This document shows, piece by piece, positions 1-53,104 of a stretch of DNA of 53,104 nucleotides. The notes below the pieces were generated by a model. The model did not search any database, was not told the DNA's origin, and worked only from the letters and a program-made list of their open reading frames with translations. Position 1 is the first letter of the stretch, and every line of letters begins with the position of its first letter. Made by a program: the position numbers and the translations under genes. Source of the DNA: Peptostreptococcaceae bacterium (GTDB lineage: Bacteria > Bacillota > Clostridia > Peptostreptococcales > Anaerovoracaceae); contig JAENWG010000007.1 in NCBI GenBank assembly GCA_016650175.1, positions 1-53,104 on the forward strand. The letters are read 5' to 3'.

Positions 1-23
1 CAATTTGGAGGCTTACTAATCAC

Positions 24-1214
24 ATGAAAAAACTACTTAATTTAGAATACTCCCTAGTGCAGGGAACATATTGGATGTACTACGGAATAGCTTGCAGTTT
101 TGCTTCTGTATTTCTACTTGATAAAGATTATTCCAACTCACAAATAGGTGCAATTTTTGCTTTCGGCAGTGTCTTATCTGTTCTAATACAACCGGCCCTT
201 GCAAACTTTACGGATCACTCTAAGAAGTTCTCTTTGATAAACGTTATTGAAGGACTTGTTATAGCCATGCTTATACTAAACACAGGTCTACTATTATTAA
301 ATAAGCAGTCGCTTGTATTGACAATAGTATATGTATTTGTAATTGCATTAATAACTTCAGGTCAACCTTTTATAAATTCTCTTAATTTTTATCTGCAAAG
401 AGCAGATTGTCATATAAATTTCGGCGTAGCTAGAAGCATGGGTTCTCTTCTCTATTCTCTTATGATGGCGGCCCTCGGCTCAATTGTTTTGCACTACGGT
501 GTAATGTCTATTCCTGTGTCAGGGCAAATAGTTCTAACTTTAATGCTAGTATTTATAGTAGCAACTCATATAAGATTCAGAAAAGAAAAAGACAAATTAT
601 TAGTAATAGAAGAACAAGAAGAACATATCAAACCTATAGCTTTGGATGAATTTATTAATAGGAATAAGTATTTCTTTATTATGAGTTTCGGAATCATAGG
701 TCTATATTTCGGAAATGCTGTGCTAAATATTTTTATGATGCAAATAGTTGATAATGTAAATGGTAACAGCGCTGATATGGGTAGAATACTCTCTCTTATG
801 GCTGCTCTTGAAATACCTACTATGGTATTGTTTGAAAAAATACATAAGAAATTTACTTATACAACGCTTATTATAGTGGCTTCATTTGGCTTTACTATAA
901 AGGTAGCACTTTGCTATCTTGCAACTTCTGTATTTTTGATATTCATCGCTCAATTTACTCAGCTTTTTGCTTTTGCGTTATTTTTACCGGCTATGGTTCA
1001 CTTTATCGATGATGTAATGGATAAAAGAGAAGCTGTCAGGGGGCAAGCTTTATTTATTGTTATGACTACTATAGGCTCAGTATTATCAAGCATATTCGGT
1101 GGTATGATTTTAGATGTTGGGGGTGCTACTACTTTGCTATTGGTTGCCACAATCTTTTCTATTATCGGAACACTTATAATTACTATCTACATAAATAAAA
1201 TAACTGCTAATTAG
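24..1214 (+). CDS. MFS family transporter (LacY/nucleoside-symporter-like)
   Basis: This 396-residue protein is almost entirely hydrophobic, with about 12 predicted membrane segments and a charged central loop near residues 185-210 (RFRKEKDKLLVIEEQEEH), the usual divide between the two six-helix halves of a major facilitator. The N-terminal half resembles the MFS_1-like/LacY-type group. The substrate cannot be told from sequence. A GGAG Shine-Dalgarno at about 6-9 precedes the ATG. It is the only plus-strand gene in the first 6 kb and converges on rlmN; the two genes share a palindromic terminator. Its promoter would lie before the window. Membrane transport is well supported, specificity is not. 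Confidence 0.8.
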   Translation: MKKLLNLEYSLVQGTYWMYYGIACSFASVFLLDKDYSNSQIGAIFAFGSVLSVLIQPALANFTDHSKKFSLINVIEGLVIAMLILNTGLLLLNKQSLVLTIVYVFVIALITSGQPFINSLNFYLQRADCHINFGVARSMGSLLYSLMMAALGSIVLHYGVMSIPVSGQIVLTLMLVFIVATHIRFRKEKDKLLVIEEQEEHIKPIALDEFINRNKYFFIMSFGIIGLYFGNAVLNIFMMQIVDNVNGNSADMGRILSLMAALEIPTMVLFEKIHKKFTYTTLIIVASFGFTIKVALCYLATSVFLIFIAQFTQLFAFALFLPAMVHFIDDVMDKREAVRGQALFIVMTTIGSVLSSIFGGMILDVGGATTLLLVATIFSIIGTLIITIYINKITAN

Positions 1215-1222
1215 CAGTTATT
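1199..1222. terminator. Bidirectional terminator between MFS gene and rlmN
   Basis: A perfect 24-bp palindrome (half-site AATAACTGCTAA) is followed by a T-run at 1221-1227 on the plus strand and an A-rich stretch on the other side. It contains the stop codons of both converging genes (TAG at 1212-1214, TAA of rlmN at 1218-1220). Confidence 0.8.
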
Positions 1223-2237
1223 TTTTTAATCTAAGTTGTCCGCAAGCGGCATCTATTTCATTGCCTAGTTCTCGCCTTACAGTTGTTTGGATTCCTCGCT
1301 TTTCAAGCTCTCTTAAAAATGCATTTGTATTGTCTCTACGGCTTTTTTTAAGACCTGTTTCTAATACAGGATTAAGCGGAATAAGATTCACATGGCATAA
1401 TAAACCATCTAAAAGTTTTGCTAAAGCTTTAGCATCTTCAATTCTATCATTTTTACCATCTACCAAAGTATACTCAAATGTTATTCTTCTGTGTGTTTTA
1501 TTTACATATCTTTCACATGCTATTAGTAGTTCTTTTATCGGATATTTGTCATTTATCGGCATTATTTCTCTTCTAACAGCATCGCTAGATGCATGAAGTG
1601 AAATCGCCAAATTTACTTGAGGAAAATCATTTGCAAATTTATATATCATAGGAATTATACCGCACGTAGAAACTGTTATATTTCTCATACCTATATTCAA
1701 ACCATCTTTATCATTTACTAATGTCAAAAAATTGTATAGGTTTTCATAGTTATCAAAAGGCTCGCCTATTCCCATAACTACTACATGATTGATTTTTTCT
1801 CCGCTTTCTTTTTCAGCAGCAATAATCTGACCTACAATTTCTCCTTGTGTAAGATTTCTTGTAAGACCGTTTAAAGTTGAAGCACAGAACTTACATCCCA
1901 TTTTGCATCCAGCTTGAGATGACACACATATAGTATTACCATATTTATATTTCATGAACACAGCTTCTATACAATTCCCATCACTAAGTTCAAGCAAATA
2001 CTTTCTTGTACCGTCTAATTTTGCAACCTGAACTTCAATTGCTTTAGGAAGTTCTATTGTGAAATGTTCATTTAGTTTTTCAACTAAACCTTTAGGAAGA
2101 TTTTTCATCTCCCCAAAGTTGTCTACGCCTTTGAGTACCCATCCATATATTTGTTTGGCTCTAAACTTTTTTTCGCCTATCCTCATTATTTCATCTTCAA
2201 ACTCAAACAGCGTATACTCTAATATATTGCTAAGCAT
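1218..2237 (-). CDS. rlmN: Dual-specificity 23S rRNA/tRNA adenine-C2 methyltransferase RlmN
   Basis: This is a radical-SAM enzyme that methylates A2503 of 23S rRNA and A37 of some tRNAs. The [4Fe-4S] motif CKMGCKFC starts at residue 111 (C111, C115, C118). The GEPFDNYENL motif and the C-terminal DAACGQLRLK, carrying the catalytic Cys near 332, are present. At 339 residues it is near the family's usual length. An AAAGGA-type ribosome site precedes the ATG. The start overlaps the end of ileS by 8 bp, so the two are translationally coupled and probably share the Ile T-box-controlled transcript. Confidence 0.95.
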   Translation of the reverse strand: MLSNILEYTLFEFEDEIMRIGEKKFRAKQIYGWVLKGVDNFGEMKNLPKGLVEKLNEHFTIELPKAIEVQVAKLDGTRKYLLELSDGNCIEAVFMKYKYGNTICVSSQAGCKMGCKFCASTLNGLTRNLTQGEIVGQIIAAEKESGEKINHVVVMGIGEPFDNYENLYNFLTLVNDKDGLNIGMRNITVSTCGIIPMIYKFANDFPQVNLAISLHASSDAVRREIMPINDKYPIKELLIACERYVNKTHRRITFEYTLVDGKNDRIEDAKALAKLLDGLLCHVNLIPLNPVLETGLKKSRRDNTNAFLRELEKRGIQTTVRRELGNEIDAACGQLRLKK

Positions 2238-5200
2238 TATTACCTATCCTTTCAACATCTAATCCTGTTTTATGACCATTTATGTCATACTGAATGATGT
2301 CTTCTTTAACTATTATATCCTTAGCTAGTGTTTCTTTCATGATGAATTCCTTATTATCTTCAATTGCTTTAGATATTACTTCATCAGCAGTAATAAAGAT
2401 ATTTATATTATCCATCATTTCAAAGTCGTATTGTTTACGAAGTTGCTGTATTTTTGAAATCACTTCTCTTACATATCCTTCTATAATTAACTCTTCTGTT
2501 AGGTTAGTATCAAGTATAGTAAAAGTGTTGTTTTCCATTGCTACTGCAAATCCTTCTTTAGCGCTAATCCTAACATCTATAAAGTCTTTCTCGATATCCA
2601 TGATATCTCCGTTTAGATCAAGCTTTAGTGCACCTTTATCTAGAATCGCTATTAACTCTTTTGCATTAGCCTTAGCTAAAAATGCTCCAAACGCTTTAAT
2701 GTTTTTACCAAGCGTAGGTCCAGCAGTCTTAAAGTTAGGCTTTACAGCAAAGTCCATGTACTGATCTAAATTGCTTTCAAATTCAACTTCTTTTACATTT
2801 AATTCTTCTAAAATTAATGGTACTAAATCACTGATTACAGCCTCATACTTACCATCAACTATAGCTTTACTAAGCGGCTGTCTTACCTTAATTCTATTCT
2901 TTTCTCTAGTACCTCTACCAAGAGTAACTAAAGCTCTAACCAAATCCATTCTTTCTTCTACTTTTTCATCAATAAGATCAAGATTTGCTTCCGGATAAAA
3001 TGCTGTATGAACAGTTTCTTTACCTGTAAGTTTAACATACATTTCATCTGCAATAAATGGTGCTATAGGCGCTATTAATTCAACGATTCCTACTAGAATT
3101 TCATATGTAGTTGCATATACAAATCTCTTGTCTTCAGTCATTTCCTCAGCGTAAAATCTTCTTCTTGCTCTTCTGATATACCAATTTGATAAATCTTCTG
3201 TTACAAAATCATTTATAGCCTTTACGGTTTTCATATGGTCATATTCATCCATGGAAATCGTAGCATCTCTTACTACTTTGTTATATTTAGAAATTATCCA
3301 TCTGTCTAATTCCGGTCTATCTTCTTTAGGTACGTTTAGCATACTAGGGTCTACATCGTCTATATTAGAATATAGTACAAAGAAGTTGTATACATTTCTA
3401 AGTGTACCAAAGAACTTACTCACTACATCTTTAAGACCTTCTTCATCAAATTTAGTAGGTGTCCATGCAGGTGATACACTCAGTAAGTACCATCTTGTAG
3501 CATCTGCTCCGTATTTATCAAAAAGTTCAAAAGGTGATACAGTATTGCCCTTTGACTTAGACATTTTCTTACCTTCTTTATCAAGTAGCAAATCATTTAC
3601 AAGTACATTTTTGTATGGTGATTTCCCCATTATAAATGTTGATATTGCCATTAATGAATAGAACCAACCTCTAGTTTGGTCAATTCCTTCGCAAATGAAA
3701 TCTGCAGGGAAAAGTTCACTTTCAAATTTTTCCTTGTTTTCAAACGGGTAGTGCCACTGTGCAAAAGGCATAGCTCCTGAGTCAAACCAACAATCCATTA
3801 CTTCAGGTATTCTGTTCATTTCTTTTCCGCAATGTGGACATTTAATATGTACATCATCTACGTATGGTCTGTGCAATTCTATGTTAATATCTATATCTTC
3901 GATTGCTTTATCCTTAAGTTCCTGTCTGCTGCCTATGCATTCCGTATGACCGCATTCGCATCTCCAGATAGGTATTGGAGTACCCCAATATCTACTTCTA
4001 GAAATTGCCCAGTCTTTAACTTCAGAAAGCCAATTTCCGAATCTCTTCTCTCCTACATAATCAGGGAACCAATTTACTGAATTATTATTAGCTACAAGCT
4101 GTTCTTTAAGCTTGCTCATCTCAATATACCAACTTGGTTTTGCATAGTATATAAGAGGTGTACTACATCTCCAACAATGAGGATAATTGTGCATTAATTT
4201 TTCTTTAGAGAAAACCTTGTCTTCAGCTACTAATGATTTTAGTATTTCTACATCAAGACCTTCTTCCATTACAAATCGACCTGCCCAAGGAGTTTCCGTA
4301 AATTCTCCTTTTTCGTTTACAGGTTGGAACACAGGTAAATCATAATTTCTTCCGGTTTGGTAATCATCTTCACCAAAAGCTGGTGCAGTATGTACTATAC
4401 CTGTTCCGTCTTCTATGGTTACATAATCTGCTAATGTAATAAAGAACGCTTTTTTATCAGTATTTATATATGGCATAAGTTGTTCATATTCTAAATACTC
4501 TAAGTCTTTGCCAAGCATTTCTTCTAACACTTGATAATTACCTTCTCCAAGTACCTTATCCGCTAATACCTTAGCAATATATACTACTTTTCCTTCTTCT
4601 TCGCCGGCAGTCATTTTAGCCTTAATATATTTTATTTTAGCTCCCACTGTAAGTGCTACATTAGATGGAAGTGTCCAAGGAGTTGTTGTCCAAGCTAAGA
4701 AATACTCATCTGCATCTTTTCTCTTAAATTTACAAGTTACTGTAAGTGTTTTAACTTCCTTATATCCTTGAGCTACCTCATGTGATGCAAGTCCAGTTCC
4801 GCATCTTGGACAAAACGGAATGATTTTATGGCCTTCATATATCATGCCTGCATCGAAAAATTCCTTTAATATCCACCAACCGGATTCAATATAGTCATTA
4901 TCCAATGTAATGTATGGGTTATCCATATCTACTAGATATCCCATTCTTTCGGTCATATCTCTCCAAAGATCTGTATATGAAAATACAGATTCCTTACACT
5001 TTTCATTAAATTCTTTAATTCCATATTTTTCTATGTCTTGCTTTCCTGACATTCCAAGTTGTTTTTCTACTTCAATTTCAACCGGAAGACCATGAGTATC
5101 CCAACCCGCCTTACGATTAACTTTAAAGCCTTTCATTGTTTTATATCTACATATTGAATCCTTAAGAGTTCTAGCCATAACATGGTGAATTCCCGGCTTA

Positions 5201-5352
5201 CCATTTGCAGTAGGCGGTCCTTCATAAAATATGTAACTTGGACTATCTTCCCTTTCGGTTACACATTTGTCCAATAAGTCTTCTTTTTTCCATTGCTCTA
5301 CTTGTTCCAATTGAAACTCAGCAATTGGTTTATCCGATAATTTCTCAAACAT
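2230..5352 (-). CDS. ileS: Isoleucyl-tRNA synthetase, type 2 (eukaryote-like)
   Basis: This class I aminoacyl-tRNA synthetase charges tRNA-Ile. The HIGH-type motif is GKPGIHHV (residues 51-58) and the KMSKS motif is at 596-600. Zinc-type Cys pairs appear at CPRC (181), CWRC (393), CECG (465) and CPHC (505). The CP1 editing domain includes WTTTPWTLPSN near 221. The 1040-residue length and absence of the C-terminal zinc finger place it in the type 2 family (C-terminal DUF5915-like region) rather than the ~920-residue common bacterial type. Type 2 IleRSs are known to tolerate mupirocin. An Ile-specific T-box precedes it; rlmN follows with overlap. Confidence 0.96.
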   Translation of the reverse strand: MFEKLSDKPIAEFQLEQVEQWKKEDLLDKCVTEREDSPSYIFYEGPPTANGKPGIHHVMARTLKDSICRYKTMKGFKVNRKAGWDTHGLPVEIEVEKQLGMSGKQDIEKYGIKEFNEKCKESVFSYTDLWRDMTERMGYLVDMDNPYITLDNDYIESGWWILKEFFDAGMIYEGHKIIPFCPRCGTGLASHEVAQGYKEVKTLTVTCKFKRKDADEYFLAWTTTPWTLPSNVALTVGAKIKYIKAKMTAGEEEGKVVYIAKVLADKVLGEGNYQVLEEMLGKDLEYLEYEQLMPYINTDKKAFFITLADYVTIEDGTGIVHTAPAFGEDDYQTGRNYDLPVFQPVNEKGEFTETPWAGRFVMEEGLDVEILKSLVAEDKVFSKEKLMHNYPHCWRCSTPLIYYAKPSWYIEMSKLKEQLVANNNSVNWFPDYVGEKRFGNWLSEVKDWAISRSRYWGTPIPIWRCECGHTECIGSRQELKDKAIEDIDINIELHRPYVDDVHIKCPHCGKEMNRIPEVMDCWFDSGAMPFAQWHYPFENKEKFESELFPADFICEGIDQTRGWFYSLMAISTFIMGKSPYKNVLVNDLLLDKEGKKMSKSKGNTVSPFELFDKYGADATRWYLLSVSPAWTPTKFDEEGLKDVVSKFFGTLRNVYNFFVLYSNIDDVDPSMLNVPKEDRPELDRWIISKYNKVVRDATISMDEYDHMKTVKAINDFVTEDLSNWYIRRARRRFYAEEMTEDKRFVYATTYEILVGIVELIAPIAPFIADEMYVKLTGKETVHTAFYPEANLDLIDEKVEERMDLVRALVTLGRGTREKNRIKVRQPLSKAIVDGKYEAVISDLVPLILEELNVKEVEFESNLDQYMDFAVKPNFKTAGPTLGKNIKAFGAFLAKANAKELIAILDKGALKLDLNGDIMDIEKDFIDVRISAKEGFAVAMENNTFTILDTNLTEELIIEGYVREVISKIQQLRKQYDFEMMDNINIFITADEVISKAIEDNKEFIMKETLAKDIIVKEDIIQYDINGHKTGLDVERIGNNA

Positions 5353-5374
5353 TCTTTTTACCTTTCTCTTTCTA

Positions 5375-5596
5375 TCAAAAAATCCCTATAGATTCTATAG
5401 GGACGATTTATTCAAACCGCGGTACCACCCCAGTTGCTACCTCAATCAAGGCGCCTCTCTTAGTGTTAAGCTCTGAAGTGATTTTCGCTTAGGGTTTCAC
5501 CAATATGCTCTCACCATATGCATATTTCTCTGTAGGGTTATTATTCCCAGTTACTGTCTTCGTCACCGCTTAAATATTAAATTGAAGTACTAAGAC
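5375..5596 (-). ncRNA. T-box riboswitch leader for ileS (Ile specifier ATC)
   Basis: Read on the minus strand, the leader holds the canonical T-box sequence GGGTGGTACCGCGG (about 5416-5430). It is followed by a terminator stem CCCTATAGA/TCTATAGGG with a T6 run just before the ileS ribosome site. A specifier-loop segment GAAAATCACTTC contains ATC, an Ile codon, and a stem I GACGAAGACAGTAA-like start is visible near 5560. Uncharged tRNA-Ile should stabilise the antiterminator, so ileS-rlmN is induced when isoleucine is scarce. Confidence 0.93.
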
Positions 5597-5625
5597 ATAT
5601 TACTATGTAATCCAATAATTGTCAA
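5597..5625 (-). promoter_or_regulatory. Sigma-A promoter of the ileS T-box transcript
   Basis: On the minus strand a -35 TTGACA (5620-5625) and a -10 TAATAT (5597-5602) are separated by exactly 17 bp. Transcription would start a few bases before the T-box stem I. Confidence 0.9.
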
Positions 5626-5687
5626 GATTTATTTATTTTGGTTATATTCAGAATGTTGTAGATTATTCTTTTTTAGGTCATTATATT

Positions 5688-6152
5688 CTACAAGTAATAA
5701 GAGTGCGTTATGTTGAAAAACAGCAAATTTATTGTTTTTGGATAATTATTTATTGAATAGATGAAATACTGTTTAAGTGATATTTTTTTGTAATCTATAC
5801 TGTCTATTAAAAAATAGCCTGCCAACAGAAAAACAAAAAAAGGAATATAGAAAAGAACAACATACCGAACAAGCCATAAAACAACTACCGAAATCACAAA
5901 CGGACAAAATTTAACAAAATTCAATTTTATTGCATGATTCTTAATTCCCAATATTAGTTGAACGTCAAATTTAAGAACAATACCCATTACAAAGAACATC
6001 ATACAATGAAATATTCTATGAAGGAGTATTGTTTCAATATCATAAGTATTAAAAGCAGGCGCTGTATAAAAGTAACATAAATAATATGAGCCATAGAGCA
6101 AAGGAAATATAATAAATACTTTTATAATAGTATTTATTGTGTTTTTACTCAT
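5688..6152 (-). CDS. Hypothetical polytopic membrane protein
   Basis: I do not recognise a family. The 154-residue product has about four hydrophobic segments (roughly residues 9-28, 48-66, 82-103, 104-118), Lys/Arg-rich termini and no catalytic motif. A good AAAGGAG ribosome site lies just before the ATG, and a promoter with a 17-bp spacer lies further upstream, so it is probably expressed. It is monocistronic, lying between the ileS leader and a plus-strand island. It could be a fragment of a larger membrane family such as an acyltransferase; nothing in the sequence decides this. Confidence 0.6.
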   Translation of the reverse strand: MSKNTINTIIKVFIIFPLLYGSYYLCYFYTAPAFNTYDIETILLHRIFHCMMFFVMGIVLKFDVQLILGIKNHAIKLNFVKFCPFVISVVVLWLVRYVVLFYIPFFVFLLAGYFLIDSIDYKKISLKQYFIYSINNYPKTINLLFFNITHSYYL

Positions 6153-6193
6153 TTTATTCTCCTTTATAAATAATTTTTACTTTTCTTCCGTTA

Positions 6194-6222
6194 ATTATAA
6201 ATCTCTTTTTAGCTATTAGCAA
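6194..6222 (-). promoter_or_regulatory. Candidate promoter for the membrane protein at 5688-6152
   Basis: On the minus strand, TTGCTA (6217-6222), a 17-bp spacer and TATAAT (6194-6199). The -35 lies in an imperfect inverted repeat at about 6214-6240. The rest of the 6153-6423 gap shows no gene. Confidence 0.55.
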
Positions 6223-6361
6223 CTTAAGCTGCTAGCTAAGCCTCCTTATCCTTCCCTATTAATCCACAACATTTTGAAGCTCCATATAGCTATCATAATA
6301 TTTAAACTTCATATTTGTCCACTACAATTTGCGGATAATCTTTATTTTCTTCATAATACAC

Positions 6362-6390
6362 TTGCTAATCTAACCCTAATTAGTTAAAAT
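6362..6390 (+). promoter_or_regulatory. Candidate promoter for the 6424-7227 gene pair
   Basis: TTGCTA (6362-6367), a 17-bp spacer and TAAAAT (6385-6390), ending about 33 bp before the first start codon. Confidence 0.5.
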
Positions 6391-6423
6391 ATACATAGAA
6401 CTAACAAAGAAGGAGTTGATTAT

Positions 6424-6624
6424 ATGCCACTAGCTATAATTGGATTTATTTTTTTAATAGGAATATTTGTTTACTATCTAATAAGCACTTCTTCAGGAAA
6501 AACGAATGCTAAAACTCCGGATAAAGAAGAAGTAGTAAATAGTATGCGCAAGGACAAGGATAACATTATCCTATTCCCTACCGATGTTGAAAAAGCTAAA
6601 AAGAAAAGAAATATAGGAAAATAG
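6424..6624 (+). CDS. Small single-pass membrane protein, function unknown
   Basis: This 66-residue protein has one N-terminal transmembrane segment (about residues 3-20, IIGFIFLIGIFVYYLI) followed by a charged, Lys-rich cytoplasmic tail ending in KKKRNIGK. An AGAAGGAG ribosome site sits before the ATG. No family is recognised. It stands 42 bp before an HdeD-type membrane gene on the same strand and is probably cotranscribed with it. The strong ribosome site and the promoter support it being a real gene despite its size. Confidence 0.65.
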   Translation: MPLAIIGFIFLIGIFVYYLISTSSGKTNAKTPDKEEVVNSMRKDKDNIILFPTDVEKAKKKRNIGK

Positions 6625-6666
6625 AAACCGGTATTCATAAATGCTGTTTTCTTTATGGAGATTATT

Positions 6667-7227
6667 ATGGAGATATTTAAAAGTTTAAGATTATCTGCGA
6701 TCATGTCATCAGTAATTATGTTAATACTAGGCTTTGCTCTTACTACAAATCCCGAAATGTCTATTAAAATGATATGTTACGGCTGTTCAGCTGCATTCAT
6801 AGCTTTTGGTATCACTAATTTATTTGGATATTTCATTAAGAAAAGCGCCAATCCTAAAGGTGCTATATTTAATCTAGTTGTTTGTATATTTACTGTGCTT
6901 CTAGGCCTCTTTATCTTCATAAGGCCAGTAGCAGTATCTTCAATAATTCCAATTATTTTAGGGCTTACTCTTGTTGTTGACGGAGCGCTTCTATTTATTA
7001 TGGGATTCACATTTAGAAAAGAGCTTCCTAAAAAAGGACTTATTGCTATTTTGATAGGACTTGGTATTGTTGTATTTGGAGCAATTATAGTTCTCTATCC
7101 TTTTGAATCGGAAGTAATTCTCATTACCTTTATCGGTATAAGTTTAATAGTCGCTGGGCTCTCTAATCTGATACATCAATTTATCGTAGAACACAAATTA
7201 AAAAAGCTTGAAAAAGAAAGCATTTAA
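6667..7227 (+). CDS. HdeD/DUF308 family membrane protein
   Basis: The 186-residue product has six hydrophobic helices in three repeated pairs with short loops, and the spaced G-rich motifs (LGFALTTNP, LGLFIFIRP, FGAIIVLYP) typical of the HdeD/DUF308 repeat, in which helix pairs end in a Pro. In enterobacteria HdeD is linked to acid stress; the role in Clostridia is unknown. I choose the ATG at 6667 because GGAG at 6657-6660 stands 6 bp before it; an in-frame ATG at 6655 has no ribosome site. A strong terminator follows. Confidence 0.8.
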   Translation: MEIFKSLRLSAIMSSVIMLILGFALTTNPEMSIKMICYGCSAAFIAFGITNLFGYFIKKSANPKGAIFNLVVCIFTVLLGLFIFIRPVAVSSIIPIILGLTLVVDGALLFIMGFTFRKELPKKGLIAILIGLGIVVFGAIIVLYPFESEVILITFIGISLIVAGLSNLIHQFIVEHKLKKLEKESI

Positions 7228-7236
7228 CTATAAATA

Positions 7237-7266
7237 AAAAATACACATCCGAGGATGTGTATTTTT
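7237..7266. terminator. Bidirectional terminator, hdeD-like / CofE-like genes
   Basis: A 14-bp stem (AAAAATACACATCC with GGATGTGTATTTTT) with a 2-base loop has A and T runs on both sides, so it works for both converging genes. Confidence 0.85.
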
Positions 7267-7272
7267 ATTGCT

Positions 7273-8463
7273 TTAATTAGTAAAGTTATCAAAGTATCCT
7301 TGAACAAGTACCACTGGTGTACCTTTATCTCCAGAACCACTAGTAAGATCACAAAGGGATCCAATAAGATCTGTAAGCTGACGAGGAGTTGTTCCTTGAG
7401 AGGCCATCTTTCCTACTAAATTGTTGTCTTTTTCTTTTATACTTCTAGAAATAGCATCCTTTAGTTCTTCTCCATTCAATTCTTTAAAATCATTATCAGC
7501 TAAGTATTTTAGTTTTAATTCATTAGGTGTACCAATTAAACCTTGTGTATAACCAGGAGATACTACAGGATCTGCTAATTCCCAAATTTTACCTTGAGGG
7601 TCTTTAAACGCACCATCTCCGTATACCATAACTTCAATATCCTTGCCCGTAATTTCCTTAAAATTCTTTTGAACTTTTTTTACTAGCTCATCACAATTTT
7701 CTGGGAATAGTTTAATTTTATCTTCTGTAGATTTATTAGAACCAAGAAGTCCATATTTACTATTATATCCACTTCCGTTAACACTTTCTGTAAGAATATC
7801 ATCCATACCCATTACAGGTTTAGCACCAGCTTCTTTCAAAATTCTTTTAGTTCTAGTTCTAGTATGTATATCGCAGTTTAGAACTTTATCAGTATAATCT
7901 AATATTGTTTTCGCTTGATTAGAAAATACCACTTCTACTTCTGCTCCTGCTTCTTTAATAATATCGCTGTAATATGCTACATAATCTACGCCTGTAAACT
8001 CATGGTTACTTTCTCCAAAAAGTTCTCTGTACTTTTCCAATGTCAAAACATCGCTATAAGGATTTACTCCCGCCTTATCCATAGCATCCCAAGTGATAAG
8101 TGCATTACCCACTTCATCGCTAGGATAGTTAAGCATCAGAACTATCTTCTTAGCGCCCATTGCCATTCCCTTTAAACATATAGCAAATCTGTTACGAGAC
8201 AATATAGGAAATATTATACCTATAGTTTCTCCTCCTAATTTTTGTTTAACATCTTCTGCTATTGCTGAGATAGGAGCATAATTACCTTGTGATCTTGCTA
8301 CAACAGATTCAGTAATGCTGACTACATCTTTATCTCTTATTTTAAAGCCTTCATATTCTGCGGCTTCTAAAACACTGTCAGTAACTATTTTAGCTAAATC
8401 ATCACCTTCTCTTATGATAGGACAACGTATACCTCTTGAGACCGTACCAACTCTTCTCTCCAT
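7273..8463 (-). CDS. Coenzyme F420-0:L-glutamate ligase-like protein (CofE family)
   Basis: The 396-residue protein begins with the family's characteristic N-terminus (GTVSRGIRCPIIREGDDL) and matches the F420_ligase/CofE fold, which adds glutamate through an amide bond to F420-0 in archaea and actinobacteria. Clostridia generally do not make F420, so the true substrate here is uncertain. Later motifs include VYGDGAFKDPQGKIWELADP and a Gly/Ser-rich TSGSGDKGTP tail. The ATG at 8463 is preferred: AAAGGA lies 8 bp upstream, while the ATG at 8472 overlaps that ribosome site. It is monocistronic with its own promoter. Confidence 0.75.
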   Translation of the reverse strand: MERRVGTVSRGIRCPIIREGDDLAKIVTDSVLEAAEYEGFKIRDKDVVSITESVVARSQGNYAPISAIAEDVKQKLGGETIGIIFPILSRNRFAICLKGMAMGAKKIVLMLNYPSDEVGNALITWDAMDKAGVNPYSDVLTLEKYRELFGESNHEFTGVDYVAYYSDIIKEAGAEVEVVFSNQAKTILDYTDKVLNCDIHTRTRTKRILKEAGAKPVMGMDDILTESVNGSGYNSKYGLLGSNKSTEDKIKLFPENCDELVKKVQKNFKEITGKDIEVMVYGDGAFKDPQGKIWELADPVVSPGYTQGLIGTPNELKLKYLADNDFKELNGEELKDAISRSIKEKDNNLVGKMASQGTTPRQLTDLIGSLCDLTSGSGDKGTPVVLVQGYFDNFTN

Positions 8464-8516
8464 ATTTAACATCCTTTCAGCTAAATGTCGCTTTTAGTTA
8501 ATAAAAAATCTAGTTA

Positions 8517-8545
8517 ATTATACTATACTTGTCTATTTTGTACAA
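8517..8545 (-). promoter_or_regulatory. Promoter of the CofE-like gene
   Basis: On the minus strand, TTGTAC (8540-8545), a 17-bp spacer and TATAAT (8517-8522). Confidence 0.7.
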
Positions 8546-8576
8546 GAAATCACAACTTCTTTCTACTACGTAAATT

Positions 8577-9284
8577 TTATTTTCCATCGTACACTATTTT
8601 GCTATAGTCTTCTATGTATGTGTCTAAGTAACTATATATAGAATCAATTAGTATATCGTATTCTCCGTCTACTATTGCACTTCCTTCGATTTTTATATAA
8701 AACAGATCATATGTCTCTAAAAAAACTCCATCATCCAGTTCCCATGTATCAGCAAGAACCACTCCATTTTCGCTCTTGGCAACTGATTTATGAGTTTTAA
8801 CATTTATTGAGTTAGAAGATATTTCTGAAGTTAATACCTCATCATCCTGGCTTTTTAGTCTATCTGCTGCATTTATACCATATTCATAATAGGTATTTAG
8901 CAAATCATCATGATTTTTTAAAAACGGATTAAATAGTTTTAAGATGATCGTAATGCTAGAATAACTGTCAGCAAGTTCTAAAGGTTTTCTATATACAAAA
9001 TATATTTCAGAAATCCCATTTATATTATCATGAAATTTATATAAAAGTTCTTCTCCATCTACTGGCATTAATGTGTATCCTAAGCTTTCAACTTTTTTTA
9101 CATTAACCTCTGAAGGCAAATAGTCTTCTGAAAATTTAAAGTTATTAGGTTCTTCTTGTGGCGCATCATATTCAGTAGGAAATCTAACCTCATCTTCATT
9201 TGAAAATTCATCATCGCCAAATCCACATCCAAAAATAATTAGGCTTACAATAATGCATAACATTAACGTTATTATCTTTTTCAT
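8577..9284 (-). CDS. Putative lipoprotein, function unknown
   Basis: The 235-residue product has a short Lys-positive start, a hydrophobic stretch and a lipobox-like IIFGC with the Cys at residue 20, so it is probably lipid-anchored on the outer face of the membrane. The mature part is acidic and mixed alpha/beta, with no recognised domain. A GGGG ribosome site precedes the ATG. It lies between the pnp terminator and the CofE-like gene, and the downstream gene has its own promoter. Confidence 0.65.
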   Translation of the reverse strand: MKKIITLMLCIIVSLIIFGCGFGDDEFSNEDEVRFPTEYDAPQEEPNNFKFSEDYLPSEVNVKKVESLGYTLMPVDGEELLYKFHDNINGISEIYFVYRKPLELADSYSSITIILKLFNPFLKNHDDLLNTYYEYGINAADRLKSQDDEVLTSEISSNSINVKTHKSVAKSENGVVLADTWELDDGVFLETYDLFYIKIEGSAIVDGEYDILIDSIYSYLDTYIEDYSKIVYDGK

Positions 9285-9341
9285 AAATATTCCCCTTCCC
9301 TATTTGTACAAATATATTATAAGTATACCTTATTCTGAAAT

Positions 9342-9370
9342 AAAAAAAAAGCTATCTCCTAAGAGATAGC
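9342..9370 (-). terminator. Terminator of the rpsO-pnp transcript
   Basis: On the minus strand, an 8-bp stem GCTATCTC/GAGATAGC with a 4-base loop is followed by nine T residues, just after the pnp stop. Confidence 0.9.
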
Positions 9371-9382
9371 CATTAATTCTTA

Positions 9383-11491
9383 TTATACTAAGTCTTTTCT
9401 TGAAAGATTAATTCTGTTTTGGTTGTCAATTTCAGTAACCTTAACTGTTACTTTATCTCCGATGTTCATTACATCTTCAACCTTTTCTACTCTTTCATTG
9501 GACATTTTAGAAATGTGTAGTAAACCTTCCTTACCAGGAAGTACTTCTATGAAAGCTCCGAAATTCATAATTCTCTTAACTTCGCCTTCGTAGATTACGC
9601 CTACTTCTACTTCTTTAACTAGATCTTCAATCATCTTTTTAGCAATTTCAGCACTTTCACCATCATTACTATAGATGTTTATCTGACCTACATTTTCTTC
9701 GTTAATATCTATTTTAACACCAGTTTCGTCAATAATCTTATTTATCATCTTTCCACCAGGTCCGATAACGATTCTAACCTTATCAGGGTTTATCATCATG
9801 CTAATAGCTCTTGGAGCATATGGTGACATTTCTTTTCTAGTTTCAGGAAGCTCTTCTAACATGCTTGCCAATATTTCCATTCTACCTGCTTTAGCTTGCG
9901 TTAAAGCTTTTTGTAAAATATCTCTAGATAATCCATGTACCTTTATATCCATCTGAATAGCTGTTACACCTTCATCTGTACCAGTTACCTTAAAGTCCAT
10001 GTCTCCTAGGAAATCTTCCATTCCTTGAATATCACTTAAGACAGCAAATTTACTTGTGCCATCTTCTTCTATTCTTTCGATAAGACCCATAGCTATACCT
10101 GATACTGGTTTTTTAAGTGGTACACCTGCATCCATTAATGATAGACATGATCCACAAGTTGATGCCATTGAAGAAGAACCGTTTGATGACAATACTTCAG
10201 ATACGACTCTGATTGCATAAGGGAAATCTTCCTCTGAAGGAAGTACTGGCATTAATGCTCTTTCTGCAAGAGCTCCGTGTCCTATTTCTCTTCTACCAGG
10301 TCCTCTGCTTGTTCTAGCTTCACCAACAGAATATGATGGGAAATTATAGTGATGTATATATCTCTTTTCAGTTTCTTCGCTTATACCATCAAGTCTTTGT
10401 TTTTCGCTAAGAGGTGCTAAAGTAGTTATTGACAATACTTGAGTTTGTCCTCTCTTGAAAAGTCCTGAACCGTGTGCTCTAGGTAAAAAGCTTGTTTCTG
10501 AGTAAAGTGGTCTTATTTCATCTAATTTTCTGTTATCAGGTCTTATGCCTTCATCAAGAATCATAGATCTTACACTTTCCTTAGTAACATTGTATAAAAC
10601 TTCTCCGATTTCTTTTCCTTGTTCAGGGAAGATTTCAGCAAAATGCTCTTTGGTTTCTATCTCTACAGCATCCATGTTATCAAGTCTTTCTAACTTGTCA
10701 TAAGTCTTAATAGCAACTTTCATTTTATCTACTGCATATTCACGAACTGCTTTATCAATTTCATCAGAAGCTTTGAAAAGTTCAACTTCCATCTTTTCTT
10801 TTCCAACTTCTTTAACTATTTCTTCTATGAATTCACATATCTTACTAATTTCTTCATGTGCAAACATGATACCATCTAACATGATTTCTTCAGGAACTTC
10901 TTTTGCTCCTGCTTCTACCATCATAATAGCTTCCTTTGTACCGGATACTACAAGATGCATAACTGAATTTTCACGTTGTTCAGTAGTAGGATTTATTACA
11001 AACTCTCCATCTACTCTTCCAACAGCTACCGATGCAGTAGGACCATCCCATGGAATATCAGATACTGCTAATGCAACTGATGAACCAATCATACCCACTA
11101 TTTCAGGTGCGCAGTCTGGATCATTACTCATAACTGTAGCTATTATTACAACGTCATTTCTATATCCTTTGGGAAACAAAGGTCTCATTGGTCTGTCAAT
11201 CATTCTAGAACTAAGTATAGCTTTCTCACTTGGTCTAGCCTCTCTCTTGATATATCCTCCTGGTATTTTACCTACAGAATACATTTTTTCTTCATAATCA
11301 ACACTAAGCGGGAAAAAATCAATACCCGGTTTAGATGTTTTCGATGCTGTAGCTGTACAGTTTACAACTGTTTCGCCGTAACGCATTGTTACTTGACCAT
11401 TGGCTTGTTCACAAACCTTACCAATTTCGAATTGTAAAAGTCTTCCTCCTACAGCAGTTTTAAATACCTTATAATCTTCAAATCTAGCCAT
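9383..11491 (-). CDS. pnp: Polyribonucleotide nucleotidyltransferase (PNPase)
   Basis: PNPase is a phosphorolytic 3'-5' exoribonuclease of mRNA decay, a trimer in the cytoplasm. The 702 residues hold two RNase PH domains (about 10-215 and 310-525), an all-alpha linker between them, a KH domain (about 550-610; [15 protein letters not shown]) and an S1 domain (about 620-690; [20 protein letters not shown]). The catalytic region [10 protein letters not shown] and the [16 protein letters not shown] segment are intact. Length is normal. It follows rpsO with a hairpin between them, the same order as in many bacteria. Confidence 0.97.
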
Positions 11492-11541
11492 TTAATTAAC
11501 AACTCCTTCCTGTTAATACTCCATACTTTGTTACAAAAATA

Positions 11542-11562
11542 AAAGCGGGAATGTCCCGCTTT
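11542..11562 (-). terminator. Hairpin between rpsO and pnp (attenuator or processing stem)
   Basis: On the minus strand, a 9-bp GC-rich stem (AAAGCGGGA/TCCCGCTTT, 3-base loop) is followed by TATTTTTG. It may partly terminate rpsO transcripts or act as a processing or stability stem; read-through must occur if pnp lacks its own promoter. Confidence 0.7.
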
Positions 11563-11576
11563 ATAATCAATTAAAA

Positions 11577-11843
11577 CTATTTTCTTAATCCTAAACGAGC
11601 AATTAGAACTCTGTATCTTTCAATATCTTCGCTCTTAAGATAATTAAGTAAATTTCTTCTCTGTCCAACCATCTTTAAAAGACCTCTTCTTGAGTGATGA
11701 TCTTTCTTGTGAATCTTTAAATGTTCGTTTAAATCATTAATTCTGAATGTTAAAACAGCAACTTGTACTTCAGGGGATCCTGTATCGCTTTCTTTTAACT
11801 GATAATCTTTAATAATTTGTGTTTTCTGTTCTTTTGTAATCAT
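11577..11843 (-). CDS. rpsO: 30S ribosomal protein S15
   Basis: This primary 16S rRNA-binding protein of the small subunit has 88 residues, the exact family length. Signature segments include [33 protein letters not shown] and [11 protein letters not shown]. An AAAGGAG ribosome site lies 7 bp before the ATG. It has its own promoter and a structured leader of about 80 nt, consistent with the S15 feedback control known in several bacteria. pnp lies downstream. Confidence 0.98.
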
Positions 11844-11928
11844 TTTAATTCTCCTTTTATTTTAATACACCTTACTCTAGGAATCCGCCGGAGTTGCGAA
11901 ATACCGAGGGTAGGCACTAATTAACAAC
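11844..11928 (-). ncRNA. rpsO 5' leader, possible S15 autoregulatory structure
   Basis: The roughly 80-nt leader between promoter and start contains segments that could pair (CCTAC near its start with GTAAGG near its end, with one bulged A) around a GC-rich core (CTCCGGCGGATTCC). S15 leaders in other bacteria regulate translation, but their structures vary by lineage. I could not confirm a known class by eye. Confidence 0.4.
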
Positions 11929-11930
11929 TA

Positions 11931-11959
11931 ATACTACCATATACACTGATTTATGTCAA
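11931..11959 (-). promoter_or_regulatory. Promoter of rpsO-pnp
   Basis: On the minus strand, TTGACA (11954-11959), a 17-bp spacer and TAGTAT (11931-11936), just after the ribF stop codon. Confidence 0.85.
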
Positions 11960-11968
11960 GACTAACGC

Positions 11969-12892
11969 TTACTTTTTATGATAGGCTTCGGCTAATATAC
12001 AGTCTTTGGTAATCTGCTTCGAAAGCTCATCTATGCTGTCAAATTTGGCCTCATCTCTCATCTTTTCAAGGAATTCAACTCTGATTTCCTTGTTATACAA
12101 AATGCTGTCAAAGTTAAATATATGAGTTTCTACGTTCTTCTTATAATTACCTATTGTAGGTTTAACTCCAACATTTGTAATGCTTGGATAATCGATTCCA
12201 TTATGATGACATATAGTTACATAAACACCATTAGGAGGAGTTACCATATTTTTATCTACTGTAATATTTGATGTTGGAAAGCCAAGTGTTCTGCCTAGTT
12301 TATTTCCTACCACTACTTTGCCACCTATTACGTAATTTCTACCCATAAATTTCTTGCATCGGACCATTTCACCGCTTTCAATAAGATTCCTTATTAAAGT
12401 GGAGCTTACGATTTCACCTTCAATTTTAACTGGCTCTAGTATATGTATACCATAACCTTTTACGATGCCTTCTCTCATAAGTACTTCTGGTGTTCCTAGG
12501 GCAAATTTACCGAATCTATAATTAAATCCGCATACAGCTTCCTTCATATTCATTTTATCAATAAGAATATCATCAATAAACGCTACAGAATCAGTATTCA
12601 TAATCTCTTCATTAAATTCAATATTATAAAGGTAATCAACACCTAGTTCTCTTAATATTCTCGCTTTTTCATTAGGATAAAGAATGCTTTTTACAGTTTC
12701 TCCTTTACCTAGGTAATTCCTAGGGTGATTAGAAAAAGTAAATACTGCAGATTTTCTTCCAGCACTTTTGGCATTTCTTACTGCTCTAAATATTAGCTTT
12801 TGATGTCCTAAATGCACTCCGTCAAAATTGCCTAAAGCAATTATTGATTCATCTATATTCTCTATTTGATCTATTGAGTTAAATATCTTCAT
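11969..12892 (-). CDS. ribF: Bifunctional riboflavin kinase / FAD synthetase
   Basis: RibF phosphorylates riboflavin to FMN and adenylylates FMN to FAD. The N-terminal nucleotidyltransferase domain shows LGNFDGVHLGHQKLI (about residues 20-34) and the C-terminal flavokinase domain shows GRTLGFPTSNI near 200. The length of 307 residues is normal. I choose the ATG at 12892, with GGTGAG just upstream, over an in-frame GTG at 12901. It overlaps truB by 14 bp at this start, so translation is coupled; truB-ribF adjacency is widely conserved. It is the last gene of the rimP operon. Confidence 0.95.
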   Translation of the reverse strand: MKIFNSIDQIENIDESIIALGNFDGVHLGHQKLIFRAVRNAKSAGRKSAVFTFSNHPRNYLGKGETVKSILYPNEKARILRELGVDYLYNIEFNEEIMNTDSVAFIDDILIDKMNMKEAVCGFNYRFGKFALGTPEVLMREGIVKGYGIHILEPVKIEGEIVSSTLIRNLIESGEMVRCKKFMGRNYVIGGKVVVGNKLGRTLGFPTSNITVDKNMVTPPNGVYVTICHHNGIDYPSITNVGVKPTIGNYKKNVETHIFNFDSILYNKEIRVEFLEKMRDEAKFDSIDELSKQITKDCILAEAYHKK

Positions 12893-13814
12893 CAATCTCA
12901 CCAGTAACCTTTACCGCTTTGTAACAATAATTTTCGCTTTCATATTTTGCAGTCCCTAAAAAGTTTTCTGCTTTTTTATCGTTCAAATACACTGCAAACC
13001 TATTTTCAATTTTAGTATCATGTATAAGATTAACATTGTGTTCAGCTATTCTCTGACCTCTAACAAATTTCCATGCTGATTTATCGTCTATTATGCATAG
13101 CCCCAAATCATCTAAAGAAAAATCTATAGGAAGGGTTAATTCATTAATAGTATCAATATTTATTGCATCAAAGTCATCCAAATCAATAGCATTTTTAATG
13201 TCAAATTTTCCGCTTTGAGTCCTCACCAGATTTGTCATAGTAGCTCCGCAGCCTAATATTTCGCCTACATCTCTACATATACTTCTAATATATGTACCTT
13301 TTGAACACTTTACATCAAACGAAATTACGTTTTTCTCAAGTTCTATATCCTTTACTTTTAAATATTCTATAAATGTTTTTCTGCTCTTTATTTCTACTTC
13401 TTCGCCTTTTCTCGCATATTCATAAAGCCTTTTACCATTTACTTTAAGAGCTGAATATATAGGTGGTACTTGATCTATTTCGCCGTCAAATGTTTTAAGT
13501 GCTCTTTTAACTGCTGCCTTTGTAATTTTTGAATAATCATTTTCACTAACAACTTCACCTGTAATATCTAAAGTATCAGTGGTTACCCCTAGCTTTATTT
13601 CACAGCTATAGGTTTTCATATCAGCTTCCATATATTCAATTATTCTAGTCGCTTTACCAAAACATACAGGCAAAACACCTGTCGCCATAGGATCTAGTGT
13701 CCCTGTATGACCTACTTTTTTAATCCCTAATTTCCTTCTGACATGATAAATTACATCATGTGAAGTTATACCTTTAGGTTTATTAATTATTATTATCCCA
13801 CTATTAATTTTCAT
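12879..13814 (-). CDS. truB: tRNA pseudouridine-55 synthase
   Basis: TruB makes pseudouridine 55 in the T-loop of tRNAs. The catalytic motif GHTGTLDPMATGVLPV (about residues 36-51, Asp nucleophile in TLDP) is intact, as are the SALKVNGKRLYEYAR and SKGTYIRSICRDVG motifs. At 311 residues it has the normal length. It overlaps nrnA upstream by 11 bp and ribF downstream, both signs of translational coupling in one operon. Confidence 0.96.
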   Translation of the reverse strand: MKINSGIIIINKPKGITSHDVIYHVRRKLGIKKVGHTGTLDPMATGVLPVCFGKATRIIEYMEADMKTYSCEIKLGVTTDTLDITGEVVSENDYSKITKAAVKRALKTFDGEIDQVPPIYSALKVNGKRLYEYARKGEEVEIKSRKTFIEYLKVKDIELEKNVISFDVKCSKGTYIRSICRDVGEILGCGATMTNLVRTQSGKFDIKNAIDLDDFDAINIDTINELTLPIDFSLDDLGLCIIDDKSAWKFVRGQRIAEHNVNLIHDTKIENRFAVYLNDKKAENFLGTAKYESENYCYKAVKVTGEIDEDI

Positions 13815-14790
13815 TATATCTAACTATTTCCTTAATTAATTCGTTTTTAATTATCTCAGTTGCTTCGTCTATATTTTTTTCTATAGTACAACCTGCAGCC
13901 TTAACATGTCCGCCGCCGCCAAGTGCTACAGCAGCGATTGAAACATCTGCATAGTTTTTACCTCTTAAGCTAACTCTAGTATTGTTTTTACTGTCCTCTT
14001 TAACTAGCGCTGCTATTTCTACTCCGCCAATACTTCTTAAGGTGGATACTATAGACTCTGTTTCGTTCATTTTGCAACCTGTCTTTTTGAGAATTTTCGC
14101 GGTTACTTTTGCTATAGCTATTTTACCATCCAATACAAACTCTGTGCCAGCAAGTACTAATGCTTCCGTCTGAATCTTTTCCCAACTGTTGTTTTCATAT
14201 ATGTTTATACTGACTACATTTGAATCTAGTCCGTATTTATATAAATCTGCTACAATCTGATGAGAAATAAAAGTAGTATTTGAATATTGAAAATTGCCTG
14301 TATCCATAGTTATAGCTGTAAACAAACAGTTACTAATTTCTTTATCAAAATCTACATCCATTTCTTTAAAAAGTCTATATAAAATTTCGCCTGTAGCTGC
14401 TGCTTCTGGTTCAACAATGTTATAATCTGCTGTCCCGTCACTAGTCCCGTGATGATCTACGCACATAGTAACTTTTCCGCTAAAAAACTTTTCTGTTCTT
14501 TTAGGAAACCTACTAATTTCTCCGCAATCAACACATATAGTTAAATCCGGATTACTAATTATATCTTGATTTTCAGTAATATATTTATCATCATTTAAAA
14601 ATGTTAAATTATCAGATATTTCATCTTCAACTAATATGTATGCTTCTTTCCCCATATTTCGTAGAACTCTACATAGAGCAACTGATGATCCCATAGCATC
14701 ACCATCTATATTAATGTGTGGAAAAAGTAATATTTTCTTTGAATTCTTAATTATATTTGATAATTCAGTATATGAATTATTTTTCTTCAT
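13804..14790 (-). CDS. nrnA: DHH-family oligoribonuclease / pAp phosphatase NrnA
   Basis: NrnA degrades short RNA oligomers and dephosphorylates 3'-phosphoadenosine 5'-phosphate. The metal-binding motifs of the DHH domain are visible: PHINIDGDAMGSS (about residue 24), CVDCGE (about 90) and VDHHGTSD (about 114). The C-terminal DHHA1 domain ends in the RNA-binding GGGGHVKAAGC motif. The length of 328 residues is typical. It overlaps rbfA and truB. NrnA in the nusA-infB-rbfA-truB cluster is common in Firmicutes and links ribosome assembly with RNA turnover. Confidence 0.93.
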   Translation of the reverse strand: MKKNNSYTELSNIIKNSKKILLFPHINIDGDAMGSSVALCRVLRNMGKEAYILVEDEISDNLTFLNDDKYITENQDIISNPDLTICVDCGEISRFPKRTEKFFSGKVTMCVDHHGTSDGTADYNIVEPEAAATGEILYRLFKEMDVDFDKEISNCLFTAITMDTGNFQYSNTTFISHQIVADLYKYGLDSNVVSINIYENNSWEKIQTEALVLAGTEFVLDGKIAIAKVTAKILKKTGCKMNETESIVSTLRSIGGVEIAALVKEDSKNNTRVSLRGKNYADVSIAAVALGGGGHVKAAGCTIEKNIDEATEIIKNELIKEIVRYNEN

Positions 14791-15172
14791 CTGTGTCTTC
14801 CTCGTCTTTTTTAATATCTAAAGAATCAATTATTTCGTCTATATGTCTTCCATATTCCATTGAGTGATCAAACTTGAATATTAACTCAGGAACGTGCCTC
14901 ATTTTTATAGATCTTCCTATTTCTTTTCTAAATACACCTTTTGCACTGTATAAACCTGCTAATATTTCTTGTTCTTCTTCCTCTTTATTTTCACTTCCAG
15001 TTAGAAGCGGCATTACATAACAGGTAGCAAAGCTATAGTCTGCTGTAACAACAACTGAAGATATGCTTATTATACCTGAAAGTCTTGGATCTTTAACTCC
15101 ATTTATTAACAATCCACTTACTATTTTGCGGATTTCCTCACCTAACCGACCTACTCTATGATTTTTTCCCAT
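14777..15172 (-). CDS. rbfA: Ribosome-binding factor A
   Basis: RbfA is a small KH-like factor needed for late maturation of the 30S subunit. The family pattern is present: RVGRLGEEIRKIVSGLL at the N-terminus, DPRLSGIISISSVVVTADYS, and RHVPELIFKFDHSMEYG. I choose the ATG at 15172 (131 residues) because GGAG lies 6 bp before it; an in-frame ATG at 15184 is too close to a GGGAAG. The acidic tail (KKDEEDTDEEK) overlaps the start of nrnA by 14 bp. Confidence 0.94.
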   Translation of the reverse strand: MGKNHRVGRLGEEIRKIVSGLLINGVKDPRLSGIISISSVVVTADYSFATCYVMPLLTGSENKEEEEQEILAGLYSAKGVFRKEIGRSIKMRHVPELIFKFDHSMEYGRHIDEIIDSLDIKKDEEDTDEEK

Positions 15173-15203
15173 GACATTCTCCATCTTCCCTTAAATAAGT
15201 AAA

Positions 15204-15227
15204 TAGCCATAATTAATACTATGGCTA
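15204..15227 (-). terminator. Hairpin between infB and rbfA, weak terminator or processing stem
   Basis: An 8-bp stem TAGCCATA/TATGGCTA with an 8-base loop lies between the genes. The following minus-strand sequence (TTTACTTATTT) is only a broken T-run, so termination is probably partial. Confidence 0.4.
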
Positions 15228-15237
15228 CTTAGTTTAG

Positions 15238-18204
15238 TTATCTCTCTATTTCAACCATATGGAAACATTCTATAGTATCATCGATTTTAAGATCGTTATA
15301 GTTTTCTATTCCGATACCACATTCGTAACCTTGATTTACTTCCTTAGCATCATCTTTAAATCTTCTAAGTGATGATATCTTACCCTCATGTATTACTATG
15401 CCATCTCTAACAAGTCTTACTTCGGCGTTTCTTATTACTTTACCTTCAGTAACATAAGCTCCAGCTACAATGCCTATACCAGGAACTTTGAAAGTTTCTC
15501 TAATCTGAACTTTTCCTAGTACTTCTTCCTTATATTCAGGATCAAGCATGCCTATCATAGCCTTTTCTATATCATCTATGATGTCATATATTACTCTGTA
15601 AGTTCTAATTTCTACATCGTCCTTATAAGCCATATTAACAACGGCAGTAGAAGGCCTTACATTAAATCCTATGACTATAGAATTAGAAGTTCCTGCTAAC
15701 ATTATATCTGACTCTGTTATAGTACCTACACCAGTATGTATTATATTAACCTTGACTTTATCATTAGATAATTTTTCAAGAGAAGTTACAATAGCTCCTA
15801 CAGAGCCTTGAACATCACCCTTAATAATTAGGCCAAGTTCTTTAACTTCACCCTCTTCAAGTTGGCTAAATAGTTGTTCTAATGTAGTACTTGAATTTCT
15901 AGCTAGTACTTCTGATCTTTGCTTAGATTTTCTGTGCTCAGCTATTTCCCTTGCAACTTTGTCTTCCCTAGTAACATTAAACTCATCACCTGCAAGAGGT
16001 ACTTCGGTTAATCCTAATATTTCAACTGCTGTTGCAGGTCCTGCTTTCTTTATTGTTTCACCCTTATGGTTTGTCATAAGTCTAATTCTTCCTGAGCTAG
16101 TACCTGCTACAATACTTTCTCCCGAATTAATAGTACCGTTAGTTACAAGAAGTGTTGCAATAGGACCTTTAGCCTTATCAAGTCTTGCTTCAATTACAGT
16201 ACCTAAGGCTAGTCTGTTAGGATTAGCTTTAAGTTCCAATACTTCAGCTTGTAATAGAATCATTTCTAAAAGACTAACTATGCCTTCTCCACTCTTAGCT
16301 GATACTGGTACAGCAATTACATCTCCGCCCCATTCTTCAACAAGTATTCCATTCTCGCTTAAGTCTTGTTTTACTTTTTCTGGATTCGCACCTGGCTTAT
16401 CCATCTTGTTTATAGCTACTATTACCGGAACTCCGGCTGCTTTAGCATGACTTATGGATTCTATAGTTTGTGGTTTTACACTATCATCAGCGGCTACTAC
16501 AAGTACTGCAATATCTGTTACATTTGCACCTCTTGCTCTCATCGCAGTAAATGCTTCATGTCCAGGAGTATCTAAAAATACGATTCTCTGTCCTTTTATA
16601 GTTACTTCTGAAGCACCTATATGCTGTGTAATTCCGCCTGATTCACTAGATGTTACATTAGTCTTACGTATAGCATCAAGAAGCGATGTCTTACCGTGAT
16701 CTACGTGACCCATAACAGTAATTATTGGTGGTCTTGATACTAAATCAGTATCCTTATCTTCGAATATTTCTATGCCCACTTCTTCTTCAGCTTCTATAGA
16801 CAAACCTATTATTACATCAATACTTAGTTCCTCTGCCAAAAGTAAAACTGCTTCTTCATCCAAATTTTGGTTTATGGTAGCCATAACACCTTTTTTCATA
16901 AGAGACATAATGACTTTTGAAGTTGATATTTCAGTTTGCTCACAAAATCCTGCAATAGTTATAGGAACATTTACTATAATTGTACCTTCTGGTAATGTTT
17001 CTTCAATAAGTGGTTCTATAGGTTCTATAGGTTTAGATCTGCCTTTTCTCTTGCCCTTAACCTTTTTCTCCAGCGATCTACCTTCAAAGTACTTCTTTTT
17101 TGGAGCTCCACCTTCTAGCTTAGCAAATTTATTTACTGGCTTATCTTTGGTTTTATCTAACTTACTGTTTTGTTTTTGGCCAGGTTTAATTTCCATACGC
17201 TGTAATGTAGAACCTTCTTTATCATCACGCTTAACATATGGTTTTTTATCTTTATCATTATTAAATCTACGATTATCCGTACTTTGATTTCTATTATTAT
17301 TTGGAGCACCAGGTTTATCCCCTGGTTTAAAGTTACGATTAGCACCAGGCCTATTATCAGTAGGTCTTGCTGGGCCTCTGTTATCAGTAGGTCTTGCTGG
17401 GCCTCTGTTATCTGTAGGTCTTGCTGGACCTCTGTTGTCTGTAGGTCTTGCTGGACCTCTGTTGTCTGTAGGTCTTGACGGACCTCTGTTATCTGTAGGT
17501 CTTCTAGTGTCATTAGGACGTCTAGTTTCTGTTCTATGAGGTTCTTTTTTTACTTCTTTAGGTTGCTTAGTAGAATCAAACACCTTTTTAAATCTCATAG
17601 GTTTATTTGGAGCATTTACATACTCTTTTTCTTTTTTAACAGCTTCTTTAGGAGCTTCTGCCTTAACTACAGGCTTCTCGTCCTTAACTGCAGGCTTTTC
17701 GTCCTTAACTACAGGCTTTTCGTCCTTAGCTACAGGTTTTTCTTCCTTAACCACAGGCTTTTCGTCCTTAACTACAGGTTTTTCTTCCTTAACTACAGGT
17801 TTTTCTTCCTTAACCTTTTTCCCTTTTATTACCTCAGGAACTATATCATCTTTCTTAGGTCTATGTTCAAAGTCCTTTGGTACTATAGGTGTTCCTACAG
17901 GAGGTTTTGGCCTATTAAAAGATTCTTCTTTAATTATAGGTTTTCCTACTGGAGGTTTAGGTTTAGTAAAAGATTCTTCTTTAATTATAGGTTTTACTAC
18001 AGAAGTAGTCTTTTTAGAAGGGGCATCTTTAGTTTTCTCTGCACTTTTAACACCACTTACACCTTTTTTAACTTTAAGTGCTTGGTCTTCGCTAATAGAA
18101 CTCATATGACTCGTTGCCTCAATTCCCATGGAATTGATTTTTGTCAATAAGTCCTTACTAGACATATTAAGTTCTTTTGCTAAAGTATAAATTTTTACTG
18201 TCAT
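15238..18204 (-). CDS. infB: Translation initiation factor IF-2
   Basis: IF-2 is the GTPase that delivers fMet-tRNA to the 30S subunit. The 988 residues start with an IF2_N helix ([18 protein letters not shown]). A long low-complexity linker follows with two tandem arrays: a 7-residue unit (EKPVVKD) repeated seven times and a 9-residue unit (RPTDNRGPA) repeated five to six times. Next come a second IF2_N-like region (~408-460), the G domain ([20 protein letters not shown]; about 500-670), and the EF-Tu-like, IF2 and C-terminal domains. It has a strong GAGGAGG ribosome site. Confidence 0.97.
17354..17507. repeat. 27-bp tandem repeat inside infB
   Basis: Five near-perfect 27-bp units start at 17354, 17381, 17408, 17435 and 17462, with a partial sixth to about 17507. 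They encode RPTDNRGPA-type units in the IF-2 linker. Being in frame, copy changes would alter linker length without frameshift. Confidence 0.95.
17661..17807. repeat. 21-bp tandem repeat inside infB
   Basis: Seven 21-bp units run end to end from 17661 and encode Lys/Glu/Pro heptads such as EKPVVKD in the IF-2 linker. Confidence 0.93.
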
Positions 18205-18286
18205 TAGAATTCCCTCCTCTCATAATTTTTTTTAATAATAGATTTTAAATCGTTTCTCATAATCACTAATTTTTTGTTAATAATAA

Positions 18287-18562
18287 TTAACTCTCCTTAT
18301 CATTTTCGGCTAACTCGTTAACCACTTTATTTAATGTTTCCTCAGAAAAGTTTGTTTTGAAACTTCTCTGAAAAGCTTTTCTTTTTATGGCTTTTTTTAT
18401 GCATTCTTCATCATTGCAAAGGTAAACGCCTCTACCTTTTGCCTTACCGGTTTTATCAATAGAAAGCTCTCCCTCGTAATATGATACTCTAATCATATCC
18501 GTCTTTAGTTTTATGCTTCTACATCCTATACAAGTTCTCATAGGTTCTTTATTCTTCGACAT
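18287..18562 (-). CDS. ylxR: YlxR/RnpM family RNA-binding protein (DUF448)
   Basis: The 91-residue basic protein carries the family motif RTCIGCRSIKLKTDMIRV near its N-terminus, then GKAKGRGVYLCNDEECIKKAI. YlxR is an RNA-binding protein reported to bind RNase P and modulate its activity. It overlaps the nusA end by 14 bp and precedes infB, as in most Firmicutes. The L7Ae-like ylxQ gene that often follows ylxR is not present: the 82-bp gap before infB is non-coding. Confidence 0.92.
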   Translation of the reverse strand: MSKNKEPMRTCIGCRSIKLKTDMIRVSYYEGELSIDKTGKAKGRGVYLCNDEECIKKAIKRKAFQRSFKTNFSEETLNKVVNELAENDKES

Positions 18563-19790
18563 CTTGCTCTGGTTCCTTTTTAGTTTCCTCTACAGGTGTT
18601 TCTACAGGTGCCTCTACAGGTGCCTCTACAGTTTCTTCTACAGGTGCCTCTACAGGTGCTTCTACAGGTGCCTCTTTAGGTGCTTCTACAGGTGCTTCTA
18701 CAGGTGCCTCTTTAGGTTTATCTACGTCCTCAAAGGACTCAAAATCAAAATCACTATTCTCAAGCTGGGCTTTGCTCTTAATATCTATCTTCCATCCACT
18801 TACTCTAGCTGCAAGCCTAACATTTTGACCTTCTCTGCCTATTGCCAATGACAATTGTTCTTCAGGTACTACTACAGTAGCAGCTCTTTCTTGAGTTATT
18901 ATATATACTTCTTCAACTTTTGCAGGGCTAAGCACATTACTTATTAGAACTTCAGGAACATCATCCCATACAATAATATCAATCTTTTCACCGTAAAGTT
19001 CATCTACTACGTTTTGTACTCTAGAGCCACGTGAACCTACGCAAGCACCTACAGGATCAACGTTTTCATCATGAGACATTACTGCAAGCTTAGTTCTTGA
19101 GCCTGCCTCTCTTGCTATTCCTTTAATTTCTACAGTACCATCTGCAACTTCAGGAACTTCTAGTTCAAAAAGCTTTTTTACCAATCCAGGATGAGATCTC
19201 GACAAGAAGATTTGTGGCCCTCTTGTAGTTCTCTTAACATCCATTACATATACTTTAATATCTTCATTTACTCTGAAATTCTCGCCTTGAACTTGCTCAG
19301 ATATTGATAATATGCCATCAGTATCTCCTATTGTTAAAAATACTGTATCATTACTGATTCTTTCAACTCTAGCACTTACAATTTCACCTTGTCTGCTAAC
19401 AAAATCTTCATAAGCATTGCCTCTTTCAGCTTCTCTAATCTTTTGTACTACTACTTGTTTAGCTGTTTGTGCAGCGATTCTACCAAAAGCTCTAGGTTCT
19501 ACTTGATATTCTATTATATCCCCTAGTTGATATCTAGCATCTAATGAGGTAGCTTCTTCTAGCGAAACTTCCGTCATCTCATCAGCAACTTCTTCTACTA
19601 CATCCTTACGCATAAGTACTGCAATATCGCCTGTTTCCTTATCAACATCCACTCTTACATTTTGGTATGATCCATAATTTTTTTTATACGCTAAAACTAA
19701 AGCAGTTTCAATTGCTTCTAAAATTTCCTCTTTGGAAATATGCTTTTCTTTTTCTAAATCTGTTAACGCCTTTATGAATTCAACGTTCAT
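18549..19790 (-). CDS. nusA: Transcription termination/antitermination factor NusA
   Basis: NusA binds RNA polymerase and nascent RNA and modulates pausing and termination. The 413 residues comprise the N-terminal polymerase-binding domain (about 1-125; EEILEAIETALVLAYKKNYG), an S1 domain (about 135-200), and KH1 and KH2 (VGACVGSRGSRVQNVVDEL; LSLAIGREGQNVRLAARVSGW). A nearly pure Glu/Ala/Pro/Val tail (EAPVEAPVE-type) of about 55 residues follows, which is unusual for NusA and highly acidic. It starts 9 bp after rimP. Confidence 0.96.
   Translation of the reverse strand: MNVEFIKALTDLEKEKHISKEEILEAIETALVLAYKKNYGSYQNVRVDVDKETGDIAVLMRKDVVEEVADEMTEVSLEEATSLDARYQLGDIIEYQVEPRAFGRIAAQTAKQVVVQKIREAERGNAYEDFVSRQGEIVSARVERISNDTVFLTIGDTDGILSISEQVQGENFRVNEDIKVYVMDVKRTTRGPQIFLSRSHPGLVKKLFELEVPEVADGTVEIKGIAREAGSRTKLAVMSHDENVDPVGACVGSRGSRVQNVVDELYGEKIDIIVWDDVPEVLISNVLSPAKVEEVYIITQERAATVVVPEEQLSLAIGREGQNVRLAARVSGWKIDIKSKAQLENSDFDFESFEDVDKPKEAPVEAPVEAPKEAPVEAPVEAPVEETVEAPVEAPVETPVEETKKEPEQDVEE
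18591..18716. repeat. 12-bp repeat array encoding the acidic NusA tail
   Basis: About ten degenerate 12-bp units (TCTACAGGTGCC-type) encode (E)APVE tetrapeptides at the NusA C-terminus. The array ends just before ylxR begins. Confidence 0.9.
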
Positions 19791-19799
19791 TCTATCCTC

Positions 19800-20279
19800 C
19801 TAAAAAGCTATAGCTAAGTTTATTTTTGCAACTTTATCTCTAGGTAATATGATTTCTTTATCCAAAACCATAATTACAACTTCATCATTCCTCAGTCCTA
19901 CCAATTCTCCGGAAATTTCCTTCGAACCATCAATTGCCTGATAAAGCTTTACTTCTACGTTCTCACCTTTAAATCTTTCAAAATCTTTATCGAAGATAAG
20001 TTCTCGATCCATTCCAGGTGAAGATAATTCCAAGTAATAGTTTTGCTCTATTACGTCAAGTTCATCTAATTTTTCACTTAAATATCTTGATACATTTTCA
20101 CAGTCTGTAGTACCTATGTATTTTTCTTCAGCATCCATCTTTTTCTCGATAAACACCTTCAAATACCAATCTCTTCCTTCTTTTTTGAATTCTACATTGT
20201 AGAGTTCTGTGTCTGTGTCGGACAGGAAATCGTTTGTTAAATCAGTTACTATAGTCTTAACATTATTTTTTCTTGCCAT
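19800..20279 (-). CDS. rimP: Ribosome maturation factor RimP
   Basis: RimP helps assemble the 30S subunit. The 159-residue protein has the family core YNVEFKKEGRDWYLKVFIEKK, GTTDCENVSRYLSEKLDELD and YLELSSPGMDRELI. The ATG at 20279 has GAGGTG five bases upstream; an in-frame ATG at 20321 would start inside a terminator-like hairpin and has no family homology before MARKN. It is the first gene of the rimP-nusA-ylxR-infB-rbfA-nrnA-truB-ribF operon and has its own promoter just behind polC. Confidence 0.94.
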   Translation of the reverse strand: MARKNNVKTIVTDLTNDFLSDTDTELYNVEFKKEGRDWYLKVFIEKKMDAEEKYIGTTDCENVSRYLSEKLDELDVIEQNYYLELSSPGMDRELIFDKDFERFKGENVEVKLYQAIDGSKEISGELVGLRNDEVVIMVLDKEIILPRDKVAKINLAIAF

Positions 20280-20290
20280 ATATACACCTC

Positions 20291-20326
20291 TAAAAAAATT
20301 CAAAGAGTGGGACAAACCCACTCTTT
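20291..20326 (-). terminator. Terminator-like hairpin in the rimP-nusA leader
   Basis: On the minus strand, a 10-bp stem (AAAGAGTGGG/CCCACTCTTT, loop TTTGT) is followed by GAA and then seven T residues, ending 5 bp before the rimP ribosome site. Because the rimP promoter lies upstream of it, this hairpin is inside the operon's own leader as well as behind polC. An interrupted T-tract of this kind fits a factor-dependent intrinsic terminator. Confidence 0.85.
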
Positions 20327-20351
20327 TACTTTAACTTATCCTATGGAGACA

Positions 20352-20380
20352 ATTATATCATATTACTCCTAACAAATCAA
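20352..20380 (-). promoter_or_regulatory. Promoter of the rimP-nusA-infB operon
   Basis: On the minus strand, TTGATT (20375-20380), a 17-bp spacer and TATAAT (20352-20357). The -35 begins only 7 bp after the polC stop codon. Confidence 0.85.
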
Positions 20381-20387
20381 CCTCTTT

Positions 20388-23300
20388 TTAGATATCAAAG
20401 AAAGATATCTGCGCTGAATTAGGTACACCTTCAAATACTCCATATTTATTTAATTCCTCTATGTTCGTAGATGAAAGTTTAGTTTTTTGTTTAACTTCCT
20501 CTAGAGTCTTAAATACTGTTAAATCATATTCTTTCTTTAAAGATTCAGCTGCCGTTTGACCTACTCCGCTTACAGAAGCGAACGGAAGTCTCACCTTACC
20601 TTCGTAAATAGTAAATACCGCAGCTTTAGATTTACCCAATTCAGGAGGCAAAAACTCATATCCCCTTGAATACATCTCATAGGCTATTTCATATATCAAG
20701 ACTTCGTCCAATTCTTTTTTACTGGCATTTTTACCCATGCGTTTAACTTCTTCCAACTTTTCGTAAACAGCATCTATGCCTCCTAATATAGCTTCCGCAT
20801 TAAAACTGTCAATCTTCGTTGTAAAATATGTAGCATAAAATTCCAACGGATAATACACCTTAAACCATGCCATTCTAAATGACATCATAACATAAGCAAC
20901 GGCATGTGCTCTTGGGAACATGTATTGTATTCTCTTGCAAGACTCAATATACCAATCTGGGACTTTATGTTCCTTCATTATTTTTAGTTGCTCTTCTTTA
21001 AGTGGCCTATTCTTTCGTACGTCCTCCATTATTTGAAAGGATTCTGCGTTATTTATACCTTTGAGAATCAGGTAATTCATAATATCGTCTCTTGTCGATA
21101 TAACCTCTTTCATTGTAGCCGTACCGTTAGTAATGAACTCTTGCGCATTATTAAGCCAAACATTCGTACCATGAGAAAATCCCGATATTCTAATTAATGC
21201 TGACATTGTTTCAGGATGAGTATCGTCGAGCATTTTTCTAACAAAAGAAGTTCCAAACTCAGGTATTGCATAACTACCATGAGTAAATTTGTATTCTTTA
21301 TTTTTAATGTCCAAAACTTCTGTGCTAGTAAATATTTTCATAACCTTTTTATCACTTAAATCTATACTTAATGGGTCTACTCCTGTAAGATCTTGCAAAT
21401 GGCGTATCATAGAAGGAATATCATGCCCCAATATATCAAGTTTTAATAAGTTTTTTTCGATTTTATGGTAATCAAAATGTGTAGTTATAATATCTGTGTT
21501 TGTTGAGTTTGCAGGATGCTGAACAGGACAAAATTCATATATTTCATTTTCTTCAGGAACAATTATTATTCCTCCAGGATGTTGGCCTGTGGTTCTCTTC
21601 ACTCCCGTACATCCTTTAGCTAATCTATCAATCTCAAATTTATTATATTCATAGTTATTTTCTTCTAAATAATGTTTTACATAACCGTAGGCAGTCTTAT
21701 CCGCTATAGTACTTACAGTACCTGCTTTGAATACATTTTTTTCGCCAAATATTTCACCTACATATTTATGTGCAGTCGCTTGATATTCTCCTGCAAAGTT
21801 AAGATCTATATCAGGTTCCTTATCACCTTTAAATCCCAAGAACGTAGCAAAAGGAATATTAAATCCGTCCTTTTTAAGTTTCTCTCCACATTCAGGACAT
21901 ATCTTATCGGGCATATCAACTCCACAGTCATAATCGTTTAAATCTCCCCATTCTATATACTTACAATTAGGGCAAATATAGTGTGGATCTAATGGATTTA
22001 CTTCAGTTATTCCAGCCATAGTAGCTGCAAATGATGAACCGACTGAGCCTCTACTTCCTACCAGATATCCATCACTTAGCGATTTTTCAACTAGCATTTG
22101 GGCCGAAACATACATTACAGCATACCCATTAGATATTATTGAGTTCAGCTCTATCTCAAGTCTTTCTTCAATTACTTTAGGAAGAGGGTCTCCATATATA
22201 CCATGCGCTTTTTTAGCACAAGTTTCTCTAAGTTTTTCTTCTGCACCAGCTATTTTAGGTGGGAATTTTTTGTTTGATATAGGTTCGACATAATCTATCA
22301 TATCAGCTATCTTATTAGTATTTGTTATTACTACTTCATTAGCTCTTTCTTCACCAAGGTAACTAAACTCGTCTAACATCTCCTCGGTAGTTCTAAAAAA
22401 TAGCCCTTTACTGTTAGCATCCTTAAAGCCTATACCCGTCATAATAATATTTCTAAATATAGCCGATTCTTCATCAAAATAATGCGAATCCGTAGTCGCC
22501 ACAGTAAGTTTTTGTAGTTTATCTGCCGTTTGTAAAACTTTTAAATTAAATTTTTTCAAATCTTCATTTGACTTAACTATATTTTTTCTTATCATAAAAT
22601 TATTATTAATAAGAGGTTGTATTTCTAAATAGTCATAGAACGAAGCTATTTCTTCTATTTTTTCATCAGGTAAACCGTTTTTAACAGCAGAAAAAACTTC
22701 TCCAGCTTCACATGCACTTCCTATAATTAATCCTTCTCTATGTTTAATAAGTATAGACTTAGGAATTCTAGGTCTTTTATAGAAGTATTCAATGTGAGAA
22801 TATGAAACCAATTTATATAAGTTTTTTAAACCCTCTTGATTTTTAGCCAAAAGAATAATATGGTTAGTCCCATGCTTTTTATAGTCTATAGTTCCATCAG
22901 CCCTAATCGAATCACTATCATCATAAAGATACCCTTCGAGTCCATATATAACTTTTATATCTTTACCCTCTTTTAGAAGCTTTTGGCGTGTATTAGCGGC
23001 ATCAGGGAATGCTTGTACTACTCCATGATCTGTTATTGCTATTGCAGGATGACCCCATTCAGCAGCAGTTTTTATCATTTTATCTATATCATTAAATCCG
23101 TCACTGTCACTCATTTTAGTATGTACATGAAGTTCTACTCTTTTTCCTTTTTTACATAGGTCTTTTCTTTTTTCTTTTTTAATTTTATTTATCTTGTTAG
23201 CAATAAGCACTACACAATTTTCATATGTATCAAACTGAGCATCACCTTTTATTAAAAGTGTATCACCCTCGTTAATAAGCTGTTCAAGCTCTTCCCACTT

Positions 23301-24161
23301 TTCCTCAGATATGAAAAGTTTAGTACATACAGAAGTTTTATTATCTGTTAAAAGAAGTGTATAAAGAATTCTTCCCGATTTAATCTGAAAATGTGATTTA
23401 CTAAATATAACTCCTTGGATAACAACGTTGCCGCTAGAACTATTTAAGTCTCTTAGGTTAATACCCTCTCCGATAATTCTTCCGCCCACTAAATAGTCTC
23501 CTTCAGCAGGGATATCTACATTTCTTCTTTTCTTTTTGTAAGGATTATTTGATTTACTTGTAGCACTTGGCTTCTTTAACGGAATATTGTCATTTATCTT
23601 TTTTATCGCATTTATTTCTATACTATCTATTTTAGATTTCGATTTTACTATTCTTTCAGCATGCTTTTTACAAACTTCAAAACTAAACTCATACTTGAGG
23701 CCTAACTGCTTAAGCATTATTTCCTCAATAACTTTTCCTAGCTGTTTATTTAGTTTCTTAGTAGTTACTTCTCCTACTGATTTTGCAATTACCTTTTCAC
23801 CTTCTATGTAAAAATCTTCTTTTCTTATAAATCTAAGAAGAAACGCATTATCACTATTAACATATTCTGTTAGATAAGGTATATACATCTTAATTGCCAT
23901 TTCATCATCTATCGCTAAATCTTTGTATTCGTAATTAAGTATAACTCCATTAATTTCGTCTGAAATTAGCGATACTTTATATTTTAATAATTTATGAACA
24001 TCATATGGCATAACAAAATTGAGCCTAATATTAATGGTTATCATCAGACTCGCTTTATCTATAAAAGAATCTAAAACATCAAAGTTTAGATTCTCTTTTT
24101 TCATATTCAGATTGTCACATACTGCATTCCAATCAATAAGGCTGTTTATGTATTTTTCCAT
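20388..24161 (-). CDS. polC: DNA polymerase III alpha subunit, PolC type, lacking the exonuclease domain
   Basis: This is the main replicative polymerase of low-GC Gram-positives. Order: N-terminal domain (1-~210), OB fold (~240-325), PHP domain, polymerase core and a C-terminal QISFF clamp-binding peptide. The Cys-rich zinc site (CPNC 730-733, C746, CPEC 755-758) and catalytic PDIDLNF (783-789) are intact. At 1257 residues it is about 180 short of ordinary PolC (~1440): after YGLEGYLYDD (406-415) the chain goes straight to HIILLAKNQEGLKN (from 434), where the 3'-5' exonuclease normally sits. No FDxETTG motif is present. PHP residues H345, H347, H379, E409, H434, C484, D558 and H560 look complete. 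Confidence 0.96.
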   Translation of the reverse strand: MEKYINSLIDWNAVCDNLNMKKENLNFDVLDSFIDKASLMITINIRLNFVMPYDVHKLLKYKVSLISDEINGVILNYEYKDLAIDDEMAIKMYIPYLTEYVNSDNAFLLRFIRKEDFYIEGEKVIAKSVGEVTTKKLNKQLGKVIEEIMLKQLGLKYEFSFEVCKKHAERIVKSKSKIDSIEINAIKKINDNIPLKKPSATSKSNNPYKKKRRNVDIPAEGDYLVGGRIIGEGINLRDLNSSSGNVVIQGVIFSKSHFQIKSGRILYTLLLTDNKTSVCTKLFISEEKWEELEQLINEGDTLLIKGDAQFDTYENCVVLIANKINKIKKEKRKDLCKKGKRVELHVHTKMSDSDGFNDIDKMIKTAAEWGHPAIAITDHGVVQAFPDAANTRQKLLKEGKDIKVIYGLEGYLYDDSDSIRADGTIDYKKHGTNHIILLAKNQEGLKNLYKLVSYSHIEYFYKRPRIPKSILIKHREGLIIGSACEAGEVFSAVKNGLPDEKIEEIASFYDYLEIQPLINNNFMIRKNIVKSNEDLKKFNLKVLQTADKLQKLTVATTDSHYFDEESAIFRNIIMTGIGFKDANSKGLFFRTTEEMLDEFSYLGEERANEVVITNTNKIADMIDYVEPISNKKFPPKIAGAEEKLRETCAKKAHGIYGDPLPKVIEERLEIELNSIISNGYAVMYVSAQMLVEKSLSDGYLVGSRGSVGSSFAATMAGITEVNPLDPHYICPNCKYIEWGDLNDYDCGVDMPDKICPECGEKLKKDGFNIPFATFLGFKGDKEPDIDLNFAGEYQATAHKYVGEIFGEKNVFKAGTVSTIADKTAYGYVKHYLEENNYEYNKFEIDRLAKGCTGVKRTTGQHPGGIIIVPEENEIYEFCPVQHPANSTNTDIITTHFDYHKIEKNLLKLDILGHDIPSMIRHLQDLTGVDPLSIDLSDKKVMKIFTSTEVLDIKNKEYKFTHGSYAIPEFGTSFVRKMLDDTHPETMSALIRISGFSHGTNVWLNNAQEFITNGTATMKEVISTRDDIMNYLILKGINNAESFQIMEDVRKNRPLKEEQLKIMKEHKVPDWYIESCKRIQYMFPRAHAVAYVMMSFRMAWFKVYYPLEFYATYFTTKIDSFNAEAILGGIDAVYEKLEEVKRMGKNASKKELDEVLIYEIAYEMYSRGYEFLPPELGKSKAAVFTIYEGKVRLPFASVSGVGQTAAESLKKEYDLTVFKTLEEVKQKTKLSSTNIEELNKYGVFEGVPNSAQISFFDI

Positions 24162-24162
24162 C

Positions 24163-25224
24163 CTATCCCTTCTCGATTATATTAATTAGTTCCGTAACTA
24201 TATCTTTTTCTTCTACTGTTTTAATAACTTCACCTTTTGAAAAGATAACACCTTTACCTAATCCACCAGCAACTCCGTAATCAGCTTCCTTAGCTTCTCC
24301 CGGACCGTTTACTACGCATCCCATAACCGCAACCTTAATAGGAGGTTTTCCAGCTTCTTTTCTCTTGCTTCCAATAGGTTCAAGCTTTTCTTCTATTTCC
24401 GTAGCTAGTTTTTCTAGGTTAACTCTAGTTCTTCCGCACGTCGGGCAAGATACCAACTCTATATTTTTAGTTCTCATTCCTACAGTTTCCAGTATTTCTT
24501 TACCTAATAGTACTTCCTGAACAGGATCTGTTGTTAAAGAAACTCTAAGTGTATCTCCTATACCTGCTAAAAGTAGTCCGCCTATTCCTATAGCAGATTT
24601 GATTATTCCGTGTTTAATCGTTCCTGCTTCTGTAACTCCAATATGTAGGGGGTAATCTATTTTATCCCTAATAAGCAAATGACTTTGATAATTCATTACT
24701 ACATCAGATGATTTAATTGACAATACCAGATTATCATAATCCATATCTTCTATTATCTTAAGCGTATCTAAAGCACTTTCTACAATTCCTTCTTTTGTTA
24801 CGCCACCATATTTATTAACAATACTTTTTTCCAAAGATCCAGAATTAACGCCTACTCTTATAGGAATATTTCTTTCTTTAGCTGCATCTATTACCTGTTT
24901 TACTCTTTCGTTGTCGCCAATATTTCCAGGGTTTATTCTTATCTTGTCCGCTCCGTATTCTATTGATTTTAAAGCTAGTCTGTAATCAAAATGAATGTCT
25001 GCGACAAGAGGCATATCCACTTTTTTTCTTATATTTTTAAATGTTTCAGCCGAATCAAAATCAGGGATAGCTATTCTGACTATTTCGCATCCCGCATTTT
25101 TTAATTCATTTATTTGATAAAGAAGAGCTTTTTCATCTCTAGTATCTACGTTAGTCATCGACTGAATAGATACAGGCGCTCCTCCTCCTATTTTTATATC
25201 TCTACAAATTATTTGCTTACTCAT
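24163..25224 (-). CDS. ispG: 4-hydroxy-3-methylbut-2-enyl-diphosphate synthase IspG (GcpE)
   Basis: IspG carries out the reductive ring-opening step of the methylerythritol phosphate pathway using a [4Fe-4S] cluster. The cluster Cys are in SCPTCGRTRVNL and MGCVVNGPGEA. The TIM-barrel half begins with GGGAPVSIQSMTNVDT. The 353-residue length is the usual bacterial size without the plant insert. It follows rseP and dxr and is followed by polC with 1 bp between, so it is part of the long thrS-to-polC run. Confidence 0.96.
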   Translation of the reverse strand: MSKQIICRDIKIGGGAPVSIQSMTNVDTRDEKALLYQINELKNAGCEIVRIAIPDFDSAETFKNIRKKVDMPLVADIHFDYRLALKSIEYGADKIRINPGNIGDNERVKQVIDAAKERNIPIRVGVNSGSLEKSIVNKYGGVTKEGIVESALDTLKIIEDMDYDNLVLSIKSSDVVMNYQSHLLIRDKIDYPLHIGVTEAGTIKHGIIKSAIGIGGLLLAGIGDTLRVSLTTDPVQEVLLGKEILETVGMRTKNIELVSCPTCGRTRVNLEKLATEIEEKLEPIGSKRKEAGKPPIKVAVMGCVVNGPGEAKEADYGVAGGLGKGVIFSKGEVIKTVEEKDIVTELINIIEKG

Positions 25225-25235
25225 TAGTTCACCTC

Positions 25236-26237
25236 TTAATTAAACAAATTAACAATATCGTTCCATGTTATCAATACGAAAAGTAATAGCAACAGCATCA
25301 TACCTACTGTATGTACTGTACCTTCCATTTTATCTGTTATCATGTTTCCTGTTATTCCTCTGATTATTACAAATATTATTCTGCCTCCATCAAGCGCTGG
25401 TAATGGTAACAGGTTTATTATAGCAATGTTTAAACTAATAAGTGAAGCTAAGTATAGAAAATATGTAAACCCATATTCACTAGAATCTCCTACCAATTTA
25501 ACTATACCTACTGGTCCAGATATATCATCTGCAGATACTCCTCCCGTAAGCAGCTCCTTGAATCCTTTTATTAGTGATACATTCATATTCCAAGTTGCTG
25601 GTAGACAATACCTAACACCTACTAACGGACTATGATTCAGTTTGCTTTCAATCCCAACTAAATACCTTCCATCTTCATTTTCTAAAGGTGACATATTAAG
25701 CGTTTTAATAGTACCATTTCTTTCTACTTTTACTTCAAGGCTGTTACCTTCGCTACTATCTATCGCATTAGCAACATCATTAAAATTTTCTATAGCAACT
25801 CCATCTATTTCTGTGATTTCATCACCAGCAATCATTCCAGCTATTGCTGCTGGTCCATCTTCGGTAACTGTTTCAATTACATTTGTTGTTATTCCTGTTA
25901 CGCTAAGCGCAATTAGCATTGCTAAAACAGCTACTAATACATTCATAGTTGCTCCTGCTAATAATACAAGAATCTTTTTCCACCAAGACTTATTATTAAA
26001 AGCTCTTGGATTTTCGCTTTCATCATTTTCGCCTTCCATTGCACAATAACCACCTAGTGGAATTGCTCTTAAGGAATACTTTGTTTCTTTACCTTGTTTT
26101 TGATAAAGCGATGGTCCCATTCCTATTGAAAATTCATTTACCTGTACTCCTACAGCTTTTGCTACTATAAAATGACCCAACTCGTGGGGAAATATAAGTA
26201 GAAAAAACAGTAAGACTGTTAATACAAATGTTAGCAT
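25236..26237 (-). CDS. rseP: Site-2 membrane metalloprotease RseP
   Basis: This intramembrane zinc protease cleaves anti-sigma factors and signal-peptide remnants. The HELGH motif (residues 18-22) lies in the first membrane helix, the third ligand region is NLLPLPALDGGRI (near 275), and a PDZ domain occupies about 115-195 (GPAAIAGMIAGDEITEIDG). There are four membrane segments. At 333 residues it is of the short, single-PDZ Gram-positive type. It overlaps dxr by 7 bp. Confidence 0.94.
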   Translation of the reverse strand: MLTFVLTVLLFFLLIFPHELGHFIVAKAVGVQVNEFSIGMGPSLYQKQGKETKYSLRAIPLGGYCAMEGENDESENPRAFNNKSWWKKILVLLAGATMNVLVAVLAMLIALSVTGITTNVIETVTEDGPAAIAGMIAGDEITEIDGVAIENFNDVANAIDSSEGNSLEVKVERNGTIKTLNMSPLENEDGRYLVGIESKLNHSPLVGVRYCLPATWNMNVSLIKGFKELLTGGVSADDISGPVGIVKLVGDSSEYGFTYFLYLASLISLNIAIINLLPLPALDGGRIIFVIIRGITGNMITDKMEGTVHTVGMMLLLLLFVLITWNDIVNLFN

Positions 26238-27388
26238 TTTTCACCCCTATTGATTACTTCTATCGTCTTAGCTCTAACTTCACTGTCTAGTGCTAATATT
26301 TCTTCTAATGTGTTTATCTTATTATCAAAATCCATATCCATGACCTTTATTAAAAAATTCTGTATATCTATAAACCTAATATTACCATTTAAAAACGCAC
26401 TAACTAATACTTCATTAGCACCGTTTAATACTACTGATTTATTTCCTCCTGCTTTAAGCGCATCATATGCAAGTCCTAGTGGCTTAAATACATCTAATTT
26501 TGGCTTCTCAAAGTGAAGGTTTGAACCTACCTTTATAAAATCAAGGCTTTCTCCTGAATAATTAAGCCTATTAGGATAATTAAGTGCCAGCCCTATGGGA
26601 ATCCTCATGTCTGGAAATCCCAATTGCGCTATAATTGACGTATCTTCATATTCTACCATAGAATGAACTATACTTTCAGGATGTACCAAAACATCTATTT
26701 TATCAGCTTCCATATCAAACAGCCACTTAGCTTCAATAACTTCAAGACCTTTATTCATCATAGTAGCTGAATCTATAGTTATTTTTTGACCCATACTCCA
26801 GTTAGGATGTTTTAAGGCTTGAGCAAGTGTTACGTTTTCCAGTTCGTTAAGATTCATATTTCTAAAAGGGCCACCTGAAGCAGTTATTAATAACCTTTTC
26901 ACGCTACTTTTTTTGTTTCCCATAAGGCACTGAAAAATCGCGCTGTGTTCACTGTCAACTGGTAATATATTTACATTCTTTTCCTTGGCCAAATCAGTTA
27001 TTAACTGTCCACCTGTAACCATTGTTTCTTTGTTTGCAAGTGCTATGTCAGTTCCATTATTGATAGCATTATATGTAGGTGCTAAACCGCTAATTCCCAT
27101 TAACGCATTCAGAAGTAAATCACATTTTTCTGAGGCCATCTCAAAAAGGCCTAATGAACCAACAAAGAATTCCACCGTACTAAATTCCTTTTTTAGTTCT
27201 AATGCATCTTCTTGTCTTTCAACGCATACATACTTAGGCATATATTTATTAATTTGCTTTTTTAGTTCTTCTATTCTATTTTTACAGCTTAAGCCTACAA
27301 CCTTAAACTTTTCTGGATTTTCATCCACTATATCAAGTGCCTGAGTTCCTATTGAACCAGTACTCCCTAAAATTATTATTTCTTTCAT
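26231..27388 (-). CDS. dxr: 1-deoxy-D-xylulose 5-phosphate reductoisomerase
   Basis: Dxr converts DXP to MEP with NADPH, the first committed step of the MEP pathway. Motifs: GSTGSIGTQALDI (residues 8-20) for NADPH, LANKETMVTGG, PVDSEHSAIFQCL with metal-binding acidic residues, and ITASGGPFRN. The length of 385 is normal. Its neighbours uppS, cdsA, rseP and ispG form a conserved isoprenoid/lipid-precursor cluster. Confidence 0.97.
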   Translation of the reverse strand: MKEIIILGSTGSIGTQALDIVDENPEKFKVVGLSCKNRIEELKKQINKYMPKYVCVERQEDALELKKEFSTVEFFVGSLGLFEMASEKCDLLLNALMGISGLAPTYNAINNGTDIALANKETMVTGGQLITDLAKEKNVNILPVDSEHSAIFQCLMGNKKSSVKRLLITASGGPFRNMNLNELENVTLAQALKHPNWSMGQKITIDSATMMNKGLEVIEAKWLFDMEADKIDVLVHPESIVHSMVEYEDTSIIAQLGFPDMRIPIGLALNYPNRLNYSGESLDFIKVGSNLHFEKPKLDVFKPLGLAYDALKAGGNKSVVLNGANEVLVSAFLNGNIRFIDIQNFLIKVMDMDFDNKINTLEEILALDSEVRAKTIEVINRGEKC

Positions 27389-27399
27389 AGTTTCTCCAA

Positions 27400-28185
27400 T
27401 TAGCCGATTATGAATATTGTATAGTAATAAATAATTGGCGCCATAAATATAACGCTATCAAATCTATCCATAATTCCGCCGTGCCCAGGTATTAAATTAC
27501 CATAATCCTTAACATCCATCTTACGTTTTAACGCTGATGCAGTAAGATCTCCAAACTGAGAACATATTCCTCCGATTAGGCCAATTATTATACAGTGAAT
27601 TAATAGTCTTGGAACTACAAAATATCCAAAAATACCACTAAATATTATACTTCCAATAGCTCCGCCTATTGCACCTTCTATCGTTTTTTTAGGACTTAAA
27701 TTTGGAGCAAGTTTATGCTTACCAAATAGATATCCCGAAAAATATGCAAATATATCTGTACAAAAAGCAGTTATTATTACTAGCCAAGCCAGTATCGAGT
27801 ATTCACCTAAATTATCAATTAGTATTAAATGATATAGGAAAAATATTACGTAGATTATGCCAAGCACTGTAGCCATTCCGTCCGAAACTCCTCTGTGCAC
27901 AACATCCATACCATAAATTAAACCTGCCATAACTACTAACACCAACCACAGAACTATTAAATTCATATTGCTCGGCATAAACATTTGAATTGCATATAAA
28001 GCTATTAGCGCAACGTAAGCAATATTATATGATGGTTTAATTCCTGCATTAGTAAATCCATTATAGAATTCTCTAATAGCTATAAGGGATAAAACAAATC
28101 CTGCTGCCAATAAAACATAACCACCAAAATATATGATTAATATTAGTGGAACCATTATAAGCCCCGATAATACTCTAGTCTTCAT
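27400..28185 (-). CDS. cdsA: Phosphatidate cytidylyltransferase
   Basis: CdsA makes CDP-diacylglycerol, the entry point for phospholipid synthesis. The protein has about eight membrane segments and the C-terminal family signature SALKRKMDVKDYGNLIPGHGG followed by DRFDS. The 261-residue length is typical. It sits 3 bp after uppS and 11 bp before dxr. Confidence 0.95.
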   Translation of the reverse strand: MKTRVLSGLIMVPLILIIYFGGYVLLAAGFVLSLIAIREFYNGFTNAGIKPSYNIAYVALIALYAIQMFMPSNMNLIVLWLVLVVMAGLIYGMDVVHRGVSDGMATVLGIIYVIFFLYHLILIDNLGEYSILAWLVIITAFCTDIFAYFSGYLFGKHKLAPNLSPKKTIEGAIGGAIGSIIFSGIFGYFVVPRLLIHCIIIGLIGGICSQFGDLTASALKRKMDVKDYGNLIPGHGGIMDRFDSVIFMAPIIYYYTIFIIG

Positions 28186-28188
28186 AAT

Positions 28189-28893
28189 TTAACTTCTGCC
28201 TCCGTATCTTCTATTTCTGCTTTGATATATATTTATAAGCCTAACGAACTCTTCTTTATCCATATCAGGCCAAAGTACATCTGTAAAAACAAACTCACTG
28301 TATGCGCATTGCCATAACAGGAAATTGGAAATTCTTTCTTCTCCACTTGTCCTAATTAATAAATCAGGATCCGGTATATTTCCAAGTTCATCTCCAGTAT
28401 AAAGGCTATTAGCAATATCTTCTTCTGTTATTTCTGATTTACCATTAGCAATTAAGTTATTAACTCCTCTTACGATTTCAGCTCTTCCTCCGTAATTAAT
28501 GGCTATATTAAATATTAACCCATCATTATCTTTGGTAGAGTCTATAAGATCTTGAAGCTTATTTCTTGCACTTTTAGGTAACAAGGAATAATCACCAATT
28601 GAGTTTACCTTAACATTGTTATCGTTAAGTTCTTTTAGCTCACTATTTACATATTTTATCAGCAAATTAAAAATACCGCCCACTTCTTCTGAGCTTCTTT
28701 TCCAGTTCTCAGTAGAGAACGCATATACTGTAAGATATTTTATTCCAATTTGAGAGGATGCTATTACGATTTTTTTCATCGCTTGCATACCTGCATTATG
28801 ACCCATTACTCTTGGTATGTTTTTCTTTTTTGCCCACCTACCGTTGCCATCCATAATCACGGCAACGTGTTTTGGCATATTATTATCTACCAT
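28189..28893 (-). CDS. uppS: Undecaprenyl diphosphate synthase (cis-prenyltransferase)
   Basis: UppS extends farnesyl diphosphate with IPP to make the C55 carrier for peptidoglycan. The signature MDGNGRWAKKK near residue 14 holds the catalytic Asp; YLTVYAFSTENWKRS and the C-terminal DLLIRTSGEERISNFLLWQCAYSE motif are intact. The length of 234 is normal. AAGGTGG precedes the ATG. Confidence 0.97.
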   Translation of the reverse strand: MVDNNMPKHVAVIMDGNGRWAKKKNIPRVMGHNAGMQAMKKIVIASSQIGIKYLTVYAFSTENWKRSSEEVGGIFNLLIKYVNSELKELNDNNVKVNSIGDYSLLPKSARNKLQDLIDSTKDNDGLIFNIAINYGGRAEIVRGVNNLIANGKSEITEEDIANSLYTGDELGNIPDPDLLIRTSGEERISNFLLWQCAYSEFVFTDVLWPDMDKEEFVRLINIYQSRNRRYGGRS

Positions 28894-28911
28894 ATAACCA
28901 CCTTACGTAAA

Positions 28912-28935
28912 TAACGTGGCTTTTACGCCACGTTA
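28912..28935 (-). terminator. Hairpin between frr and uppS
   Basis: A 9-bp stem TAACGTGGC/GCCACGTTA with a 6-base loop. The following minus-strand sequence TTTACG is a poor T-run, so this is at most a partial terminator in a gene string that otherwise runs to polC. Confidence 0.45.
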
Positions 28936-28944
28936 GTTATTATT

Positions 28945-29499
28945 TTATACTTCCATAATTTCTTTATCTTTACTTTCAATAATACTGTCAATCTCTTTAC
29001 CAGCATGATCTATAGCTTTCTGATTATTTTCTAGACCGTCTTTTAATTCATCTTCAGTAATTTCATTGCTTTTCTCTTGTTTTTTCAGTTTATCATTTTC
29101 TTCACGACGAATATTTCTAACAGCCACTTTGCATTCTTCGCCAAGTTTTTTTACATCTTTAAGTAATTCTTTTCTTCGTTCTTCAGTAACAACAGGAATA
29201 CTTAGTCTTATGCATTTACCATCATTGTTCGGATTGATTCCTAGATTTGCTACATTTATAGCCTTCTCAATGTTTTCCATTGCACTAGTATCAAAAGGAA
29301 CTATCATAAGCGTTCTTGGATCCGGTACAGATACATTAGCTAAACTTTTAAGTGGTGTCATACAACCATAATAATCCACACTGATTTTGTCTAATATAGC
29401 AGGATTCGCTCTACCTGCCCTTACTGCATTTAAATCTTCTTTAAGCACATGTAAGCTTTTTTCAATTCTATCTTCTAAACCTAAACTTGAATGACTCAT
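28945..29499 (-). CDS. frr: Ribosome recycling factor
   Basis: RRF splits post-termination ribosomes together with EF-G. The 184-residue helical protein has the N-terminal LKEDLNAVRAGRANPAILDKI and the TEERRKELLKDVKKLGEECKVAVRNIRRE segment that define the family. GGAGG precedes the ATG. pyrH-frr adjacency is conserved in bacteria. Confidence 0.97.
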   Translation of the reverse strand: MSHSSLGLEDRIEKSLHVLKEDLNAVRAGRANPAILDKISVDYYGCMTPLKSLANVSVPDPRTLMIVPFDTSAMENIEKAINVANLGINPNNDGKCIRLSIPVVTEERRKELLKDVKKLGEECKVAVRNIRREENDKLKKQEKSNEITEDELKDGLENNQKAIDHAGKEIDSIIESKDKEIMEV

Positions 29500-29512
29500 A
29501 ACATACCTCCAT

Positions 29513-30217
29513 TTATTTAATCAACGTTCCTATTTTTTCACCATTTATTGCTTTCATTAAATTACCTTCTTCGGCAATGGCAAATACATGTATTTTTATA
29601 TTATTATCTTTACACAGTGTAGCTGCTGTTAAATCCATTACCTTTAAATCTTTTTCTATTACATCCATGAACTTTAGTTCATCGAATTTAATTGCCTTAG
29701 GATTTGTTTCTGGATCGTCTGAATAAACAGCGTCTACATTTTTAGCAAGAAGTATTATTTCTGCTTCTATTTCTGCTGCTCTAAGTGCTGCCGCAGTATC
29801 TGTAGAAAAGAACGGACTACCTGTCCCTGCACCGAATATTACTACTTTTCCTTTTTCTAAATGGCTAATTGATCTTCTTCTTGCATACGGTTCAGCAATC
29901 TCTTTCATTTCGATAGCTGTTACTACTACTGCCTGGCAGTCTATAGATAATAGTGCATCTTGAAGTGCCATAGAATTCATAACTGTTGCTAACATTCCCA
30001 TATAATCAGCTGTTGCCCTATCCATGAAGTTGCTTGTTCTACCTCTCCAAAAATTGCCACCACCAACTACAATACCTACTTGAACTCCCAAGTCATTTAT
30101 AGCTTTTATCTGATTTGCGATTATCTGAGTAGTTTCAGGATCTATACCAAATTTACTTTTACCGGCCAGTGCTTCTCCACTTATTTTAATCAGAACTCTT
30201 TTGTACATTACTGCCAT
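29513..30217 (-). CDS. pyrH: Uridylate kinase
   Basis: PyrH phosphorylates UMP to UDP; it belongs to the amino-acid-kinase family. Motifs: [16 protein letters not shown] at the N-terminus, [10 protein letters not shown], and [20 protein letters not shown]. The 234-residue length is typical. It lies between sppA and frr in the minus-strand run. Confidence 0.97.
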
Positions 30218-30236
30218 TTAACCACTTCCTTTATGC

Positions 30237-31292
30237 TTATTTTATTACGTTTGACATGTATGTAACCGTAAAACTTTCACTGTTACCAACCACATCCATT
30301 ATCTCCTTATATTCACTGGCTAAGCTCGTGCTATTAAATAGCGCACTGCCAGTTAAAAAACTAAATATGTCTGTTTCCTCTTCAGGAAATAGATATTTGA
30401 CATCACATGTTTCCAAGGAGTTGTCGGATTTCATCATGTTTATAGCATACTCATAATCTCCGATTTCATCTATTAGACCATTTTCCAAAGCTTGCTTCGC
30501 AGTATATATTCTACCGTCAGCTAGGACTTTTACTTGATCAACAGTCATATTTCTTCCATCAGCTACTATTCCTACAAACTGTTCATAGGCTTCGTCTACT
30601 AAGCCTTGAAATATATCTTCTTGTTCTTCAGTCATCTCTTCATAATAACTTCCCATATTTTTGTTATCACCAGATGTAATAGTTTCTGTTTTAATTCCTA
30701 TGTTCTTAAGGAGCTCAGTAGCATCATATATGGTACCTATCTTAACACCTATTGAACCAGTCCAACAATTTCTGTTAGCAATAATTTTATCAGCCGGCGC
30801 TGAGATATAATATCCACCAGATGCAGCCATGGAGCCCATAGCAGAATAAACAGGTCTACCTGTTTCCTTATATTCCAGTATCTTTAAATATAGTTCATCA
30901 CTCGTATATACACTTCCACCAGGTGAATTTACCTGAATTATTAAGCCCTTATTGTCGTTATCGTCAATTATATCGTCAATAGCATCCATAGTAAACTGAT
31001 GGTTATATGTTTCGGTTTCTAAAATAGAACTAGAACTGTCTGCTATAGTGCCTTCAACACTAATTACTGCAATATAGTCGTCGCTAAAGTCTATACTACT
31101 GTCAGTTTGACTTACTCCACCCATAATATTATTTATAGTTCTGTTACACGAAACTCCTAAGAGTACTACAGCTACAACAACCACTAAGAATATAATCAGG
31201 CCTTTGCTTATTTTTCTTTTGCCCTTATTTTCTTTCTGCGCTACTTTATAATCATCGTAACTCATATTCTCTTTGTCTTGGTTTTCATTCAT
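30237..31292 (-). CDS. sppA: Signal peptide peptidase SppA (short form)
   Basis: This membrane-bound serine protease degrades cleaved signal peptides. A Lys-rich cytoplasmic tail precedes one membrane helix (about residues 30-48). The Ser/Lys dyad is visible as the Ser in GSMAASGGYYIS and the Lys in GDNKNMGSYYEE. The substrate-groove motif is QVNSPGGSVYTSDELY. At 351 residues it is the single-domain Gram-positive type. It starts 8 bp after thrS. Confidence 0.93.
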   Translation of the reverse strand: MNENQDKENMSYDDYKVAQKENKGKRKISKGLIIFLVVVVAVVLLGVSCNRTINNIMGGVSQTDSSIDFSDDYIAVISVEGTIADSSSSILETETYNHQFTMDAIDDIIDDNDNKGLIIQVNSPGGSVYTSDELYLKILEYKETGRPVYSAMGSMAASGGYYISAPADKIIANRNCWTGSIGVKIGTIYDATELLKNIGIKTETITSGDNKNMGSYYEEMTEEQEDIFQGLVDEAYEQFVGIVADGRNMTVDQVKVLADGRIYTAKQALENGLIDEIGDYEYAINMMKSDNSLETCDVKYLFPEEETDIFSFLTGSALFNSTSLASEYKEIMDVVGNSESFTVTYMSNVIK

Positions 31293-31300
31293 ATTTACTC

Positions 31301-33046
31301 CTATATAGCCTTAGTTTTGATTTCTTCAACTAGTTTAGATATGAACTCATCAACTTGCAAAGTTCCTATATCACCAACTTTATTGGATCTAACTGAAAGA
31401 GTATTATCTTCTTCTTCTCTTTCCCCTATAACACAAATATATGAAATTCTCTGATTTCTAGCTTCACGTAATTTATATCCGATTTTTTCATTTCTTACAT
31501 CAACTTCTACTCTAAGTCCTGCATCTTCACACTTTTTCTTAACTTCATATGCATAATCTGAAAGTGCTTCAGTAACAGTTAACAGTTTAACCTGAACTGG
31601 TGCAATCCAAAGCGGGAATTTACCAGCTGTATGTTCAATTAAAATTCCAATGAATCTTTCTATTGAACCAAATATTACTCTGTGAATCATAATCGGTCTA
31701 TGTTTTTCTCCATCAGAACCTATATAAGTTAAATCAAATCTCTGGGGCATCTGAAGGTCTAATTGAATAGTACCGCACTGCCATGTTCTTCCTAGTGAAT
31801 CTTCTAAATGAAAATCTAGCTTAGGACCGTAAAACGCTCCGTCTCCTTCATTTAGAGTATAATCTACACCTATCTCTTTCATAGCTTCGCTTAATGAGTT
31901 TTCAGCCATGTTCCATTCTTCATCTGTTCCCATTGAATCTTCAGGTCTTGTTGATAATTCTATAAAGTATTTAAATCCAAAAAGCTTATATAATTCATCG
32001 ATGAATTTAATTACTCCAATAATTTCATCTGTAACTTGTTCAGGAAGCATGAAAATATGTGCATCATCCTGAGTAAATGTTCTTACTCTCATAAGGCCAT
32101 GTAAAGCTCCTGACAGCTCATGTCTATGCACCTGACCCAGTTCACCTATTCTCATAGGAAAGTCTCTGTATGAATACATTTTCCTCTTGTAAGCAATCAT
32201 AGCACCTGGACAGTTCATAGGTTTAATAGCAAAATCTTCATCATCTATCTTTGTAAAGTACATATTGTCTTTATAGTGATCCCAATGACCTGACGTTCTC
32301 CAAAGCTGCTCATTCAAAATAAGCGGAGTTTTAATTTCTTCATATCCGTGTTTTTTATGTTCTTGTCTCCAAAAATTTTCAAGCTCATTTCTTATTACCA
32401 TTCCGTTAGGCATAAAAAAAGGGAATCCAGGGCCTACATCATTTAGCATGAATATATCCATTTCTTTGCCAATTTTTCTGTGGTCTCTCTTTTTAGCTTC
32501 TGCAATTTTATTAAGGTAAGCGTCTAGTTCCTCTTGCGTAGGAAAACAAGTTCCATAAATTCTTTGAAGCATTTTATTTTTTTCGTTTCCACGCCAGTAT
32601 GCTCCGGCTACGCTAGTTAGTTTAACAGCTTTAATTTGACCTGTTGATTCCATATGCGGACCAGCGCAAAGGTCAACAAAATCACCTTGTTGATAGAATG
32701 AAATGACAGCATCTTCAGGTAAATCCTGAATTAATTCCACTTTATATGGTTCGTCTTTTTCATCCATAAATTTTAACGCTTCTTCTCTTGGTAGCTCAAA
32801 TTTTTCAAGTTTTTGATTGGCTTTTATTAGTTTTTTCATTTCTTTCATTATTTTCATAAGGTCTTGGTCCGTAATCTTGTACTCAAGATCTATATCATAA
32901 TAAAATCCATCTTTAATAGAAGGTCCTATCGCAAGCTTAGCGTCTGGCCAAATATTTTTTATAGCCTGAGCTAGAATATGTGAAGTAGTGTGTCTGTAGT
33001 TACTCTTTATCTGTTCATCTTCGAAATTAATTTTTTCTTTAGCCAT
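31301..33046 (-). CDS. thrS: Threonyl-tRNA synthetase without the TGS domain
   Basis: This class II synthetase charges tRNA-Thr. The editing domain begins almost at once with HTTSHILAQAIKN (residues ~19-31), plus CAGPHMEST. The catalytic domain includes RNELENFWRQEHKK, NCPGAM (zinc Cys), RHELSGALHGLMRVRTFTQDDAHIF and the motif 3 HRVIFGSIERFIGILIEH. A C-terminal anticodon domain follows. At 581 residues it lacks the ~60-residue N-terminal TGS domain found in most bacterial ThrRSs (~640). GGGGTGA precedes the ATG. No T-box was found upstream. Confidence 0.95.
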   Translation of the reverse strand: MAKEKINFEDEQIKSNYRHTTSHILAQAIKNIWPDAKLAIGPSIKDGFYYDIDLEYKITDQDLMKIMKEMKKLIKANQKLEKFELPREEALKFMDEKDEPYKVELIQDLPEDAVISFYQQGDFVDLCAGPHMESTGQIKAVKLTSVAGAYWRGNEKNKMLQRIYGTCFPTQEELDAYLNKIAEAKKRDHRKIGKEMDIFMLNDVGPGFPFFMPNGMVIRNELENFWRQEHKKHGYEEIKTPLILNEQLWRTSGHWDHYKDNMYFTKIDDEDFAIKPMNCPGAMIAYKRKMYSYRDFPMRIGELGQVHRHELSGALHGLMRVRTFTQDDAHIFMLPEQVTDEIIGVIKFIDELYKLFGFKYFIELSTRPEDSMGTDEEWNMAENSLSEAMKEIGVDYTLNEGDGAFYGPKLDFHLEDSLGRTWQCGTIQLDLQMPQRFDLTYIGSDGEKHRPIMIHRVIFGSIERFIGILIEHTAGKFPLWIAPVQVKLLTVTEALSDYAYEVKKKCEDAGLRVEVDVRNEKIGYKLREARNQRISYICVIGEREEEDNTLSVRSNKVGDIGTLQVDEFISKLVEEIKTKAI

Positions 33047-33116
33047 AATTCACCCCTTTATTAGTTTATATATATAAGGTTAAAAAACCCATAGTTACAG
33101 CATTACTATCCTAGAA

Positions 33117-33145
33117 ATAATAACATATATTTACCATAATGTAAA
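33117..33145 (-). promoter_or_regulatory. Candidate promoter of the thrS-polC gene run
   Basis: On the minus strand, TTTACA (33140-33145), a 17-bp spacer and TATTAT (33117-33122), about 70 bp before the thrS start. A TTAAAAAACCC/GGGTTTTTTAA-type leader follows without a clear terminator. Confidence 0.6.
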
Positions 33146-33209
33146 CTATTTAAGCTGTTATATGCATGGATTTGTGGTAAAATATATAAAAAGAATTAAA
33201 GGAGTTAAT

Positions 33210-33776
33210 ATGTATAAAATAGCCTTAGCATCAAAATCACCAAGACGTATACAGCTACTTAATGATTACGGAATGCAAGCAACACCACTACCTGCAGACA
33301 TTGTAGAGAAGCATCCAATAAACTGTGATTATATAAGTACCGTTATGCATTTAGCTTTAAAAAAAGCTATGTATGTATATACACATGAAAACATTACAGG
33401 TTATGACCTCATAATCGGATCTGATACTATAGTTTATAACGATGAAATTTTAGAAAAGCCAAGCTCTAAAGACGACGCATACAAAATGATAAAATCTCTT
33501 GCTGGGCACGAGCATATAGTTGCTACAGGTATTGCTATAATCGATATAAACAATGGTAAGAAATACGTTAGTCACGTGGATACGCTTGTATACGTTAATG
33601 ATCTGACTGAGAATGAAATCAATGAATATATTAATACTGAAGAACCGTATGACAAAGCAGGTGCTTATGCTATACAAGGTATTTTCGGGAAACATATAGA
33701 AAAATATGAAGGTAGTTATACCAATGTAATGGGTCTTCCTATGGAAAAGCTACAAGAAATGTTAAAATCAATATAA
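33210..33776 (+). CDS. maf: Maf-family nucleoside triphosphate pyrophosphatase
   Basis: Maf proteins hydrolyse non-canonical or pyrimidine NTPs (dTTP/UTP type in this subgroup) to monophosphates and are linked to septum control. The N-terminal ASKSPRRIQLL motif, IIGSDTIV with the catalytic Asp, KPSSKDDAYKMIKSLAG and the C-terminal GSYTNVMGLPMEKL are present. The ATG at 33210 has AAGGAG five bases upstream; an upstream in-frame ATG at 33162 has no ribosome site and no homology. Its stop codon lies inside the target duplication of the adjoining IS element. Confidence 0.94.
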   Translation: MYKIALASKSPRRIQLLNDYGMQATPLPADIVEKHPINCDYISTVMHLALKKAMYVYTHENITGYDLIIGSDTIVYNDEILEKPSSKDDAYKMIKSLAGHEHIVATGIAIIDINNGKKYVSHVDTLVYVNDLTENEINEYINTEEPYDKAGAYAIQGIFGKHIEKYEGSYTNVMGLPMEKLQEMLKSI

Positions 33777-33778
33777 TT
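33771..33778. repeat. Target-site duplication, left (ATATAATT)
   Basis: An 8-bp ATATAATT directly abuts the left IS end and is repeated exactly at 35271-35278. Eight bp is the usual duplication size for ISL3-family insertions. It includes the maf stop codon. Confidence 0.85.
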
Positions 33779-33807
33779 GGTTCTATAATAAATGTTGGGG
33801 TAACCAG
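33779..33807 (+). repeat. ISL3 left terminal inverted repeat
   Basis: The sequence starts GGTTCTATAATAAATGTTGG and ends GGTAACCA. It pairs with the right repeat at 35242-35270. The first ~82 bp of this end are duplicated at 34743-34824. Confidence 0.85.
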
Positions 33808-33913
33808 TAAATGGTTATTTCAACATTTTTAAGTTTTTGCAAAAAAAGAATGAGCATATGTCCCACCTTTGATATAATCGAATTACTAAAAACAACAACG
33901 AAAGGATAGTAAT

Positions 33914-34222
33914 ATACTCAATACAAATCATACCAAAGAATCAATTGGTTTAGAAAATGTATTAGTAACAAATTTAGAAAATTTCAGTGAAGAAATTCAC
34001 ATATCATTAGAAATGCCTAGAAAGGAACATGCTTGTCCAAATTGTGGGGTTATGACAAATTGTGTTCATGATTACATAAATCAAAGGATTAAAGATATAC
34101 CTACTAGGCATAAAAAAACATATCTTTATCTACGCAAGAGAATATATAAGTGCCCATTATGTGGGCAAATATTTATTGAAGATATTCCGTTTCTACCTAA
34201 GTACCATCATTCTACTAGGAGG
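33914..34222 (+). pseudogene. ISL3-family transposase, N-terminal fragment
   Basis: The reading frame encodes the N-terminal zinc-ribbon region of ISL3 transposases: LGLENVLVTNLENF-like start, CPNCGVMT, IKDIPTRHKKTYLYLRKR and CPLCGQIF. An AAAGGA ribosome site at 33901-33906 is followed seven bases later by ATA (33914-33916) where an ATG is expected, so the start codon appears mutated. An internal ATG at 34013 would give an 83-residue product. The homology stops near RRL (about 34222), where IS30-type sequence begins. Confidence 0.8.
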
Positions 34223-34374
34223 TTAATAGCAAAAGGCAAAGCAGTTTCAGACCATAGTGCTTAAGCCATAGCGTTTATTGAAGACTGGTGCAATACACAC
34301 CTCAAAAAACACTTGGATATAGAACCCCAGAAGAACTGTTCGAGAAACAACTTGATCCTATATATTCAACATAA
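34223..34374 (+). pseudogene. IS30-family transposase, C-terminal remnant
   Basis: The frame continues as AKGKAVSDHSA, stop (TAA, 34262-34264), then AIAFIEDWCNT. A frameshift leads to the frame at 34291-34374, encoding QKTLGYRTPEELFEKQLDPI and a stop. WCNT...LGYRTPEELFE...IY is the typical C-terminus of IS30-family transposases. One nonsense codon and one frameshift show it is dead. It is joined directly to the truncated ISL3 gene. The following 34375-34430 may be the IS30 right end. Confidence 0.7.
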
Positions 34375-34415
34375 GGTCAAGGAAACATTTTAACGAAGAC
34401 TAGTTCAAATTGCTA

Positions 34416-34443
34416 TTGAAATTCAGGAATTAAATGTTATAAT
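34416..34443 (+). promoter_or_regulatory. Candidate csbD promoter, -35 in IS30-end sequence
   Basis: TTGAAA (34416-34421), a 16-bp spacer and TATAAT (34438-34443), about 44 bp before csbD. The -35 lies in what looks like the right end of the IS30 remnant. Confidence 0.5.
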
Positions 34444-34486
34444 TAGACTAAGTTAAAACACTGGATTTACTAAGGAGGTATTAACG

Positions 34487-34735
34487 ATGAACAAAGATAT
34501 TATGGAAGGCAAGTGGGAACAAGTAAAAGGCGAAGTTCAGAAAAAATGGGGTAAGCTAACCGATGACGATCTTGATGTTATTAAGGGTGATGCAAAAAAA
34601 TTGGCCGGAAAGCTTCAAGAAAAATATGGAATGACAAAAGAAGAAGCAGAAAAAGCAGTAGAAGATGTTGGTCAACAGGACCATGATATGATTACAGGAG
34701 AAAAAATTTCAAAGTACAAAAGGAATTACGATTAA
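34487..34735 (+). CDS. csbD: CsbD-family stress protein
   Basis: The 82-residue hydrophilic, helical protein matches the CsbD family pattern: a start MEGKWEQVKGEVQKKWGKLTDDD, then IKGDAKKLAGKLQEKYG and a short acidic end. CsbD proteins are general-stress-induced in Bacillus; their molecular role is unknown. An AAGGAGG ribosome site precedes the ATG. It is the only intact gene inside the ISL3-bounded element, so it may be cargo. The C-terminal KISKYKRNYD extension is longer than the core family. Confidence 0.85.
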   Translation: MNKDIMEGKWEQVKGEVQKKWGKLTDDDLDVIKGDAKKLAGKLQEKYGMTKEEAEKAVEDVGQQDHDMITGEKISKYKRNYD

Positions 34736-34742
34736 AAATAAC

Positions 34743-34824
34743 GGTTCTATAATAAATGTTGGCGTAACCGGTAAATGGTTGCTCCAGCATTTTTAAGTTT
34801 TTGCAAAAAAAGAATGAGCAGATG
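34743..34824 (+). repeat. Second copy of the ISL3 left end
   Basis: This 82-bp stretch matches 33779-33860 at about 90% (GGTTCTATAATAAATGTTGG at both). It is fused directly to the transposase C-terminal fragment, so it marks a second, internally deleted ISL3 copy in the same orientation. Confidence 0.85.
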
Positions 34825-35117
34825 CTTACTATTTGCTACAGAGCTTTAGAGATATTTTTAAATGCGAAGATCGTAGTGAAGCTAAAAAAGAATTAAGTAA
34901 CTGGATGCTTAAAGTGGAAGCTTTAGATATGCCAGAATTTAGAGCATGCGTTAATGCTATGGACAATTGGAAAACAGAGATACTTAATATGTTTGAATAT
35001 GGTTTTAGCAATGGATGCACTGAAGGCTGCAATAACAAAACAAAGGTATTAAAACGAATATCTTATGGCTGTCCTAACTTTGAAAGATTTAGAACTAGGC
35101 GACTAATTCTGAATTAG
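34824..35117 (+). pseudogene. ISL3-family transposase, C-terminal fragment
   Basis: The open frame from 34824 encodes AYYLLQSFRDIFKCEDRSEA, then YGFSNGCTEGCNNKTKVLKR and YGCPNFERFRTRRLIL, the conserved end of the ISL3 DDE domain (normally GxxEGxNNxxKxxKRxxxG). The catalytic acidic residues of the missing middle part are absent. There is no start codon near the fusion point, so this is a remnant. Confidence 0.85.
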
Positions 35118-35185
35118 GTTAAATCTAATATGAACTTGTTTTGTGATGTAATGAATTACGTTTTAAATATAGGTGCGCATAAAAA

Positions 35186-35216
35186 GAGCTTGGGCACTTT
35201 AAATCAGCCCAAGCTC
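35186..35216 (-). terminator. Hairpin terminator within the ISL3 3' end
   Basis: A 10-bp stem GAGCTTGGGC/GCCCAAGCTC has a T5 run on the minus strand, so it would stop transcription entering the element from the etfA side. The 35118-35241 stretch holds nothing else I recognise. Confidence 0.6.
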
Positions 35217-35241
35217 AATAGCTCGATTATCAATTTTTTGA

Positions 35242-35270
35242 TTGGTTACCCCAATATTTGACACAGAACC
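35242..35270 (-). repeat. ISL3 right terminal inverted repeat
   Basis: Read on the minus strand it starts GGTTCTGTGTCAAATATTGG and ends GGTAACCA, matching the left repeat in about 24 of 29 positions. Confidence 0.85.
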
Positions 35271-35278
35271 ATATAATT
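35271..35278. repeat. Target-site duplication, right (ATATAATT)
   Basis: Exact 8-bp copy of 33771-33778, directly abutting the right IS end. Confidence 0.85.
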
Positions 35279-35280
35279 TA

Positions 35281-35306
35281 AAAGCCGGAGCAAATGCTCC
35301 GGCTTT
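35281..35306. terminator. Terminator of etfA, ancestrally shared with maf
   Basis: An 11-bp stem AAAGCCGGAGC/GCTCCGGCTTT with a 4-base loop lies directly after the etfA stop on the minus strand. If the IS element is removed at its target duplication, this hairpin lies a few bases after the maf stop codon, so it was probably a shared bidirectional terminator. Confidence 0.85.
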
Positions 35307-35323
35307 AATAATTATATTATTAA

Positions 35324-36427
35324 TTATTTTGATGATGCGTCAAATAATGCTTCTGCATTATCCCAATTAGCGATAATCTCAGGAATAACTTTGTATAAGT
35401 CTCCTACGATACCATAATCAGCTACCTCAAAGATAGGTGCATCAGGATCTCTGTTTATTGCTACGATGATATCAGAAGTCTGCATACCAGCTAAATGCTG
35501 AATAGCTCCAGATATACCACATGCAAAGTAAATGTTAGGTTTAACAGTTGTACCTGTTTGTCCTACTTGGTGAGACTGATCTATCCAACCAGCATCTACT
35601 GCTGCTCTTGAAGAACCAACAACTCCGCCGACTTTGTCTGCGAACTTCTTAATTAATTCAAAACCAGATGCATCGCCAAGTCCTCTTCCGCCTGAACAGA
35701 TAATATCTGCATCAATTAGAGATACTAATTCTTTAGTTGATTTAACAACCTCTAGAATTTCGATATGGATGTCATCTGCTGATAATTTGTAATCAACAGT
35801 AATTAATTCGCCTTTAGAACCTTCAACTTTATCTCTTTTCTGCATTACGCCTGGACGTACTGTAGACATCTGAGGTCTAGTATTCTTACATACGATAGTA
35901 GCCATTAGGTTACCACCAAATGCAGGACGAGTCATCTTTAAACCTTTATCAGGATCATTAGCATCTAATGTTGATGTGTTTAAAGTAGTATTAGCTTCTG
36001 CATACTCGATATAGTGTTTAACACTAATGTTTAAGTGAGTACAGTCAGCTGTTAATCCAGTATCTAATCTAGCAGCTACTCTAGGAGCTAAGTCTCTTCC
36101 TATATGAGTAGCACCGAATAATACGATACTTGGTTTGTATTTATGGACAGCGTCTACAATAACTTTTGTATAACCATCTGTAGTGTATCTTTGTAATAAT
36201 GGGTCTTGAATCATGTATACTTTGTTACTTCCATAATCAAAACATTCCTGTGCTAAGTCATCAATGCTGTTACCAACTAAAAGTGTACAAACTTCTGTAC
36301 CCTTACCGATTTCTTCAGCCAGTCTGCAAGCTTCGCCGATAAGCTCTAGAGCTACATTCATCAACTTGCCATTTCTCTGCTCCGCATAGACCCAGATATT
36401 TTTGTAATCTGCAAATTTCTCTGACAT
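35324..36427 (-). CDS. etfA: Electron transfer flavoprotein alpha subunit
   Basis: EtfA pairs with EtfB to pass electrons to or from acyl-CoA dehydrogenase. The C-terminal FAD-binding domain shows [58 protein letters not shown] and [21 protein letters not shown]. At 367 residues it is the size of clostridial EtfA proteins, with a longer N-terminus than mitochondrial forms. It starts 11 bp after etfB, in the bcd-etfB-etfA order of butyrate-type operons. Whether the complex bifurcates electrons cannot be seen from sequence alone. Confidence 0.95.
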
Positions 36428-36438
36428 GTTTAATCCTC

Positions 36439-37248
36439 CTATATAATATGCTTACCTTTTAAAGCAATAAGTAAATTAGTTGCTTGGTCTTTGTTACAAT
36501 CTCCTTCAACAATTATACCTTTGCCTTTTGGCTTTGGTGTAAATGATCTAAATACATTTGTTGGAGATGCTTTCAAACCAACTGTTGTTCTATCTACATC
36601 AATATCATCAGCATTCCATGTTTTTATATCTTTATCTTCTGCAAAAATGCCTTTCATATTCATGTATCTAGGTTCGTTTAATTCTTTGATAGCAGTAAGC
36701 ATGCAAGGAGTCTGAATCTTAATTAATTCATAACCATCTTCCATTTTTCTCTTAACTGTGATGTTTTTACGATCGTCGTCCATTTTGAATTCTTCAACAT
36801 AAGTAACTTGAGGAATATCTAATTTTTCAGCGATTTGAGGTCCTACCTGAGCAGTATCTCCATCGATAGCCTGTCTACCAGCAAATATAAGGTCATATTC
36901 GCCATTATCTTTAACATACCTCTTAATGCCAGCAACAACCGCATTTGAAGTAGCCCATGTATCTGAACCACCAACTGCTCTATCACTGATAAGAATAGCA
37001 TCATCTGCTCCCATAGCAACACATTCGAATAACATATCCGTTGCCTGTGGAGGTCCCATTGAGACTACAGTTACTACTACATCATCATATTTGTCTTTGA
37101 TTCTTAATGCTTCTTCTAAAGCATTAGCATCATCATTATTTAAAATACTTGGTACACCATCTCTAATTAGAGTTCCAGTTTCAGGATTGATTCTAATTTC
37201 ATTTGTATCAGGTACTTGTTTTGCACAAACTATTATCTTAAATGCCAT
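36439..37248 (-). CDS. etfB: Electron transfer flavoprotein beta subunit
   Basis: The 269-residue EtfB starts with [20 protein letters not shown], followed by [51 protein letters not shown] and [29 protein letters not shown], which line the nucleotide site (AMP or, in bifurcating forms, a second FAD). The size and motifs match clostridial Bcd-linked EtfB. GGAGG precedes the ATG. It lies between bcd and etfA. Confidence 0.95.
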
Positions 37249-37266
37249 ATCTAATCTCCTCCTTAA

Positions 37267-38412
37267 TTATTTTTTGAATGTATGACCAGCAATAACTAAT
37301 TTCTGAACTTCTGAAGTACCTTCATAAATTTCTGTGATCTTAGCATCTCTCATCATTCTTTCTACAGGATAATCTTTAGTATAGCCATATCCACCGTGGA
37401 ACTGTACGCATTTAGTAGTTACATACATTGCTGTTTCTGCGGCATATAGTTTAGCCATTGCTGAAGCTTCACTGATATCCATATGTTTATCTTTCATATC
37501 TGCTGCTTTGTATATTAGTAATCTAGCAGCTTCAATTCTAGTTTTCATCTCAGCCATTTCAAAAGCCAAAGCTTGGAATTTTGAAAGTTTTCTGCCGAAC
37601 TGTTTTCTTTGTGTCATGTATTCAACTGTTACATCAAATGCACCTTGAGCTATACCTAAAGCTTGAGAAGCGATACCGATACGTCCGCCATCTAAAGTTG
37701 ATAAAGCAACTTTAAAGCCTCCTCCGACTTTATTTAGTAATCTGTCTTTAGGAATTCTGCATTCCTGGAAAATAAGTTCTGTTGTTGATGATGCATTAAT
37801 TCCCATCTTATCTTCTGTCTTACCAATTGAGAAACCAGGATCGCCTTTTTCAATGATAAATGCACTAATTCCACCATGTGTGCTCTTAGCTTTATCTGTC
37901 ATTGCAAAAACAACAAATACGTCTGCATATCCACCATTAGTAATAAATACTTTAGCACCATTAAGTACCCAGTCTTCACCATCTAATACTGCCTTAGTCT
38001 GTTGTCCACCTGCATCAGTACCCGCACCTGGTTCTGTTAAACCGAATGCTCCTAAATGCTTACCACTTAGTAAGTTTGGAAGATACTTTTCTTTTTGCTC
38101 TTCTGTACCATAATTGAATATTGGCCAGCAACATAAAGATGTATGTGCTGAACAAATTACGCCTGTTGATCCGCAAGCTTTTGATAATTCTTCTACAGTA
38201 ATTGCATAAGAAATGTAATCTCCGCCTGCTCCACCAAGTTCTGTTGGAAACGGTATTCCCAGTAGTCCGTATTTAGCCATTTTTTCTACAGTTTCTGTCG
38301 GGAATCTATGTTCCTGATCGATGTCTGCAGCTAATGGTTCAACTTCGTTAGTGGCGAATTCTCTTACCATTTGTCTCACGAATTCTTGTTCTTTCGTTAG
38401 TTGAAAGTTCAT
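37267..38412 (-). CDS. bcd: Short-chain (butyryl-CoA type) acyl-CoA dehydrogenase
   Basis: The 381-residue flavoenzyme reduces or oxidises short acyl-CoAs. Motifs: FGLTEPGAGTDAGGQQT and VFITNGGYADVFVVFA around the FAD/substrate site, TLDGGRIGIASQALGIAQGAFD, QFHGGYGYTKDYPVERMMRDAKI, and the catalytic-base Glu in IYEGTSEVQKL near the C-terminus, the position used by SCAD/butyryl-CoA dehydrogenases. It heads a bcd-etfB-etfA operon; crt, hbd and thl, which often accompany it, are not here. Its substrate could also be another short or branched acyl-CoA. Confidence 0.92.
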   Translation of the reverse strand: MNFQLTKEQEFVRQMVREFATNEVEPLAADIDQEHRFPTETVEKMAKYGLLGIPFPTELGGAGGDYISYAITVEELSKACGSTGVICSAHTSLCCWPIFNYGTEEQKEKYLPNLLSGKHLGAFGLTEPGAGTDAGGQQTKAVLDGEDWVLNGAKVFITNGGYADVFVVFAMTDKAKSTHGGISAFIIEKGDPGFSIGKTEDKMGINASSTTELIFQECRIPKDRLLNKVGGGFKVALSTLDGGRIGIASQALGIAQGAFDVTVEYMTQRKQFGRKLSKFQALAFEMAEMKTRIEAARLLIYKAADMKDKHMDISEASAMAKLYAAETAMYVTTKCVQFHGGYGYTKDYPVERMMRDAKITEIYEGTSEVQKLVIAGHTFKK

Positions 38413-38480
38413 GTAAATGCCTCCTTAAATATTAATAACGGCCCTTTTAAAAAAAGGGATATATGACCGTGTCTCATGTA

Positions 38481-38498
38481 CGTGTATTTTAACACACG
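38481..38498. promoter_or_regulatory. Quasi-palindrome upstream of bcd, candidate operator
   Basis: CGTGT and ACACG arms flank an AT core (CGTGTATTTTAACACACG) about 70 bp before the bcd start. No -35/-10 pair with good spacing is obvious near it, so its role is uncertain. The remaining 38413-38598 gap has an A/T-rich leader hairpin (CCCTTTT/AAAAGGG) near 38440. Confidence 0.3.
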
Positions 38499-38598
38499 CA
38501 ATATTATTTAAACATATTTTTAACAATATTACAAGACTTTTCATGATTTAATTGTTTAATATGTTTTATCATTTTATCAACTGATGCAAAAACGACTC

Positions 38599-39780
38599 TT
38601 AACAGCCTATGTGAACCACTTCTACACTCTTTACTGCATTATTTACAAGTTCTTCTACATTCAATTTCGACTCTGAATCAGCCATTCTTGAAGATTTAGG
38701 CTTGGTTACTGGATGTTTAGGTAAAAATACGGTACAGCAGTCTTCGTATGGAAGTATTGAAGTTTCATAGGTTTCAATCTCTCTAGCCATATCCATGATG
38801 TCAATTTTGTCCATACCTATTAAAGGTCTCATAACCGGCATACTTACTGTTTCATCCGTTACAACTAGGCCCTCTGCGGTCTGACTAGCTACTTGTCCTA
38901 AGTTTTCTCCCGTTATAAGCATCATACATTGATTGTCTTCCGCTATCTTTTCTGCTATCCTCATCATGAATCTTCTTACCAATATAGTAGATTCTTCTTC
39001 AGGACATTTTTCTACAATTTGCTCCTGTATTGGTAAAAGATTAACGATATGTAGCTTAATATACCCACAATATGCCGATAATATCCTTGCAAGTTCTTCT
39101 ACTTTTTCTTGAGCTCTTTGGCTTGTATACGGATATGAATGATAATGAACTGCTTCTATTCTCATTCCTCTCTTAGCCATCATAAATGCAGCTACTGGAC
39201 TATCTATTCCTCCAGAAAACAGTACCAAACCTTTTCCGTTGGTGCCTAATGGAAGTCCACCAAAGCCTTTAATCTTATCTTGGAATATATATGTTTTGTC
39301 ATGTCTTACATCTACAAATAACATACAATCAGGATTGTGCACATCTACTTTAAGCACTTTACAGCCCTTAAGCACAATAGCACCTACTATTCTAGCTACT
39401 TCAGGCGAAGTAATAGGAAAGTTTTTATCTGCTCTTTTTGCTTTTATCTTAAAAGTTTCAATACCCTTTTCTTTTATTATATTGTTCATGTATTCTACAG
39501 CAGCTTCACCTATTGCGTCTATATCGCTTGCACATTCCATCGCAGGACTAAGAGATGCTACTCCAAAGACCTTAGAAACTCTTCTGATTATATCCATCTG
39601 AGGAGTTGTCTTGTCGGTTCTAACATATATTAAGCCTTCATATCTTTTAACCTCTGTGTTTTCAATATCTTTTAGAGATTTTTTTACTCTCTCAACTAGC
39701 ATTCTTTCAAAATATGGTTTATTAGTACCTTTTAAAGCCACTTCACCACATCTTACTATATAAATATTTTGTTCGTTCAA
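38599..39780 (-). CDS. thiI: tRNA 4-thiouridine synthetase ThiI
   Basis: ThiI adenylates U8 of tRNA and transfers sulfur to it; some versions also supply sulfur for thiamin thiazole. A THUMP domain (about residues 60-165) is followed by the PP-loop VLFSGGIDSPVAAFM (about 182). The 393-residue length shows no C-terminal rhodanese domain, so sulfur must come from a partner desulfurase. The nifS-type gene 9 bp upstream is that likely partner; nifS-thiI pairs are common in Firmicutes. Confidence 0.95.
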   Translation of the reverse strand: MNEQNIYIVRCGEVALKGTNKPYFERMLVERVKKSLKDIENTEVKRYEGLIYVRTDKTTPQMDIIRRVSKVFGVASLSPAMECASDIDAIGEAAVEYMNNIIKEKGIETFKIKAKRADKNFPITSPEVARIVGAIVLKGCKVLKVDVHNPDCMLFVDVRHDKTYIFQDKIKGFGGLPLGTNGKGLVLFSGGIDSPVAAFMMAKRGMRIEAVHYHSYPYTSQRAQEKVEELARILSAYCGYIKLHIVNLLPIQEQIVEKCPEEESTILVRRFMMRIAEKIAEDNQCMMLITGENLGQVASQTAEGLVVTDETVSMPVMRPLIGMDKIDIMDMAREIETYETSILPYEDCCTVFLPKHPVTKPKSSRMADSESKLNVEELVNNAVKSVEVVHIGC

Positions 39781-39789
39781 GTTATCCTC

Positions 39790-40929
39790 CTACCTATAGC
39801 TTCCTAGTTTTCTATAGCGTTTTACAGCTTTAGCAAATCTATCTATAACTATATCCAATTCAGAAGTATTATTAAATTCTGAAAAACTAAACCTAATTGC
39901 GCCTTCTATATCCTTATGCATTAATCCCATAGCCGATAAAACATGGCTATCTCCATTCTTGTTAGAAGAACATGCTGACCCTGTAGAAACATATATAGCT
40001 TCTTGTTCTACTGTATGTAATATAACTTCAGCCCTAGTACCTAAAAATGATACGTTCAATACTGATGGTAATCTATTTTCAGCTCCATTTAATCTAATGT
40101 CATCTACTTCTGACATTAAACCATTATATAAGTATTCATTTAGACTAGTTAACTTTTCCATTTTTTTATCGAAATTTCTATAAGACATGCTGGATGCTAA
40201 GCTAATTCCACAAATACCAGGTACATTTTCCGTTCCTGACCTTAAACCATTTTCCTGACCTCCGCCAACTATATATGGTAGCAAATTAAGCTTTTCATTC
40301 GAATAAAGCGCGCCTATTCCTTTAGGACCATGAAATTTGTGTCCGCTTATTGATATCATGTCGGCATTTATATTTTCTAATCTCATTTTCCCAAATGCTT
40401 GTACGGCATCTGTATGAAATATAGCGTTCGGTGCCTTCTCTTTTATTATTTTATTTATTTCGTTTATAGGCTGCACCGTACCAGTTTCATTATTCACGGT
40501 CATAACCGAAACAAACGCTGTATCTTTATCTATTTCTTCTTTTAATGCGCTTATATTTATCACGCCTTCTGAATCAACCGGAATATATGCAACCTTGTTC
40601 CCATCCATTTCAAGCCTTTTCATTGCTTCTAAAACAGCTGGATGTTCTATAACTGTAGTTATATATTTTTTATTTTCTCTTCTATATTTTCTGGCCGCAC
40701 TAAAAATTGCCATATTATCAGCTTCAGTTCCACCTGAAGTAAATGTAATTCTTTTTAAATTTGTTTTGTCAATAAGATCCTTTCGGTATCTTTTTACGAT
40801 TTTTTCGGCATCTAATCCTAGTGAATGTAACGATGAAGGATTTCCAAACTCTTCTTTACTGATTTTAGCAATCAGATCAGTAACTTCATCATATTGTCTT
40901 GTTGTTGCACTGTTATCTAAATATATCAA
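39790..40929 (-). CDS. NifS/IscS-type cysteine desulfurase
   Basis: This PLP enzyme takes sulfur from cysteine as a persulfide. The PLP-binding Lys is in SISGHKFHGPKGIGAL (about residue 197) and the catalytic Cys in YVSTGSACSSNKNG (about 320), on a short loop of the NifS-like group. TSGGTEADNMAIFSA and FHTDAVQAFGK are also conserved. It lies directly before thiI and probably serves it; a general Fe-S role cannot be excluded. Confidence 0.93.
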   Translation of the reverse strand: MIYLDNSATTRQYDEVTDLIAKISKEEFGNPSSLHSLGLDAEKIVKRYRKDLIDKTNLKRITFTSGGTEADNMAIFSAARKYRRENKKYITTVIEHPAVLEAMKRLEMDGNKVAYIPVDSEGVINISALKEEIDKDTAFVSVMTVNNETGTVQPINEINKIIKEKAPNAIFHTDAVQAFGKMRLENINADMISISGHKFHGPKGIGALYSNEKLNLLPYIVGGGQENGLRSGTENVPGICGISLASSMSYRNFDKKMEKLTSLNEYLYNGLMSEVDDIRLNGAENRLPSVLNVSFLGTRAEVILHTVEQEAIYVSTGSACSSNKNGDSHVLSAMGLMHKDIEGAIRFSFSEFNNTSELDIVIDRFAKAVKRYRKLGSYR

Positions 40930-40943
40930 TTTTTTATCTCCTA

Positions 40944-42308
40944 TTAAATTACTGTATTAAGCCATTTCTTTGAATAAAATCTTCTATAAAATATTATAGT
41001 TTTGATTATCTCTCCTGCACCTACCAATATAACAGCTATATGAAGTGGTAGTCCTAATATGCTTACACTTATAAAGGCTAACGGAACCTCTACGAACAAG
41101 TTTATACCTACTTCGCCCATCATACAATAGAAAGTATCTCCACCGGCTCTTAAAATACCACAAACTAACATATATGACATTTCTCTAAATATTAAGGTAA
41201 ATGAATACGTTAAAAGTGTTGCTAACAAAAGTATAGTAGTATTTTCGTTAAAGTTATATATTTCTGCTATAAACGGTCTAATAATTATAACTACGGCAGT
41301 AGATATAAAACTTAATATCCATGCATACTTTATTGCTATCTTAGAATAGCTATAAGCCACTTCTTTTTCACGCCTACCAAGCGTAGCGCCAATTATTACT
41401 GCTGATGCATTTCCTAGCCCCATAAAAAAGGCCATAAATAAATCACAAGCTACATTTACTACTTGCATGACTGCAAGCGCCATGGGACCAATTCTGCCAT
41501 ATGCAGCAAATACTAATGCCGTAGTAATTGACCATCCTGATTCGTTTACAAGAACAGGCCATGCTGTTGATAATACTTTTTTAACCATTTCTTTATCAAA
41601 ATTAAATAATTCACTAAATTTCGCTTTGAATGGGTGATTTTTACTAGTATAAACATATATTACTAAAGCTAGTGCTTCAAATATTCTAGAACCAAGTGTA
41701 GCTATAGCCGCACCTTTAACGCCTAGTTCTGGAAATCCTAACTTACCATAAATTAAGCAATAATTAAAAAAAGTGTTTGATAATATAGCTACTACGTTTA
41801 TTATAGTTACCGCTTTTAATATTTGAACAGCTCTAGAATTAAAAGCTATATTAAAAGCAATGGCTAGTGCTGGAAAAGCAAAGGATACAATGCTTATATA
41901 TTCTGCACCTGTCGATATTACATATTCATCATCCGTAAAGAAGCTTATCAGTTGCTCTGGAAATATATTAAATATTAAAACAGCAACTGTAGCAAAAGCT
42001 AATCCAAATACATAATTCACGCCTAAAATCTTTTTAATCGCTACAAGGTTTTTCACACCAAAATACTGAGCAACATGAACAGAAGCTCCGCTATAAAAGC
42101 CGAATATTGTAACCATAATAACCATTACTAACTGTGTAGCCGCTCCTACAGCAGCCAGCTCATTTTCTCCTACCATGCCTATCATTAAGACATCTATCAA
42201 ATTTAAACACACTGATATAAGGTTTTGTATTACCACTGGTACGGCTATAACTAGTAGCTTTTTCCTGAATTCCATGTTTACTTCAGGCAATTCTGTTTTC
42301 CTAAACAA
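40944..42308 (-). CDS. MATE-family multidrug/metabolite exporter
   Basis: The 454-residue protein has about 12 membrane helices in two homologous halves and MATE hallmarks ([40 protein letters not shown] near the N-terminus; [20 protein letters not shown] in the second half). The start is a TTG at 42308, preceded by GAGGTGG; an ATG at residue 12 lacks a good ribosome site. It lies 15 bp before the desulfurase gene. Substrates are unknown. Confidence 0.9.
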
Positions 42309-42331
42309 CTTCCACCTCTACGAAACAAACC

Positions 42332-42348
42332 CCTCAATTAAATTGAGG
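42332..42348 (-). terminator. Weak terminator after rny
   Basis: A short palindrome CCTCAATT/AATTGAGG just after the rny stop is followed on the minus strand by GGTTTGTTTC, a broken T-run. Partial read-through into the MATE gene is likely. Confidence 0.55.
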
Positions 42349-42361
42349 AGTCTGATACATT

Positions 42362-43906
42362 TTATTTTGCATAATCGATAGCACGAGTTTCTCTTATTAC
42401 ATTAACCTTTATATGTCCTGGATAATCTAATTCGTCTTCTATCTTCTTTGATATCTCTCTAGCTAGTAAAGCTACTTCGTCTTCTTTTACTTGATCAGGT
42501 TTGACAGCAATTCTAATTTCTCTTCCGGCTTGAATAGCATATGACTTTTCTACACCTTTAGTTGTATTAGCTATTTCTTCTAATCTTTCAAGTCTTTTTA
42601 CGTATGAATCTAAAGTTTCTCTTCTAGCACCAGGTCTAGCTGCAGAAAGCGCATCCGCTGCTGCTACAAGAACTGCTTCTAAAGTTGTCGGATCACAATC
42701 ACCGTGATGTGCGCCTACGGCATTGATAACTTTGCTAGACTCTTTATACTTCTTGCAAATGTTAACGCCTATTTCTACGTGAGTACCTTCTACTTCATGG
42801 TCTATTGCTTTTCCAATATCATGTAATAATCCAGCTCTCTTTGCCATTCTAGGATCAAGTCCTAGTTCAGATGCCATAAGTCCTGCAAGATGAGATACCT
42901 CTATTGAGTGCTTAAGTACATTTTGGCCGTAAGATGTTCTATACTTTAATCTACCTAATAGTTTAACCATCTCAGGATTTAAGTTATGTACACCGGTTTC
43001 GAAGCAAGCTTGTTCACCCTCTTCTTTAATTATCTTATTGACATCTTTTGTAGCTTTTTCTACCATTTCCTCTATTCTAGCAGGATGTATTCTACCGTCT
43101 ACAATCAATTTTTCTAAAGTCAATCTGGCTATTTCTCTTCTTACAGGATCAAACCCTGATAGAATTACAGCTTCAGGAGTGTCATCAATTATCAAATCAA
43201 TTCCTGTAAGTGTTTCTATAGCTCTTATATTCCTACCTTCTCTACCAATTATTCTTCCCTTCATTTCATCGTTGGGAAGAGCAACTACAGATACTGTAGA
43301 TTCCGCTACATGGTCAGCTGCACATCTTTGAATAGCTCCGATTATTATTTCGTTTGCTTTCTTGTCAGCCTCATCCTTAGCCTCTGTTTCAATTTCTTTT
43401 ATCATCTTAGAGGCATCATGTCTAATATCTTTTTCTAGTTCATGAAGCAACATTTCTTTAGCTTCATCTCTAGAATAACCTGAAATTCTTTCAAGTTCTA
43501 GTATTTGTTTTTCGATAAATCCATCTATTTCTTTTCTTTTGTCATCTATGTTCTTTTCTTTCTTTGCTAAATTTGAATCTCTTCTCTCAATGTTTTCTAA
43601 TTTTCTGTCAACACTTTCTTCTTTTTGAATACTTCTTTTTTCAGTTTTTTGAATCTCGTTTCTTCTTTCTCTGATTTCCTTTTCAATGTCATTACGTTGT
43701 TTATGTGCTTCTTCCTTGGCCTCAAGGATTTTTTCCTTTTTAATCGTTTCGGCGTTGTTTTCGGCGTCTAATATTAAATTTTTTGCTTTTAATTCAGCAC
43801 TTCCAATTACCTTTTCGCCTACATTCTTTCTTACAATATATCCGATTAATAGACCAACGACTAGAGCAATAATACCAACAATGACAGTCAATAGCATTGG
43901 TGTCAT
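42362..43906 (-). CDS. rny: Ribonuclease Y
   Basis: RNase Y is the membrane-anchored endoribonuclease that starts mRNA decay in many Gram-positives. Order: one N-terminal membrane helix (about residues 4-24), a long coiled coil rich in Lys/Glu (~30-200), a KH domain ([27 protein letters not shown], ~212-240) and an HD domain ([35 protein letters not shown], ~330-430). The 514-residue length is typical. It has its own promoter and a leader of about 100 nt. Confidence 0.97.
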
Positions 43907-44002
43907 CAGTGTTACCTTCCTTTCATTATTCTATTGTATCCAAGTAAATATTAATTTATATTAATTTTAATTATAATTAAACATAATCATGCATACTGTG
44001 AC

Positions 44003-44031
44003 ATTATAACTTTAAATGGCTACATAGTCAA
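44003..44031 (-). promoter_or_regulatory. Promoter of rny
   Basis: On the minus strand, TTGACT (44026-44031), a 17-bp spacer and TATAAT (44003-44008), giving a leader of about 95 nt. Confidence 0.85.
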
Positions 44032-44059
44032 GGGATAGAGCCTTCACTTTAACAAAATA

Positions 44060-44085
44060 AAGAGAAGTTAATTTCAACTTCTCTT
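44060..44085 (-). terminator. Terminator of radC-minD-like transcript
   Basis: A 10-bp stem AAGAGAAGTT/AACTTCTCTT with a 6-base loop, then TTATTTTG on the minus strand, directly after the MinD-like stop codon. Confidence 0.8.
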
Positions 44086-44090
44086 ATAGT

Positions 44091-44813
44091 TTAACTTTCA
44101 ATGATTCTCTTAGCTATTTTTAGGAAATTTTTAGTAATGTATGCATCTGGCTTACTAACTATAGGCACACCAATATTTGTAGATATATGTATATTTTCAT
44201 CATATGCGATTGCTCCTAAAGGGTTTGATTTCATTATACTGTCAATTTCATCAAGTTTAACTTCTAGTCCTCTCTTTTCGAGTGTAAGTACCGCTTTATT
44301 TACAACATAATATCTGTTTTTAATTCTCTTTCTTAGTAAAAACGAATCTACACTGTCCGCATCTCTAATCGCTGCATAATCAGGTGTAAGAACAACTATG
44401 CCTGTATCTATATGTGATGCTACTGCTTCAATATTATCCCCTATTCCAGGAGGACCATCAATTACAATATAGTCAAATTTACTTTTAAGTTCTTCAAACA
44501 GTTTTTCTACATCTTCTTCTAAAATACTACCTTCTTCATTAACAGGCGAAGCTGCCATTATAGAAACATTTTTAAATTTATCATCTTTTATAAGCGCTTG
44601 CTTAGTATTACATATTCCTTTTAACGCATCATAAGTATCATATACAACTTGGCCTTCAAGACCGAGGTACATATCTAAATTCCTCATGCCCATATCCATG
44701 TCTACTATAACAACTTTGTTCCCAAAGCTTGATATAGCACAGCCTAGATTAACGGAAAACATTGTTTTTCCTGTTCCGCCTTTACCAGACGCCACTAGTA
44801 TTACATTACTCAT
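44091..44813 (-). CDS. MinD/ParA-family ATPase
   Basis: The 240-residue protein has a deviant Walker A motif SGKGGTGKTMFSVNL (residue ~9), the Walker A' region VIVDMDMGMRNLDMYLGLE and a Walker B region FDYIVIDGPPGIGDN, all typical of MinD. The DMDMGMRNLD stretch is closer to MinD than to ParA or FlhG. It is shorter than usual MinD (~265); the C-terminus (FLKIAKRIIES) could form an amphipathic helix but is not a clear membrane-targeting sequence. No minC or minE is adjacent. It sits 16 bp after radC, echoing the radC-mre-min cluster of Bacillus. Confidence 0.8.
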   Translation of the reverse strand: MSNVILVASGKGGTGKTMFSVNLGCAISSFGNKVVIVDMDMGMRNLDMYLGLEGQVVYDTYDALKGICNTKQALIKDDKFKNVSIMAASPVNEEGSILEEDVEKLFEELKSKFDYIVIDGPPGIGDNIEAVASHIDTGIVVLTPDYAAIRDADSVDSFLLRKRIKNRYYVVNKAVLTLEKRGLEVKLDEIDSIMKSNPLGAIAYDENIHISTNIGVPIVSKPDAYITKNFLKIAKRIIES

Positions 44814-44829
44814 TGAAACCTCCGATTCG

Positions 44830-45507
44830 CTATATCTTGCCCAGACTTTTTAAGCTGATATATTTACCATCTCCTATAATAACATGGTCTAACAGTTTAA
44901 TTCCTACCATCTCTCCAACGGAGATCAGTCTCTTTGTAGCCTGGATATCATCTTCGCTAGGAGTAGGATCTCCACTAGGATGATTATGAACTATTATTAT
45001 CGCAGCTGCACTTTTTCGTATAGCCGGATTAAAAACCTCTCTTGGGTGTACAGTAGTATTTGAAAGCTCACCAACCGATATAGTTTCTGAATACTCTACT
45101 TCCCCTTTAGTGTTTAGTAGTAGCTCTTTTAAATATTCTTTTTTTTCATGCCTTAGTTCAGGCATGTAATAATTAGCAACATCTTCAGAACATTTTATTA
45201 CAAACCGATTATATTTAGGCGCCGTATCTATACGTTTGCCTAACTCTATAGCTGCAAGTACCGAGCTTGCCTTTTTAGGTCCCATTCCTTTTACATTTGT
45301 TAATTCTTCAAAGGTTAATTCTCCAAAGTAACTAATGCCTTTAAAATTAATAGACAGCAACTCCTCGGCTAGCTCTATAGCTGATTTTTCTCCACTTCCT
45401 GTGTGAAGAATAAGTGCTAAAAGCTCCGAATTGCTAAGCGTTGCTACTCCATGATAAATCAGTTTTTCAACCGGCCTTTCACTTTTGGGCAATTTTTTAA
45501 TATTCAA
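44830..45507 (-). CDS. radC: RadC/YsxA family JAB-domain protein
   Basis: The 225-residue protein has an N-terminal helix-hairpin-helix segment (NVKGMGPKKASSVLAAIELGKRI) and a C-terminal JAMM metalloprotein domain with the metal motif VHNHPSGDPTPSEDD. Despite its name, a role in DNA repair is not supported for most members and its true function is unknown. It is followed by the MinD-like gene and has a promoter overlapping the upstream terminator. Confidence 0.93.
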   Translation of the reverse strand: MNIKKLPKSERPVEKLIYHGVATLSNSELLALILHTGSGEKSAIELAEELLSINFKGISYFGELTFEELTNVKGMGPKKASSVLAAIELGKRIDTAPKYNRFVIKCSEDVANYYMPELRHEKKEYLKELLLNTKGEVEYSETISVGELSNTTVHPREVFNPAIRKSAAAIIIVHNHPSGDPTPSEDDIQATKRLISVGEMVGIKLLDHVIIGDGKYISLKSLGKI

Positions 45508-45552
45508 TTTTTCTCCCTATTTTACATACACATTTGTTAACACACTGAAATT

Positions 45553-45581
45553 ATTATAACAAAAATGGCCTGTTATTACAA
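45553..45581 (-). promoter_or_regulatory. radC promoter embedded in the DUF1015 terminator
   Basis: On the minus strand, TTGTAA (45576-45581), a 17-bp spacer and TATAAT (45553-45558). The -35 falls in the loop of the terminator hairpin at 45566-45594. Confidence 0.7.
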
Positions 45582-45594
45582 GCGTAACAGGCCA
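45566..45594 (-). terminator. Terminator of nrdR-cmk-DUF1015
   Basis: A 10-bp stem TGGCCTGTTA/TAACAGGCCA with a 9-base loop, followed by TTTTTG on the minus strand. Confidence 0.88.
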
Positions 45595-45616
45595 TAAACA
45601 CACATTATATTAAATT

Positions 45617-46858
45617 CTATAGCTTATGTACGAACAATCCGCTTCCTAGCTTAGGTTCAAACCAAGTTGATTTAGGAGGCATAACCAAATCATTATCTGA
45701 CACTTCAAGAAGATCATTTATGCCAACAGGGTATACTGCTATTCCTATGCACATATCTGACTCTGCTCTTCTTTCAAGTTCTTTAAGCCCTCTAATTCCT
45801 CCTACAAAGTCTATTCTCTTATTTGTTCTAGGATCATCTATTCCAAGTATTGGACTTAATAAGTTTTCCTGCAAAATAGAAACATCAAGCGCTCCTATTA
45901 CGTTATTTGGAATAATCTCATTTTTAGCAGTTAAGCTATACCATTTACCATCGATATACATAGAAAACTCATGTTTGCATTTTGGAGAATATTCTTTTTT
46001 GCCTTTTTCTTCTAACTTAAAACCTGCTTTTTTAACTTTGTCAAAAAATTCTTCTTTACTGTTTCCATTTAAGTCTTTAACTACTCTATTATAGTCAAAT
46101 ATTTTAAGCTCTGTATCAGGAAAAATTGCGGCCATAAAGAAATTGAATTCTTCTTCACCTGTATAACCAGGATTCTCAGCTCTTCTCTTTTCAGAAATTT
46201 TACACGCTGAAGCTGTTCTATGGTGACCATCTGCTATATATAAAGCTGGTATGTCATCAAATAACAATACTATTGCTTTTAATATTTCTTCATCCGTAAT
46301 AGTCCAAAGTTGGTGTGTAATACCGTCTTCTGCTATTAAATCATATACAGGTTTGTTGTTTGCTACATATCCTTCAATGATTGATGATAGCTTTCTATTC
46401 TCTCTATATGTTAAGAATACAGGTTCTGTATTGGCATTACATACATCAAAATGATTGATCCTATCTATTTCTTTTTCAACTCTAGTGAATTCATGCTTTT
46501 TTATTATGTTATTCTGGTAATCATCTACGCTCACGCATGCTACTATGCCTGTTTGTCTTCTACCGTCCATAATCTCACTATAAATATATAGTGCAGGAGA
46601 TTCCTCTTGAATAAGCACTCCATTCTCTAAAAATTTACCTAAATTTTCTTTAGCCTTTTCGTATACAGATTTATCATAAGGATTATCCACTTCAGGTAAA
46701 TCTATTTCCGATCTAGATATGTGTAAAAAGCTATTAGGTTTTTCACTTGCCATTTCTTCAGCTTCTTTACGGTTCATTACATCATACGGTAATGAAATAA
46801 CTTCTTCCGCTAAATTTTCTCCAGGTCTAATTCCTTTAAAAGGTTTAACTATTGCCAT
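45617..46858 (-). CDS. DUF1015 family protein, function unknown
   Basis: The 413-residue soluble protein matches DUF1015 throughout: VKPFKGIRPGENLAEEVISLPYDV at the start, FLHISRSEIDLPE, LYIADGHHRTASACKIS in the middle, and a conserved C-terminal LVMPPKSTWFEPKLGSGLF. The DGHHRT motif suggests a catalytic or nucleotide/metal-binding site, but no reaction is established that I can name. It lies 35 bp after cmk and ends with a strong terminator. Confidence 0.88.
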   Translation of the reverse strand: MAIVKPFKGIRPGENLAEEVISLPYDVMNRKEAEEMASEKPNSFLHISRSEIDLPEVDNPYDKSVYEKAKENLGKFLENGVLIQEESPALYIYSEIMDGRRQTGIVACVSVDDYQNNIIKKHEFTRVEKEIDRINHFDVCNANTEPVFLTYRENRKLSSIIEGYVANNKPVYDLIAEDGITHQLWTITDEEILKAIVLLFDDIPALYIADGHHRTASACKISEKRRAENPGYTGEEEFNFFMAAIFPDTELKIFDYNRVVKDLNGNSKEEFFDKVKKAGFKLEEKGKKEYSPKCKHEFSMYIDGKWYSLTAKNEIIPNNVIGALDVSILQENLLSPILGIDDPRTNKRIDFVGGIRGLKELERRAESDMCIGIAVYPVGINDLLEVSDNDLVMPPKSTWFEPKLGSGLFVHKL

Positions 46859-46893
46859 ATTTACTCCATTCCAACGTTTAATCGTTTAACAAA

Positions 46894-47559
46894 TTATATT
46901 TTTTTTATATAACCTTTAATGCAAGCAGCTACTTCTTCTATATTCATATTCGAAGTATCTATTAATATTGCATCTGTAGCTTGTTTAAGTGGGTTCAGCT
47001 CTCTGTTCGAGTCCTGATAATCCCTTTTAACTATATCATTTAATACCTCATTGTAATCGGGGTTTTCTCCCTTTTCCAAAAGTTCATTATATCTTCTTTT
47101 AGCTCTGATAGCCGAATCTGCAGTTAAGAATATTTTAATTTCTGCATCTTTTAGTACATTGGTACCTATATCTCTTCCATCCATAACCACACTTTTGCGC
47201 ATGCCTATTTCTCTTTGAAATAATACAAGTTTTTCTCTAACTAATTTCTTTTTTGAGCAATCAGACGCTATCATCGATATTTCAGATGTTCTTATTTGAT
47301 TACTTACATCAATCCCATCTAAGTATATGCATCCTTCATTGAAATCAATTTCAGTATTCATTAGAACCTTTTCAAGTTCTTCTTCATCATCTATATTAAT
47401 ATTATTTCTAATCAGCTTTAGTCCTATTGCTCTATACATAGCACCGGTATCTATATAGTCTATACCAAGATCTTTTGCTACTAACTTAGCTATAGTACTT
47501 TTACCTGCCCCGCCCGGCCCATCTATCGCTACACGAATTAAAGTTTCATTATATAGCAT
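46894..47559 (-). CDS. cmk: Cytidylate kinase
   Basis: Cmk phosphorylates (d)CMP. The P-loop VAIDGPGGAGKSTIAK (about residues 10-25), DTGAMYRAIGLKL, VVMDGRDIGTNVL and TADSAIRAKRRY are intact. The length of 221 is normal. The ATG at 47559 overlaps the nrdR stop by 11 bp; the only AGGAG upstream is 12 bp away inside nrdR, so translation probably depends on nrdR coupling. Confidence 0.96.
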   Translation of the reverse strand: MLYNETLIRVAIDGPGGAGKSTIAKLVAKDLGIDYIDTGAMYRAIGLKLIRNNINIDDEEELEKVLMNTEIDFNEGCIYLDGIDVSNQIRTSEISMIASDCSKKKLVREKLVLFQREIGMRKSVVMDGRDIGTNVLKDAEIKIFLTADSAIRAKRRYNELLEKGENPDYNEVLNDIVKRDYQDSNRELNPLKQATDAILIDTSNMNIEEVAACIKGYIKKI

Positions 47560-48019
47560 TTGTATTAGTGTCTCCTAACAGTTTATTTATCTCTTTTACA
47601 AACGTGTTAACATCTGTAAACTGATGATAAACAGATGCAAATCTTACATAGGCAACTTGGTCTAGCTTTTTAAGCTCGTCCATAATTAATCCACCTATTA
47701 CATGACTGTCAATTTCTTTTTCCATGGTATTATTTAATCCACGCTCTATATCAGTAGCTATCTTTTCTATTTGTTCATATGTCACATTTGTCTTTTCGCA
47801 AGCCTTTAATATTCCGTTAACAATTTTATTTCTATCAAAGCTTTCACGTTTACCATCGCTTTTTATAACTACTAGTAATGATTCTTCAATTTTTTCAAAA
47901 GTAGTAAATCTCTTGCCGCATTTTTCACATTCTCTACGTCTTCTAATAGCCAAACCTTCTTCTACAGGTCTAGAATCTATAACCTTCGTTTCTGTACTGT
48001 TACAATATGGACATTTCAT
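47549..48019 (-). CDS. nrdR: Transcriptional repressor NrdR
   Basis: NrdR represses ribonucleotide reductase genes in response to (d)ATP. The zinc ribbon has MKCPYCNSTETKVIDSRPV and RRRRECEKCGKRFTTFE; an ATP-cone domain follows (about residues 49-140; SDGKRESFDRNKIVNGILKACEKTNV). The length of 156 is normal. AAGGAG precedes the ATG. It heads the nrdR-cmk-DUF1015 operon. No nrd genes are in the window. Confidence 0.96.
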   Translation of the reverse strand: MKCPYCNSTETKVIDSRPVEEGLAIRRRRECEKCGKRFTTFEKIEESLLVVIKSDGKRESFDRNKIVNGILKACEKTNVTYEQIEKIATDIERGLNNTMEKEIDSHVIGGLIMDELKKLDQVAYVRFASVYHQFTDVNTFVKEINKLLGDTNTNAI

Positions 48020-48068
48020 ACTCTTTTCTCCTTATTAACTCTACAATATATAAGCTCACTCACATATC

Positions 48069-48097
48069 ATATTACTACATATTGTATTTTATAACAA
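48069..48097 (-). promoter_or_regulatory. Promoter of nrdR-cmk-DUF1015
   Basis: On the minus strand, TTGTTA (48092-48097), a 17-bp spacer and TAATAT (48069-48074). Confidence 0.65.
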
Positions 48098-48107
48098 GTA
48101 TTTTGTA

Positions 48108-48131
48108 CAAAAAAACCGGCCTAAGCCGGTT
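48108..48131 (-). terminator. Terminator of the trigger-factor-like gene
   Basis: A 7-bp stem AACCGGC/GCCGGTT with a 4-base loop is followed by a T-run on the minus strand. Confidence 0.85.
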
Positions 48132-48140
48132 AATTAATTT

Positions 48141-49262
48141 TTATTTATTATACTCTACTAATTTGTCTATTACTGTTTCCATAAGCATCTTAGAATAGAA
48201 ATCATTTTCCTCAGCATAAACCTCTATATCTTCGTCGTTGTTAGCAGCTTTAAAGCTTTCTCTATCATATCCAGCTTCTTCCAACGCATCATCTAAGAAT
48301 TGCTGATATTCTTTATCAGTAACGCTTATTCCCTCATCTTTTGCTATCGAATATATTACTAAATTCTGTTTTACTACACTTTCAGCATATTCGCTTGCTT
48401 GAACTTCAAATTCTTCTACTGAAACTCCCATTTGTTCTTCTACAAATGTTTCATATTCCATTCCATATTCTTCAGCAATAGTTTTATACATCTGTATAGA
48501 AGATTCCTTAGCTTCAGTTAATTCTTTTTCAGGATATTCAACTATTTCTGAACTATCAAGTATTGTCAAGAACATATTAGTCTGTGCTTCATTTTCATTA
48601 GCTGCAATCTTGTCTTCTAACATAGTTGCTTTTAAATTTTTCTCATAATCTTTTTTATTATCATAATCAGAGGATTCCTTGATGAATGCCTCATCATATT
48701 CAGGAACGGTTACTACAGTTCTAGAATTTATTGTTACATCAAATACAACATCTTTTCCTGCTAAATCTTCACTACTATAATCATCGGGGAAAGTCAAATC
48801 AATCGATACAGTATCGCCTATAGTTTTACCAACAAGTCCTTCTGCAAAACCATCTATAAAAGTACTATTTGCAAGATCTAAAGAATAATTTTCAGCACTA
48901 CCGCCGTCGAATTCTTCACCGTCTATTTTGCCAACATAAGATATATTTGCAGTATCTTCTTCTGTTAGAACACCTTCAGTAAGTTCATTGGTAACTTGAG
49001 CCGCTGTCAAATTCTCTTGAATTTGAGCCTGCACTTCTTCATCAGTAATCACAGCTTCTTCTACTTCATAACCTACACTTTTATAATCTCCTACTGTAAT
49101 ATATTCGGAAAAGTCGTCATAGTCATAACTCTTAGCTGATGTTGAATCATTTCGAAATACTAATATTAACACTACTACTAATGCTAGCAAAACCAAACCC
49201 ATTGTTATCTTTTTTACATTACTCATGCTTACATATTTTTCTTTGATTTTATTCATGTTCAT
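48141..49262 (-). CDS. Membrane-anchored trigger-factor-like peptidyl-prolyl isomerase
   Basis: The 373-residue protein has one N-terminal membrane helix (about 20-36, LVLLALVVVLILVF), so the rest should lie outside the membrane. An FKBP-type domain (~100-185; DTANISYVGKIDGEEFDGGSAENYSLDL and GLVGKTIGDTVSIDLTFPDDY) is followed by a long helical region with trigger-factor C-terminal/SurA character (~190-370). The ribosome-binding N-domain of trigger factor (GFRxGKxP) is missing. It is inferred to be a secreted-protein foldase. A GAGGG site precedes the ATG and a promoter and terminator make it monocistronic. Confidence 0.85.
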   Translation of the reverse strand: MNMNKIKEKYVSMSNVKKITMGLVLLALVVVLILVFRNDSTSAKSYDYDDFSEYITVGDYKSVGYEVEEAVITDEEVQAQIQENLTAAQVTNELTEGVLTEEDTANISYVGKIDGEEFDGGSAENYSLDLANSTFIDGFAEGLVGKTIGDTVSIDLTFPDDYSSEDLAGKDVVFDVTINSRTVVTVPEYDEAFIKESSDYDNKKDYEKNLKATMLEDKIAANENEAQTNMFLTILDSSEIVEYPEKELTEAKESSIQMYKTIAEEYGMEYETFVEEQMGVSVEEFEVQASEYAESVVKQNLVIYSIAKDEGISVTDKEYQQFLDDALEEAGYDRESFKAANNDEDIEVYAEENDFYSKMLMETVIDKLVEYNK

Positions 49263-49299
49263 ATACTTCCCTCTAAATTTAATTTTTATTTACTTTATG

Positions 49300-49328
49300 A
49301 TATTACCATAAATTTCTAGTGTTTTCAA
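49300..49328 (-). promoter_or_regulatory. Promoter of the trigger-factor-like gene
   Basis: On the minus strand, TTGAAA (49323-49328), a 17-bp spacer and TAATAT (49300-49305). Confidence 0.75.
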
Positions 49329-49371
49329 TCGTATTGTAATACTTCACTAAATTTCCATAGTTCTTACACAG

Positions 49372-50436
49372 TTAGAGCTCTAACAGATAGTCTCCATCTT
49401 TGACTTTATTAAATTTTCGAAGTAACTTATCAATTGAAAGTGCTAATACCGCAGGCAATGCAATATGCAGTAATAATATTTCAAATAGTACCGTAACACT
49501 AAATCCCATAGCTGTAAAAGTTCCTATCTGTCCAACTAAACCGGATGTTCCCATTCCGGCGCCTAAAGCTATATTACTCATTTTAAATACCACAGTAGCT
49601 AATGGCCCTACTATGGCGCCAGCTAAGGTTGCAGGCAATAATATCCAAGGGTTTTTAATTATATTTGCTACTTGAAGCATTGATGTACCTAGTCCCTGTG
49701 CTACAAGTCCTCCTATTCCGTTATCTCTATAACTTACCACTGCAAATCCTACCATCTGTGCGCAGCAACCCACGGTTGCCGCTCCTGCTGCTAAGCCTGA
49801 TAAATCGAGCATTATACATAAAGCTGCACTTGATATCGGAGCAGTTAGTGCTAATCCTACTATTATAGCTATAATTATACCAAACATAAACGGTTGTAAT
49901 TCAGTTGCTTTCATTATGAGTTGTCCCAGACCTGTCATAAGTCCATCTACTCCAGGACCAACTAGTTTAGCTGCTAGCATTCCCATTATTAAAGTTAATG
50001 CAGGAGTAACTAAAATATCTACCTTTGTTTCTTTAGATACTGCCTTACCAAATTCGGCTCCGATTGCTGCAGATATAAACGCTCCTGCTGGACCTCCAAA
50101 AGCCGCACCCATCATTCCCGTAACTACACTTGTAAAAAGAACTAGCGGTGGCGCTTTTAATCCCCAAGCAACAGCTATTCCTATTGCTGCTCCCATCAAA
50201 CCCATAGCTATAGAACCAGTTTCAATAAGAAAGTCTGCTATACTTTTTATTGCAAGTAAGCTTGTATCTTCTCCACCTATTAAAAGTATTGTCTGTTGCC
50301 CTATTGTCTTTATTATTAATCCTATTAATAATGATGCAAAAAGACCTAGTGCCATTGCGGAAAGCGCCTCTTGCAAATATCTTTTACTCGAAAATTCAAT
50401 ATCTTTTCTCTTAAGAAAAGCCTTAAAATTATTCAT
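49372..50436 (-). CDS. Orphan PTS EIIC-like (PTS_EIIC_2) membrane protein, NiaR-controlled
   Basis: The 354-residue protein has about nine or ten membrane segments rich in Gly/Ala (MGAAIGIAVAWGLKAPPLVLF, MMGAAFGGPAGAFISAAIGAEFGK, TAPISSAALCIML). It fits the PTS_EIIC_2 family. No EIIA or EIIB domain is fused or adjacent, so it is unlikely to be a classical phosphotransferase permease. Its promoter contains a NiaR-type operator and the divergent gene encodes NiaR; I infer a role in niacin or related pyridine uptake. It could still be a structural relative with another substrate. Confidence 0.8.
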   Translation of the reverse strand: MNNFKAFLKRKDIEFSSKRYLQEALSAMALGLFASLLIGLIIKTIGQQTILLIGGEDTSLLAIKSIADFLIETGSIAMGLMGAAIGIAVAWGLKAPPLVLFTSVVTGMMGAAFGGPAGAFISAAIGAEFGKAVSKETKVDILVTPALTLIMGMLAAKLVGPGVDGLMTGLGQLIMKATELQPFMFGIIIAIIVGLALTAPISSAALCIMLDLSGLAAGAATVGCCAQMVGFAVVSYRDNGIGGLVAQGLGTSMLQVANIIKNPWILLPATLAGAIVGPLATVVFKMSNIALGAGMGTSGLVGQIGTFTAMGFSVTVLFEILLLHIALPAVLALSIDKLLRKFNKVKDGDYLLEL

Positions 50437-50478
50437 GATTAATCCTATCCTCCTATATACATATAATTAAGCTTTTAT

Positions 50479-50507
50479 AATATATCATCTATATTTACAG
50501 CTGTCAA
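50479..50507 (-). promoter_or_regulatory. Promoter of the EIIC-like gene, -35 inside NiaR operator
   Basis: On the minus strand, TTGACA (50502-50507), a 17-bp spacer and TATATT (50479-50484). The -35 is in the centre of the palindrome at 50494-50519, so a bound repressor would block RNA polymerase. Confidence 0.85.
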
Positions 50508-50519
50508 GACACCTGTAAA
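50494..50519. promoter_or_regulatory. NiaR-type operator (26-bp palindrome)
   Basis: The half-sites TTTACAGCTGTCA and (reverse strand) TTTACAGGTGTCT match in 11 of 13 positions. The ACAG-TGTC...GACA-CTGT pattern resembles known NiaR (YrxA) sites of Firmicutes. It overlaps the EIIC-like promoter and lies 8 bp upstream of the niaR -35. Confidence 0.85.
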
Positions 50520-50527
50520 GCTTACTG

Positions 50528-50556
50528 TTGACTTTTTCCCATATTACATGTATATT
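50528..50556 (+). promoter_or_regulatory. Promoter of niaR
   Basis: TTGACT (50528-50533), a 17-bp spacer and TATATT (50551-50556), about 22 bp before the niaR start. Confidence 0.8.
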
Positions 50557-50578
50557 ATTGTTAATTAAAGGAGTGTTT

Positions 50579-51094
50579 ATGAAATCAGAAGAAAGAAGAA
50601 ATGAAATATTAGATCAATTAAAAAAAACCACTTCTCCAGTTTCAGCTGGTAAACTAGCTGAAATATTTAACGTAAGTCGTCAAGTAATCGTCGGTGATAT
50701 AGCTTTATTAAGAGCAGCTAGCATCAAAATTTTAGCTACACCTAAAGGCTATGTTATAAATCCGGGAAATAGTAATGATGATTCTTGCATTTATGTCATA
50801 GCATGCAAGCATGATGCTGATCACACTTTAGAGGAACTTTATACCATTGTAGATTACGGCGGAGAAGTCATTGATGTCATAGTTGAACATCCTATCTACG
50901 GTCAATTAACAGGATACTTGAATGTATCTTCTAGGTATGACGCAGATCAATTCGTTAAGAACATTGAAGAGCAAAACACCAAACCACTAAGTGATTTGAC
51001 CGATGGCATTCATTTACATAATATCAAATGTAAAGATAAAAGTAATTTTGAATTAATTAAAAAGATGCTATGTGAAAAAGGTTATCTGCTATAA
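50579..51094 (+). CDS. niaR: NiaR (YrxA) family niacin-responsive repressor
   Basis: NiaR represses niacin uptake or NAD synthesis genes when nicotinic acid is plentiful. The 171-residue protein has an N-terminal winged helix (EERRNEILDQLKKTTSPVSAGKLAEIFNVSRQVIVGDIALLRA) and a C-terminal 3H domain with conserved His (KHDADHTLEEL, VEHPIYGQLTGYL, DGIHLHNI). The ATG at 50579 has AAAGGAG seven bases upstream; a frame extension to 50528 would overlap the promoter. It is divergent from the EIIC-like gene it probably controls. Confidence 0.93.
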   Translation: MKSEERRNEILDQLKKTTSPVSAGKLAEIFNVSRQVIVGDIALLRAASIKILATPKGYVINPGNSNDDSCIYVIACKHDADHTLEELYTIVDYGGEVIDVIVEHPIYGQLTGYLNVSSRYDADQFVKNIEEQNTKPLSDLTDGIHLHNIKCKDKSNFELIKKMLCEKGYLL

Positions 51095-51211
51095 CACACT
51101 TATACGATAACCATTCTTTACAAAATCAACATATATCAGTGTTAATATGTGTCTATCGAAGGAAATAAAATTTCTTTTGATTGTTCTTTCTTAATTAAAT
51201 ATAATTTCGCT

Positions 51212-51260
51212 AAAAACGCTGTAACCCTTTAAATTCAAGGTTTACAGCGTTTTACTTTTT
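51212..51260. terminator. Terminator of niaR
   Basis: A 12-bp stem AAAACGCTGTAA/TTACAGCGTTTT (51213-51224 with 51242-51253) with an inner CCTT/AAGG pair and a T-rich tail. The sequence 51095-51211 holds no gene I can support. Confidence 0.85.
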
Positions 51261-51318
51261 TGGCTTTGGTAACAATTAGGTAACAATTATGTAGAATGCA
51301 ACAGGATTAGCCTGTTAT

Positions 51319-51348
51319 CATTGGTAACCATTGGTAACCATTGGTAAA
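51319..51348 (+). repeat. Three tandem 10-bp repeats (CATTGGTAAC)
   Basis: The decamer CATTGGTAAC is repeated three times at one helical turn spacing; each junction forms the palindrome GGTAACC. Two related GGTAACAATT motifs lie at about 51268-51287. They sit directly before the XRE remnant and could be its operator or part of a mobile-element junction. Confidence 0.85.
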
Positions 51349-51366
51349 CTATGGTCATATACTTTC

Positions 51367-51558
51367 ATGGATATTATAAAAGGATTTACTCAAGAAGAGT
51401 TCGCCTTTAAATGCGGATTACATAGAACTTATATAAGCGCAATAGAAAGATATATAAGAAGTATTTCATTGGGTAATATTCAGAAAATAGCTGATGCCTT
51501 AGAAATCGAGACTTATATGTTATTCATACAAAATGATTCTGATGATATAGACGATTGA
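51367..51558 (+). pseudogene. XRE-family regulator, N-terminally truncated
   Basis: The product has helices 2-5 of a Cro/CI-type HTH: GFTQEEFAFKCGLHRTYISAIERYIRSISLGNIQKIADALEIETYMLF. Helix 1 (usually IRxLRxxxG) is missing before GFTQEEF, replaced by MDIIK. The ATG at 51367 lacks a ribosome site and the frame upstream reads through the 10-bp repeats from a TTG at 51331. It resembles small controller-type regulators of mobile or restriction loci, but no partner gene is present. Likely a remnant. Confidence 0.6.
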
Positions 51559-51688
51559 AGTAATAGTAATTCTCTTTTAAATTATTTTTACTATTATTTT
51601 ACACTAAATATAATTAATACTAAAAAGACAAGCAAACATGCTAAAAACCGTTTTGCCTATCTTTCTTTTCGTAAGGATAAGTCGATTT

Positions 51689-51799
51689 ATGTAAGGTTAG
51701 AACCTCTCCGCCTCCGTTGGCAAATGCTGATAATTGTGATACAGTGTGCATTTTCGCTGACAAATTGTAAGCGAGGGTATCAATCGTTTGCGAAGGTTT
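51689..51799. repeat. 111-bp direct repeat, copy 1
   Basis: The stretch from ATGTAAGG to GCGAAGGTTT is about 88-90% identical to 52242-52353, same orientation. A core of over 50 bp around GCTGATAATT...ACAGTGTGCATTTTCGC differs at only a few positions. The 51559-52398 gap has no supported gene; this repeat pair and the short repeats are its main content. Confidence 0.9.
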
Positions 51800-51962
51800 A
51801 CTGAAAGTAGAGACCAATTTTAATACGAAATGCACACCCTTCGGATATATCGTTAAACAGCAATGAAATAATTAAAATGTGCACACTGATATGTTTCCTC
51901 TTACTGTCTGGCCGGAGTCTTTTTTTATGATGTCTTGAGCCAATTTTTGATATCGTACGTTA

Positions 51963-52244
51963 GTGGGAACACGTCAACCGTTTTTTAGCGTTTTCGAGGT
52001 ATGTGGAAACATATCAACGGTTTTTAGGTTTTCGGGAATATATCAACCCCATTTACTATTTTTTTGGGCGGAAGCAACCCTTCCTTGTAGTGGAACGACA
52101 GACTCGGAACGATGTCAGGTCTGTGTTTTTCTATTTGCCCGTTCGCGGGAATAGGTCGATAGTGGTTTTTGGGGAATAATCCGTTCTTGGAAACACGTCC
52201 ACTTACTTTTACAATTTATGCCTGTTCTCGGAAACAAGTCAATG
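51963..52244 (+). repeat. Field of seven short degenerate repeats (GGRAAYAYRTCAAC)
   Basis: Copies at about 51963-51980 (GGGAACACGTCAAC), 52003-52020 (GGAAACATATCAAC), 52033-52050 (GGGAATATATCAAC), 52145-52162, 52171-52186 (weak), 52187-52202 (GGAAACACGTCCAC) and 52227-52244 (GGAAACAAGTCAAT), all in the same direction. A reversed copy lies at 51886-51898. Multiple terminal repeats of this style are known at the ends of some transposons such as IS21 relatives; no transposase gene is seen. Confidence 0.75.
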
Positions 52245-52353
52245 TAAGGATTTGAATCCCACCGTCTCCGTTGGCAAATGCTGATAATTTTGATACAGTG
52301 TGCATTTTCGCTGACAAATTGTAAGCAAGGGTATCAATAGTTAGCGAAGGTTT
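52242..52353. repeat. 111-bp direct repeat, copy 2
   Basis: Partner of 51689-51799, 112 bp long. It is preceded by a GGAAACAAGTCAA short repeat, as copy 1 is preceded by the related AAGGATAAGTCGA. Confidence 0.9.
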
Positions 52354-52398
52354 GAAGCCAAAATTATCAATCAGGACCTTGACTTTTCAGCATTACTA

Positions 52399-53104
52399 TC
52401 ACCATACACAGCCTAAAACCTTTTCAACAAATACCCTGGCGATATCGGGATCAAATTGAGCCCCCGCGTTTTTCTTGATTTCTGCAATTGCTTCTTCTTT
52501 GCTTAAGCTCGCCTTATATGGACGTTCGCTAACCATAGCATCATAAGCATCGGCAATCGCTAATGCTCTCGCTTTCCAGCCTATGGCTTCACCTACTAAG
52601 CCATAGGGATACCCTGTTCCGTCCCATCTTTCGTGATGTGCCAGGACAGCATCCGCAATGGTATAAAACTCGCTGGTGGCACCCAACAATCGGTAGCCTA
52701 TTTCTGGATGTTGCTTTATTTGAGTCCACTCCGAATTTGATAGCACGTTTTCATTATTAAGAATGCTTTCGTCAATGTTGATTTTCCCAATATCATGAAG
52801 CTGCCCTAATATACGCATCTCATGAACTTCATCACCCTTTAGATGATAAGCTCGCCCAATCGCTTCACATAAGCCGCTCACCCTCATAGAATGAGCTTCT
52901 TCGCGGGTGAACTTAATAAATAAAGTGTTTAGTATAGAGATTACGATTCCATTTCGTTTCCTGCCACTGCTGAGAATTTTCTTTTGGTACATGAAATCCT
53001 CTGCTTTTTTTACTACGTCTGATGCAGTTCTGGTTTCATCGTTTTTTGTATCCCATCCAAATGAGACAGATGTTTCAATATTTTTTATTGTAATCCGATT
53101 AGTC
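52399..53104 (-). CDS. GGDEF/HD-GYP cyclic-di-GMP signalling protein, 5' part beyond the window
   Basis: The minus-strand frame is open to the window edge, so the gene is partial. The visible N-terminal part (ETSVSFGW, then VVKKAEDFMYQKK) is the end of a GGDEF domain. An HD-GYP phosphodiesterase domain follows: LHDIGKINIDESIL carries the HD pair, then KQHPEIGYRLL, VLAHHERWDGTGYPYGL (the GYP motif) and ALAIADAYDAMVSERPY. The protein probably makes and/or degrades cyclic di-GMP. Codons look more GC-rich than in the housekeeping genes, which fits recent acquisition. Confidence 0.9.
   Translation of the reverse strand, partial: TNRITIKNIETSVSFGWDTKNDETRTASDVVKKAEDFMYQKKILSSGRKRNGIVISILNTLFIKFTREEAHSMRVSGLCEAIGRAYHLKGDEVHEMRILGQLHDIGKINIDESILNNENVLSNSEWTQIKQHPEIGYRLLGATSEFYTIADAVLAHHERWDGTGYPYGLVGEAIGWKARALAIADAYDAMVSERPYKASLSKEEAIAEIKKNAGAQFDPDIARVFVEKVLGCVW

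Follow-up and report, generated by a model that had tools for sequence, protein, structure and literature searches.

A clostridial PolC replicase that lacks the DnaQ-type exonuclease domain and retains a full set of candidate PHP metal ligands

The window analysed here, i.e. the whole stretch of 53,104 nucleotides from contig JAENWG010000007.1, carries on its minus strand the gene series pyrH, frr, uppS, cdsA, dxr, rseP, ispG, polC, rimP, nusA and infB, which is an ordinary setting for polC. Elsewhere in the window, at 34013-35117 on the plus strand, ISL3-type transposase-like pieces recognised by eye (a zinc-finger N-terminus at 34013-34264 and a C-terminal piece at 34833-35117) lie around an 82-aa CsbD-like ORF at 34487-34735. 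The polC frame begins with ATG and has no internal stops (Table 1). Its product, P0001, passes both PolC equivalog models of NCBIfam, PRK00448 with 1463 bits (cut-off 873) and TIGR01405 with 1335 bits (cut-off 1043), and shows Pfam matches to PHP, DNA_pol3_alpha, the finger domain and HHH_6. Residues 243-1255 align collinearly with the crystallised Geobacillus PolC chain 3f2b (1041 residues), from whose structure the NTD and Exo are missing (PMC3919608), and canonical PolC (3f2b; 9qpc) shares with P0001 a collinear series of NTD, OB, PHP, polymerase and HhH at 44-47% identity in structural alignments. An AlphaFold model built on a shallow alignment of 15 rows reached a mean pLDDT of 72.7, with a poor palm and PHP blocks mostly at 80-95; therefore, the PHP/OB part alone was used. 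The closest matches of the predicted structure are the solved PolCs (Z ~40), followed by the DnaEs of Taq, E. coli and M. tuberculosis (25-30). Pfam, the structural alignment and the model matches place the OB domain N-terminal to PHP, followed by the polymerase and HhH, which is the arrangement that defines PolC, and P0001 is a bona fide PolC with an unbroken PHP domain.

Table 1. Features of the polC gene and its product in the window
Feature	Position	Strand	Evidence
polC, Exo-less, 1257 aa	20388..24161	-	ORF, Pfam, equivalog models, structural alignment
N-terminal region, residues 1-200, counterpart of the PolC NTD	23562..24161	-	weak alignment to 9qpc from residue 35; position in protein
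OB domain, ~residues 240-335	23157..23444	-	alignment to 3f2b; OB-fold matches of model
PHP part 1, residues 341-415; ligands H345, H347, D354, H379, E409	22917..23141	-	PF02811; ligand alignment
18-residue loop, residues 416-433; ~205-residue Exo insert at this site in other PolCs	22863..22916	-	alignment
PHP part 2, residues 434-605; ligands H434, C484, D558, H560	22347..22862	-	Pfam, ligand alignment, model
D558-S-H560, PHP ligands 8 and 9 (N-V-H in 3f2b, 9qpc)	22482..22490	-	structural alignment
Polymerase core, ~residues 642-1119	20805..22238	-	PF07733, PF17657
Zinc-ligand cysteines CPNCKY (730)...CPECG (755), residues 730-759	21885..21974	-	sequence, alignment
PDIDLNF, residues 783-789; catalytic D784, D786	21795..21815	-	invariant in alignment
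Catalytic D909 of KLDILG (907 on)	21435..21437	-	invariant in alignment
C-terminal sliding-clamp motif QISFF, residues 1251-1255	20397..20411	-	by motif

The Pfam PHP match in P0001 is a single contiguous block (residues 343-509), and a Pfam search of the whole protein returned no RNase_T/Exo match, so that an exonuclease domain displaced to another part of the protein was not found either. In the alignment, YGLEGYLYDD (406-415) is separated from HIILLAK (434 on) by 18 residues, as against 202-213 in Exo-containing relatives, in which this stretch encloses an FVVFDIETTG-type motif; this difference implies that about 185-195 residues are absent from P0001. The DnaQ-type Exo is thus absent and a short loop occupies its site. 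The original prediction of a clean loss at the YGLEGYLYDD junction is borne out, except that the missing segment is slightly larger than the ~170 residues it had claimed. It had also described the polymerase, zinc and clamp motifs as intact, and PDIDLNF, KLDILG, CPNCKY/CPECG and QISFF were all recovered. A survey of relatives for the same deletion, as it had proposed, found the junction in an independent genome of the same genus, whose PolC is 87% identical (L002 = L045), and in Mogibacterium pumilum (a chromosome record), M. timidum and M. kristiansenii; P0001 and about 50 other loci, from many families, have it in common.

The active PHP site comprises nine positions, HHDHEH[C/H]DH (PMC12926913), and all nine are filled in P0001 (Table 1), in agreement with the earlier proposal of a complete candidate ligand set that includes D558-S-H560. 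Ligand 8 is instead asparagine in both solved PolC chains, which normally bear Exo: the N-V-H that had been given for Bacillus subtilis PolC is what is seen in Geobacillus 3f2b and in 9qpc. In Geobacillus (Gka) PolC, with one of the nine PHP residues mutated, PHP exonuclease activity is absent, whereas in M. tuberculosis DnaE1 the nine residues form a trinuclear zinc site that proofreads (PMC5636811). The Exo insertion site corresponds to a loop beside the PHP site which is 18 residues long in Taq Pol III alpha (PMC5636811), the same length as in P0001. P0001 thus resembles the PHP-proofreading polymerases of M. tuberculosis and Thermus in its nine ligands; however, these belong to the DnaE branch, have a different domain order and possess demonstrated exonuclease activity, whereas that of P0001 is predicted. 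The full motif HHDHEHCDH was found in 53 of 53 Exo-less PolCs in the tree alignment, and the canonical nine-ligand set also in all 27 Exo-containing ones, so that motif integrity is not peculiar to PolCs without Exo. Among PolCs with full coverage a single exception was seen, an Exo-containing one (L068, HHDHENCDH) that the tree does not include. For P0001 and its relative in the same genus, the dN/dS ratio is roughly 0.05 for PHP and 0.03 for the palm/finger region, with synonymous changes near saturation. All nine PHP ligand positions, as well as the clamp, zinc and polymerase motifs, are present and under purifying selection. A shift in the PHP rate after Exo loss was considered and rejected: the PHP/polymerase distance ratios in the same divergence bin, 1.22 (Exo-less) and 1.28 (Exo-containing), differ too little and are non-independent.

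PolCs of this kind were first described about a decade ago by Timinskas and Venclovas, who found 6% of PolCs to be without Exo, nearly all of them in Clostridia and Negativicutes (PMC3919608). P0001 is a further member of this published variant: its Exo insert is absent, the window belongs, by its closest named relatives, in or next to Anaerovoracaceae (Peptostreptococcales, Clostridia), its DnaE partner likewise has an intact PHP site, and we found no difference in kind. The present work adds the nine-ligand check on 53 Exo-less PolCs, a count of state changes on a tree and a survey of whole genomes for DnaQ-type domains. In the window's family, most members that have a PolC are Exo-less, and a minority (G009, G016, G017, G030, G036) have Exo. 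In an even sample of 196 genomes of the class, 184 have a PolC match, and in at least 28 of these, spread over at least 10 family codes, the match is continuous over the insertion point; the resulting share of at least ~15% is close to the 16% reported for PolC + DnaE1 systems (PMC3919608). On an unrooted PolC tree of 80 rows (53 Exo-less, 27 Exo-containing), built by a quick method with the insert left out, six changes of Exo state are needed, at least four of them forced by starred branches, and the replacement loops vary between clades in length and sequence. Hence Exo absence recurs, with four to six state changes in which the unrooted tree does not tell gain from loss; given that carrying Exo is the usual condition and that the domain always occupies a single fixed point in the PHP loop, repeated loss would be the simpler reading. 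One Exo-containing PolC (L019, from G009) is placed among the family's Exo-less PolCs; its genome is of 4.5 Mb with 5% contamination, and either its Exo state or its placement may mislead.

A search for stand-alone DnaQ-type exonucleases, which the original prediction had called for, gave no match to PF00929 or to a PolC-Exo profile in the window's own genome (1.63 Mb, 78% complete), and within the limits of this completeness we reject the possibility that the excised Exo is encoded elsewhere in it. The same search found no match at E <= 0.01 in seven Exo-less family members that are 94-100% complete (G005, G006, G011, G029, G032, G033, G034) and weak partial PolC-Exo-profile matches only in two others (G003, G012). 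PF00929 has no match in M. kristiansenii and M. timidum, and one (RNase_T) in M. pumilum, in a stand-alone frame of 306 aa. Of the 25 Exo-less genomes in the class sample, 16, including the single-contig G222, are without a PF00929 match; stand-alone PF00929 proteins occur in the other nine, as against 14 of 25 Exo-containing genomes (Fisher p = 0.26, the genomes being non-independent), and nothing indicates that loss of Exo is linked to gain of a stand-alone DnaQ. A same-genus genome (G001) encodes a protein of 621 aa (L082 / L138) in which an N-terminal DEDD exonuclease domain is followed by a long extension, and for which no counterpart was matched in the window's own assembly. In G064, from the Exo-less family f16, a stand-alone 279-aa exonuclease (L118) gives the best PolC-Exo-profile score of the stand-alone set, 221 bits; it might be derived from the PolC Exo domain, and no similar protein was found in other genomes of the same genus code. 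Pol I was rejected as a substitute proofreader: in the 894-aa frame of the window's own genome (L133, G000:C6:29500-33500) the 3'-5' exo is degenerate, with a partial PF01612 match below the cut-off and motif I absent by eye. The DnaE of the same genome (G000:C18) and those of five relatives have complete PHP motifs, which for the window's own DnaE, judging from the motif, fits the expectation for DnaE1. MutS is present in this genome and in all 41 genomes tested.

Taken together, these observations favor proofreading by PHP among the three options that had been raised (PHP, a separate DnaQ-like protein, or none), given the PHP motif in 53 of 53 Exo-less PolCs and the failure to detect a DnaQ-type domain in many genomes. 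P0001 is a naturally Exo-less PolC, a variant that recurs in the clostridial replication system of PolC and DnaE; we consider it probable that proofreading is carried out by the PHP sites of both polymerases and that Exo, being redundant, was lost. The ancestor would have combined Exo with a PHP domain competent as a nuclease, the latter rendering Exo redundant and permitting several losses; a set of three potential proofreaders (Exo, PolC PHP and DnaE PHP) is present in most cases in Clostridia (PMC12926913). The PHP metal site in PolC would trim a mismatched primer end, and so would the equally intact one in its partner DnaE, in the manner of M. tuberculosis DnaE1, with residual errors corrected by MutS. 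For the Exo-less PolC itself, metal binding, exonuclease activity and a cellular role of the PHP domain are inferred from its sequence, and the intact motif could have been kept for structure or for another reaction.

A faulty assembly that dropped the Exo-coding stretch might be suspected in a fragmented draft genome of 82 contigs, but is ruled out for practical purposes by the same architecture, with an in-frame conserved loop, in independent genomes that include cultured strains and many families. Nearly as hard to credit is the proposal that replicative proofreading is lacking altogether, with base selection and mismatch repair left to suffice; the absence of Exo and the ubiquity of MutS among the tested genomes are consistent with it, yet the invariance of the PHP ligands in both PolC and DnaE across deep divergence would be surprising had the nuclease function been given up. 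A separate DnaQ-type exonuclease, bound to DnaE or PolC, could proofread in trans. In favor of this are the stand-alone RNase_T proteins of the nine Exo-less class-sample genomes, of G001 and of M. pumilum (the last two could act in this manner), some of which score well with the PolC-Exo profile, and the conserved putative epsilon-binding surface of DnaE1s paired with PolC (PMC3919608). However, such proteins are missing from many near-complete Exo-less genomes, are no commoner there than in Exo-containing ones, and are sporadic, in architectures unrelated to one another (BRCT-bearing, repeat-bearing), which makes this explanation improbable.

The alternative that deserves more weight, while still being unlikely, is that most of the genome is copied by a DnaE (DnaE1) with a PHP proofreader of its own, the Exo-less PolC having a limited job in which fidelity is less important. 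The authors of PMC3919608 put forward DnaE1 as the main replicase and note that Exo-less PolCs are restricted to genomes with PolC and DnaE1 and that some Clostridia have DnaE1 alone; in our class sample, 12 genomes, several of them 98-100% complete, have no PolC-like match at E <= 1e-60, and the intact PHP site of the window's own DnaE fits this role. Against it, PolC is retained throughout the family at its customary location, its polymerase and clamp motifs are intact, and the palm/finger dN/dS given above points to strong purifying selection. This alternative is compatible with the PHP explanation, as DnaE would likewise proofread by PHP. Returning to PHP proofreading as the preferred reading, its stronger form holds that several clostridial lineages replicate with PolC and DnaE while their genomes encode no DnaQ-type proofreader at all, so that PHP domains, that of PolC included, are the only polymerase-associated proofreaders; we regard this as having a somewhat better than even chance of being correct.

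Some DnaE-type polymerases have been shown to proofread by PHP; in the literature examined we found no report of this for a PolC, and a literature search gave no paper describing what activity an Exo-less PolC has. Where no DnaQ-type exonuclease is detectable in the genome, Exo-less PolCs offer natural test objects for PHP proofreading in PolC, for which cultured relatives exist in Mogibacterium, and they raise the testable question of whether a PolC can proofread by PHP alone. As PolC is a drug target, natural variation in its domains is worth knowing. These enzymes also bear on the division of work within the uncharacterised clostridial system of PolC and DnaE1.

Follow-up and report, generated by a model that had tools for sequence, protein, structure and literature searches.

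What does a membrane protein resembling the EIIC subunit of sugar phosphotransferase systems (PTS) do when its gene lies back to back with niaR, the gene for a niacin-responsive repressor? The question is raised by the last part of a 53,104-nucleotide stretch of DNA from a Peptostreptococcaceae bacterium (GenBank assembly GCA_016650175.1, contig JAENWG010000007.1; hereafter the window), which belongs to a draft, 1.6-Mb assembly that is 78% complete. The original prediction proposed uptake of niacin or a nicotinamide-related compound as an alternative to a phosphotransferase role. This candidate function is now supported by operators, by linkage to nad genes, niaR, and pncB, and by the absence of enzyme I. 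We consider it quite likely that the EIIC-like gene encodes a NiaR-repressed importer of nicotinate, or of a close pyridine such as nicotinamide, that acts without phosphotransfer and is most likely NiaY.

A NiaR operator covers the -35 of the predicted promoter of the EIIC-like gene

The EIIC-like gene occupies positions 49372-50436 on the minus strand and encodes a 354-aa protein with a PF13303 domain, a candidate NiaR-regulated, NiaY-like nicotinate transporter; the end coordinate of 50519 given originally is that of the operator and not of the gene. A riboswitch was sought with an Rfam scan, and none was found. The divergent gene on the plus strand (50579-51094, with its ATG at 50579) had been named as niaR, and this identification holds: Pfam detects HTH_11 and 3H domains, the product matches the solved NiaR structures 9ebr, 1j5y, and 7cv0 at 1e-34 to 1e-37, and alignment to these structures shows that the metal and niacin ligands His, Glu, and His-x-His, whose roles have been described (PMC7713382), are kept. 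Downstream of niaR, at 51215-51265, a dyad-like stretch followed by a T-rich run resembles an intrinsic terminator, for which the scan gave no report.

Between the two genes lies a 26-bp imperfect palindrome, TTTACAGCTGTCAAGACACCTGTAAA (50494-50519), a NiaR operator of type I. Read on the minus strand, positions 50517-50495 are identical at all 23 positions to TACWRGTGTMTWKACASYTRWAW, the mutationally verified NiaR operator consensus from pneumococcus (PMC5343564); shuffling gave an expectation of 0.10 matches with three or fewer mismatches across the window. No site in the assembled genome other than 50494-50519 matches a shorter operator pattern exactly. Two further matches with one mismatch fall within reading frames and were discarded, and at two or fewer mismatches the genome shows no excess over a reversed-pattern control (27 matches versus 33).

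The top-scoring promoter of the region, TTGACA-17-TATATT on the minus strand (50507-50479; 11 of 12 positions), belongs to the EIIC-like gene. Its -35 hexamer (TTGACA, 50502-50507) lies within the operator, at its middle, as originally predicted to be inside it, and the promoter scan places its -10 hexamer (TATATT, preceded by TG) at 50479-50484. An operator over the -35 element is the layout that would be expected for direct repression by NiaR. The niaR promoter on the plus strand (TTGACT-17-TATATT, 50528-50556; 10 of 12 positions) begins 9 bp past the operator, and autoregulation of niaR through this nearby site is possible.

We propose the following mechanism. With niacin plentiful, NiaR would bind the operator and block RNA polymerase at the -35 element, so that uptake stops; once niacin runs short, NiaR would leave the operator and the importer would be made. 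Nicotinate or a close pyridine (such as nicotinamide) would then enter through the EIIC fold of sugar-PTS permeases with no phosphotransfer, and the imported vitamin would feed NAD synthesis via nicotinate phosphoribosyltransferase (PncB). NiaR binding, the direction of transport, the substrate, an energy source that may be ion-coupled or facilitated, and the identity with NiaY are what we infer here.

The protein is predicted to have a transporter fold

The EIIC-like protein scores 293 bits against PF13303 (PTS_EIIC_2; gathering cut-off 28.9), with positions 2-325 of the 327 in the profile covered, and a Pfam profile search found one copy of the gene in the genome. Neither sequence nor profile searches found relatives of the protein in the PDB. 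An AlphaFold2 model, built from 47 sequences comprising the window protein and its relatives, has a mean pLDDT of 95.2 and the fold of a glucose-superfamily EIIC. Structure comparison aligns it with MalT at Z 16.1 (315 residues) and with the IIC domain of PtsG at Z 15.8; together with ChbC, these matches span Z 11.8-16.1 over 301-315 residues, versus Z scores of 6 or less for proteins that are not PTS permeases. Because the matches to MalT and PtsG IIC stand far above those to unrelated proteins, the transporter fold was kept, and the model predicts that the protein is of this kind.

Linkage to niaR and NAD genes recurs in relatives

We searched 60 relatives for PF13303 and the 3H domain. Both genes occur in 25 genomes, the window genome counted, and in 17 of these they lie no more than about 4 kb apart. 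The two are divergent or co-directional neighbours in 13 of the linked genomes, and four have a niaR-nadA-nadB-nadC-EIIC cluster in which the EIIC-like gene is last; one of the four clusters was confirmed by Pfam, the others being recognized by gene sizes and by the positions of NadA and NadC. In one genome (G027), pncB (403.8 bits to TIGR01514, cut-off 269.6) starts about 40 bp downstream of the EIIC-like gene.

Across the 60 genomes, the EIIC-like gene occurs independently of NiaR (Fisher p 0.78) and NadA (p 0.58), and its co-occurrence with enzyme I is not significant; the argument therefore rests on linkage and operators. NiaR was not detectable in 15 of 40 carriers, which, together with this independence, means that some members of the family may have other roles or other regulation.

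The wider family shows several other arrangements. At L039-L044 (G049, G033, G046, G038, G042, and G053), more divergent PF13303 proteins (182-221 bits) form a second subfamily, which has no linkage to NiaR. In many Bacilli (L118-L180), the position of the EIIC-like gene is constant, ahead of genes encoding a thioredoxin-like (ytpP-like) and a DUF1444 (ytpQ-like) protein. At one locus, niaR and the EIIC-like gene are followed by a gene for a 922-aa UPF0182 membrane protein (L093:5104-7872); at L094, L095, L046, L047, and L174, the next gene is about as long. A sugar or pseudouridine role hinted at by a staphylococcal neighbour was dropped, that neighbour being fructose-bisphosphate aldolase and 225 bp off.

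NiaR-type operators precede the EIIC-like gene far above background

The operator core TGTCNNGACA is found exactly upstream of the EIIC-like gene in six of the 17 linked genomes, versus 0.36% of random windows (p 3e-11), and in 11 of the 17 when up to one mismatch is allowed. Among 80 named loci from GTDB genomes, which span Bacilli, a Fusobacterium, Photobacterium, Neisseria, and others, six carry the exact core, versus a background of 0.13% (p 1e-9); two of these named loci (L102 and L111) are the same records as two of the relatives (G010 and G009). A 3H protein is encoded in 32 of the 50 genomes from which the named loci come. In the four genomes with the cluster, nadA rather than the EIIC-like gene has operator-like sites upstream, these being single best matches to a weak matrix built from three pneumococcal sites.

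Whole-genome operator scans provide what we regard as the strongest evidence. In a 4.0-Mb genome (G038), the only two exact operators precede nadA and the EIIC-like gene, respectively. The only sites found in G001, G010, G045, and G049, and the only exact operators in G016, precede the EIIC-like gene. The pattern is not universal, since G012 gave no match at the threshold used and G009 gave several background matches. The original prediction turned on whether NiaR-type palindromes recur upstream of the gene in relatives or are missing from its homologues: they recur far above background, though most Bacilli copies next to the ytpP/ytpQ-like genes have no clear site.

The genus appears to depend on external vitamin B3

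NadA is absent from both the window genome and its congener G001, and NadC above background was found in neither. G001 encodes nicotinate phosphoribosyltransferase (PncB) above the curated cut-off; PncB was not found in the 78%-complete assembly of the window genome. From these gene contents, the genus seems to depend on an outside supply of B3 and to be capable of using nicotinate.

A nicotinate phosphoribosyltransferase gene was also found in most linked genomes. At first the niaR-nadABC-EIIC genomes seemed to have no PncB, which looked like counter-evidence to nicotinate, but they have a PRK08662-type enzyme. Among linked genomes, this type was found in G041, G046, G047, G052, and G057; in G047 the identity is 72% over the part that could be read. 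In families with niaR-nadABC-EIIC or niaR-EIIC loci, the enzyme (L310, L311, L312, L313, and L314) escapes the Pfam models commonly used for PncB. In G046, its reading frame seems cut short.

Alternative explanations

The Pfam family name, PTS EIIC, and the predicted glucose-superfamily EIIC fold would both suit a conventional sugar-PTS EIIC whose EIIA and EIIB are encoded elsewhere and whose control by NiaR is incidental. We regard this as very improbable. Enzyme I (PF05524) is lacking in the window genome (G000) and in 20 near-complete carriers, one of which is the congener G001 (97% complete); PTS transport is therefore excluded in those 20, which already contradict such a role. EIIA or EIIB genes neither adjoin the EIIC-like gene in the window nor occur among the neighbours scanned in relatives, as the original prediction had noted for this locus when it doubted a phosphotransferase role; the consistent co-location with sugar-PTS EIIA/EIIB genes that it had named as contrary evidence was not seen among those neighbours. 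Sugar EIICs use a His/Glu pair, and neither an invariant histidine nor a GI(T/S)EP-type motif was found in 47 sequences of the EIIC-like family. The recurring operator and nad linkage also argue against an incidental role for NiaR. The historical name of the family would instead make the protein a PfoR-type membrane regulator and not a transporter, and PfoR of Clostridium perfringens presumably belongs to PF13303. The name goes back to a C. perfringens protein, encoded upstream of pfoA, that was suspected to be a regulator, but a pfoR mutation left pfoA expression unchanged (PMC4448169); moreover, the predicted fold is a transporter fold and regulation is already supplied by NiaR, and we give this explanation the least credence of all.

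More weight is due to the idea that another NAD precursor (nicotinamide riboside, nicotinate riboside, quinolinate, or NMN) is imported under NiaR control, and not the free vitamin. The riboside transporter PnuC is NiaR-controlled in pneumococcus (PMC5343564), a quinolinate transporter is not known (PMC6593275), and several members of the EIIC-like family are clustered with nadC. We nevertheless think it rather unlikely, given that most linked genomes have a nicotinate phosphoribosyltransferase (PRK08662 type included), that pncB follows the EIIC-like gene in G027, and that many carriers of the EIIC-like gene have no full NadC. Import of nicotinate is thus our preferred reading, and the substrate could be another pyridine. 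A possible parallel is that in Staphylococcus aureus mutants of pncA and of pfoR, a putative orthologue of the EIIC-like gene, were both depleted in blood (PMC13227979).

A broader proposal, on which we are evenly divided, is that a PTS EIIC fold freed from phosphotransfer serves as a lone B3 carrier even in cells without a PTS, and that much of PF13303 consists of PTS-independent transporters of pyridine vitamins, common across Firmicutes, with scattered occurrences in Proteobacteria and Bacteroidota.

Relation to known vitamin B3 transporters

Genomes that have NiaR and lack the EIIC-like gene often have another transporter, such as a NiaP-type MFS protein or an ECF component, adjoining niaR: a TIGR00895-like MFS protein in G011, MFS proteins in G024 and G026, and an ECF S component in G031. 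Such differing neighbours would be expected if transporters of unrelated families had replaced one another for a single substrate. Two further neighbours were seen. In G002, a very hydrophobic 203-aa protein with no Pfam or NCBIfam match is encoded after niaR (L077:1884-2495), with an exact NiaR-core site in between, and is a possible B3 transporter. In G025, which has neither NadA nor the EIIC-like gene, a Na+/H+ antiporter-family protein (PF03553; L073:2115-3290) adjoins niaR with an exact core site nearby, making it a candidate vitamin carrier.

We take NiaY to be typified by BH3254 of B. halodurans, which presumably underlies the SEED name "predicted nicotinate-regulated transporter BH3254". 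A 4.2-Mb genome of another species of the genus Halalkalibacterium has a single PF13303 gene, which lies beside ytpP/ytpQ-like genes and has a NiaR-type site, GATGTGTCTTGTCATGTGTAA, upstream. This gene and its site fit BH3254, and the EIIC-like protein is therefore treated as a probable NiaY. Searches of the literature did not yield a sequence identity for NiaY; on the basis of consistent context, the EIIC-like protein probably belongs to the NiaY family. Three families of NiaR-controlled niacin transporters have been published, NiaP, NiaX, and NiaY (PMC5343564, PMC7713382, PMC6593275); NiaY, predicted by Rodionov et al. in 2008, has been reported from five Bacilli and Clostridia genomes (PMC5343564). 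The idea of a B3 importer is thus probably not new, but a rediscovery of NiaY as predicted in 2008. What our analysis adds to that prediction is the exclusion of PTS function, the link to pncB, the whole-genome operator scans, and a confident model of the EIIC fold.

For most bacteria that must import B3, the transporter has yet to be identified: among B3-auxotrophic gut genomes, just 25% had a confident detection of NiaP, NiaX, or NiaY (PMC6593275). Were this large family, now annotated as a sugar-PTS subunit, firmly shown to be a B3 importer, many annotations would be corrected and this gap would be partly filled. An EIIC fold unable to use PTS phosphorylation would also be a clean case, in which the energy source of the carrier is directly testable.

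NiaP (MFS) and NiaX (an ECF S component) are regulated by NiaR, the predicted regulator of the EIIC-like gene, but they belong to other protein families; in several relatives without the EIIC-like gene, the position beside niaR is filled by MFS or ECF proteins. With NiaY, the protein has in common that both are membrane proteins from Bacilli and Clostridia with a proposed role in niacin uptake under NiaR, a control that the operators suggest here. With MalT, ChbC, and PtsG IIC, the glucose-superfamily EIICs, the protein shares its predicted fold over about 310 residues at 12-16% identity, and it is some 80-90 residues shorter than MalT and ChbC. What sets it apart from these sugar permeases is that EIIA/EIIB genes were not seen among the neighbours scanned, that many of its hosts lack enzyme I, and that its family has no invariant histidine.
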